A stretch of 39,511 nucleotides of DNA from the NCBI GenBank assembly GCA_007695045.1, contig REEP01000037.1, positions 1 through 39,511 on the forward strand, given 5' to 3'. Positions within the stretch are counted from its first letter, which is position 1. The number at the start of each line of letters is the position of its first letter. Position numbers and translations under genes: made by a program. The notes beneath the pieces were generated by a model. The model was not told the DNA's origin. It saw only the letters and a program-made list of their open reading frames with translations, and searched no databases. Source of the stretch: Rhodospirillales bacterium. Its GTDB lineage: Bacteria; Pseudomonadota; Alphaproteobacteria; Rhodospirillales; Defluviicoccaceae. This document shows, piece after piece, positions 1-39,511 of the stretch.

Positions 1-1234
1 CGAGCGTCTGAGCCGTGCCATCAATGGTCAGGCTGCATTGCGCCTTGTCTCCGACGACGCCGTACGCCTTGCCCATCGGGATGAACACGTCCGGGCCGAG
101 GGTCACGTCCGTCTCGGATGTGCTTTCCTGTCGGATGCGAACGGCGCACTCACTGCTCGCCGCAAGGATCACGGAGCCGGTCAGGGTAAGCTCGCGGGTG
201 CCGGCGGGAACGTCCAGGCACGACACGTTGAGCGGAACGTCCGCCTCCAGGTAGACCCGGTCCGGCTGCGCTCCGTAGTTCACGGCCAGGACTTCACAGT
301 CGATCTCACAGGTCCCGAACGCGAACAGGCCGTAGCTTCCGGGGCGGGTGGTCTGCACCGGTTCGGTGTACCGCCAACCGGAGGGGCGGCCCAACAAACC
401 GTTCGCCGCTGGCCAGGACTGGTAGTGGTCGATCCCGTCCTTGGACAGAACCTCCATGTAATACCACGTGTTCTCCGAGCCGCTAAGACCCCCAAGATTT
501 TGGTCGCCGGCGAACTCGCCACTGTCGTCGTACACGCGCCGTATCCAGCCGCCACCGGCGGTCAGGCCGAAGGAGACACCACTGGTGATCCCCCCTTCAT
601 GCGTCAGCCGGAAAGCGAGGCCCCGCGCGTGCTTGGTGCCGAATGATCCGAAGCGCACCTTCGCCAGGATGTGGATGTCGTTTGCCGAGACACCATCCCT
701 CGTGAAACCCTGCCGACCGCTGGCGTCCTTCCGCATCCGGAGGAACCCACCGGTGACCTGACGATACGTCACGTCAGCGGGGTCGATGATCGGAGAGTAG
801 CCGGCCGGGGTGCTGTCGTCCTCGGCGTCGAAGGGGTTTGGCAGGGGCACCTCGGCCCGGGGCGTCCCCGGCGTGGGGCTGGCCCCGGTGGCGAGCAAGT
901 GCGCGACCGTGTTGGCCACCTCCTGGTAGGGCTTCGGCAGAGCCCCGCCGGCGGTCCGCTCGAACCACGACAACTTCATCGGCGCGTGGGGCAGATTGTA
1001 GATGCCATCGCGAACCCACTTGACGCCGGGGGTGGCGCTGTCGATCACGGTGCCGCCGTTGTCGGGGAGGGAGGTGGTGGTGGCTGTGAAGGTGGCTGTG
1101 TGTGACCCCCGGGCCGCTATCGTGGTTCTGCTGCCCACAGCGGCCGGGCGTTTGCGCATTTCCGCATAAAAGGGGCCCTTGGTCGTTCTGCCCATGGACC
1201 CCAGCTGGCCGAGCCTCGGCGCAACACGGTTCAT
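1..1234 (-). CDS. Phage-like structural protein with a LamG-like domain, 3' end cut by window edge
   Basis: An open frame runs on the minus strand from ATG 1234 off the left edge, giving at least 411 residues (N-terminus MNRVAPRLGQL). The ATG overlaps the stop of the upstream gene in an ATGA (1234-1231), which suggests translational coupling and favours this start over ATG 1195. After a low-complexity N-terminal part rich in Thr, Gly and Pro, residues about 180-315 read like a concanavalin/LamG beta-sandwich, with alternating hydrophobic strands, many Trp/Tyr, and a closing GSYGLFAFG then a CEVLAVNYG strand. A second beta-rich segment follows, with regularly spaced Cys and Thr. Such domains are common in phage tail or virion-decoration proteins and in secreted adhesins. 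No signal peptide is visible, which favours a virion or intracellular protein. The family cannot be named, and the protein's own stop lies outside the window. Confidence 0.6.
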   Translation of the reverse strand, partial: MNRVAPRLGQLGSMGRTTKGPFYAEMRKRPAAVGSRTTIAARGSHTATFTATTTSLPDNGGTVIDSATPGVKWVRDGIYNLPHAPMKLSWFERTAGGALPKPYQEVANTVAHLLATGASPTPGTPRAEVPLPNPFDAEDDSTPAGYSPIIDPADVTYRQVTGGFLRMRKDASGRQGFTRDGVSANDIHILAKVRFGSFGTKHARGLAFRLTHEGGITSGVSFGLTAGGGWIRRVYDDSGEFAGDQNLGGLSGSENTWYYMEVLSKDGIDHYQSWPAANGLLGRPSGWRYTEPVQTTRPGSYGLFAFGTCEIDCEVLAVNYGAQPDRVYLEADVPLNVSCLDVPAGTRELTLTGSVILAASSECAVRIRQESTSETDVTLGPDVFIPMGKAYGVVGDKAQCSLTIDGTAQTL

Positions 1235-1521
1235 CGAGAGACAACCGCGATCTTATCGCCGAGATTCACATGAAAAAACTCGACACTTTCGCTTGCCAAG
1301 GGTATACTATTATGATCAGCTACTGGATTCGAACCAAAATTTATCCTACAATTAAAGTCGGCGAACAGGCGCACATAACTACCTGATACATTGCCTGAAC
1401 AGGCACTTGAGTCGGAAATGGGAACAATCTGACGATTGAGTTCATTGTGCGCCACTTGGACCGGTGTGCCCATTTTGTCATGGCCCACCCCAGCGTATTC
1501 CGTGATGTGAAGTTCAGCCAT
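1231..1521 (-). CDS. Small phage-associated structural protein (96 aa)
   Basis: This 96-residue protein begins MAELHITEYAGVGHDKMG and ends VNLGDKIAVVSR. The start ATG 1521 follows a GGAGG Shine-Dalgarno with 7-nt spacing. The pattern is typical of short proteins from Rhizobiales/Rhodospirillales prophage structural regions: an 'LHITEY' opening, then a beta-rich core ending in a pattern like RLFADFNCRINFG..P, then an 'E.F.V..GDKIAV' tail. I recall such proteins but cannot check them here. The base composition is lower in GC and more relaxed in codon use than the flanking chromosome, consistent with transfer. Its stop overlaps the start of the next gene (ATGA), so the two form an operon driven by the promoter at 1583-1611. 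The exact role is unknown; a capsid/tail accessory or head-decoration protein is the best guess. Confidence 0.6.
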   Translation of the reverse strand: MAELHITEYAGVGHDKMGTPVQVAHNELNRQIVPISDSSACSGNVSGSYVRLFADFNCRINFGSNPVADHNSIPLASESVEFFHVNLGDKIAVVSR

Positions 1522-1582
1522 TCGGCGGCCTCCGATTGCGGGAGATCTCTCGGGGATTTGAGGAGCTGTCGTGATAAAGGAG

Positions 1583-1611
1583 ATCATACCTAAACTTCGC
1601 CGATTTTGCAA
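1583..1611 (-). promoter_or_regulatory. Sigma70-type promoter of the phage-like gene pair
   Basis: On the minus strand a TTGCAA -35 box (1611-1606) is separated by exactly 17 bp from a TATGAT -10 box (1588-1583). Transcription would start near 1576, leaving a leader of about 55 nt before the 96-aa gene's ribosome site. This is one of the better consensus promoters in the window. No operator repeat is evident. Confidence 0.5.
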
Positions 1612-1710
1612 GACCAAATGCCTATTTCTGGCCGGGGTGAACCCATCACCCTTCTCAGCGCGCAAGAAGCCGGCATTGTGGAGCAGGCGGGCTTTGGCTA
1701 GCCTCAGAGC

Positions 1711-2721
1711 ATGGCCGATGCAGACCTGATGGCGGCAATGGTTCTGAAGGCGCCTGGAGAGGCGCTCGAGGCTTGCCGAATTCCCCGTCCGAAACCTGGG
1801 CCGGAGGAAGTGCTGGTCCAGGTCTCCGCCTGCGCCGTGTGCCGCACCGATCTGCATGTGATCGACGGCGACCTGGCACAGGTCAAACAACCGGTGGTGC
1901 CGGGTCACGAGATCGTCGGGCGGGTAGCGGCGGTCGGCGACGGCGTATCACGGCTCGCCTGCGGCGATCGGGTCGGCATCCCCTGGCTGGGCTGGACCTG
2001 CGGACGCTGCCGCTACTGCCGTTCCGACCAAGAGAATCTGTGCGAGCAGGCACGGTTCACCGGCTGCACGCTGGATGGCGGCTATGCCGAGTATACGGTT
2101 GCGGATGCTCGTTACTGTTTTCCGTTAAGCGACGACGAGCCCGATGCTGCCCTGGCACCGCTGCTGTGCGCCGGCCTGATCGGCTATCGCTGCCTGGTCG
2201 CTTGCGGTGACGCCGAGCGGCTCGGCCTCTATGGTTTCGGAGCAGCGGCGCACATCGTGGCGCAAGTGGCGCGGTTCCAAGGGCGCCGGGTGTTCGCTTT
2301 CACCCGGAGCGGTGATGCACCGGCGCAGGCATTTGCCCGGCGCCATGGTGCCGTGTGGGCCGGCGCATCTGACCAACCGCCGCCGGAAACTTTGGACGCA
2401 GCGATCCTCTTTGCTCCCGTCGGGGCGCTTGTCCCGCTGGCCCTGGCCGCGATCCGCCCCGGCGGCACTGTCGTTTGCGGCGGCATCCACATGAGTGACA
2501 TTCCCGCCTTCCCCTATGATCTGCTGTGGCGCGAAAAGCGCTTGGTTTCGGTGGCCAACCTGACCCGTCGCGACGGCGAGGCCTTCCTGGCCCTGGCACA
2601 GCAGGTCCCGGTCCGGACCGACATCGAGTTGTTCCCGCTCCGGGAGGCCAATACCGCTCTCGGCCGACTGCGCGCGGGCCACCTCACGGGAGCGGCGGTC
2701 CTGGTGCCGGGGAACGCGTGA
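1711..2721 (+). CDS. Zinc-dependent alcohol dehydrogenase (medium-chain family)
   Basis: This 336-residue protein is a cytoplasmic NAD(P)-dependent oxidoreductase of the zinc MDR family. It shows the catalytic-zinc cysteine in CAVCRTDLH, the GHE motif (VPGHEIVGRV), and a four-cysteine structural zinc lobe CGRCRYC..(7)..C. The third catalytic-zinc cysteine is in LLCAGLIGYR, followed by a Rossmann strand and glycine turn (LGLYGFGAAAH). These features match AdhP/AdhA-like alcohol dehydrogenases; the substrate cannot be told. ATG 1711 is used, but ATG 1729 and 1738 are also in frame and no strong ribosome site discriminates between them. The stop overlaps the GTG of the next gene (GTGA, 2718-2721), so the two are probably co-translated, although no functional link is obvious. 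Confidence 0.85.
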   Translation: MADADLMAAMVLKAPGEALEACRIPRPKPGPEEVLVQVSACAVCRTDLHVIDGDLAQVKQPVVPGHEIVGRVAAVGDGVSRLACGDRVGIPWLGWTCGRCRYCRSDQENLCEQARFTGCTLDGGYAEYTVADARYCFPLSDDEPDAALAPLLCAGLIGYRCLVACGDAERLGLYGFGAAAHIVAQVARFQGRRVFAFTRSGDAPAQAFARRHGAVWAGASDQPPPETLDAAILFAPVGALVPLALAAIRPGGTVVCGGIHMSDIPAFPYDLLWREKRLVSVANLTRRDGEAFLALAQQVPVRTDIELFPLREANTALGRLRAGHLTGAAVLVPGNA

Positions 2722-3722
2722 CGACGCCGCCCGGTTCGAACGTCTGGGTGGTGGCCGACGGACGCCCCGGCAACCGCAGTCAATGCCTCGGCGTCGCCGA
2801 AGCATTGGGGTTGCCGTTTCGCAAGATCGAGGTCGCGTATTCGGCCCTAGCCGCGCTGCCCGACCTCATCCTTGGGTCCTCGTTGTTGGGCATCACTGCC
2901 GGGACGCGCCGTGATCTCAACCCGCCTTGGCCCGGCGTGGTCATCGGCGCTGGCCGGCGTTCAGCGCCCATCGTGCGTGCCCTACGGCGACGGAGCCGCG
3001 GTCGGACCTTTGCCGTCCAATTGATGGACCCGGGCAGCCACCGCGGGGCATTCGATATGCTGGTGGTGCCCGCGCATGACCGGCTCGCGGACCGACCCAA
3101 TCTGCTCGTCACGACGGGGCCACCCCACCGCATTTCGGAGACGTCCCTGGGCGCCGCCCGCGAGCTTTGGGCGGCACGCCTTGAGTCGTTGCCGCCCCCC
3201 CGCATCGCTGTGCTGGTGGGCGGCACGACGCGTCACACGGTGTTCACCCCGGCGATGGCACGGGATCTCGGGCGCGCGGTTTCGGCCATGGCGCAAACGA
3301 CGCCAGGATCGCTGATGATCTCCACGAGCCGGCGAACCGGTGCGGCGGCATCAGCGCTGTTCGCCGAGATCGGCGCACCTCACCACGGCTTTCGCTGGGG
3401 CGATCCGTCCGACAACCCGTACCTCGGTTATCTCGCCATGGCCGATGCCGTGATTGTGACCGGCGATTCGGCCTCGATGTGCGCCGAAGCCTGTGCCACG
3501 GGGGCGCCGGTATACATCTATGCCCCGGACGGCCTCGCCACAGACAAACTCAAGCACATGCATCGAGCCTTGTATGCCGGCGGTTATGCCCGGCCGCTGA
3601 TCGACCGCCTGGAGCACTGGCAACATCCTCCGCTCCGGCCGGCCGATGATGTGGCGGCGGAAATCCGTCGCCGCTGCCCGGCGCTGCCGTGGGCCGACAC
3701 GCCAACACCAACAGCACCGTAG
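2718..3722 (+). CDS. ELM1/GtrOC1-family putative glycosyltransferase-like protein
   Basis: Translation from GTG 2718 gives 334 residues beginning VTTPPGSNVWVVADGRPGNR; the GTG overlaps the dehydrogenase stop. The protein matches the 'mitochondrial fission ELM1' family: an early VVADGRPGN..Q..G motif, GVVIGAGRRSAP, the central IAVLVGGTTRH, and the late VTGDSASMCAEACATGAPVY segment, which resembles the donor-nucleotide loop of GT-B glycosyltransferases. In plants ELM1 acts in mitochondrial fission; in alphaproteobacteria its function is not settled and a sugar-transfer role is inferred from fold. The next genes are a methyltransferase and a GT9 enzyme, which loosely supports an envelope-glycan context. 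Confidence 0.8.
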   Translation: MTTPPGSNVWVVADGRPGNRSQCLGVAEALGLPFRKIEVAYSALAALPDLILGSSLLGITAGTRRDLNPPWPGVVIGAGRRSAPIVRALRRRSRGRTFAVQLMDPGSHRGAFDMLVVPAHDRLADRPNLLVTTGPPHRISETSLGAARELWAARLESLPPPRIAVLVGGTTRHTVFTPAMARDLGRAVSAMAQTTPGSLMISTSRRTGAAASALFAEIGAPHHGFRWGDPSDNPYLGYLAMADAVIVTGDSASMCAEACATGAPVYIYAPDGLATDKLKHMHRALYAGGYARPLIDRLEHWQHPPLRPADDVAAEIRRRCPALPWADTPTPTAP

Positions 3723-3733
3723 GACTTGGCCCA

Positions 3734-4414
3734 ATGTCCACACGCACCATTGCTTTGGACGATGCGCTCCATGCATACCTGCTTCGGATTTCCGTGCGGG
3801 AACCCGACGTGCTGCGCCGTCTTCGCGAGGAAACCGCACAGCTGCCGCAACGTAACATGCAAATCGCGCCGGAACAGGGGCAGTTCATGGCACTTCTGGT
3901 GCGCCTCACATGCACCAGTCGCATCCTGGAGATCGGCACCTTCACCGGGTACAGCGCACTGGTCATGGCCGGAGCACTGCCACCGGGCGGCCGGCTGCTC
4001 ACCTGCGATGTCAGCGAAACCTGGACGGCCGTGGCCCGGCGCTATTGGGCCGAGGCCGGGGTCGCGGACCGTATCGACCTGCGCCTGGGCCCGGCCATGG
4101 CAACGCTGGACGCACTGCTGGCCGACCGCGCATCCCAGCCTTTCGACCTCGCCTTCATCGACGCCGACAAGGAAGGATATCCAGGCTATTTCGAGCGGTG
4201 CCTGGCCCTGCTGCGGCCGGGCGGCGTCATCTGTGTGGATAATGTGCTGTGGGGTGGACGGGTGGCCGATCCCTCGAACGAGGACCCCGATACGGTTTCG
4301 ATCCGAGCGTTCAACGAAGCGTTGTGCGGTGATTCGCGCATCGATTTGAGCCTGCTTCCCATCGGCGACGGCCTCACCCTGGCACGGAAACGGTCAGCCG
4401 ACGCAGACCTCTGA
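3734..4414 (+). CDS. Class I SAM-dependent O-methyltransferase (CCoAOMT/catechol type)
   Basis: From ATG 3734 (N-terminus MSTRTIALDDALHAYL) the product is 226 residues, the usual size for bacterial caffeoyl-CoA/catechol O-methyltransferase-like enzymes. The family signature is clear: PEQGQFMALL, the SAM-binding ILEIGTFTGYSAL, the acidic residue in LLTCDVSE, the metal-binding DLAFIDADKEGY (DADK), and VCVDNVLWGG-like ICVDNVLWGGRV. It should transfer methyl from S-adenosylmethionine to a catechol-like or polyphenolic hydroxyl in the cytoplasm, using a divalent metal. An AGGA lies 9 nt before this ATG, and an in-frame upstream ATG at 3689 overlaps the previous gene. It sits 11 nt after the ELM1-like gene, probably in the same transcript. 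The substrate is unknown. Confidence 0.88.
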   Translation: MSTRTIALDDALHAYLLRISVREPDVLRRLREETAQLPQRNMQIAPEQGQFMALLVRLTCTSRILEIGTFTGYSALVMAGALPPGGRLLTCDVSETWTAVARRYWAEAGVADRIDLRLGPAMATLDALLADRASQPFDLAFIDADKEGYPGYFERCLALLRPGGVICVDNVLWGGRVADPSNEDPDTVSIRAFNEALCGDSRIDLSLLPIGDGLTLARKRSADADL

Positions 4415-4675
4415 AACATCGCCCAATCCGCCCATGCGCCGGAGGCGATCAAGCGGCGCTCCGAGACCAAGGCGGCCCACACCGGCACCAACACCCGTCA
4501 CAACGAAGAGTTGGAGATTGATGTTACAGGCCTTACCCTGCGCTCCGTTCCATCGATCTGTCCTGGCCTCGTCCGGGCGCAGTGGATCGGCGGGCATCCT
4601 GTTTCACCGGCCACTCCGGCTGTCTCGCCGATGGCGTTGATCTCGAACCACCCGCGGACACGCGGTCCGGATTCC

Positions 4676-5662
4676 ATGAAGATCCTTTTTGTGACCTCCA
4701 CCCGAATCGGCGACGTGGTCCTCTCGTCAGGCCTGTTGCAGTGGCTCTGCTCCACCTACCCGCATGCCCGGCTGACGGTGGCTTGCGGCCCTCTTGTCAC
4801 GTCGCTGTTCGAGGCACATCCGCAGGTGGATCGCGTTATCGCCGTCAGCAAGCGCCGGTTTGCTGGCCACTGGTACAAACTATGGTCCGATGTTGTCGGA
4901 AGGCGCTGGGATAAGGTGGTCGACCTCAGGCGATCGCTGCTGCCCTGGATGGTACGGGCCAACGCCCGCCACTCAATCCCCCATCCGCGGCCGGGCCAGC
5001 ACCGGGTCCGTCTCATCGCGGCGACCCTCGGCCTTGATCCGCCACCATCACCCTGCATCTGGATCAGTGCGGACGACCAAGCGCGGGCTGCCGAGATTCT
5101 GGCGGGCGGTGACGGGCCGATGCTGGCCGTGGCACCCACGGCAAACTGGGCGGGTAAGATCTGGCCGGCGGAGCGCTTCGCCGAGTTGGTGCGGCGCCTG
5201 ACCGGGCCGAACGGCCGGCTTGCCGGAGCGCGCATCTTCGTCACCGCCGGTCCCACCGAGGAGGCGATGGCGCGGCCGTTCCTGGATGGCGTTCCGGCAG
5301 ACCGGCTGATCGCCCGCATCGGACTGGAACTTCCCGCCGTGGCCGCGGTGTTCCAACGCTGCCGCCTTTTCGTCGGCAACGATTCCGGCCTGATGCATCT
5401 GGCCGCGGCCGCCGGCACGCCCACGGTCGGCCTATTCGGCCCAACCCGGGATGAACTGTACGCCCCCTGGGGGCCGCATTGCCGGGTGGTTCGCACGCCG
5501 GAGAGTGTCGAAGCGTTGACCCGTCATCCCGGCTACCACCATCGCACCACCGGCAGCCTGATGGGCAGCCTGACCGTCGATGCGGTGGTGCGCACGGCAG
5601 ACGACCTCCTGGACGCCACGACGACGGCGCTCCCGCCCGACAAGCCGGCATTGCTCGCCTGA
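4676..5662 (+). CDS. Glycosyltransferase family 9 (heptosyltransferase-like)
   Basis: From ATG 4676 (MKILFVTSTRIGDVVLSSGL) the protein has 328 residues. The opening strand with TRIGDVVLS and the C-terminal donor-site motif FVGNDSGLMHLAAAAGTPTV followed by GLFGPT are hallmarks of GT9 enzymes, which add heptose or related sugars to the LPS inner core from ADP- or GDP-linked donors at the cytoplasmic membrane face. AVAPTANWAGKIWPAERFA is the matching central motif. The frame stays open upstream to about 4511, but that extension has no family resemblance and the ribosome site is weak either way. A 261-bp spacer separates it from the methyltransferase. The gene converges with mnmA with only 6 bp between stops. 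Confidence 0.85.
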   Translation: MKILFVTSTRIGDVVLSSGLLQWLCSTYPHARLTVACGPLVTSLFEAHPQVDRVIAVSKRRFAGHWYKLWSDVVGRRWDKVVDLRRSLLPWMVRANARHSIPHPRPGQHRVRLIAATLGLDPPPSPCIWISADDQARAAEILAGGDGPMLAVAPTANWAGKIWPAERFAELVRRLTGPNGRLAGARIFVTAGPTEEAMARPFLDGVPADRLIARIGLELPAVAAVFQRCRLFVGNDSGLMHLAAAAGTPTVGLFGPTRDELYAPWGPHCRVVRTPESVEALTRHPGYHHRTTGSLMGSLTVDAVVRTADDLLDATTTALPPDKPALLA

Positions 5663-5685
5663 GCGACGTCAGGAGAGGACGTCGC
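5663..5685. terminator. Hairpin between convergent glycosyltransferase and mnmA genes
   Basis: A perfect 8-bp inverted repeat GCGACGTC / GACGTCGC (5663-5670 and 5678-5685) encloses a 7-nt loop, starting one base after the GT9 stop and covering the mnmA stop (5669-5671). There is no strong T-tract. Placed between convergent ends, it is a reasonable bidirectional terminator or 3'-end stabiliser. Confidence 0.5.
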
Positions 5686-6829
5686 GGGCGATCCAGCCAC
5701 CACCCAGGAGCCGGTCACCTCGGTACAAAACCCCAGCCTGACCGGGAGCGACCGCCGCCTGCGGCGTATCCAGCACAACCTCGGCACCGCCGTCGTGCCG
5801 CCCGTAGACTGTGGCCGGTGTGGCCGGACGGGTCGAGCGCACCTTGATGTCCAGGCGCAGCCCAGCGGCAGGAAGTTCTTCGGCCCCGAGCCAGTTTACG
5901 TCGCGCAGATTGAAGCGCTCCGTCAATAGGGCGCTCTCGGGCCCCACCACCACCTGGCGCCGGTTCGGGTCCAGTCGCACGACGAAAAGCGGGTATCCCG
6001 CCGCAACGCCAAGACCGCGCCGCTGGCCCACCGTGAAGTGGGCAATGCCGTCGTGCCGCCCCACCACCCGACCGTCCAGGTCCACGATTTCGCCCGGTTC
6101 CAGTGCGCCCGGCCGCAGCCGTTCCACCACCCGGGCATATCCGCCGGTGGGCACGAAGCAGATGTCCTGACTGTCGGCCTTGTCAGCCACCGGCAGACTA
6201 AAGCGGCTGGCGACCTGCCGGGTCACGTCCTTGCCGAGTTCGCCCAACGGAAAACGCAGAAGACCCAGCTGCGCGCGCGTGGTCGCGAACAGGAAATAAC
6301 TCTGATCGCGGACGACATCGGCCCCCTTGAGCAGGATCGGGCCGTCATCGCCCGGCCGTCGCCGGACATAGTGACCGGTCGCCAGCGCCGCCGCGCCGAG
6401 GTCGCGTGCGGTATCCAGCAGATCGCGGAACTTCACGGTCCGGTTGCAGAGAACGCAGGGCACAGGCGTTTCCCCGGCGCGGTACGCGTCGGCGAACGGC
6501 TCCATCACCTCGGTGCGGAAGCGAGCCTCGTAGTCGAGCACGTAGTGGGGGATGCCGAGCGCTTCGGCGACCTGCCGCGCGTCGTAGATGTCCTGCCCGG
6601 CACAACAGCTTTTGCCCCCCGTCCTTACCGGTGGGCTCGCGGCGCCATGGTCGTACAGTTGCAGGGTGATGCCGACCACGTCGTAGCCGGCTGCGACCAG
6701 CAATGCCGCCGTCGCCGACGAATCGACCCCGCCGGACATGGCCACCACCACCCGGTGACCCCCGGAAGGGCCGGGCAGCGCCATGTCGGCAGCCGGCCTC
6801 CAGCCAATGTCTTCAAGAAGTGCGTTCAT
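5669..6829 (-). CDS. mnmA: tRNA-specific 2-thiouridylase MnmA
   Basis: MnmA activates uridine 34 of Lys, Glu and Gln tRNAs with ATP and inserts sulfur from the IscS persulfide relay to give s2U34. Visible hallmarks are the PP-loop [18 protein letters not shown], the first catalytic cysteine in [11 protein letters not shown], the ATGHYVR motif, the second cysteine in [11 protein letters not shown], and [11 protein letters not shown] plus a C-terminal beta-barrel. ATG 6829 gives 386 residues, close to the family norm. A GTG at 6889 overlaps the tenA stop (GTGA) and would add 20 residues, so it is a serious alternative; ATG 6838 is a third. It is the last gene of the cysE-iscR-desulfurase-fdx-tenA series, which places a sulfur acceptor directly behind its donors. 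Confidence 0.95.
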
Positions 6830-6885
6830 TCCGTCCATACATATCGCCGAGTCGCGGCATTCGGGCAATCGATCCGGCGCCGGCC

Positions 6886-7563
6886 TCACGACGCCGCGTC
6901 CAACCCCATCTGCCAGAAGGCGGTTTCCAACCGCGTGGCTTGGCGGAAGGTGACGGTCAGCGCGGTCAAGCGCTGAGGGCTGCCGCGCCGGACCATCAGC
7001 CGGTCCATGTGTGCCACATGCTCCGCCGCCACGTCCTGATAATCGGCACCGGCGTAGGTATCGATCCAGGCGGCGTAAGCGTTGCCGTCGCGCCTGGTCG
7101 ACGGGTCGGCGGTCAACCGCCGTCCGATCTCGGCGTAACCCACGATGCAGGGTGCCAAGGCCACTGCCAAGTCCAGAAGATCGCCAGCCAGACCCCGTTC
7201 CAGCACGTAGCGGGTATAGGCCATGGTCGCATCCGCCTCTGGCGCTGCGGCCATGTCGGCTTCCTCAAGGCCCCAGCCGCGGCAGTACCCCACATGCAAC
7301 GCCATCTCCTGGCCGACCATTGCATTGAGGCCCGCCGCGGCATGACGAATATCGTCGAGCGTTTCGCCCTTGAATGCCGCCAAGCCATAGGCCCGCGCGA
7401 AATGGATCAGGAACAGGTAGTCCTGGACTAGGTAGTGCCGGAACCCTGCTTCGGGCAAACTCCCGTCGGCAACGGCCTGCACGAACGGGTGCGCCACATA
7501 AGCCTGCCATTCCGTCACGGCAGCGTCCTTCAGACGCTCAAAAAGGGTTTTGCCGGCCGGCAC
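6886..7563 (-). CDS. tenA: TenA-family thiaminase II / aminopyrimidine aminohydrolase
   Basis: This 225-residue, all-helical protein matches TenA, which hydrolyses aminopyrimidine breakdown products of thiamine for salvage. The family's key residues are present: Asp48 in YLVQDYLFL, the nucleophilic Cys139 in [12 protein letters not shown], and Glu213 in [11 protein letters not shown] near the C-terminus. The start is GTG 7563, one base after the fdx stop, with a GGCGGAAG ribosome site inside the fdx end. The stop overlaps a possible GTG start of mnmA. Thiamine synthesis also draws sulfur from IscS in many bacteria, so its place among sulfur-transfer genes may be functional, but that is inference. 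Confidence 0.88.
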
Positions 7564-7564
7564 T

Positions 7565-7903
7565 CTAACTTCCGCCCATCATGTTGTGAGTTCCCGACGG
7601 CAGCACGACCGTCAGCCCGTCCAGGTCCTCGGTCATGCGTATCTGGCAGCCGAGGCGCGATGTCGGGGTAAGGCCGAAGGCCAAGTCGAGCATATCCTCT
7701 TCCTCCTCCGACGGTTCGTCGAGGCGCTCATACCACTCCGGGTCGACGATCACATGGCAGGTCGAACAGGCGAGCGATCCCTCGCACGCCCCCTCGATAT
7801 CCACATCATTGAGGTGGGCGATCTCCAAAACGGACATGCCGAGCGGTGCGTCCACATCTTTACGTTGCGATCCGTCCGGGGATACGAAGGTCATCTTGGG
7901 CAT
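7565..7903 (-). CDS. fdx: [2Fe-2S] ferredoxin, adrenodoxin/Isc type
   Basis: From ATG 7903 ([11 protein letters not shown]) the product is 112 residues with the vertebrate-type ligand pattern C40-x5-C46-x2-C49-x36-C86 ([12 protein letters not shown] then LGC). It also has the acidic patch [12 protein letters not shown] that docks redox partners, and the C-terminal tail [13 protein letters not shown] of Isc ferredoxins. Such Fdx proteins supply electrons to IscS/IscU during cluster assembly, usually as the last gene of iscSUA-hscBA-fdx. Here it follows iscS across a 160-bp repeat-filled spacer with no scaffold or chaperone gene. A TTG at 7936 in the repeat would extend it by 11 residues; ATG 7903 fits the family better. 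Confidence 0.92.
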
Positions 7904-7921
7904 GGTTGTCGTGCTTTCCCT

Positions 7922-8073
7922 TTCTGGCTCGTTCAAGTTCTGGCTCGTTCAAGTGATGACCTGAGTGGTCAACGCGATCGGTGAGGTGATCGGTGAGGCC
8001 GGTGGCAGGGCGCGCCCGCTTCGCGCGGTCCCATGTCTCACTTGGGCGTCTCACTTGGGCGTGTCACATGGGC
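7922..8073. repeat. Cluster of three unrelated short tandem duplications between iscS and fdx
   Basis: Three tandem arrays fill most of the iscS-fdx spacer. A 16-bp unit (TTCTGGCTCGTTCAAG) is present twice without mismatch at 7922-7937 and 7938-7953. An 11-bp unit (GATCGGTGAGG, 12-bp period) is present at 7976-7986 and 7988-7998. A 13-bp unit (GTCTCACTTGGGC) is present at 8035-8047 and 8048-8060, with a third copy at 8061-8073 carrying two mismatches that holds the iscS stop codon (8064-8066). Units differ in sequence and period, so this is repeated local slippage or repair scarring rather than one satellite. Confidence 0.9.
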
Positions 8074-9293
8074 GCGGTCGTCCCCGGCACCGAGGCCTCC
8101 TCCGCCCGGATCGATCTTACCGCAGCGACGATGGCGTCCGCGGCTGTTGCCACCTCCGCGTCTGTCGTACCGCGGCCGAGACCGATGCGGATGCTGCACC
8201 CGGCCAAGTCGGCATCCAGACCCATGGCGCGCAGAACATAGGACGGCTCCACCGCGGCCGACGTGCACGCCGACCCGGTGGAAAGAGCGAGTCCGGGCAG
8301 GCGGGTTAGCAGCATCTCGGCATCTACGCCGGGAAAGGCCAAGTTGATGTTGCCGGGAATTCGGTACTCGGCATGGCCGTTGAGCCGGACATCCGGTACT
8401 CCTGAGCGGATCCGGTCCCACAAGCGCCGGCGCATTCCCAGAAGGCGCTTGGCCTCGTGTGCGCGTTCCGCGGCGGCCACGGCCGCAGCGGCCCCAAAGC
8501 CGACGCAAAGCGGTGCCGGCAGGGTTCCCGACCGAAAACCGCGTTCCTGTCCGCCGCCGTCCATCTCAGGCGCGATGCGGGCCCGCGGGCGCCGCCGCAC
8601 GTAGAGGGCGCCAATGCCCTTGGGTCCGTACATCTTATGGGCGGAAAGGCTCATCAGGTCGATCTGTAGGTCGTTGACGTCCAGTGGCGTCTTCCCGGCG
8701 GCCTGGGCCGCGTCGGTGTGAAACAGCGCCCCCCGGGACCGGCACAGCGCGCCGATCTCGGCGGCAGGCTGGATCACGCCGGTCTCGTTATTCACCGCCA
8801 TAACGGATACCACGGCCGTACGATCATCCACCGCGGCCGCCAGCGCCTCCAGATCGATCAGCCCATCCGCGCCAACTCCAATGCGGGACACCCGAAACCC
8901 CTCGTCTTCCAATCGTCGGACACTCTCCAGCACACACTTGTGCTCCGTCGTGCAGGTGACCACGCCGTCGCGCCCGCGCCCGCGATGGAACCGGGCCGCC
9001 CCCTTGATGGCTAGGTTGTTGGACTCGGTGGCGCCGGACGTGAAAATGACCTCCCGATCTTCCGCTCCCACCAAATCGGCCACCTGCCGGCGCGCCTTTT
9101 CCACCGCTGCCGCCGCCTCGGAGCCGAACGCATGGCTCTTGGAGCTGGGATTGCCGAATACTTCCGTGAAGAATGGCAGCATCGCTTCCACCACTCGGGG
9201 ATCGGTCGGTGTCGTGGCCTGGTAGTCCAGATAGACCGGCCGGCCGACGGATGCCGCCGGACCGCTCTGCATGCGCGTCGGAGTCATGTCCAC
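8064..9293 (-). CDS. iscS: Cysteine desulfurase IscS
   Basis: This PLP enzyme converts cysteine to alanine and a protein-bound persulfide used for Fe-S clusters and tRNA thiolation. The protein of 409 residues shows YLDYQATTPTDPRV, TSGATESNN, TEHKCVLE, the PLP aspartate in FHTDAAQAAGK, the Schiff-base Lys220 in SLSAHKMYGPKG, and the catalytic Cys343 in LALSTGSACTSA on the long mobile loop of group I (IscS/NifS) enzymes. The N-terminus is GTG 9293 (with AAGGG 8 nt upstream) or ATG 9287. It lies 20 bp downstream of a second, divergent desulfurase gene. The stop codon falls inside the degenerate copy of a 13-bp tandem repeat. It is the most likely sulfur donor for the MnmA encoded downstream. 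Confidence 0.95.
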   Translation of the reverse strand: MDMTPTRMQSGPAASVGRPVYLDYQATTPTDPRVVEAMLPFFTEVFGNPSSKSHAFGSEAAAAVEKARRQVADLVGAEDREVIFTSGATESNNLAIKGAARFHRGRGRDGVVTCTTEHKCVLESVRRLEDEGFRVSRIGVGADGLIDLEALAAAVDDRTAVVSVMAVNNETGVIQPAAEIGALCRSRGALFHTDAAQAAGKTPLDVNDLQIDLMSLSAHKMYGPKGIGALYVRRRPRARIAPEMDGGGQERGFRSGTLPAPLCVGFGAAAAVAAAERAHEAKRLLGMRRRLWDRIRSGVPDVRLNGHAEYRIPGNINLAFPGVDAEMLLTRLPGLALSTGSACTSAAVEPSYVLRAMGLDADLAGCSIRIGLGRGTTDAEVATAADAIVAAVRSIRAEEASVPGTTAPM

Positions 9294-9313
9294 AGTTCAA
9301 ACCCTTGTGTCCA

Positions 9314-10450
9314 TCATGCGGCGGAGGCGATACCATCACGCCGGCGCGCCGCGGTCCGCGCGGCGAGGTCGCTCCAGGCCGCAACGAACCGGTCGACATC
9401 ATGTTCGCTGGTGGTCCAGCCCAAGCTGACCCGGATGGTGGAGGCAGCGATCCGCTCGTCCACCGCCATCGCGGCCAGCACGTGGCTGCGTCCCACCTTG
9501 CCGGACGAGCAGGCGGCCCCGGCACTCACCGCCACCCCGGACAGGTCAAGCGCCATAACCTGAACGTCACTCGCGACGCCCGGCAAGCTCACGCATGTGG
9601 TGTTCGGCAAACGCGGCGCACCGGCCGCAATCACCATGCTCATCGGCATCTGCAGCCGCAAACGCGACTCCAGACGATCGCGTAAACCCTCAAGCTTGGC
9701 CGAATCCGGCAGCGTCGCAAGAGCCACCTCGGCGCCGGCACCGAAGCCCGCGATGCCAAGCACGTTTTCCGTGCCGGCGCGTCGGCCGCGTTCCTGCCCG
9801 CCGCCTCGCTGAAGCGGAGAAATGGCCACCCCAGGCCGGACAATCAACGCACCCGACCCCGCCGGCCCTCCGATCTTGTGGGCGGAAAGCGACAGCAAGT
9901 CCACCCCGAGCGAGACGACATCCACCGGGATTTTGCCAGCCGCCTGGATCGCATCGCAGTGCATCAGCGCCCCATGCCGGTGGGCCACGGTCACCACCTC
10001 GCCCACCGGCTGGATCGTCCCGGTCTCGTTATTGGCCAGCATGACGCAAACCAGCGCCGGTCGAGGATCGCCCTGCAGCAGCGCTTCCAGCGCCGCCAGA
10101 TCCACGATGCCGTCACCGTCGACCGGGATGCGTTCGCTTTCCGGAAGGGCTTCCAGCGTCGAGGCGTGCTCCGTCGCCGCCATCAGAACCCGGGATCGCC
10201 CGGTCCCATGCACCGCCAGCATGTTGGCTTCGGTGCCGCCGCTGGTGAACACAACCTCGGTCATGGACGCCCCCACCAGAGCCGCCACACGCGCGCGCGC
10301 TCGTTCGATGCACTGCCGGGCGGCGCGGCCCGAGCGGTGCACAGACGACGGGTTGCCGGCAATCGTCAAAGCTTCCGCGATTGCGTCGGCCACTTCCGGG
10401 CGCACCGGTGTGGTGGCGTTGTGGTCGAGGTAAGCAATCGTCTCAGGCAT
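9314..10450 (-). CDS. Second cysteine desulfurase, NifS/Spl1-like paralogue
   Basis: A 378-residue class V aminotransferase with every desulfurase hallmark: AYLDHNATTPVRPEV, TSGGTEANM, ATEHAST, the PLP-binding MHCDAIQAAGK, Schiff-base Lys192 in SLSAHKIGGP, and catalytic Cys314 in VSAGAACSSGKVG. It is clearly distinct from the neighbouring IscS and matches the extra NifS-like gene that precedes iscS in several alphaproteobacterial isc operons, for example Rickettsia (from memory). ATG 10450 lacks a strong ribosome site. It follows iscR by 51 bp, as expected for a gene under IscR control. Whether it feeds the same acceptors as IscS or a separate path is not shown by sequence. Confidence 0.93.
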   Translation of the reverse strand: MPETIAYLDHNATTPVRPEVADAIAEALTIAGNPSSVHRSGRAARQCIERARARVAALVGASMTEVVFTSGGTEANMLAVHGTGRSRVLMAATEHASTLEALPESERIPVDGDGIVDLAALEALLQGDPRPALVCVMLANNETGTIQPVGEVVTVAHRHGALMHCDAIQAAGKIPVDVVSLGVDLLSLSAHKIGGPAGSGALIVRPGVAISPLQRGGGQERGRRAGTENVLGIAGFGAGAEVALATLPDSAKLEGLRDRLESRLRLQMPMSMVIAAGAPRLPNTTCVSLPGVASDVQVMALDLSGVAVSAGAACSSGKVGRSHVLAAMAVDERIAASTIRVSLGWTTSEHDVDRFVAAWSDLAARTAARRRDGIASAA

Positions 10451-10501
10451 AGCGAAGGCGCAAAGAGGTCGAGGCGGCCCGTGGCTCCCGGGGCGTCCCG
10501 T

Positions 10502-11002
10502 TTATTGGGTGGTGGCGGCATGCACGGCGAGGCTGTCGCCCCCACTGCCGCCAGCGCGCAGCGACTGGAACAGTGCCCGGCTGCTGCCAAGAATGCGCCC
10601 CTCGCAGACATCCGCAAGACTGACGGAACTCAGATACAAAAAAATCTGGTTGCCCAGTTCCTCCCACAAATCGTGGGTGAGGCAGCGGCCACGGTGGGAA
10701 TGGCAGCCGGTGGGCGAGCCCGGCGTACAGCGGGTGGCCTTGATCGGCTCGTCCACCGCCAGAATCACGTCGGCCACCCGAAGCTGCGCCGCCGCCCGCC
10801 CGAGCAAGTAGCCGCCGCCGGGGCCACGCACGCTCTTGACCAGCCCGGCCCGCCGAAGCTTGCCAAACAGCTGCTCCAGGTAGGAGAGCGAAATTTCTTG
10901 TCGGTCCGCGATGTCCGCGAGTGTGACCGGTTTGCCGTTGCCGTGGAAGGCGAGGTCGGCCATGGCCATGACGGCGTAGCGTCCTTTGGTGCTGAGCTTC
11001 AC
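10502..11002 (-). CDS. iscR: Fe-S cluster-sensing regulator IscR (Rrf2 family)
   Basis: Start GTG 11002 is chosen because a strong AAAGGAGAT lies just upstream and the product begins VKLSTKGRYAVMAMADLA, as IscR proteins do; 166 residues result. The winged helix (1-65, with SLSYLEQLFGKLRRAGLV as recognition region) is followed by the cluster-binding segment with Cys92, Cys100, Cys107 and His110 (ending RCLTHDLWEEL). This matches IscR's three cysteines plus one histidine, with the longer spacing seen in alphaproteobacteria. With a [2Fe-2S] cluster IscR normally represses its own operon; apo-IscR controls other genes. It heads the desulfurase genes, so autoregulation is expected, but I could not find a convincing IscR box in the 82-bp spacer behind cysE. 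Confidence 0.95.
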   Translation of the reverse strand: MKLSTKGRYAVMAMADLAFHGNGKPVTLADIADRQEISLSYLEQLFGKLRRAGLVKSVRGPGGGYLLGRAAAQLRVADVILAVDEPIKATRCTPGSPTGCHSHRGRCLTHDLWEELGNQIFLYLSSVSLADVCEGRILGSSRALFQSLRAGGSGGDSLAVHAATTQ

Positions 11003-11084
11003 TGCCGGATCTCCTTTGTCACTGCCCGCGCCGGGCCGGTCCCGAGCGGGCCACACCTTGAAACGAAACGCACCGCAGTCAGCG

Positions 11085-11876
11085 TCAGCGGCGCCTGTGA
11101 TCGCCGACCGCAGCCATGGGGGTACTCATGGGGATCCCGTCGTGGGCATCAGCTCTCAGGTCCCTCGCGTCATCGTCGGCAGAAGATCCGGCCTCGCAAA
11201 GACGCGCTTCGAGTTCGCCAATGCGGTTTTGCAGAGCGGACATCTGGGCGCGCATGGTCTCGATCGTGGCCAGCACCGGGTCCGGGCAGCCTTCCGCCGG
11301 AGTGCCATAGGCGACGAACCGTTGCGCGGCCATCCGATCGCGCGGCATCACCGGGTGGGCCGGAATGCCGACGGCGGTCACACCCTTGGGCAGATCGCGC
11401 GAGACCACGGCGTTGGCACCGATCCGCGCCCCCTCGCCAATCGTGATTGGCCCCAGCACCTGCGCACCGGCGCCAACGATCACACCATTCCTGAGCGTCG
11501 GGTGGCGCTTGATGTCCACTTGCGTATGGGAGTCGACCGAGGGGGCAATGCCTCCCAGGGTCACCCCCTGGTACAGGGTCACGTCGTCGCCGATCTCCGA
11601 CGTCTCGCCGATCACCACGCCGAAGCCGTGGTCGATCACGAAGCGGGCGCCGATGGTGGCGCCGGGATGGATTTCAATCGCAGTCAGCAACCGTGCAAAC
11701 TGGGAGATCAACCGCGCCAGCAGCCGGAGGCGGCGCCGCCACAGGGCGCTGGACAGCCGATAGAAAATGATGGCATGGAAGCCGGGGTAACACAGCACAA
11801 CCTCCAGCCGTGACCGTGCCGCCGGGTCACGCGCCATGAATGAATCGATATCTTCTTGTATCCTCTTGAAAAACAT
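11085..11876 (-). CDS. cysE: Serine O-acetyltransferase (short CysE/EpsC type)
   Basis: CysE makes O-acetylserine from serine and acetyl-CoA, the committed step to cysteine. From ATG 11876 ([20 protein letters not shown]) the protein has 263 residues and lacks the long N-terminal helical domain of enteric CysE, so it is the short form. The left-handed beta helix is evident from hexapeptide repeats: [10 protein letters not shown], the catalytic-site [49 protein letters not shown]-terminal coiled-coil-like tail (about residues 195-235, [21 protein letters not shown]) ends in a disordered stretch. It is the first gene of the sulfur series, 82 bp before iscR. The cysteine it leads to is the substrate of both desulfurases. 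Confidence 0.92.
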
Positions 11877-12112
11877 GGTCGCTGCGGTAACTCTGTAGGG
11901 CTCGCATGAAAGGCGCGCTCCGGCTTGCGGTGCGCAATCGGAGCTTCGTTCAACGGCTTCCAATGACGTTTCGACATAATAGGATGTCCGAGTCCGGCAT
12001 TCAAGTATGCAGGGCCAAACAGCAGCGTTTCAATAGCGCTTCCCCGAGCGCGTGACTCGGGTTAACGGCAACGGCTCGCCAGCGGGCCGAGACGGCGGAT
12101 GACGCAGAGACC

Positions 12113-12757
12113 ATGCCCGATGTGATCTTCAACGGAACCGAGGGCCGGCTCGAGGGCCGGTATCATCATTCCAAGCGGCCGTCTGCGCCGGTGGCGCTGG
12201 TTCTGCACCCGCATCCGTTGCAAGGCGGCACCATGAACAACCGGATCGTGTTCGCCCTGTTTCAGGCGTTTCAGCGCCGCGGCTTCTCGGTGCTGCGCTT
12301 CAATTTCCGCGGTGTGGGGCGGTCACAGGGCTGGTTCGATAACGGCCACGGTGAACTCAATGACGGCGCTTCAGCGCTGGACTGGCTGGAAAGCATCAAT
12401 CCAAACGCGGCCGAATGCTGGATCGCCGGCTATTCATTCGGCGCCTGGATCGGCATGCAGCTTATGATGCGCCGTCCCGAAATCACCCGATTCATCACCG
12501 TGGCACCGCCGGCGGGAGCGCAGGATTTCACCTTCCTCGCGCCCTGCCCCGCTTCCGGCCTGATCGTGCACGGCGATGCCGATACGCTGGTACCGATCCA
12601 GGGGGTCGCCAAGCTGGCGGCCAAGCTGGCCCAGCAGCGCAACATCAAAGTAGAATACCATCCCGTCGCCGGCGCCGACCACTTGTTCTCCACGGGCATG
12701 GACGAACTGATGACCGTGGTCGGCGACTACCTGGACCGCGCTCTCGCTCCGGCGTGA
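12113..12757 (+). CDS. Alpha/beta hydrolase (COG2945-like)
   Basis: A 214-residue single-domain hydrolase, the usual size of this small family. The catalytic triad can be read: nucleophile Ser108 in AGYSFGAW (GxSxG), Asp157 in VHGDADTLVP, and His190 in GADHLFS. HPHPLQGGTMNN provides the oxyanion region typical of COG2945 proteins, and FNFRGVGRSQG is a conserved turn. The enzyme is cytoplasmic (no signal peptide); its substrate is unknown, with small esters or acyl groups likely. It is divergent from cysE across a 236-bp spacer in which I see no clear operator, and it converges with anmK with 10 bp between the stops. Confidence 0.85.
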   Translation: MPDVIFNGTEGRLEGRYHHSKRPSAPVALVLHPHPLQGGTMNNRIVFALFQAFQRRGFSVLRFNFRGVGRSQGWFDNGHGELNDGASALDWLESINPNAAECWIAGYSFGAWIGMQLMMRRPEITRFITVAPPAGAQDFTFLAPCPASGLIVHGDADTLVPIQGVAKLAAKLAQQRNIKVEYHPVAGADHLFSTGMDELMTVVGDYLDRALAPA

Positions 12758-12771
12758 TGCGGCCGCGTCAC
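12754..12771. terminator. Palindrome covering both stop codons of a convergent pair
   Basis: GTGATGCGG/CCGCGTCAC at 12754-12771 is an 18-bp palindrome with a single T:G mismatch. It spans the hydrolase stop (12755-12757) and the anmK stop (12768-12770). It could fold into a hairpin with a GGCC loop on either strand. There is no T-tract, so terminator activity is only inferred. Confidence 0.35.
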
Positions 12772-14021
12772 CGCAGCCCCGCACCCGCCGCAGCAACCCC
12801 GCCCGGCCGATGCATCACCCCGCCCCGGGTTGGCGCGGGCACACCGGTGGTGGACGGCAGGCTGAGCGGCAGCCCCTTGACCGATCGTACCGCCAGGAAC
12901 GCGAAGGCCTGAGCTTCCAGTGCGTCACCGTCCCAGCCGGCTGCCTCCACCGGTTCCACCGGCGCCGGCAAGGCATCGGCCAGCATTGCCATCATCGTGC
13001 CGTTGAGCCGCCCGCCACCGCAGATCAACCAGCGCGACGGCGGCACCGGCAGAAATGCCTGGCCCTGGGCCACGGCACGTACGGTGAAAGCAGTCAGAGT
13101 GGCCGCCCCGTCCTCGGCGCTCAAGCCGACAACGGCATCCAGCACCGCTGCGTAGGTGTTTCGGTCCAGCGACTTGGGCGGTGGCGCCCGAAAATACGGA
13201 TCGCCGAGCCAAGCGGTTACCAAGTCATCCCGCACCCGGCCGCCACGGGCGAGCCGTCCACGTTCATCCCAGCGGCGCCCGGACATCCGCCGCACCCAGT
13301 CATCGACCAGGGCGTTGCCCGGCCCGGTATCGAACGCCATCACAAGGTCACCGCCGTCCGGTGCATCGCCGATCCAAGTAACGTTGGCGACCCCGCCGAT
13401 GTTGAGCACCGCCACCGGCTTCATCACAGACCACGCCATGGCGGCATGGAACAATGAGGCCAAAGGAGCCCCATGGCCACCCGCAGCGACGTCGGCAGAG
13501 CGGAAATCCGCCACCACCGGGATTCCGAGCAAGTCCGCGAGAGCCTGCCCGTCACCCATCTGCCGGGTAAGTCGTCGCTCCGGCCGATGCAGCACGGTGT
13601 GACCGTGAAAACCGACCACGTCGACCGCGGCCGCATCGACCCCAACGGCCGTCAGAAGCCGCTCGACCGCCGCGGCGTGCAGCACGGTCAACTCCCGGAC
13701 CACATCGTCAGCTTCGGTGCCCGGGGCGGATCCCAGCAAGGCGCGCAAGCGGGTACGGAAGGCCTCCGCATAGGGATAGGTGGCGACGCCACCGAAATGC
13801 AGCACGCGCTCACCGTCGGTAGTCAGCAGTGCTGCATCAATGCCGTCCATGGACGTGCCGCTCATCAGCCCCACAGCGACCAGCGGCTTGGTGTCGACGG
13901 TGCGGTCTACCGCATCCTGGCAGCTCTGGGCGGGTCCCGGTGCCGACGTTGTGTCGACGGCGGATTGTGTGCTACAGGCGCCGCCACGGTTGCCGTCCCC
14001 GTCCTCGTTCCACCGGTCCAT
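12768..14021 (-). CDS. anmK: Anhydro-N-acetylmuramic acid kinase AnmK
   Basis: AnmK phosphorylates and opens 1,6-anhydro-MurNAc released during peptidoglycan turnover, making MurNAc-6-phosphate for recycling. The core is unmistakable: [16 protein letters not shown] (nucleotide site), [29 protein letters not shown] (catalytic Asp), [25 protein letters not shown], and [13 protein letters not shown] near the end. The start is unclear. ATG 14021 gives a 42-residue, Asp/Gly/Thr-rich extension with no family resemblance and overlaps the tyrS ATG on the other strand. The only other in-frame start before the GLMSGTS motif is GTG 13874, which trims into the first strand. The gene has no linked recycling genes here, but the L,D-transpeptidase and lipoprotein at 24-25 kb also act on the wall. 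Confidence 0.92.
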
Positions 14022-15285
14022 GGATATGTCCCCCGATTACCGTTCCAATTTCCTCCGCACCGTCGTCGACCGCGGCTATCTGCATCAGTGCACCGATCTC
14101 GACGCGTTGGACGCGCACTTGACCGGCGGCAATGCTATGGTGGGTTATATCGGCTTCGACTGCACCGCACCAAGCCTGCATGCCGGCAGCTTGGTCTCGA
14201 TCATGCTGTTGCGCAAGTTTCAGCAGGCGGGGCATCAGCCGATCGTGCTCATGGGGGGCGGCACCACCCGCATCGGCGATCCCTCGGGCCGGGATGCGGC
14301 GCGTCAACTCTTGGATGACGCTACCATCGCCGCCAACATGGCCGGCATCCGCACCGTTTTCGCCCGCTTCCTTCGATTCGGCGACGGACCGACCGATGCC
14401 GTCATGGTCAACAACGCTGACTGGCTGGACGACCTCCGCTACATCCCGTTCCTGCGGGACTACGGCCGCCACCTCTCGGTCAACCGCATGCTCACATTCG
14501 ATTCGGTGCGGCTGCGCCTGGAGCGGGAGCAGCCACTGAGCTTTCTTGAGTTCAACTACATGGTCCTTCAGGCCTATGACTTCCTGGAGCTGGCGCGGCG
14601 CCGCGATTGCGTGCTGCAGATGGGCGGCTCCGATCAATGGGGCAACATCGTCGGTGGTGTCGATCTGGCGCGGCGGATCGACGGGCGCACCTTGTTCGGC
14701 CTGACCACGCCGCTGCTCACCACCGCGTCGGGCGCCAAGATGGGCAAGACCGCCGCCGGGGCGGTCTGGCTTTCGCCCGAGATGCTGTCGCCTTATCAGT
14801 ACTGGCAGTTCTGGCGGAATACCGAAGATGCTGACGTGGGCCGCTTTCTTCGTCTGTTCACCGAACTGCCGCTCGATGAAGTCCGGCGACTGGAAACGCT
14901 TCAGGGGGCCGAGATCAACCACGCCAAGGAGGTGCTCGCCAACGAAGCAACGCGCCTGTGCCACGGCGAGGCCGCCGCCGCCAGCGCCGCGGAGACGGCA
15001 CGCCAGACCTTCGCCGAACAGGCCACCGGCGACGATCTGCCGACCGTGGCGGTGGCCACGTCCGAGTTGGCGGACGGCGTGCCGGTGCCCGAACTGTTTC
15101 GCCGCAGCGGCTTGGCCGCCAGCAACAGCGATGCCCGCCGCCTGATCAAGGGCGGGGGCGCCCGTATCAACAACACGGTCGTGGACAGCGAGCACAGGCT
15201 GGTCACCGCTGCCGACCTGACGCCTCAGGGAGTGGTCAAGCTGTCTGCCGGACGTAAGCGGCATGCACTCATCCGTGCCGTCTGA
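14020..15285 (+). CDS. tyrS: Tyrosyl-tRNA synthetase TyrS
   Basis: TyrS charges tRNA-Tyr with tyrosine. From ATG 14020 ([19 protein letters not shown]) there are 421 residues. Class I features are present: the tyrosine pocket [12 protein letters not shown], the HIGH-like HAGS (residues 54-57), GDPSGRD, the specificity-helix motif [14 protein letters not shown], and the KMSKS-like KMGKT (240-244). The C-terminal S4 RNA-binding domain (about 350-421) contains [20 protein letters not shown] and VVDSEHRL. The start overlaps the anmK ATG on the opposite strand (CCATGG palindrome); ATG 14026 is an in-frame alternative. It converges with the DUF3971 gene, with a small hairpin between them. Confidence 0.96.
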
Positions 15286-15308
15286 GCCGCGGCGCGCGCG
15301 TGCAAACG

Positions 15309-15330
15309 ACACGGCGGTAGGGTTCCGTGT
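15309..15330. terminator. Hairpin between convergent tyrS and DUF3971 genes
   Basis: ACACGG (15309-15314) and CCGTGT (15325-15330) form a perfect 6-bp stem around a 10-nt loop in the 44-bp spacer, ending at the first base of the opposing stop codon (TAA, 15332-15330). No T-tract follows, so its role as a bidirectional terminator is inferred from position and symmetry. Confidence 0.35.
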
Positions 15331-18300
15331 TATCGTACAGAGTCGGCCGGCTCAAGCGGGAGCTTGCCTCCGTCAACAGTTGTTCCGGCAAGCGCGCCGA
15401 AGATGTTGCGCACGAAACCCGGTGCCAAGGCAGCCAGCGGGTTAACCGAGATGTGCGGGTCGTCGAGTGATCCGGTGGCACGGTAGGTGGCGGCGAAAAC
15501 GCCCCCCCCCTGCTCCCCGCCGGTGAGCAGGTTGCCGAGGACCGGTATCCGACCGAGTGTGGCGTTGACCGCATAGAGCGGGACCACGGTCCCGCGAACA
15601 TCGACGGTGCCCGCTTCCAGCGCAGCTCTCCCGGAGGCGGTGATGCCGAGTGACAGGCCCGACGCGCGGGCGTTGGTGAACTCCAGAAGGTCCCCGCTGT
15701 AGGTGAACGGCACATCCAGCACCGAGAAAGCGAGGCCCTCCCCCCGCAGAGCAGATTCAATCCCGGTCAAGGCCATGACACTCAGCAAATGGGCGATGAA
15801 CGGTGCGCCGGTGACGGTGTAATCGCGCACCAGCAACCGCCCTTCCAGGGCCCGGCTGGGCCGATGGTCCGCAAAAGTGGCGTCCAGGGTCAGATGACCG
15901 CCTGTCATGGCGTCGAACAGGCCCAATGTCCTGAGGGCGTCCCCGGCATCGTCGGCGGTCACAAGAAGGTGACGATGGCCTCGGTCGTCGGGTTGCAGCA
16001 GTGTTGTGAGGCGGCTGCCGGCGGTGGTGTTGGCGCGAGCGTTGACGCGGCTGAGCCGCGGGCCGATCTGTGTCAGCGATCCCGCCAGATCATGCAGCCG
16101 GCGATCCTCGCCGAGCCAGATGCTGCCGATATCGGCGGTGAGACGCAATTCGCGCTCCTCGCCCACCACGGCCGGTCCTGCCGACGGTCGGCGCAGGTGT
16201 TCGAGCATGGGCGCGAGGTCCAGGCTGTTGCCCCTGATGTGTACCGCCCAGCCACCATCGGCCAAGGCACTGGCGTGCCCTCGGGCATCGGTTCGGCCCG
16301 CAACAAGCGTGGTGATCTCGACCGACTCCACCGCTTGATCGGCGCTGAACCGCACCGTTCCGCCGGCGCGATGGGTGCCCCCGGCAAGGAATGCGTCGGC
16401 GTTCACTTCGGCTACGCGACCATCCTGCATCGTCAGGGCGATCTCGGCGGTGCCAGTCGCACCGGAGGGCTTGTTCAACATCAAGGCTGGAACATTCAGC
16501 GCAAGCGGCGCAAGGTCCAGCGTCGCCGTCAGCGCACCCTGACCCGCCGACGTTTCGGTCGCGGTCACGACGGCGGCGAGGGACCCACCGGCCATGGCCT
16601 CCGCCAGCAACGTCCGGCCGAAGATGACCTCCTGAGCCTGCGCCACGTCGGCCGATGGTATCGTGACGGTGACGGTTCGCAGAATCTCCCGGCTGCGATC
16701 GAATGTCTCACGCGCCTCGAAGGTGCCCGCGACACCACCAAGCGCCCCACTGCCATTCAGTTTGAGGCCGTCCTTGTCAACAAACAGGGTCAACCGGCCC
16801 TGGGTCAGGTCCCGGCCCAGTATGGCGTCGGTGACGGTGACCGCCTCTGCATCGGCGTCCGCCCGGATCGCGACGTCGTCGAAACTTAGGTCGGCGAGCA
16901 GGGGGAACCCGATGGCGAGTCGCACCACGGCCGCCCCGCTCACCGCGTCAGGGCGGATACCGATCTTCTGGGCATAACCCAGCGGCGGGTGATCGATCAG
17001 GCTCAGATGATCCCTGAGCGGCCCTTCGACCGTGAGCCGGATATCGGCCCGATCCCGGGCTGCTGATAGGTCATCAAAGCGGATTGTACCTGCGGTGACG
17101 CGAAGCGAATTCCAGCGGCCGCCGTCGAGCGTGATGGTGACGGCTTCGGTATCGAAGATCGCATGGCCGGAGGCTGCTTCCACCGGCGGCATCGACGGAA
17201 GGTAGCGTACCCGCGCCCCGACCAACTCGGCCGTCCCGGCCAGTCCGTGAACGTGATAGTGGCCCGAAGCATCTTCGCGGAGATCGAGGGACACTGCGGC
17301 GCGGGGGAACCTGCCCGCGGCCAAATTCCCGGTCATCCACTTGCGGGTGCCGGGTTTGATGGGGGGCGGCCAGTAACGGCTCAGTTCGTCGACGCCGAGA
17401 TGCTGAAGGGCGGCGGCAACGCGGATACGGCGAATGTCGGCAGCCGCGTCGACGATCGCATGGCCGGCCAAGCGAGGGCCATGCAGGTCGGCTTGCAAAT
17501 CGTCGATGCGGAGGTCCTGATTGACGAGACCATACTGGCCGCGCAGGGACAACCGACGCATCGGCAGGTCATGGTCGAGGGGCTCGGGTAGCCGCACATG
17601 CCCTTGCTCGCCGAAGTCCAGGGCGAGGTCGCCAATCCACAGCACCCCCTGATCTGCGTCCAGCCCCCCGCGCAGATTGATGCCGGCAATGGGGACGCGG
17701 GTCGGGTGGGGATCGTCGGCGGCCCCGGGCATCAGGTCACCCGGGATGACGAGAGTGCCGGCGCCACCGGTAATATCCAACCCGGCACCGACCAGCCCGC
17801 CGGCCGACGTCAAGTCCAGCATGACGGTGCCGCTCAACGGGAGGTCGATGCCGCCGATCGTGGCAGGCCCGGAGCCGGAATGGGAAAACACGGCCGGGCG
17901 GAAATCGGCGAAGACTGCGCCGATGTCAAGGCGCGCGGTCTCGGGAACGTACCGCCCTTTGATGCTGACCTCGGCGGCCGCACGCTTCGGCCCCGCTTCT
18001 TCCGGGTCGGCACCGACAAGAGCGAGGTCGGCTGCGACCCGGATGGCCTTCCCGTCGCGCCACACCTGGAGCGTCGCATCCGGTACCACCACGCTAATGC
18101 CGAGCCGCACATCGTCAAACCGGAGGTGCGCATCGACGATCTCGACGCGTCGCAGGTGTCCGAGAAACCCGGCAAGGCCCGTTGTGTTCGCACTGTGTTC
18201 CGGCAAGTCCAGATCGGCCGGCCGGAATCGGTGCTCGCCGGCATCGTCCGGCACAATCAAGGCCAGACCGTCGGCATCCCGGCGGATGGCGAAACGAGGC

Positions 18301-18659
18301 TCAAACAGCCGAAGCGTGCCGGGTACGACCACGCCCCGCAGCAGCGCGCGCGGGCTCAGTGTCGCTGCCAGGGCTGGCGCTTGGACCAAGGCATCGCCAC
18401 CCGGGCCAGTTAGTTGGATATCGATCAGGCGCAGGTCGAAGGCATCGTCCCAGCCTTCCCAGCTGAGCCGCGTGTCGGCAATCCCGATACCGAAGGGAGC
18501 GATCCGAGCGGCCACCAGCCGCTCTGCCAGTGGTGTCAAGAGCGGCAGAGAAACCGGCCCTTGCGCCAAGCGCCAGCCGATCAGACTGACGACAATGGCA
18601 ACGGCGGCGACCAGTCCGGCGCAGGTCTGCCACAACCACCCGACGCGACGTGCAATCAA
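15330..18659 (-). CDS. DUF3971 / AsmA-like (YhdP-type) envelope protein
   Basis: A 1109-residue protein with one N-terminal membrane anchor (residues about 10-33, LVAAVAIVVSLIGW) and a very long periplasmic part made of repeating beta-strand units such as 'LRLIDIQLTGPGG', 'ISLDL', 'GHAIVDAAADI'. It ends with the AsmA-C-like segment YRATGSLDDPHISVNPLAAL followed by PGFVRNIFG. This is the architecture of YhdP/TamB/AsmA proteins, thought to form groove-like bridges moving phospholipids between the inner and outer membranes. DUF3971 family membership is inferred from the N-terminal DTRLSWEGWDDAFDLRL and C-terminal motifs. The start is TTG 18659 with GAGGG about 5 nt upstream. It diverges from glnE across about 90 bp. 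Confidence 0.85.
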   Translation of the reverse strand: MIARRVGWLWQTCAGLVAAVAIVVSLIGWRLAQGPVSLPLLTPLAERLVAARIAPFGIGIADTRLSWEGWDDAFDLRLIDIQLTGPGGDALVQAPALAATLSPRALLRGVVVPGTLRLFEPRFAIRRDADGLALIVPDDAGEHRFRPADLDLPEHSANTTGLAGFLGHLRRVEIVDAHLRFDDVRLGISVVVPDATLQVWRDGKAIRVAADLALVGADPEEAGPKRAAAEVSIKGRYVPETARLDIGAVFADFRPAVFSHSGSGPATIGGIDLPLSGTVMLDLTSAGGLVGAGLDITGGAGTLVIPGDLMPGAADDPHPTRVPIAGINLRGGLDADQGVLWIGDLALDFGEQGHVRLPEPLDHDLPMRRLSLRGQYGLVNQDLRIDDLQADLHGPRLAGHAIVDAAADIRRIRVAAALQHLGVDELSRYWPPPIKPGTRKWMTGNLAAGRFPRAAVSLDLREDASGHYHVHGLAGTAELVGARVRYLPSMPPVEAASGHAIFDTEAVTITLDGGRWNSLRVTAGTIRFDDLSAARDRADIRLTVEGPLRDHLSLIDHPPLGYAQKIGIRPDAVSGAAVVRLAIGFPLLADLSFDDVAIRADADAEAVTVTDAILGRDLTQGRLTLFVDKDGLKLNGSGALGGVAGTFEARETFDRSREILRTVTVTIPSADVAQAQEVIFGRTLLAEAMAGGSLAAVVTATETSAGQGALTATLDLAPLALNVPALMLNKPSGATGTAEIALTMQDGRVAEVNADAFLAGGTHRAGGTVRFSADQAVESVEITTLVAGRTDARGHASALADGGWAVHIRGNSLDLAPMLEHLRRPSAGPAVVGEERELRLTADIGSIWLGEDRRLHDLAGSLTQIGPRLSRVNARANTTAGSRLTTLLQPDDRGHRHLLVTADDAGDALRTLGLFDAMTGGHLTLDATFADHRPSRALEGRLLVRDYTVTGAPFIAHLLSVMALTGIESALRGEGLAFSVLDVPFTYSGDLLEFTNARASGLSLGITASGRAALEAGTVDVRGTVVPLYAVNATLGRIPVLGNLLTGGEQGGGVFAATYRATGSLDDPHISVNPLAALAPGFVRNIFGALAGTTVDGGKLPLEPADSVR

Positions 18660-18748
18660 ACCGGCCCTCGTCTCGTTGGTGTCCCTCGGACAAGGCGGTG
18701 CCTTGACCCGGCGCCACCGGATTTGCAGTGTGAGGGAAAGTGATAGCG

Positions 18749-21700
18749 ATGAACATGACGAATTTTTCCGCCGCGTTCCCGTTGGACAGAGTACCCCGCC
18801 CGCATGATCCAGAAATGGCCCGAGCGGCCCGCGAGCGCTGGTGTGAGGCCGTGCTGGCCGAAGCTGACGCGGATCTGGAGAGACGGGCCCAGGCCGCGCT
18901 CGGCGACACCGGTACGGCGCGCCTACTCGACGCGGTCTTCGCCTTCAGCCCGTTTCTGAGTGCGGCCGCCGAACGGGACGCCGGATTCTTGCTCCACCTG
19001 CTTTCGGTCGGTGCCGATCAAGCACGGGAAGAGGTCATGGCCGAGGTGGCCCAGGCGCGGGCCGAGGCCATTGATGGCGCCGACCCGTCGCGGCCGCTGC
19101 GTGTCGCCAAGCGTCGGCTGGCCTTGACCGCGGCGCTCGCCGACATCACCGGGGCGTGGCCCTTGGAGGAGGTAACAGGCGCCCTGTCCGACTTTGCGGA
19201 CGCGGCCCTGGACTGTGCGGCGGATCATCTCCTGGCCGAGGCAGGGCAACGCGGTGTCCTGGAACTGCCCGACCCCGAGGCCCCAGGCGCTCGCTCCGGG
19301 CTCATCATTCTCGGCATGGGTAAGCTCGGCGCGCGTGAACTGAACTATTCCAGCGATATCGATCTGATCGTCTTCTACGATACGGACCGGATTGACACCA
19401 AGGATCCGGACCGGCTGCAGCGTCACTTCGTGCGCCTCGTCCATTCCCTGGTGCGATTGATGGAACAACGAACAGCTGACGGCTACGTGTTCCGCACCGA
19501 CCTTCGCCTCCGCCCGGATCCCAGCATCACCCCACCGGCGCTGTCCGTGCTGGCGGCCGAGACCTACTACGAGTCTCTCGGGCAGAACTGGGAGCGTGCC
19601 GCGTTCATCAAGGCACGGCCGGTGGCCGGCGACCGCGAGGCCGGTGAAGCGCTGCTGCACAGGCTCAGGCCTTTCATCTGGCGCAAGCACCTGGATTTCG
19701 CCGCGATCCAGGACATCCACTCCATTAAACGCCAGATCAACGCGCACCGCGGTGGCAGCCGGATTGCCGTCGGCGGACACAACATCAAGCTCGGCCGCGG
19801 CGGCATCCGCGAAATCGAGTTCTTCGCCCAAACGCAGCAGTTGATCTGGGGCGGGCGGGTACCCGAACTCCGCGCGATTTCCACGGTCGCGGCGCTGCAG
19901 GCCCTGGTGGCACATGGGCAAACGGAATCCGCCACAGCAGAGTCCCTGATCGCCGCCTACCGCTTCCTGCGTCGGCTCGAACACCGGATACAGATGATCC
20001 ACGACGAGCAGACCCACCAGTTGCCGAAGCGTTCGGCCGACCTTGCCCACGTGGCGGCCTTCTTCGGCGCGACCGACCTCGCCGGCTTCGAGGCCGAAGT
20101 TCTGACGCACTTGCGAGCGGTGGAGAAGGCCTATGGCGCGCTGTTCGATGATGCCCCGACCCTATCCCTTGCCAACGGCGCGGCCGGAAACTTGGTGTTC
20201 ACTGGTGACGAAGCCGATCCCGAGACAATGGAAACCCTTCGCCACCTGGGCTTCTCTCATCCGGGCACGGTGGATACCGTCGTGCGCACCTGGCATCGCG
20301 GCCGCTATCGTGCCACCCGCAGCACCCGGGCTCGGCAGATCCTGACCGAATTGATGCCGCTCCTGCTCAAGGCGCTTGCCGACACGCCGGATCCGGATGC
20401 CGCCTTGCTGACCTTCGACCGCTTTCTTGCCGGCCTTCCGGCCGGCGTCCAGGTATTCTCCCTGTTCCACGCCAATCCGCCGGTGCTGGCACTGGTGGCT
20501 GAGATCATGGGCGGAGCGCCGCGACTCGCGGCCCGGCTGGCCGGCCAGCCGAGCCTTCTGGAAAGCGTTGTGATGCCCGATTTTTTCGACGCGCCGCCCG
20601 GCATCGACGATCTCACATCGGAGCTTGACGCGGCGCTGATCCGGGCCGAGGACCCCCAAGATGTGCTGGACCTGATGCGCCGATGGGCCAACGACCGCAA
20701 GTTCCAGGTCGGGGTTCAGGAGTTGCGCTGCACGCTCGCCCCCGCTCTGGCAGCACTCGCCTACAGCAACATTGCGGAGGTATCCATCCGCACCCTACTG
20801 GCCCGGGTCGAAGATGACTTTGCACGCGACCACGGCCGGGTCGCCGGATGCGACATGGCGGTCATCGCCATGGGCAAGCTGGGTGGGCGGGAAATGACCG
20901 CCACCTCTGATCTCGACCTGATCTTTGTCTACACCACGCCCGATGAGGGCGCGGCATCCGACGGACGCCGTTCGCTTTCGGCGAGCCATTACTTTGCCAG
21001 ACTGAGCCAGCGGTTCATCAATGCCGTCACGGCGCCGACACCCGAAGGCACGCTGTATGAGGTGGACATGCGTCTGCGCCCGTCCGGGCGCGCCGGGCCG
21101 ATCGCGGTCAGCTTCGCAGCCTTCGAACGGTATCAGCGGGATGACGCCTGGACGTGGGAGCGCATGGCGCTGACACGGGCACGAGCGGTCGCCGGGCCCG
21201 CAGCCCTGGTTGTGGCGATCGAGCAGGTGATCGGCGAGGTGCTGAAACAGGAACGGGATGAAGCGGCCCTGGTTCGCGCCGTCGCCGACATGCGTCTACG
21301 CATGGATGCCGAGCACCACACGGACTCAATCTGGGAGGTCAAGCACATTCGCGGCGGCCTAGTGGATGTGGAGTTCATCGCTCAATACCTGCAGCTTCGC
21401 CACGCTCATCAGCACCCCGGCGTTCTCGCCACCGGCACGGCGGAGGCCTTGGAGCGTTGCCGCGATGCCGAGTTGCTCGACGACGACACCGCGGCAACCC
21501 TCCTGGAGGCCTTTAAACTGTGGCAAGCGGTACAGGGGCGCATCCGCCTTACCCTCTCCGGTGCGATTTCGGCTCGCGGCGCCGACGATGCGCCGGAAGC
21601 CTTGCGTCGCTCACTCCGGCCGGTGGAGGCTCAGTCCGTCTCCGAACTGGTCGAACGTATGCATGTGCTGGCTGGTCGCGTGCGCGAAATCTATCATCGT

Positions 21701-21757
21701 CTGATCGATCGGCCGGCCGGCGTTGCCGCCGACCGGCCGGAAGGGGAACCCGGCTGA
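18749..21757 (+). CDS. glnE: Bifunctional glutamine synthetase adenylyltransferase/deadenylase GlnE
   Basis: GlnE adds or removes AMP on glutamine synthetase in response to glutamine and PII, tuning ammonia assimilation. The protein has two tandem nucleotidyltransferase domains. The N-terminal deadenylylase site is LGMGKLGARELNYSSDIDL then VFY (about residues 186-207) with TDLRLRPDP. The C-terminal adenylyltransferase site is MGKLGGREMTATSDLDL (about 700-730) with DMRLRPSG and DAWTWERMALTRAR. Both acidic pairs needed for metal binding are intact. At about 1000 residues it has the usual length. ATG 18749 sits 11 nt after AGGGA; GTG 18740 and ATG 18755 are in frame. It is followed 58 bp later by bcp. 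Confidence 0.96.
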   Translation: MNMTNFSAAFPLDRVPRPHDPEMARAARERWCEAVLAEADADLERRAQAALGDTGTARLLDAVFAFSPFLSAAAERDAGFLLHLLSVGADQAREEVMAEVAQARAEAIDGADPSRPLRVAKRRLALTAALADITGAWPLEEVTGALSDFADAALDCAADHLLAEAGQRGVLELPDPEAPGARSGLIILGMGKLGARELNYSSDIDLIVFYDTDRIDTKDPDRLQRHFVRLVHSLVRLMEQRTADGYVFRTDLRLRPDPSITPPALSVLAAETYYESLGQNWERAAFIKARPVAGDREAGEALLHRLRPFIWRKHLDFAAIQDIHSIKRQINAHRGGSRIAVGGHNIKLGRGGIREIEFFAQTQQLIWGGRVPELRAISTVAALQALVAHGQTESATAESLIAAYRFLRRLEHRIQMIHDEQTHQLPKRSADLAHVAAFFGATDLAGFEAEVLTHLRAVEKAYGALFDDAPTLSLANGAAGNLVFTGDEADPETMETLRHLGFSHPGTVDTVVRTWHRGRYRATRSTRARQILTELMPLLLKALADTPDPDAALLTFDRFLAGLPAGVQVFSLFHANPPVLALVAEIMGGAPRLAARLAGQPSLLESVVMPDFFDAPPGIDDLTSELDAALIRAEDPQDVLDLMRRWANDRKFQVGVQELRCTLAPALAALAYSNIAEVSIRTLLARVEDDFARDHGRVAGCDMAVIAMGKLGGREMTATSDLDLIFVYTTPDEGAASDGRRSLSASHYFARLSQRFINAVTAPTPEGTLYEVDMRLRPSGRAGPIAVSFAAFERYQRDDAWTWERMALTRARAVAGPAALVVAIEQVIGEVLKQERDEAALVRAVADMRLRMDAEHHTDSIWEVKHIRGGLVDVEFIAQYLQLRHAHQHPGVLATGTAEALERCRDAELLDDDTAATLLEAFKLWQAVQGRIRLTLSGAISARGADDAPEALRRSLRPVEAQSVSELVERMHVLAGRVREIYHRLIDRPAGVAADRPEGEPG

Positions 21758-21815
21758 TCCGAGACGCCGGCACACCCGTAATTCGCGCATCGCCATTTCG
21801 CAAGGAGGAGACGAC

Positions 21816-22280
21816 ATGACCGTGTCGGTCGGCGACAGCATCCCCGATTTCACTCTACCCACCGACGGCGGCGGCACCATCCGCAGCGACGACCTGCGGG
21901 GCAACCCGTCGGTGCTCTATTTTTATCCCAAGGATGACACCTCTGGGTGCACGAAGGAGGCCATGGCCTTTCGCGACCTGGCAGACCCGTTCGGCACCAC
22001 ACGGGCACGCATCGTCGGCATCTCACGGGACAGCGTGGCCAGCCATGACAAGTTCAAGGCGAAGCATGACCTGAACTTTACCCTCGCGTCCGATGAAGAC
22101 GGCCGTGTCTGCGAGGCTTTCGGTGTGTGGGTTGAAAAGAATATGTATGGCAAAAAGTACATGGGCATCGAGCGTGCCACCTTTCTGGTCGATGGCGAGG
22201 GAGTGATCCGCCACGTCTGGCGCAAGGTCAAGGTTCCCGGGCACGCTGCGGCAGTGCTGGAGGCGGCGCAGGCGCTGTAG
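21816..22280 (+). CDS. bcp: Thioredoxin-dependent peroxiredoxin, Bcp/PrxQ type
   Basis: This 154-residue cytoplasmic peroxidase reduces H2O2 and organic hydroperoxides. The start ATG 21816 follows an ideal AAGGAGGAG. Peroxiredoxin features are YFYPKDDTSGCTKEAMAFRD with peroxidatic Cys45, and the conserved ERATFLVDGEGVIRHVW. The resolving cysteine found five residues later in E. coli Bcp (Cys50) is Met50 here, so it is probably a one-Cys or atypical form resolved by another thiol; Cys in GRVCEAFGVW is a candidate partner. It lies just behind glnE and may share its transcript, and a ferritin-like gene follows 205 bp later. Confidence 0.93.
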   Translation: MTVSVGDSIPDFTLPTDGGGTIRSDDLRGNPSVLYFYPKDDTSGCTKEAMAFRDLADPFGTTRARIVGISRDSVASHDKFKAKHDLNFTLASDEDGRVCEAFGVWVEKNMYGKKYMGIERATFLVDGEGVIRHVWRKVKVPGHAAAVLEAAQAL

Positions 22281-22485
22281 AGCCGGCAACGATGTTACAG
22301 GCTCGTCGGGTGCGGCTGGCGGCGGCCCCACGCTCGTTGCGTCTTGCCCCGTAATCTGATAGCGACCCGATAGAAATCGTCCCGAGGTCATGCATTTGGC
22401 ACGATGCTGCACTCGACGATGCATCGGCCGAAAGCGTGCTGCACGGTGAAGGCGCACGAAACGTCTGGACAGTGGGGAGTGGCTC

Positions 22486-22932
22486 ATGGCTGACCGACAG
22501 ATCGACAAGGACGCGGTGATCGCGGTCCTGGACAAAATCCTTGAAGCCGAACTGGCTGGGGTGGTCCGTTATACGCACTATTCGTTCATGGTTTTTGGTT
22601 TCAACCGCATCCCGATCATCAGCTGGCTGCGCTCGCAGGCGGATGAATCATTGTTGCACGCCCAGGAGGCAGGGGAACTGATTACATACCTTGGCGGTCA
22701 CCCGTCGCTTGGGATCGGCAAGCTGCTGGAAAGCCATCGCCACGATGTCCTGAGCATCCTCAAGGAATCCCTGGAGCACGAGAACGAAGCCCTGAGTCTC
22801 TATCGGCAGCTGCTCGATCTGGTTGAAGGGCACGTGATGCTGGAGGAATATGCGCGAAAGATGATCGCCGAGGAATCCAGCCACGCCGGTGAAGTGGAGA
22901 AAATGCTTCGGGCGCCGGGCGAACTCGGCTGA
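22486..22932 (+). CDS. Ferritin-like / bacterioferritin-family protein
   Basis: A 148-residue four-helix-bundle protein. Carboxylate and histidine residues occur in the ferritin pattern across the helices: Glu in LEAELAGVVRY, Glu and His in DESLLHAQE, Glu in SLEHENEAL, and EExxH in IAEESSHAGEVEKM. This suggests a di-iron ferroxidase centre for iron storage or detoxification. The heme-ligating Met of true bacterioferritin is not evident, and the first ExxH motif appears shifted (ExxxH), so a non-heme ferritin-like protein is likelier. It follows the peroxiredoxin gene, a sensible oxidative-stress pairing. I see no Fur or Irr box in the 205-bp upstream spacer that I would trust. Confidence 0.8.
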   Translation: MADRQIDKDAVIAVLDKILEAELAGVVRYTHYSFMVFGFNRIPIISWLRSQADESLLHAQEAGELITYLGGHPSLGIGKLLESHRHDVLSILKESLEHENEALSLYRQLLDLVEGHVMLEEYARKMIAEESSHAGEVEKMLRAPGELG

Positions 22933-23039
22933 CTCTGGTAGGCTAACCGTTCTGCAACCTGCTCCCTTGTAGCCTCCACCCTTATGGTCGTAGAGTCGCT
23001 GTCGGCGATGCCCCTGGGCGTCGCACGCGGGCATTGGTG

Positions 23040-23576
23040 ATGGAACCAAGTCAGCAGGACGAGGAAACGGAGGATCGCGGCGACGGCGGCGACCGCCCTG
23101 GGTCTGTTCTGCTCGCGAAGCGCATGGCGCGCATCGCCTTACGCTGTTCGAGGCCGTTACGCCGTCCGGCCATCATCGGCATGATCGGTCTGGTTATGGG
23201 CGTTGCGGTGTTGGGATCGGCTTGGGCGTTATCCCGGCCCTCAGTTGAAGTCGCCATCACGGCTCTGCCCGCACCCAGTACGTACGTCAACCTGCCCGCC
23301 TTCGTAACGGACCTGCGTCCCGACCGCGGGCGGCGTGCGGTGGTCCGGATCGCTCTCGTCGTCCGTGTCCCCGCGGCCCACGCTCCACAGTTGACGGACA
23401 TGAATGCCGCCATCGAAGACGCCGTTCAGGTTCATCTCAGGGACTACCGTCGCCGCGACCTGGAGGGCGCCGAAGGAGCGCAACGCCTGCGTCAAGAAGT
23501 GCTGGAGATCGTCAATGCGCTCATCCACCCGGCCAAAGCCGATCGCATCCTGTTCCGTGAGTTTCTAATGGACTAG
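23040..23576 (+). CDS. FliL-family membrane protein (orphan)
   Basis: From ATG 23040 the protein has 178 residues: an acidic cytoplasmic tail (MEPSQQDEETEDRGDGG), one transmembrane helix (about 44-65, IIGMIGLVMGVAVLGSAWAL), and a periplasmic FliL domain. The domain has YVNLPAFVTDL, VVRIALVVRV, a helix DMNAAIEDAVQVHLRD, LRQEVLEIVNALIHPAKA, and the closing ILFREFLMD, which is very like the FliL C-terminus. FliL surrounds flagellar stators and influences motor torque. No other flagellar gene is nearby, so this is either an orphan copy or a paralogue with another membrane partner. TTG 23034 and GTG 23037 are in-frame alternatives. Confidence 0.75.
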   Translation: MEPSQQDEETEDRGDGGDRPGSVLLAKRMARIALRCSRPLRRPAIIGMIGLVMGVAVLGSAWALSRPSVEVAITALPAPSTYVNLPAFVTDLRPDRGRRAVVRIALVVRVPAAHAPQLTDMNAAIEDAVQVHLRDYRRRDLEGAEGAQRLRQEVLEIVNALIHPAKADRILFREFLMD

Positions 23577-23629
23577 CAGCCTTTTGGACTTCGGAAGATT
23601 TTGATCGAAGTACCCGATAATTAGGCTGC
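23576..23629. repeat. Imperfect long hairpin after the FliL gene
   Basis: GCAGCCT (23576-23582) pairs perfectly with AGGCTGC (23623-23629), and inside it ACTTCG (23588-23593) pairs with CGAAGT (23606-23611), with GG/CC adding to the inner stem. The result is a bulged cruciform beginning at the last base of the FliL stop codon. It may be a terminator, an element end or a processed RNA. Confidence 0.45.
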
Positions 23630-24090
23630 CTGACGGACGGACAGAGGTGAGGCCGACTTCAAGACTTGTCTCTATCGATCTGGCCAGCCAACATCGGCCC
23701 GCTCAGTAGACCTCATCCTGCGTCTTTGCCCGTCCGGACCCGGCAGTCCACGGCCTCTTTGCCGCCACGGTCATGTACTCGGGTCGCTCGTCCGTGTTCC
23801 CCGAGGAGGAGAGCCTCGGCAGCGGAGCAGACGGGATAACCTGTTTTTCATCCCCCCGCATTTTGAATAATTATTGTGATTTGTGTTTAGAATAGATGTG
23901 CTCCGAACAGGGTACACCCGCCGCGCTTCCAGAAAAGCGGCTGCGTCCCGCATCAATGCCGCCCCGAAAAAAGGCCGGCACGGCGCCTGATGACAGGACG
24001 CCGTGCCAGGTAACCCGTCGTCGGAGATCAAGGAGTCCAGCGCTGTTGCGGGTCAAATGCCGCCCTTCTGGCTCCAGAGTCCGAAAATTT
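23630..24090. other. Gene-free stretch between the FliL and lipoprotein genes
   Basis: No credible coding frame on either strand. The notable content is an AT-rich island at about 23860-23900 in otherwise GC-rich DNA. It contains TTGAAT and TAGAAT 19 bp apart on the plus strand, a weak promoter candidate that points at no gene. I saw no tRNA or clear mobile-element end. Confidence 0.5.
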
Positions 24091-24318
24091 TTATTTGCGC
24101 AGCTGCCCCCGGAACATGGCTTCCACCCGTTCGGCGGACTGTTGTGCCCGCATGGCGGCGTCCTGTGTGGCCTGCATCTGGCCCTGCAGAGCGTTCACGT
24201 CGGCCCGGAGGCCCGCGACATCAGTCTTCAATTGATCAACTTCGGCTTGACTTGCGCAGCCGGCAACCAACGCCGTCCCGGCCACAACCATCACAGCCAT
24301 GAGATTGCGACGAATCAT
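24091..24318 (-). CDS. Lpp/OprI-like murein lipoprotein with C-terminal lysine
   Basis: A 75-residue lipoprotein with a strong AAGGAGA ribosome site before ATG 24318. The signal peptide (MIRRNLMAVMVVAGTA) ends in the lipobox LVAGC with the lipidated Cys21. The mature part is a single heptad-patterned helix (EVDQLKTDVAGLRADVNAL onward) rich in Ala, Gln and Asp. The last residues are RGQLRK, with a C-terminal Lys like the residue of Braun lipoprotein that is joined to peptidoglycan. Lpp is classically gammaproteobacterial, so an Lpp-like protein here is unusual. The adjacent, same-strand L,D-transpeptidase gene lies 149 bp upstream and supports a covalent-tether role, which remains an inference. 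Confidence 0.8.
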   Translation of the reverse strand: MIRRNLMAVMVVAGTALVAGCASQAEVDQLKTDVAGLRADVNALQGQMQATQDAAMRAQQSAERVEAMFRGQLRK

Positions 24319-24467
24319 TCTGAAGTCTCCTTCGCTGTGTTCCCCTGAACCTGCGCCCCTCACGGACTGCCACAGCAACGTCAATGGCCCCTTTGAGCGA
24401 GCACAAACGATGGAATTTGAGCCTAGCCCTCGCGCGCGCTCGACGCAAGAGCCTAAATTCAAACGGG

Positions 24468-24980
24468 TTACGGACGAATTTCGATCGGGGTGCCGTCGTC
24501 GACCGCGCGCCAGATTTGCTCCATGTGCGTGTTGCTGACGGCGATACAGCCCTCCGTCCAGTCGCGCTGCAGCGCTCGCCCGTTCATCTCATTGGGCTGG
24601 CCGTGGATCATGATCATGCCGCCCGGCGCCACGCCCAGCGCCGCCGCTCGCGCTTGGTCCGCCGCGTTCGGATAGGACACACGCAATGACAGGTGAAAAC
24701 GGCTGCCCGGGTTGCGCCAGTCGATCTCATAGAGACCCTCCGGTGTACGACCATCGCCCTCGCGAACCTTGTGTCCGGTTGGCCTGAAACCGAGGTCGAT
24801 GGGGTACACCTGGAACACCCCGCCGTTGCGCAACAACATCAGTTGCCGAGCTCCCTTCAGGACGACGATCTTGTCCGCCTTGATCACCGGCAGCGGAGCC
24901 AGCCGGGCGAGCTGCGTCTCCGCCTGGGCGACCACCGGCGACACCAACAAGACCATCGACACCATGAGCGGTTTGAGCAC
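24468..24980 (-). CDS. YkuD-type L,D-transpeptidase (ErfK/YbiS-like)
   Basis: From GTG 24980 the protein has 170 residues: a signal peptide ending AQA (cleavage before Glu21), then a compact YkuD catalytic domain. The catalytic signature is visible as His126 in IMIHGQPN and Cys145 in DWTEGCIAVSNTHM. There is no LysM domain. Such enzymes either link lipoproteins to meso-diaminopimelate of peptidoglycan or make 3-3 cross-links. The neighbouring Lpp-like gene with C-terminal Lys makes the first role attractive. A GGGGG lies 6 nt before this GTG. An in-frame ATG at 24965 would lose the positive signal-peptide start, and ATG 25043 adds an unlikely leader. Confidence 0.85.
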   Translation of the reverse strand: MLKPLMVSMVLLVSPVVAQAETQLARLAPLPVIKADKIVVLKGARQLMLLRNGGVFQVYPIDLGFRPTGHKVREGDGRTPEGLYEIDWRNPGSRFHLSLRVSYPNAADQARAAALGVAPGGMIMIHGQPNEMNGRALQRDWTEGCIAVSNTHMEQIWRAVDDGTPIEIRP

Positions 24981-25128
24981 GGCACACCCCCGTTGGACTC
25001 TCTGCGACGCACCCAACACTACACAACCCAACCGCGAGAGCAAACGAAAGTGGCGGGATCACAACGCGTGCATGCGTCGACTCTTTTGTGTTGCCGGTGT
25101 GCAACGCGTGCCATCCGAGCCCGCGCCT

Positions 25129-25398
25129 TTAGGACGTTGTCGCACCGGCATTTTTGTCCAGCAGCCGCGAGACGCACTCGGTCGCACCGACAAGGGAGCC
25201 GAGCCGCGGGTAGTCGCCTTCCGGAATGCTGATCCCGAGCTTCCTCTCCAGTGCCAGCACGAAATTGAGGAAATCCACCGAATCGATGTCCAGCTGGTCG
25301 TGGAAGCTAACATCGGGATTCAGTTGCTCGAGGTCGGCTTCAGGTGCCACCTCGGCCAGGGTCTCAAGAACCAGTGGGGGAATCTGGTCACGGTCCAT
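25129..25398 (-). CDS. Acyl carrier protein
   Basis: From ATG 25398 (MDRDQIPPLVLETLAEVAPE), which has GGGAG 6-7 nt upstream, the product is 89 residues, typical for an ACP. The phosphopantetheine-attachment motif is DIDSVDFLNFV with Ser40, preceded by FHDQLDIDS and followed by an acidic helix (LALERKLGISIPEGDYP). It has Val rather than the common Leu after the serine, which is often seen in specialised ACPs. An upstream in-frame ATG at 25515 would add 39 low-complexity residues. It lies 124 bp behind the AMP-forming acyl-CoA synthetase gene on the same strand, so it may be loaded by or receive acyl groups from that enzyme. It is not the fatty-acid-synthesis ACP by context. Confidence 0.85.
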   Translation of the reverse strand: MDRDQIPPLVLETLAEVAPEADLEQLNPDVSFHDQLDIDSVDFLNFVLALERKLGISIPEGDYPRLGSLVGATECVSRLLDKNAGATTS

Positions 25399-25522
25399 CG
25401 GGGTCTCCCGGTCTTTCACACCCGGCAGCGCGCCGGTCCGGCTGGCCTGCGCACCGTCCAAAGCGTCGCGGTCCATGGTGGTGGCTGTATCGTCCAAGGT
25501 TTCATCGGCACACATCGCAAGT

Positions 25523-27229
25523 TCAATCCTCCGTGGTGCTGTCGCTCGTCGTGACAGGAGTCGACTCGTCCAGCGTGGACAGGTCGCCCTCCGGCAGTCC
25601 CAGTTCACGGGCCCGCAGCAGCCGACGCATGATCTTGCCGCTGCGCGTCTTCGGCAGGGCAGCATGGAACGCAATGTCGCGCGGCGCCGTGGCGGCACCC
25701 AGCCGGCTGCGCGCCGCAGCCAGGATGTCGCGACGGAGCGCCTCGTCGGCGGCAATACCATCCTTCACGGTGACGTAGGCCTTGACCATCTCGCCCACGG
25801 TCGGATCCGGCAGACCGATCACGGCAGCCTCAGCCACGGCCGGGTGCTGCAGCAGGACACTCTCCACCTCGATCGGGCCGATCAGTCGGCCGGCAGACTT
25901 GATCACATCATCAGCACGGCCGAGGAACCAGTACCAGCCGTCCTCGTCCCGCCGGACGCGGTCCCCGGTGAGGTAGTAGCCGTCGGCGAAGACGGCGCGG
26001 TAGCGGGCCTCGTCGTCCACATAGCCGCGGAACATCGACGGCCAGCCGACCTTCAGGGCGAGTTCCCCCGCCTCGGCAGCCGGTTCGATACGTGGCGCTT
26101 CTTCCGGACCGCCGCACCGTTCGACGACGGCCGCCTCGATGCCGGCAAGCGGCCGGCCCATGGCGCCCGGGCAAACTGGCGCGTCAGGCAGATTGGCGAT
26201 CATGATGGCGCCGGTCTCGGTCTGCCACCAGGTGTCGTGGAACGGCCGACCCAACACCGCCTCTCCCCACGCGACCGCGCCGGCATCCAGCGGCTCGCCC
26301 ACGCTGGCCGCCAAGCGCAGCGTGCGAAAATCATGCCGCCGCGCCAGAGCATCGCCAGCTTTCATGAGCATCCGGATCGCCGTCGGGGCCGTGTACCATA
26401 TCGTCACACTCTGGTCGTGGAGAATGCGATACCAGCGCTCCGGCTCGAACACGCCATCATCGATGACACTGGTGGCGCCCCGCACCAGCGGTGCAATGAT
26501 GCCATAGGACACGCCGGTTACCCATCCGGGGTCGGCGGTGCACCAGAAAAGGTCTCCGGGTCCGAGGGTCAGCACGGCGGCGGCCGTTGCCTCATGGGCA
26601 ACCACCGCCTCGTGCACGTGCACGGCCCCCTTCGGGGTGCCGGTGGTGCCGCTGGTGAAGTGGATCAGGGCCAGGCTGTCCGGGGACGTGGCCGGGATGC
26701 GCCACCGGTCGCTGGCCGCTGCCATCAGGCGCTGCCAACTGCAGGTCCCCGGCAACGCCTCGTCGATCAGGATCACCGCCTTCAGGTCCGGCAGCTCGCG
26801 GCGCAAAGGTTCAATCTTGCGCCGGTACTGTCGGGCAGTGGTGACCAGCACCTTGACGTGGCCTTTAGCCAAGCGGACGCGGACCGGTTCCGGCCCGAAC
26901 GCAGCGAACAAGGTGCAGAGAACGGCACCGGCCTTGAGGGTACCCATGGCAGCGATGTAAAGTTCCGGCACCCGGCCGAGCAGGGTCGCCACCACATCGC
27001 CGCTGCCAACACCCAGGGCGTCTAGCCCATTGGCAAATCGGTTGCTGTCAAGGGCCAAAGTCCGGTAACGCACATCCCTGGCCGCGCCCTCCGACGACAG
27101 GAAACGCAGAGCAATCCGGTCGCCGTTGCCGTGGGCCACATGACGATCCACGGCTTCGAAGGCGATATTCCGCCCCTCCCCGCCGGGAAGGCCATCGAGC
27201 CTCGTCCGTGCCAAGTCCCAAACGCTCAT
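25523..27229 (-). CDS. AMP-forming acyl-CoA synthetase (acetate/propionate-CoA ligase type)
   Basis: A 568-residue adenylate-forming enzyme with the ANL motifs in order: IHFTSGTTGTPKGAVHVHE (A3), the WWQTETGA segment (A5), YYLTGDRVRRDEDGWYWFLG (A7/A8), RADDVIKSAGRLIGPIEVES, and the C-terminal PKTRSGKIMRR (A10) with catalytic Lys532. This PxxxxGK site is where Pat-type acetyltransferases inactivate acetyl-CoA synthetases. At 568 residues it is shorter than E. coli Acs (652), as in the Acs-like/medium-chain clade, so the acyl substrate is uncertain; short-chain acids are likely. It should convert an acid plus CoA and ATP to acyl-CoA and AMP. The ACP gene lies immediately downstream. Confidence 0.9.
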   Translation of the reverse strand: MSVWDLARTRLDGLPGGEGRNIAFEAVDRHVAHGNGDRIALRFLSSEGAARDVRYRTLALDSNRFANGLDALGVGSGDVVATLLGRVPELYIAAMGTLKAGAVLCTLFAAFGPEPVRVRLAKGHVKVLVTTARQYRRKIEPLRRELPDLKAVILIDEALPGTCSWQRLMAAASDRWRIPATSPDSLALIHFTSGTTGTPKGAVHVHEAVVAHEATAAAVLTLGPGDLFWCTADPGWVTGVSYGIIAPLVRGATSVIDDGVFEPERWYRILHDQSVTIWYTAPTAIRMLMKAGDALARRHDFRTLRLAASVGEPLDAGAVAWGEAVLGRPFHDTWWQTETGAIMIANLPDAPVCPGAMGRPLAGIEAAVVERCGGPEEAPRIEPAAEAGELALKVGWPSMFRGYVDDEARYRAVFADGYYLTGDRVRRDEDGWYWFLGRADDVIKSAGRLIGPIEVESVLLQHPAVAEAAVIGLPDPTVGEMVKAYVTVKDGIAADEALRRDILAAARSRLGAATAPRDIAFHAALPKTRSGKIMRRLLRARELGLPEGDLSTLDESTPVTTSDSTTED

Positions 27230-27383
27230 CGGCCCTTCCGTCGCCGGGCTGCTTCGACCGAGACTATAGCGGCTTTCGCGCGTGCGAAACAGGGTGCGCG
27301 CGCCATGCGCGCTCGCAATCCCGACAAGCGAAGTCGGCTTGGCCCGGCCCCCCGGTCACGGCAGAGCGGCGTGCGGTAACACG

Positions 27384-28250
27384 TTAAAGGGCGTCTGACA
27401 GTGTCAGTCGCTGCCCGGTCCGGCGTCGTTCCGCGTCCGGCAGCACATCCAGACTGGGCCACAGGCCGGTCGTCAGGGCGCGGGTATACCCCTCCGGCAG
27501 GCCAGCCTCCCGCATTCGGGCGGCTGCAGTATTGGCATCGTATACAAGGCGGTGATGAGACAGAACCACACCCCGCTCGCCCGGAACCAGCACACTGTAC
27601 CATCCGTCGGGCGTACCGTCGTTCGCAGGCATGCCAATCACCCCGGCGTTATGCCAGATGCGCGTACCTTCGATCTGCGTGAACGGGATACCACTGTGAC
27701 CGGCTAGAACGCCGTCGACGCCCGCGGCATCGAGTTCGCGGCTCTTCTCCGGCCACGGCGTCGACGGGAAGACAAAGCGATTAATCGCGCTGACCGCTCC
27801 ATGAATCGCGCCGAAACGAAGAGCACCGGCACGAAAGGTGACTCGTCGCGGCAGCGCCGCCATCCATGCCCGCGCCGCCGGGCTCACCGCGGCGTCGGCA
27901 TAGCGGTACCAGGACTCGGACAGAACGGCGCAGGTGCTGTCTTCAGCGAAGCCGCAGCCGCAGTCCGCGGCCGCGCTGGCCAGCGATTCCTCGCAGTTGC
28001 CCATGACCACGTGAACGCCCCAGTCGCGGATCAGGTCCACGGTGGGCTCCGGATCGGCACAATAGGCCACGACGTCGCCGGTACAGACCACCCGGTCGGC
28101 CGGTATGCCAAGCTCCTGCGCCCGCCGCCGCATCGCCGCGGCGGCTTCGAGGTTGCTGTAAGGGCCCCCGAATACCAGTACCGGTGCCGTGATCGTGCCC
28201 AGATCCCGAACCGGTTGCCGGTCCGGTTCTTCCGCCGCTGCTCCGCTCAT
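27384..28250 (-). CDS. Atypical cysteine-rich metallophosphoesterase-family protein
   Basis: A 288-residue protein that aligns along its length with calcineurin-like phosphoesterases, but the first metal motif ISDIHGNLEA is FGGPYSNLEA here (residues 27-36), so the Asp and His ligands are gone. GD at 58-59 (VVCTGDVVAYCADP) is kept. The GNHD motif is GNCE (84-87), and GHTH is GHSG. Instead there are six cysteines between residues 56 and 107: Cys56, 64, 86, 97, 99 and 107, including DCGCGF. A changed metal centre or a non-catalytic binding role is possible. ATG 28250 overlaps the stop of the upstream symporter gene (ATGA), so the two are translationally coupled. I recall similar 'GGPYSNLEA' proteins in other alphaproteobacteria, so the changes are probably conserved rather than decay. 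Confidence 0.75.
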   Translation of the reverse strand: MSGAAAEEPDRQPVRDLGTITAPVLVFGGPYSNLEAAAAMRRRAQELGIPADRVVCTGDVVAYCADPEPTVDLIRDWGVHVVMGNCEESLASAAADCGCGFAEDSTCAVLSESWYRYADAAVSPAARAWMAALPRRVTFRAGALRFGAIHGAVSAINRFVFPSTPWPEKSRELDAAGVDGVLAGHSGIPFTQIEGTRIWHNAGVIGMPANDGTPDGWYSVLVPGERGVVLSHHRLVYDANTAAARMREAGLPEGYTRALTTGLWPSLDVLPDAERRRTGQRLTLSDAL

Positions 28251-29632
28251 GTCGTCGCCGGCGCAACGTGTCGTCGGATGGCCCAGGCGGCGAGGAAAGC
28301 GCCGCAGCCCACCGCCAGGACCGTGCCGCTGATCGCCAGCAACTTGCTGTACTTGTGCTCCAGCCCGAGCAGCGGGGTCATTAGTTGGAGGTAGCCGGCC
28401 TCCTCTCCGAAGTAGACGCCGGCGCCCACCATAGCGGCCACGAAGCTGGCGGCGTAGGCCCAGACCGGCACCGACCACCGGAGCCAGAGCGAGAAGAAGA
28501 TCACCGGTGCCAGGTACATCGAGGCCGTGCCACTGATTGCGACGGCGCTGAACAGGTCCTGGCTGCCGATGAAGACCATGAGCAGCCCCGCTACCAGAAA
28601 GCCGGCCATGGCGAGGCGGCCGTTGCGGACCGTCTCGCCACCGAGCCGCATGTCGACGATGCCGAGCTTGGCCGCGCTGGACAGCGCCGAGTCGAGAGTG
28701 GACATGGCCGAGACGATCAGGGCGGCGCTGAACAGCAGCATCGGCACGTCGCCCAGCAGCCGGGTCAGCGTGGCGATCAACTCCTCCCCCTCGGCGCGAT
28801 GGAGGCCGCCATAGACCCCGAGCAGGCCGAAGGCCATGATGCAGAGAATGCTGATCCACGCCGCGTGATAGAAGCTGGCCATGGTCACCCGTCGGTCGGC
28901 AATGAAGCCGCGGTCCATCATCACCGGGTCATGCATGGGATAGCTCCACACCTGAAGCAAAGCCACCATCAGCAGGACCCAGCCGGCCGAGGCGATATCC
29001 GGGCTGCTTTCGATGATGGCCGGCAGGGAGAAACCGGCGGACAGGCCGGCCACCGCCACGAGGCCGATCAGCAGGGCCAGGAACACGCTCATCTGCAGCA
29101 CGTCGGTGCGCAGGGAGGCGAGGAGACCACCGCGTACCGCGTAACCGAGGGTGAGTGCGCCGACGAGGATCACGGAAAGGGCATACCCCATCGAGTCGGC
29201 GGCGCCGAACAAGAGCCCGACCACGAGCAGGTTGGCGAAGACTTCACTGACCAGGCGCAAGGCGATCACGATGGTGTAGCAGCCGACCCCGACGGCCCCG
29301 AACCGGGCAGACAGGAAGGCGTGGATGCTGGGATAGCCCTGTCGGAAACGCAGTTCCCGAATGATCCAGGCGCCGGTCACGAACGAGAGGTAGTAGGCGG
29401 CGTAGGCCAGCGTGCCGCCGATACCGAAATAATAGCCGAGGATCGCGGCATTCAGCAGCGACCGGGCGAAAATCCAGGTGGTGACCTGAGAAAAAGTCAG
29501 GGTCAGCAACCCCGGTGGTGCGCCATCGATCGATCGGCCGCGAAAGAAGCTGCCGGTATCACGCGCCCGCGGTGACAAAAGAAAGCCGGTAGCGGCGGTC
29601 ACTGCCACCACGAGAGCGAGCCAGACGGTCAT
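28247..29632 (-). CDS. Sodium:solute symporter (SSS/SLC5 family)
   Basis: A 461-residue inner-membrane protein with about 12-13 hydrophobic helices, beginning MTVWLALVVAVTAATGFLL. SSS landmarks include the TM2-type segment LTFSQVTTWIFARS, the conserved GYAVRGGLLASLRTDVLQM, and the helix-8 motif AALIVSAMSTLDSALSS, where small and hydroxyl residues normally hold Na+. It should import an organic solute with sodium; the substrate (sugar, amino acid, carboxylate, vitamin or urea type) cannot be told. GGGGGA lies 8 nt before the ATG. Its stop is fused to the start of the atypical phosphoesterase gene (ATGA), which is unusual for a transporter and suggests that the two act in one process. Confidence 0.85.
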   Translation of the reverse strand: MTVWLALVVAVTAATGFLLSPRARDTGSFFRGRSIDGAPPGLLTLTFSQVTTWIFARSLLNAAILGYYFGIGGTLAYAAYYLSFVTGAWIIRELRFRQGYPSIHAFLSARFGAVGVGCYTIVIALRLVSEVFANLLVVGLLFGAADSMGYALSVILVGALTLGYAVRGGLLASLRTDVLQMSVFLALLIGLVAVAGLSAGFSLPAIIESSPDIASAGWVLLMVALLQVWSYPMHDPVMMDRGFIADRRVTMASFYHAAWISILCIMAFGLLGVYGGLHRAEGEELIATLTRLLGDVPMLLFSAALIVSAMSTLDSALSSAAKLGIVDMRLGGETVRNGRLAMAGFLVAGLLMVFIGSQDLFSAVAISGTASMYLAPVIFFSLWLRWSVPVWAYAASFVAAMVGAGVYFGEEAGYLQLMTPLLGLEHKYSKLLAISGTVLAVGCGAFLAAWAIRRHVAPATT

Positions 29633-29819
29633 TGGCGCAATCCCCCTGAATGCCGAACGTTCCCGTTATCATGGCGACGGCCGGGGCACCGCGTCATCGC
29701 CGCTCACGACCATGTGAAGCCAAGTCCGGCTGCCGGGCAGCGCCGCACCCCGTACCAAGCCTGGGCGTCGGACCATGCGGGTGATCACTCTGCCGTCGCA
29801 ACATCAACGCGGCTCCGCG

Positions 29820-29825
29820 TATACT
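29820..29825 (+). promoter_or_regulatory. Possible -10 box of the Pat-type gene
   Basis: TATACT at 29820-29825 lies 35 bp before GTG 29860 and just after the small palindrome CGCGGCTCCGCG (29808-29819). A good -35 is not evident at the right spacing, so the assignment is weak. Confidence 0.3.
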
Positions 29826-29859
29826 GCCCTTCGCATCTGCGAAACAGGGAGCCCACACC

Positions 29860-32544
29860 GTGAGCATCCGCAATCTTGACTACTTGTTCAAACCGCGTTC
29901 GGTGGCCTTGATCGGGGCCAGCAAGACGCCGTCGTCCGTCGGGGCGGTGGTGGCGCACAACCTGTTCAACGCCGGCTTCGATGGCCCGGTCATGCCGGTC
30001 AATCCCAAGCACCGGGCGATCGAGGGCGTGCTCGCCTACGCGGACGTCGCCTCGCTGCCGGAGCCGGCTGACCTGGCGGTGATCGCCACCCCGCCGGAGA
30101 CCGTGCCGGGGCTGGTTGCCGACTTGGCGGCCCAGGGCACGCGCGCCGTCATCATCATCACCGCGGGCTTCAACAACCACACGGAGGATGGCGACGAAGG
30201 CACGTCCCTGCGCCAACAGGTGCTGGACGCGGCCCGCCCCCACACCCTGCGGGTGGTCGGCCCCAACTGCCTCGGCATCATGGTGCCGGGCACGGGGCTC
30301 AATGCCGGTTTCGCCCACATCTCGCCCACCCCGGGGCATCTCGCCTTCGTAGCCCAGTCGGGCGCCATCGTCACCTCGGTGCTGGACTGGGCGGCCGCCC
30401 GCAGCATCGGCTTCTCGCACATGGTCTCTCTCGGCGACATGAGCGACGTGGATTTCGGCGACATGCTGGATTACCTGGCGCAGGACCCGCAGGTGCGCGG
30501 TATCCTGCTCTACATCGAGGCGATCACACATGCGCGCAAGTTCATGTCCGCCGCGCGCGCCGCCTCCAGGGTCAAGCCGGTGATCGTGGTCAAGGCCGGG
30601 CGCAGTGCGGCCGGCGCGGAGGCGGCGGCCTCTCACACTGGTGCTCTGGCCGGGATGGACGGCGTGTACGACGCCGCCTTCCGCCGTGCCGGGATGCTGC
30701 GCGTGCCTGATCTCGGCGGCCTGTTCGGTGCGGTGGAAACCCTCGGCATGGGCCGGACGCCGCGGGGCGACCGTCTCGCGATCCTCAGCAACGGCGGGGG
30801 CGTCGGGGTCATGGCCACCGATTCCCTGGTCGATTACGGCGGCCGCTTGGCCGAACTCCGGCCGGAAACCATCGAGGCCCTGGACAAAGTCCTGCCCCCC
30901 ACCTGGTCCGGCGCCAACCCGGTGGACATTATCGGCGATGCACCAGGGGAGCGCTACGCCAAGGCCCTGGAAATCCTGTTGAAAGAACCCGATGCGGATG
31001 CCGTACTGGTGCTTAACTGCCCGATTGCAGTCGCATCCGGGGCGGAAGCGGCCCAGGCTGTGATCCAGACCGTCGGCAGGCGCAAGGCCTGCGTGCTGAC
31101 CAGCTGGCTGGGCGAGCAGGCGCCGCGCGAGGCCCGGCGCATGTTTGCGGCAAACAACATCCCCACATTCTTCACCCCGGAACGGGCGGTCCGCGCTTTC
31201 ATGGATATGGTCAACTACCGGCGCAATCAGGAAGCCCTGATGCAGACGCCGCCCTCGATCCCCGAGGAGTTCGAGCCGGACACGGAAGCGGCGCGCACGG
31301 TGTTGACCGAAGCCCTGTCCGAAGGCCGAGACTGGCTCACCGAACCGGAAGCGAAGCAGGTGCTGAGCGCCTATGGCGTGCCGGTGGTGCCGACTCTCAT
31401 CGCCGAAGACCCCTCGGCCGCCGGGAAAGCGGCGGCCAAGCAGACGGGCCCCGTGGCGCTCAAGATCTTGTCCCAGGACATCACCCACAAGTCCGATGTG
31501 GGCGGCGTGGTATTGGACCTGCGTACCCCCTCGGCCGTCCGCGATGCCGCCGAAGCGATGCTGGACCGCGTGCACAAACGCAAGCCGGATGCCAAGGTCG
31601 ACGGCTTCACGGTACAGCCAATGATCGACCGGCCGGATGCGTTCGAACTGATCATTGGCATCGTTGTGGATCGCCTGTTCGGGCCGGTCATCCTGTTCGG
31701 TCACGGCGGCACAGCGGTGGAAATCCTGGATGACACTGCGCTCGCTCTGCCGCCGCTGAACCTCAACCTCGCCAGGGAACTGATCTCGCGGACCCGGGTC
31801 TTCGACCTGCTCAAAGGCTTTCGCGGGCGTCCTCCCGTGGCGCTGGAAGATATTGCCCTGACCTTGATCAAGGTCTCGCAACTGGTCATCGATTTCGCCG
31901 AGATCGCCGAGCTGGACATCAACCCGCTGCTGGCCGACGAGTTCGGGGTGACCGCGCTGGATGCCCGCATCCGGGTTCAAAAGCCCACGGGTTCGCCGGC
32001 GGATCGGCTTGCCATCCGGCCGTACCCGCGGGACTTGGAAGAAACGATTGCCTTGCCGAATGGCCGCGAGCTGTTGCTGCGCCCGGTACGCCCTGAGGAC
32101 GAACCGGCATTCGTCGAGATGTTCTCACACATGTCTCCGGAGGACATCCGCATGCGTTTCTTTGCCCCGAAGAAGGAGATGAGCCATGCGCTCGCGGCGC
32201 GACTGACCCAGATCGATTATGACCGCGAAATGGCGCTGGTGCTGGCCGAGCCTGGGCCCGCCGGCAAGAGCGATGTATACGGCGGTGTCCGCATTGCCGC
32301 CGATCCCGATGGAGAGAAGGCGGAATATGCCATCAGCGTGCGCAGCGACATGGCGGGCCAGGGGTTGGGTCCGCTTTTGATGCGCCGGATCATCGACTAC
32401 AGCCGCAAGCGGGGCATCAAGGAAATCGTCGGCGACGTGCTGCGGGAGAACAAGCCGATGCTAAAGATTTGCGAGTTGTTCAAATTCACGCAAAAAGCCA
32501 ACTCGGACGACCCCAGCGTCATCGAGGTCCGCCTCTCGCTGTGA
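29860..32544 (+). CDS. Pat-type fusion: ADP-forming acyl-CoA ligase-like domains plus GNAT acetyltransferase
   Basis: An 894-residue protein with CoA-binding (LFKPRSVALIGASKT) and ligase domains of the ADP-forming acetyl-CoA synthetase family. These are followed by an ATP-grasp segment (VALKILSQDITHKSDVGGVV) and a C-terminal GNAT domain (about 745-894) with GVRIAADPDGEKAEYAISV and the acetyl-CoA loop MAGQGLGPLLMRRIIDYSRK. This is the PatZ/YfiQ architecture, which acetylates lysines such as the PxxxxGK lysine of Acs. The SHTGA motif with His259, the likely phospho-His of true ADP-forming ligases, is kept, so ligase activity is not excluded. GTG 29860 follows AGGGAG. The AMP-forming synthetase 2.6 kb away is a plausible target. 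Confidence 0.88.
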   Translation: MSIRNLDYLFKPRSVALIGASKTPSSVGAVVAHNLFNAGFDGPVMPVNPKHRAIEGVLAYADVASLPEPADLAVIATPPETVPGLVADLAAQGTRAVIIITAGFNNHTEDGDEGTSLRQQVLDAARPHTLRVVGPNCLGIMVPGTGLNAGFAHISPTPGHLAFVAQSGAIVTSVLDWAAARSIGFSHMVSLGDMSDVDFGDMLDYLAQDPQVRGILLYIEAITHARKFMSAARAASRVKPVIVVKAGRSAAGAEAAASHTGALAGMDGVYDAAFRRAGMLRVPDLGGLFGAVETLGMGRTPRGDRLAILSNGGGVGVMATDSLVDYGGRLAELRPETIEALDKVLPPTWSGANPVDIIGDAPGERYAKALEILLKEPDADAVLVLNCPIAVASGAEAAQAVIQTVGRRKACVLTSWLGEQAPREARRMFAANNIPTFFTPERAVRAFMDMVNYRRNQEALMQTPPSIPEEFEPDTEAARTVLTEALSEGRDWLTEPEAKQVLSAYGVPVVPTLIAEDPSAAGKAAAKQTGPVALKILSQDITHKSDVGGVVLDLRTPSAVRDAAEAMLDRVHKRKPDAKVDGFTVQPMIDRPDAFELIIGIVVDRLFGPVILFGHGGTAVEILDDTALALPPLNLNLARELISRTRVFDLLKGFRGRPPVALEDIALTLIKVSQLVIDFAEIAELDINPLLADEFGVTALDARIRVQKPTGSPADRLAIRPYPRDLEETIALPNGRELLLRPVRPEDEPAFVEMFSHMSPEDIRMRFFAPKKEMSHALAARLTQIDYDREMALVLAEPGPAGKSDVYGGVRIAADPDGEKAEYAISVRSDMAGQGLGPLLMRRIIDYSRKRGIKEIVGDVLRENKPMLKICELFKFTQKANSDDPSVIEVRLSL

Positions 32545-32768
32545 TTGAGGGGTTCGGGAGGGGGGAGTGCAAGGCCACACCTTGGCGGTTGAACAGAGGT
32601 GGGCAGACTCTCCTATGACCTGTGTTCGAGCAGGATCTACATGCGCTCGATCCCAGCGCGCAGAACCTGCCGCTTCGGCGATACCGAAATATCTCGATGG
32701 TTCCACGACGACACGCCTGGATCTCCGCGACGCCAAGCAGATTCTACTTGATTATAGAGCTTACCCCC

Positions 32769-33008
32769 TCACGACCCTCGCAACCATGTCACAAGGGCGT
32801 CTTCCTTCGGTAGGCCACCCGCATGCACGAGCTTGCCGTCGATCGAGATACCCGGCGTGGACATGATTCCCGCCATGGCGATAGACTTCGGATCCGTTAC
32901 CTTTTCGACCTCGACCTCAATCCCGAGCTTTGCCGCAGTGTCCTTCACCATTGACTCGGTCGTTTCGCAGCGCTTACAGCCGGGGCCGTAGACCTTGACT
33001 GTTTTCAT
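32769..33008 (-). CDS. Small thioredoxin-fold redox protein (TM0996/MTH895 type)
   Basis: A 79-residue protein with the redox motif C11-K-R-C14 in YGPGCKRCETTE and the cis-proline loop STPGISIDGKLVHAGGLP. This is the compact thioredoxin/glutaredoxin-like family that is often encoded beside ArsP_1 permeases. Start ATG 33008 has a strong AAAGGAGA 8 nt upstream. It is the last gene of the arsR-permease operon, 11 bp behind the permease, and may reduce a metalloid substrate or the permease cysteines. The function is inferred from context. Confidence 0.85.
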   Translation of the reverse strand: MKTVKVYGPGCKRCETTESMVKDTAAKLGIEVEVEKVTDPKSIAMAGIMSTPGISIDGKLVHAGGLPKEDALVTWLRGS

Positions 33009-33019
33009 GAGGCTCTCCT

Positions 33020-34084
33020 TTATATAATAGCGTTGAACAGGAACCCGGTGGCAAGAATACCGGCCGCCACGACGGCAATGAAAATCGCGATCAGGCGGTA
33101 GGTCAGCACCTGCTTGAGGATGATCATCTCTGGCAGGGACAACGCGATCACCGACATCATGAAAGCGAGGGTGGTGCCAAGCGCTGCCCCCTTGCCAAGA
33201 AGCGCCTCGACAATCGGGATCACACCCGCAGCGTTGGTGTACATCGGAACACCCACGATGACGGCGGCCGGCACCGACCACCATGCCTCGCCGCCCATGA
33301 TGCGCAACATCGTTGCTTCAGGAACGTAACCATGGATCAGCGCCCCGATGGCGATGCCGATCACCACCCAAATCCAGACCTTGCCGACGATTTCCCGAAC
33401 CTGGTCAGCACCGATCTTCAGACGATCCACGATGTCGAGCCGCTCCTCCGGCGCCTCGCCCACAGATCCGGTGTTCAGTTCGCGCACCCAGTCTTGCAGG
33501 TACCGCTCCAGGCGCATGCGGCCGAGAACCCAACCGGCGACCGCCGCAATGCTGAAGCCGAAGACAAGGTAGATCAAGGCGACCTGCCAGCCCACGAGGC
33601 CAAAAAGCAGCCCAAGGCCGACGGGACCAACCATCGGGCCCGCGATCAGGAAAGAGAACGTCACGCCCAAAGGGATTCCCGCCGATAGGAACCCAATAAA
33701 AAGTGGGACGGAAGAGCAGGAGCAAAAAGGGGTCAGCACGCCAAGGAGAGCCGCGAGCGGATAACCCAGGATCTCGCGGTTGCCAGCCAGAATGGCGCGG
33801 GTCTTTTCCGGGCTGAACCAGCTCCTCAAGACGCCTGTGAGAAACACGATGAGCGCCAGCAGCAGCAGAACCTTGGGTACATCATAGATGAAAAACGCAA
33901 GCGCCTCCCCAAGATGGCTTGCCCGATCCACGGGGAACAGTGAAACCAGCCATTCTGAAAAAGGCACAAGTTGGCTGTAGGCAAACCCCCAGCCGATAAG
34001 CGCCAAACCAAGGCCCGCAATCCATTTCCATAGACGGTTACGGTTCGGCTCATCGCGTCCGGCGGCAATCGTATCGACACTCAT
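33020..34084 (-). CDS. ArsP_1-family (DUF318) permease
   Basis: A 354-residue inner-membrane protein with about 8-9 hydrophobic helices and the family signature LGVLTPFCSCSSVPLFIGFL (Cys121, Cys123), followed by AGIPLGVTFSFLIAGPMVGP. A second repeat carries VGVPMYTNAAGVIPI. ArsP members export trivalent organoarsenicals; other family members are uncharacterised, and the cysteine pair is the probable metalloid contact. ATG 34084 overlaps the arsR stop (ATGA), and a thioredoxin-fold gene follows 11 bp after its end. Substrate identity (methylarsenite, another thiophile, or something else) is not shown by sequence. Confidence 0.85.
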   Translation of the reverse strand: MSVDTIAAGRDEPNRNRLWKWIAGLGLALIGWGFAYSQLVPFSEWLVSLFPVDRASHLGEALAFFIYDVPKVLLLLALIVFLTGVLRSWFSPEKTRAILAGNREILGYPLAALLGVLTPFCSCSSVPLFIGFLSAGIPLGVTFSFLIAGPMVGPVGLGLLFGLVGWQVALIYLVFGFSIAAVAGWVLGRMRLERYLQDWVRELNTGSVGEAPEERLDIVDRLKIGADQVREIVGKVWIWVVIGIAIGALIHGYVPEATMLRIMGGEAWWSVPAAVIVGVPMYTNAAGVIPIVEALLGKGAALGTTLAFMMSVIALSLPEMIILKQVLTYRLIAIFIAVVAAGILATGFLFNAII

Positions 34085-34374
34085 GCCGCGGCCTTCTCAT
34101 CTGTCTCCGCCGCATCTAGTACGGCATCAATGATGCGCTGAATGCTTTGGGGCAAATCAGGATTGCATCGATAGCGAACCCATTGCGCATCCCGCCGGTC
34201 AACGACGAGTCCCACGGACTTAAGGACACCCATATGACGAGACATGCGCGATTGGGTCGCGTTCAGCCGCTCCATCAGCTCGCAGACGCAGTGCTCACCG
34301 CCGTCGCAAACGATCTGCATGGCGCCGAGTCGGGTCGGCTCGGACAAGGCTGACAAGATCCGTCGGAGGTCCAT
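34081..34374 (-). CDS. ArsR/SmtB-family repressor
   Basis: From ATG 34374 (MDLRRILSALSEPTRLGAMQ) it has 97 residues, a typical ArsR size. The winged-helix DNA reader includes LNATQSRMSRHMGVLKSVGLV. Cysteines sit in the arsenic-sensing arrangement: Cys29-Val-Cys31 in EHCVCELMERL, with Cys23 nearby and another late in RYRCNPDLP. That pattern fits As(III)/Sb(III) or another thiophilic inducer that lifts repression. ATG 34401 (nine residues longer) is an alternative but would start inside the operator repeat. It is the first gene of the operon, and its stop is overlapped by the permease ATG. Confidence 0.9.
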   Translation of the reverse strand: MDLRRILSALSEPTRLGAMQIVCDGGEHCVCELMERLNATQSRMSRHMGVLKSVGLVVDRRDAQWVRYRCNPDLPQSIQRIIDAVLDAAETDEKAAA

Positions 34375-34399
34375 GATGAATGTGCTCCGGTCAATGCGC

Positions 34400-34419
34400 A
34401 TATGCGCCAGTGCGCATAA
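34400..34419 (-). promoter_or_regulatory. Probable ArsR operator
   Basis: A perfect 7-bp inverted repeat TATGCGC/GCGCATA (34401-34407 and 34412-34418, spacer CAGT) sits directly downstream of the -10 box. A second overlapping palindrome GCGCATATGCGC lies at 34396-34407. The placement between the -10 box and the arsR start is classic for an ArsR repressor site. Confidence 0.6.
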
Positions 34420-34421
34420 TA

Positions 34422-34449
34422 AGGATATGCCTGATCTCGTCATTGTCAA
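34422..34449 (-). promoter_or_regulatory. Promoter of the arsR operon
   Basis: On the minus strand a perfect TTGACA (34449-34444) is followed after 16 bp by TATCCT (34427-34422). The start site would fall around 34415, inside the operator repeat, which explains how repressor binding could block initiation. Confidence 0.6.
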
Positions 34450-34901
34450 TCGGTCGGGTTGTCGTCTGACCGTTGCACGGCGGGCCGGAAACCGCTTGTC
34501 AAACGCAAGCGAAGATATTAGCATTTCCTAATATAATATCTCTGAGCGTTTAGGGGCCAAATATGGCTGCAATTCCTTGATGAGAATACGAAAAGGGGAA
34601 GGGCCGCACGAAAATGGTAGGACCAAGCCGAGGTTCACGTGGCTTGGCCATCGAGATTTCAGCGCGGCACTCGCCACCCGCGCTTCGGCATGGGTGACGC
34701 GGTCACCATCTGTCCCACACCGGGGAACTCGGACTGGCACACGGTGGTTCGTGTCAACAGCCGGCTGACCGACGCCCACTTGGCCGTGGCGGGCGGGTGC
34801 GATTCGGTCGACCTGATCCGTCACCCGGGTCGATCGCGTAGCACTTAATGATAGTGTGAGAAAGTTAAATTCCCGTTAGCTGCTGACCTGAAAGGCCCGT
34901 C
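34450..34901. other. Spacer upstream of cydA with an AT-rich hairpin
   Basis: About 450 bp between the arsR promoter and cydA hold no gene I can support. An AT-rich island at 34510-34550 contains the perfect inverted repeat ATATTAG/CTAATAT (34515-34521 and 34528-34534, 6-nt loop), a possible regulator site or structural element. Short open frames at 34577-34848 overlap on both strands, lack codon bias and resemble nothing I know. Confidence 0.5.
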
Positions 34902-36290
34902 ATGGAGCTGGATCCCGTCCTCCTGTCCCGCATTCAGTTCGGGTTCGTCGTCGCCTTCCATATTCTGTTCCCCTCTCTCACCATCGGCATTGCCGCGTAT
35001 ATCGCCGTTCTTGAAGGGCTGTGGCTGAAAACAGGTCGCGAGAAATATTTTGCAATCTCCCGGTTCTGGACGAAGATTTTCGCAGTCTGCTTCGGCATGG
35101 GCGTCGTCTCGGGCATCGTCATGTCGTATCAGTTCGGAACAAACTGGAGCCGATTTTCCGACACGACCGCCAATGTCCTAGGCCCGCTGCTCGGCTACGA
35201 GGTTCTGACCGCCTTCTTCCTCGAGGCGACATTCCTCGGAATCCTGCTTTTCGGACGCCACTTGGTGCCGCGCTGGGTTCACTTTTTCTCCGCGCTGATG
35301 GTGTCGTTCGGCACGCTGTTCTCCTCCTTCTGGATTCTCTCAGCCAACAGTTGGATGCATACGCCGGCCGGGTACGAACTGATTGACGGAACCTTTCACG
35401 TAACCAGCTGGTTGGAGGTGATCTTCAACCCCTCCTTCCCCTACCGGCTCACTCACATGGTGATGGCGACCTTCCTCGCCGCTGCGTTCGTGATCATGGG
35501 CGTGGCCGCGCTGTATCTGCTGCAAAAGCGCCACGAGGACAACGCCCGCACCATGCTCTCCATGGGCATGGGTTTGGTGTTCCTGCTCGCGCCCGCGCAG
35601 GTGCTGATCGGCGATCTTCACGGTCTCAATACCTTCGAGTATCAGCCGGTCAAGGTGGCGGCGATGGAGGGTCATTGGGAAACCCAGCGAGGCGCTCCCC
35701 TGATCCTGTTCGCACTGCCGGACCGGGAGGCGGAGCGCAATCGGTTCGAGGTCGGCATTCCCAAGCTCGGAAGCCTGATCCTCACCCACGACCTGGACGG
35801 CGAGGTCCCGGGCCTTAAGGAGTGGGCGGCGGAGGACCGGCCGCCGGTGGGCATCGTGTTCTGGTCGTTCCGGATCATGGTCGCGATGGGGTTGTTGATG
35901 GTATTTGTCGCGGTGACCGGCATGGTGCTGCGACTGCGCGGCCGAATGTTCGACCGGCCGTGGTTCCTGAAGATCTGCGTTGCCATGGTTCCGACCGGAC
36001 TAATCGCTATCCTGGCCGGCTGGGTCACCACCGAGGTCGGTCGCCAACCCTGGATCGTTTACGAGGTGATGCGGACGGCCGAGGGTGCGTCGCCGGCGGT
36101 CGGCGGTACCGAGGTATTGATTTCGCTTGTCGCGTTTTTCGTGGCGTATGCAATCATCTTCTCGGCCGGCATCTATTATATCGTGCAATTGATCCGGAAG
36201 GGGCCGGTGGATGAACCGCCGGCCACCAAGGGCCGACCGGCACGCCCGCTCTCCGCCGCCGGGGAGCCGTCGGGGAGTGCGGCGGAATGA
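34902..36290 (+). CDS. cydA: Cytochrome bd-type quinol oxidase subunit I, short-Q-loop (Cio) type
   Basis: Subunit I oxidises ubiquinol and holds hemes b558, b595 and d. The 462-residue sequence begins MELDPVLLSRIQFGFVVAFH with His20, matching the heme-ligand His19 of E. coli CydA, and the next ligand candidate is His185 in YRLTHMVMAT. The quinone-loop region after PAQVLIGDLHGLNTFEYQP is short, as in cyanide-insensitive oxidases (CioA), and WVTTEVGRQPWIVYEVM carries the conserved GRQPW. ATG 34902 has AAAGG upstream. The ATGA overlap with cydB shows translational coupling. It gives high-affinity respiration or growth under nitric oxide, sulfide or low oxygen. Confidence 0.93.
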   Translation: MELDPVLLSRIQFGFVVAFHILFPSLTIGIAAYIAVLEGLWLKTGREKYFAISRFWTKIFAVCFGMGVVSGIVMSYQFGTNWSRFSDTTANVLGPLLGYEVLTAFFLEATFLGILLFGRHLVPRWVHFFSALMVSFGTLFSSFWILSANSWMHTPAGYELIDGTFHVTSWLEVIFNPSFPYRLTHMVMATFLAAAFVIMGVAALYLLQKRHEDNARTMLSMGMGLVFLLAPAQVLIGDLHGLNTFEYQPVKVAAMEGHWETQRGAPLILFALPDREAERNRFEVGIPKLGSLILTHDLDGEVPGLKEWAAEDRPPVGIVFWSFRIMVAMGLLMVFVAVTGMVLRLRGRMFDRPWFLKICVAMVPTGLIAILAGWVTTEVGRQPWIVYEVMRTAEGASPAVGGTEVLISLVAFFVAYAIIFSAGIYYIVQLIRKGPVDEPPATKGRPARPLSAAGEPSGSAAE

Positions 36291-37294
36291 CCATTGACCT
36301 GCCGCTCATCTGGGCCGGAATCATCGCATTCGCCGTGTTCATGTACGTGCTGATGGATGGCTTCGACCTGGGCGTCGGGATCCTCTTCCCGTTCGTCCGC
36401 GACGAGGGCGAGCGGGACATCATGATGAACTCGGTCGCCCCTGTCTGGGACGGGAACGAAACATGGCTGGTCCTGGGCGGCGGCGGTCTCATGGTTGCAT
36501 TCCCCCTCGCCTACGCCACCATCCTGCCGGCCCTCTACCTGCCGGTTCTGCTCATGCTGATCGCCTTGATCTTCCGCGGCGTCGCCTTCGAGTTCCGGTT
36601 CAAGGCCGAAGGCCGCCAGAAACATGCCTGGAGCTGGTCGTTCCACCTTGGGTCCGTTTTTGCCGCATTTGCCCAAGGCGTGATTCTGGGCTCCTTTATT
36701 CAAGGCTTTACGGTGGAGGGTCGGGATTTCGTCGGCGGCCCGCTCGACTGGCTGACGCCGTTCGCGATCCTCACCGGCTTCGGCCTCATCGCGGGCTATG
36801 CGCTTCTTGGTACCACGTGGCTGGTGATGAAAACGGAGGGTGGCCTGCAGGCCTGGGCATATCGCAATGCCGAACGAGCCCTGCTCGCCGTGCTGGGCTT
36901 CATTGCGATCGTCAGCGTCTGGACCCCGTTCATGGACCCGGACATCGCCGCCCGGTGGTTTGCATGGCCCAATATCGCGGTGCTGTCGCCGGTGCCGATC
37001 GTCACCGGTCTAGTGGCGCTCGGGCTGTTCGTGGCGCTGCGGCGGCGGTTCGAGGGATATCCGTTCATTGGCGCGATCGCCCTGTTCGGACTATCCTACC
37101 TCGGTATCGCCATCAGCCTCTGGCCCAACGTGGTGCCCCCGGACATCTCCATCTGGGATGCCGCCTCGGCCCCCAAGACCCAGGCCTTCATGCTGTTTGG
37201 CGTAGTCGCGGTGACGCCCTTCGTGCTCGCCTACACCGCGTTCTCGTACTGGGTGTTCCGCGGCAAGGTGCGCGGCGACACCGGCTATCACTGA
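36287..37294 (+). CDS. cydB: Cytochrome bd-type quinol oxidase subunit II
   Basis: A 335-residue membrane protein, about eight to nine helices, beginning MTIDLPLIWAGIIAFAVFMY followed by the CydB signature LMDGFDLGVGILFPF and then APVWDGNETWLVLGGGGLMVAFPLAY (in pieces). ATG 36287 overlaps the cydA stop. No small cydX-like gene is evident after it, which is usual for short-Q-loop oxidases. It converges with aroE, the stops being about 13 bp apart. Confidence 0.92.
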   Translation: MTIDLPLIWAGIIAFAVFMYVLMDGFDLGVGILFPFVRDEGERDIMMNSVAPVWDGNETWLVLGGGGLMVAFPLAYATILPALYLPVLLMLIALIFRGVAFEFRFKAEGRQKHAWSWSFHLGSVFAAFAQGVILGSFIQGFTVEGRDFVGGPLDWLTPFAILTGFGLIAGYALLGTTWLVMKTEGGLQAWAYRNAERALLAVLGFIAIVSVWTPFMDPDIAARWFAWPNIAVLSPVPIVTGLVALGLFVALRRRFEGYPFIGAIALFGLSYLGIAISLWPNVVPPDISIWDAASAPKTQAFMLFGVVAVTPFVLAYTAFSYWVFRGKVRGDTGYH

Positions 37295-37310
37295 GAGCCT
37301 CGGGCCCTCA
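37292..37310. terminator. Small hairpin spanning the cydB and aroE stop codons
   Basis: TGAGAGC (37292-37298) and GCCCTCA (37304-37310) can pair with one A:C mismatch around a CTCGG loop. The two ends are the stop codons of the convergent genes. Without a T-tract, terminator function is uncertain. Confidence 0.3.
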
Positions 37311-38123
37311 GCCGGCAGCCATCGCCGTGGATAAGGCGGCCTCCAGAACCGCGAGGTCCGGCTCTCGGCCCGTATAGAGCCTAAACTGATACGCGGCCTG
37401 CTGTAGCTGCATGCGCACGCCAGGGATGGCGACACAGCCCCGCGCCGCGGCGGTACGCAGCAGCTCGGTCTCCACCGGCACCGGCACCGCATCGAACACC
37501 ACCACGCCCCGGGTGAGCGCCGCTTCCGGGATCAGGCAGCCGGTATCATCGCCAAAGCCCACTGGCGTTGCGTGGGCGATCAGGTCGAAGGGACCGGCGG
37601 CTTCGAGCGCTTCCGGCGGCCCGCCGAAGACGGCACCCATGGACTTCGCCAGCGCCCGCCCGTTATCGATGCTTCGGTTGAAGACGCTGACGCGCACACC
37701 TGCTTCGTTGAGGCCATAGATGATGGCACGGGCACCGCCGCCCGCCCCGACCACCGCGGCGACCTTGCCGGCCAGATCCATCTTCTCCCGAAAGGCGCGG
37801 ACAGCACCGATCCAGTCGACGTTATGCCCCGTCAGGACCCCGTCATCGTTGACGACCGTGTTGACGGCGCCGATGGCCCAGGCGGTTTCGTCGATCCTGT
37901 CCAGGTAGGCCATGATCCGCTGCTTGTGCGGCATGGTGACGCCGAGCCCGCGGATGCCGAGAGCGCGCATGGCGGCGACCGCCCCGCCGGTGTCCTCCGT
38001 CCCGAAGGCGACATAGGCGAAATCCAGCCCCATCGCCCGGTAGGCGGCGTTGTGCATGGCAACGCCGAAGCGGCCGGGACGCCCGGCGATGGAGCCGCAG
38101 AGTATCGGATGGCTGGACGGCAT
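37308..38123 (-). CDS. Shikimate dehydrogenase family, divergent N-terminal site
   Basis: A 271-residue NAD(P)-dependent enzyme with the AroE catalytic pair Lys67 in GVTMPHK and Asp103 in GHNVDWIG, and the dinucleotide-binding GAGGGARAIIYG. In AroE the shikimate-binding Ser-x-Ser lies near the N-terminus (as in HSLSP); here the segment is GSIAGRPGRFGVAMHNAAY, so those serines are replaced. It may therefore use a different substrate such as quinate or an amino-shikimate relative, or be a conserved AroE-like variant. The gene is alone on its strand between cydB and the kinase, so it cannot be assigned to the main shikimate pathway. Start ATG 38123 has GCGGAAA upstream. Confidence 0.8.
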   Translation of the reverse strand: MPSSHPILCGSIAGRPGRFGVAMHNAAYRAMGLDFAYVAFGTEDTGGAVAAMRALGIRGLGVTMPHKQRIMAYLDRIDETAWAIGAVNTVVNDDGVLTGHNVDWIGAVRAFREKMDLAGKVAAVVGAGGGARAIIYGLNEAGVRVSVFNRSIDNGRALAKSMGAVFGGPPEALEAAGPFDLIAHATPVGFGDDTGCLIPEAALTRGVVVFDAVPVPVETELLRTAAARGCVAIPGVRMQLQQAAYQFRLYTGREPDLAVLEAALSTAMAAG

Positions 38124-38234
38124 GGCAGTTTCCGCATCTGAAGCTGGCCGGCACTAAACCAAGGCGGCATCTCCGGCGCAAGGCGCCACGAACGCCGTTG
38201 CGCACCGACCCGAATCCTTGGCAGCTTCCGTGCC

Positions 38235-39170
38235 ATGCGCGTCCTCGCCATCACGCCCAACGTCGCCATCGACCGCACCCTGGACGTCCCCGGCTTCGCC
38301 GCCGGGGCGGTGTGGCGAGCACGCTCGGCAAGCGTCGTCTGCGGCGGCAAAGGGATTAATGTCGCCCGCGCCGTCATCGCCCTCGGGCATACCGCCACCT
38401 GCGCCGGCTTGGTCGGCGGGCACGGTGGGCGGCTGGCCACGGAGGCTGCAGCAGCGGAGGGCCTTCAATCCGCGTGGACCCCGATTGCCGGAGAAAGCCG
38501 CACCTGCGTGATCGTCGTCAGCGGTGGCGAGGCCACCGTGATCAACGAGCCGGGGCCGGCGGTCGCGGCCGATGAATGGGCCCGCTTCGTCGCCGATGTG
38601 TCGCGGGCTGCCGCAACCGCCGATGCGGTATGTTTGAGCGGCAGCATGCCGGGGAAGATCGCCGGAATGGCCATCGTGGACTTGGTACGCGCCGCCGCGC
38701 GGCACGGTGCCCCGGTGTGGGTCGACTGCAGCGGCGAGGCACTGGCGACCGCCAGCGCTGCCCGGCCATTCGGGATCAAGGTCAACGCCGACGAGGCCGG
38801 AGCACTGCTCGCCCGACCGATCACGGGATGGCAACAGGCTGCCGCCGCGGCTGCAACCATGGTCGCGGACGGGGTGTCGGTAGCGACGGTGACGCTGGGC
38901 GCAGAGGGAGCGGCACTCGCATGCGGGGCGGGCACCTGGATCGCCCGTCCGCCTCGCCTCCGGGCCGTGAGCGCCGTCGGCAGCGGCGATGCCTTCCTCG
39001 CGGGGCTGATGATCGGCTGGGGCCACGGGGACAGGCCGGATGCGGCACTGCGTCTGGCCACCGCCGCCGGCGCCGCCAATGCCTTGCAGGCCACTGCCCG
39101 GATCGATAGCGCAGACGTCACCCGCCTGGGTGCGGAGACGGAGGTGTTCGGGCCCGTTCGCGCCGGGTAA
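38235..39170 (+). CDS. PfkB-family (1-phosphofructokinase-like) sugar kinase
   Basis: A 311-residue ribokinase-fold enzyme with PfkB landmarks: ITPNVAIDRTLDVPG at the start, the first signature GGKGINVARAV, and the second signature AVSAVGSGDAFLAGLM with catalytic Asp252. It resembles 1-phosphofructokinase or tagatose-6-phosphate kinase, so it should phosphorylate a sugar phosphate with ATP in the cytoplasm. Isolated from other sugar-utilisation genes, its substrate is not defined. It diverges from the aroE-like gene, and the ribosome site is weak. Confidence 0.85.
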   Translation: MRVLAITPNVAIDRTLDVPGFAAGAVWRARSASVVCGGKGINVARAVIALGHTATCAGLVGGHGGRLATEAAAAEGLQSAWTPIAGESRTCVIVVSGGEATVINEPGPAVAADEWARFVADVSRAAATADAVCLSGSMPGKIAGMAIVDLVRAAARHGAPVWVDCSGEALATASAARPFGIKVNADEAGALLARPITGWQQAAAAAATMVADGVSVATVTLGAEGAALACGAGTWIARPPRLRAVSAVGSGDAFLAGLMIGWGHGDRPDAALRLATAAGAANALQATARIDSADVTRLGAETEVFGPVRAG

Positions 39171-39207
39171 TGTGAGCAGGCCTGACAGGAAAAGGGAGGG
39201 ATGTCCG

Positions 39208-39511
39208 ATGCACGTCTGGGAACTCAAGAGCGCCTTCGGCCTCGACAATCTGGAGCGTGCACAACGGCCGGATCCGGAGCCGCGGCGTGGGCAGGTGCTG
39301 CTGGCCATGCGGGCCGCATCCCTCAACTACCGTGACACGGTGGTGGTCGAGGGCGGCTACGGTCCGCGGGTCAGGACACCCTTGATCCCGGCATCGGACG
39401 GTGTCGGTGAGGTGGTGGCTGTCGGCGACGGCGTGGACCGGGTGGCCGTGGGCGAGCGGGTGGCGCCGTTGTTCTTCCAGCGCTGGTATGGCGGCGAGGC
39501 GCGGCAAGCCA
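39208..39511 (+). CDS. Medium-chain (zinc-binding/quinone-type) dehydrogenase, 3' end cut
   Basis: The first 101 residues of an MDR-superfamily oxidoreductase begin MHVWELKSAFGLDNLERAQR and include the N-terminal GroES-like domain (RRGQVLLAMRAASLNYRDTV) and PLIPASDGVGEVVAVGDGVD. GGAGG lies nine nt before the ATG. There is no structural-zinc cysteine lobe in the visible part, and LNYRD is common in NAD(P)-dependent quinone-oxidoreductase-like or aryl alcohol dehydrogenase families. The cofactor domain and stop are beyond the right edge. Confidence 0.8.
   Translation, partial: MHVWELKSAFGLDNLERAQRPDPEPRRGQVLLAMRAASLNYRDTVVVEGGYGPRVRTPLIPASDGVGEVVAVGDGVDRVAVGERVAPLFFQRWYGGEARQA

Follow-up and report, generated by a model that had tools for sequence, protein, structure and literature searches.

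A truncated isc operon and a tail-less IscS in an alphaproteobacterium that carries SUF

The loss of ISC in Alphaproteobacteria, and its mutual exclusion with SUF, have been published (PMC10631705). That account follows the replacement across whole groups and, in its accessible text, deals with presence and phylogeny rather than with remnant operons or the tail of the cysteine desulfurase IscS. In Mycobacterium tuberculosis, the accessible part of PMC10848736 describes a truncated ISC with iscS in an operon with trmU/mnmA, alongside a complete SUF. A hybrid isc-suf operon is reported for Caulobacter and Rhodobacter in the available sections of PMC11475020, and direct sulfur transfer from YrvO to MnmA in Bacillus subtilis is recounted in the sections of PMC11784392 at hand. 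For Escherichia coli IscS, the accessible text of PMC2854127 places the C-terminal helix in contact with the scaffold IscU; without residues 376-404, IscU is not bound. In the corresponding part of PMC3750173, residues R220, R223 and R225 of the same enzyme are needed together for binding of ferredoxin, and that paper stated in 2013 that what exactly the isc ferredoxin does was unknown.

Here we describe a locus in a stretch of 39,511 nucleotides (the window; contig REEP01000037.1 of assembly GCA_007695045.1) from a Rhodospirillales bacterium of the Defluviicoccaceae. Genomes are given G numbers and loci L numbers; the window's own genome, 97.6% complete, is G000 and its congener G001. On the minus strand, positions 5669-11963 read cysE-iscR-nifSL-iscS-(160 bp)-fdx-tenA-mnmA, with families assigned by NCBIfam. 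An initial annotation, made from the sequence by a model, had named cysE, iscR, a second desulfurase, iscS and fdx in that order, and the family searches agree while adding tenA, which it had passed over. Curated cut-offs are exceeded by CysE, TenA and MnmA; for IscR, IscS and the ferredoxin the families named are the best matches, at scores under the cut-off.

The upstream border is formed by a divergent gene (12113-12757, plus strand) that adjoins cysE in most of the mapped ISC and SUF loci; from its sequence, rather than from a family call, we take it to encode an alpha/beta hydrolase. The serine O-acetyltransferase gene cysE (11085-11963, minus strand; TIGR01172, 228.7 bits against a cut-off of 210.65) occupies the same place in most mapped related loci, and its true start probably lies further in than that of the listed open reading frame. 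The Rrf2-type regulator IscR (10502-11056, minus strand; TIGR02010, 184.5 bits, under the cut-off of 207.55) retains its Cys/His cluster ligands, TRCTPGSPTGCHSHRGRCLTHDLW, in the same pattern as in ISC relatives. It is followed by nifSL (9314-10450, minus strand; best match TIGR03402, under the cut-off), the first of the tandem desulfurase pair, which is 70% identical in the congener and contains the PLP lysine and the catalytic cysteine in the motifs SAHK and SAGAACSS. Its closest solved relative, 4ixo, is a 'NifS-like protein' that we take to be of Rickettsia origin. The resemblance to the Rickettsia operon that the initial annotation had pointed out is seen again at locus L117, which reads iscR-nifSL-iscS-iscU-iscA.

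The second desulfurase, IscS (8064-9293, minus strand), is assigned from TIGR02006 and a table of its sites and has no C-terminal IscU-docking tail: it matches positions 3-380 of 402 in the profile with about 510 bits, falling short of full length and of the cut-off of 643.2. Comparison with intact tails leaves a residual C-terminus, VRSIRAEEASVPGTTAPM (8064-8120, minus strand), where the tail would be. The iscS stop codon lies at 8066-8064 and the fdx ATG at 7903, so that the spacer is exactly the 160 bp at 7904-8063 given by the initial annotation; in ISC relatives this minus-strand site holds iscU-iscA-hscB-hscA. The ISC-type [2Fe-2S] ferredoxin gene fdx (7565-7903, minus strand; TIGR02007, 88 bits, under the cut-off of 132.1), whose listed frame opens earlier at TTG 7936, encodes all four cluster cysteines and is 79-82% identical to the ferredoxins of ISC members of its family (G004, G009 and G010). 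Between fdx and mnmA, in the window as in many related loci, stands the thiamine salvage gene tenA (6886-7563, minus strand), of the thiaminase II family (TIGR04306, 148.3 bits, cut-off 130). The last gene, mnmA (5669-6889, minus strand; NF001138, over the cut-off), encodes a tRNA 2-thiouridine synthase of the C type, which PMC11784392, in its accessible part, defines by CC ... CxxC ... C, here SCC, PVPCVLCN and DSQDICF. A search for structured RNAs over 5500-12200 gave no Rfam match above the gathering score.

The iscR, iscS, fdx order of a complete ISC system is kept without IscU and HscA. A search with the IscU profile (PF01592, NifU_N/IscU) gave no match in G000 or its congener and was positive in 12 of 14 controls. 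The best HscA score in G000 (TIGR01991) is 650.7 bits, under the cut-off of 708.55 and comparable to what the runner-up, DnaK-like match scores in ISC genomes; genes for HscB and IscX are absent from the locus. In a genome 97.6% complete, these profile searches lead us to reject a move of IscU and HscA to another place. Two SUFBD matches lie on another contig (C17), in a stretch that encodes a regulator 30% like IscR, sufB, sufC, sufD, sufS, a SufE-like gene and an IscA-like gene, and the desulfurases left in the genome are three: NifSL, IscS and one in this suf locus. The initial annotation had suggested that another system (SUF) builds the clusters and had proposed searching the genome for iscU, iscA, hscBA and suf; the searches for IscU, HscA and SUF returned neither IscU nor an HscA above the cut-off, and placed sufBCDS on a contig other than the window's.

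This arrangement, a desulfurase near mnmA in a genome with SUF and without IscU, most resembles that of M. tuberculosis, where, as far as the accessible account goes, SUF is complete and a lone iscS shares an operon with the gene for the tRNA 2-thiouridylase, without IscU, IscA, HscA or HscB as neighbours; M. tuberculosis is the closest precedent for the function of the remnant. Unlike the mycobacterial locus as described in that text, the window retains iscR, the ferredoxin, tenA, cysE and a second, NifS-like desulfurase, and its collapse can be traced through relatives that still have ISC. With the operon of Caulobacter and Rhodobacter, as outlined in the available sections, it shares IscR and an isc-type desulfurase in front. 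There, suf genes replace the scaffold, a layout similar to that of the relatives G029, G037 and G049. In the window's genome suf lies on another contig with its own regulator; what is left of isc has no suf genes beside it, fdx directly adjoins iscS, and two desulfurases stand in front instead of one. Compared with E. coli iscRSUA-hscBA-fdx-iscX (L001), the order iscR, iscS, fdx is shared, and in IscS the residues for catalysis and the arginines for ferredoxin binding are the same, but the window locus is without iscU, iscA, hscB, hscA and iscX, has the additional nifSL, and its IscS has lost the tail. With the YrvO-MnmA pair of B. subtilis, to the extent that it is described in the source consulted, the locus has in common that a cysteine desulfurase accompanies MnmA while the Tus relay is incomplete (TusE was not found in the window's genome); unlike that pair, it comes with two desulfurases, a ferredoxin and TusA, and direct transfer here would be an analogy.

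To follow the locus through relatives, genes were mapped on 60 fetched stretches and 34 more. The borders (divergent hydrolase, cysE, iscR) are common to relatives and the middles differ. Between the same flanking genes, iscS is followed by iscU-iscA-hscB-hscA in 29 loci of the first 60 stretches, and fdx comes next after that block in 25 of them (it is not in the stretch in G018, G045 and G052, and the contig ends in G041). The block also stands behind iscS in G061, G100 and G122, and G004 has it as a fragment, iscA-hscB-hscA-fdx-iscX-tenA. A suf cassette takes the middle in, for example, G029, G037, G038, G049, G104 and G111, and a bare gap like that of the window is found in G001, G020, G043, G044, G047, G073, G084, G094 and G102. 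The gap still contains iscA in G008, G033 and G053, and G027 and G028 have nifSL without iscS. In G002 and G007 the locus is split (L203 and L204 with L054 and L058): cysE-iscR-iscS-iscA-fdx-tenA is in one place, and nifSL and mnmA in another, their matches spaced about 30 bp apart in G007 and 3 kb in G002, while iscS stays with fdx. Of the 29 ISC loci, 18 also have mnmA downstream, so its position here is an ancestral one and does not point to a new role. The proposal of the initial annotation that iscU, iscA, hscB and hscA had been lost from an ancestral isc operon is therefore upheld by the 29 ISC loci with the same flanks, together with SUF elsewhere in the genome; these relatives do carry the intact block behind iscS.

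The two systems hardly overlap. Among 60 genomes, the window's included, 33 have ISC, 25 have SUF, none has both and two (G021 and G023) have neither; the ISC count joins 31 genomes with ISC-type IscU and 32 with HscA over the cut-off, and the SUF count includes G017, in which SUFBD occurs only as a fragment. Matches in a frame of about 300 amino acids beside nifS were taken as NifU and not as ISC-type IscU. Extended to 130 genomes, these 60 included, the searches find ISC-type IscU in 73 and SUF in 49, with both in a single genome, G061, which has a full set of each. Its full ISC locus and its sufBCDS locus (L196 and L197) lie on one contig; as the only such genome of the 130, it may be an intermediate of a switch. 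Neither group was detected by these searches in nine genomes (G004, G016, G017, G021, G023, G084, G093, G119 and G123), of which G004 and G016 have HscA and G017 has the SUFBD fragment. A tree of four flanking proteins requires nine changes between ISC and SUF, four of them forced by starred branches, with G023 coded as ISC by default, G004 as ISC before its HscA was confirmed and G017 as SUF on its fragment; G023 lies among ISC rows and so adds no change. In single-protein trees of mnmA, nifSL, fdx and iscR, 4, 12, 4 and 10 changes are drawn and starred branches force only one. Both states occur within four families: f1, f9, f28 and, through G061, f11. The window's genus groups with G004, the sampled genome nearest to it by flanking genes and one with ISC, inside an ISC-bearing family (support 100/97 with four proteins and 100/98 with seven). 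On these gene trees, the simplest history would be that ISC was lost on the branch leading to the genus of the window, and lost likewise on several others. The SUF genes of five f1 members group with an SH-aLRT of 95 while a single clade of these members is rejected by their locus genes (p-AU 0.015), and for this reason SUF would either have spread within f1 or have coexisted with ISC before differential loss.

The window's IscS has lost its IscU-docking tail, and a similar change recurs in relatives. The tail motif SPL[WF][ED][ML] is present in 29 of 29 IscS proteins from ISC loci versus 0 of 15 from SUF genomes. This count leaves out partial IscS at contig ends (G004, G023 and G032), the ISC genomes G003 and G016, the SUF genomes G034 and G048, and the SUF genomes in which IscS is too short in the stretch (G002, G007, G017, G027, G028, G036, G044 and G055); among these, the motif is absent from the tails of G002, G007, G036 and G044. 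Across the 130 genomes, the state of the tail separates the two systems almost perfectly. The match to TIGR02006 runs to its end, position 402, in 71 genomes, all of which have IscU, and stops at 377-391 in 35, none with ISC-type IscU, 34 with SUF and one with neither (G084, 73% complete). The remaining two IscU genomes are G003, without an IscS match, and G122, in which the tail is intact in another frame; in the latter, an ISC genome, a frame change cuts IscS just before its tail (L198). A further 14 SUF genomes of this draw have no match at the level of IscS (nothing at 1e-90, or only NifS-type). G061, with both systems, retains the tail. Among some SUF genomes the tail appears to decay in stages. 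In the SUF genome G116 (L194) it is of full length and degenerate, RLRAISPHWKRLQENGETQSAALAES; the locus there still has a gene resembling iscX (39%) and, upstream of iscS, one resembling iscA; shortened ends read RLRRTSPLRETA in G102, RLRRTGPLRETA in G043, ALRRRSPA in G020 and G044, and SIRAEEASVPGTTAPM in the window.

The change extends beyond the tail. In the IscU contact set (309-316 and 347), four of the eight columns well conserved in ISC are kept in at most 5 of the 15 SUF-genome IscS proteins, whereas elsewhere before position 376 such erosion affects 11 of 200 columns (Fisher p 0.001). By contrast with these positions, the equivalents of H104, K206 and C328 are kept in all 15, the window's included, and R220, R223 and R225 in 13, 14 and 15 of them; other arginines of the partner patch have been lost more often (R112 is kept in 7 and R340 in 10 of 15). 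W45, at the TusA site, is Trp in 29 of 29 ISC versus 6 of 15 SUF rows. What is new here is that loss of the IscS tail tracks loss of IscU; the replacement of ISC by SUF at group level was already known. A literature search of titles and abstract openings, whose coverage leaves out most subscription papers, returned nothing that links the two losses across genomes.

Outside the order, a scan of named genomes reached the ordinary IscS of many phyla, with few near relatives among the loci found. Of 80 named loci, 67 have both the tail and IscU within 1.5 kb and ten have neither; two have the tail motif without a detected IscU (L171 and L179) and one has IscU without the tail (L164). Elioraea thermophila YIM 72297 reads hydrolase-cysE-iscR-nifSL-iscS-fdx-tenA, with a tail-less IscS and with mnmA 4 kb further on; Roseococcus shares the iscS-fdx-tenA-mnmA portion. 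Seven of the ten genomes with neither feature were checked, and SUFBD was found in all seven. IscU-family matches are weak (1e-18 to 1e-22) or missing in Elioraea, Roseococcus, an alphaproteobacterial MAG and a proteobacterial MAG, and intermediate (1e-26 to 1e-28) in the three acidobacterial genomes, for which the case is less clean. In L164 (7752-9512), from a deltaproteobacterial MAG, a single 586-residue frame runs from IscS straight into IscU with the tail missing at the junction, either a natural fusion without need of docking or an assembly join. In the acidobacterial L171, from 9227 onward, an intact IscS tail precedes an IscU-like frame, the IscU-family match of the genome contains an in-frame stop and SUF is present; this may be ISC in the act of decay, or a sequencing error. 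In L179, whose genome has SUF, the tail is partly retained (RLRLMSPLYEMFSV).

We consider it likely that the isc operon lost iscU-iscA-hscB-hscA after a takeover by SUF, and that what remains supplies sulfur, without a scaffold, to the C-type MnmA and other thio-products. The collapsed-operon history is strongly supported; its direction and the order of events, as well as the destination of the sulfur, are what we infer. SUF would first have taken over cluster assembly, after which the central genes for cluster building, iscU-iscA-hscB-hscA, would have disappeared from the operon, as would the more distal iscX, while cysE-iscR-nifSL-iscS-fdx-tenA-mnmA stayed. With no IscU left to bind, IscS would then have shed the tail that docks it, and constraint on the remaining IscU-facing surface would have eased; the residues for catalysis and the arginines known from E. 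coli to bind ferredoxin were retained. The initial annotation had instead taken the spacer itself as the mark of the event, describing three tandem duplications at the gap, one holding the iscS stop codon, as a scar of deletion and repair. The duplications are real: Tandem Repeats Finder (TRF) reports a 16-bp unit in 2.1 copies at 7922-7954, a 12-bp period in 1.9 copies (of 11 bp) at 7976-7998 and a 13-bp unit in 3.1 copies at 8035-8074, whose third copy holds the stop codon. Two of these spacer repeats, at 66 each, top the TRF scores of the whole window (the next is 46). They exceed chance, and the presence of three within 172 bp speaks for a scar: in 2,000 dinucleotide shuffles of 7904-8075, at least one exact tandem repeat arose in 13 and two in none. 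Yet the congener G001, equally collapsed, has no tandem repeat in its spacer even at a TRF score of 30 (its locus L053 carries a strong 21-bp repeat, score 101, at 13845-13898, away from the spacer), although the collapse is common to both. In 12 other collapsed loci the distance from iscS to fdx is -10 to 311 bp, below 25 bp in seven; the longer gaps are 31 bp in two, 126 bp in G001, 133 bp in G073 and 311 bp in G094. Because an equally collapsed congener is without repeats and gaps in other collapsed loci are mostly short, we regard the reading of the repeats as a scar as highly improbable. The repeats cover only about half of the spacer and look younger than the gene loss, slippage in an unconstrained spacer being the most likely origin. 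Remnants of iscU, iscA, hscB, hscA and iscX were sought in spacers with tblastn and matched at chance level, with E values of 0.33 or worse in that of the window.

Two other readings of the locus were weighed. The tail-less IscS might belong to a long-standing family of its own, adapted to bacteria with SUF, and have been received by transfer, with or before SUF, rather than a product of decay in place. The IscS tree of all rows speaks for such a replacement by joining the tail-less IscS of SUF genomes in one clade (98/97), and so do a 22-row subset that rejects both a clade of family f1 (p-AU 0.002) and a grouping of G038 with G011 (p 0.037), and the f1 SUF genes, which group although the locus genes of the same members reject one clade. 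Eight rows are flagged for long end branches, however, seven of them SUF (0.52-1.07) and the eighth E. coli, and when only the window's genus and 31 ISC rows are kept, the likelihood of the family clade is 4.43 log units higher (p 0.59; the two window-genus rows are flagged for odd letter make-up). The IscS of G043 is nearest in identity to an ISC IscS (78.6% to G019), its clade with G018 and G019 is not rejected in the 22-row subset (p 0.06), and other families show stages of tail decay. As the family clade fares better without the other SUF rows, whose branches are long, decay in place is our first choice and allele replacement seems unlikely. Also unlikely is that the remnant still helps to build clusters, with NifSL or IscS donating sulfur to SufBCD/SufE as a split part of the SUF system. 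In 13 of 31 SUF sets the suf genes do lie inside the same locus, behind nifSL and mostly behind iscS; the iscRS-suf operon of Caulobacter, as presented in the accessible sections of PMC11475020, has this form, and in M. tuberculosis both IscS and Suf are said to contribute to cluster enzymes in the portion of PMC10848736 available. The window's SUF locus, on the other hand, has its own SufS, SufE-like gene and IscR-like regulator, and the IscU face of IscS is eroded.

If the operon did collapse after a SUF takeover, NifSL would be the most likely sulfur donor to the C-type MnmA, by direct transfer for s2U34, and the tail-less IscS with its ferredoxin could serve as a scaffold-free donor to other acceptors of the TusA, ThiI or Moco type, the remnant probably remaining under IscR as a sensor of cluster status. 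Direct transfer from a desulfurase to MnmA appears likely by analogy, because MnmA is of the C type and DsrC/TusE is absent, as it is from 35 of the 60 genomes. That NifSL is the probable donor to MnmA, and IscS with ferredoxin the more general source, is suggested by the split locus of G007, which pairs NifSL with MnmA and IscS with the ferredoxin. TusA occurs in 60 of 60 genomes, so that a TusA route is possible, and for the same reason it is uninformative as the factor deciding whether NifSL is retained. TusE/DsrC is present in 25 of the 60 genomes, and its apparent tendency to occur where nifSL is missing is too weak to claim.

More broadly, and more tentatively, the IscU-docking tail may be a separable module that several alphaproteobacterial families, and perhaps Acidobacteriota as well, discard whenever SUF takes the place of the ISC scaffold. 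Its loss could then yield a stable class of scaffold-free IscS, arising repeatedly, that retains the ferredoxin-binding arginines and works with the ferredoxin of its operon, while a NifS-like desulfurase next to it serves MnmA. If this is true, one end of one protein would report which cluster system a genome uses. The state of the IscS tail makes the loss of the scaffold legible. A single locus lets the exchange of ISC for SUF be followed within one order, from complete operons through in-place suf, both systems and decayed tails to collapsed loci, and among named strains E. thermophila YIM 72297 has almost the layout of the window. Such loci would offer a natural experiment on the roles of IscS, the NifS-like desulfurase and the isc ferredoxin without IscU.
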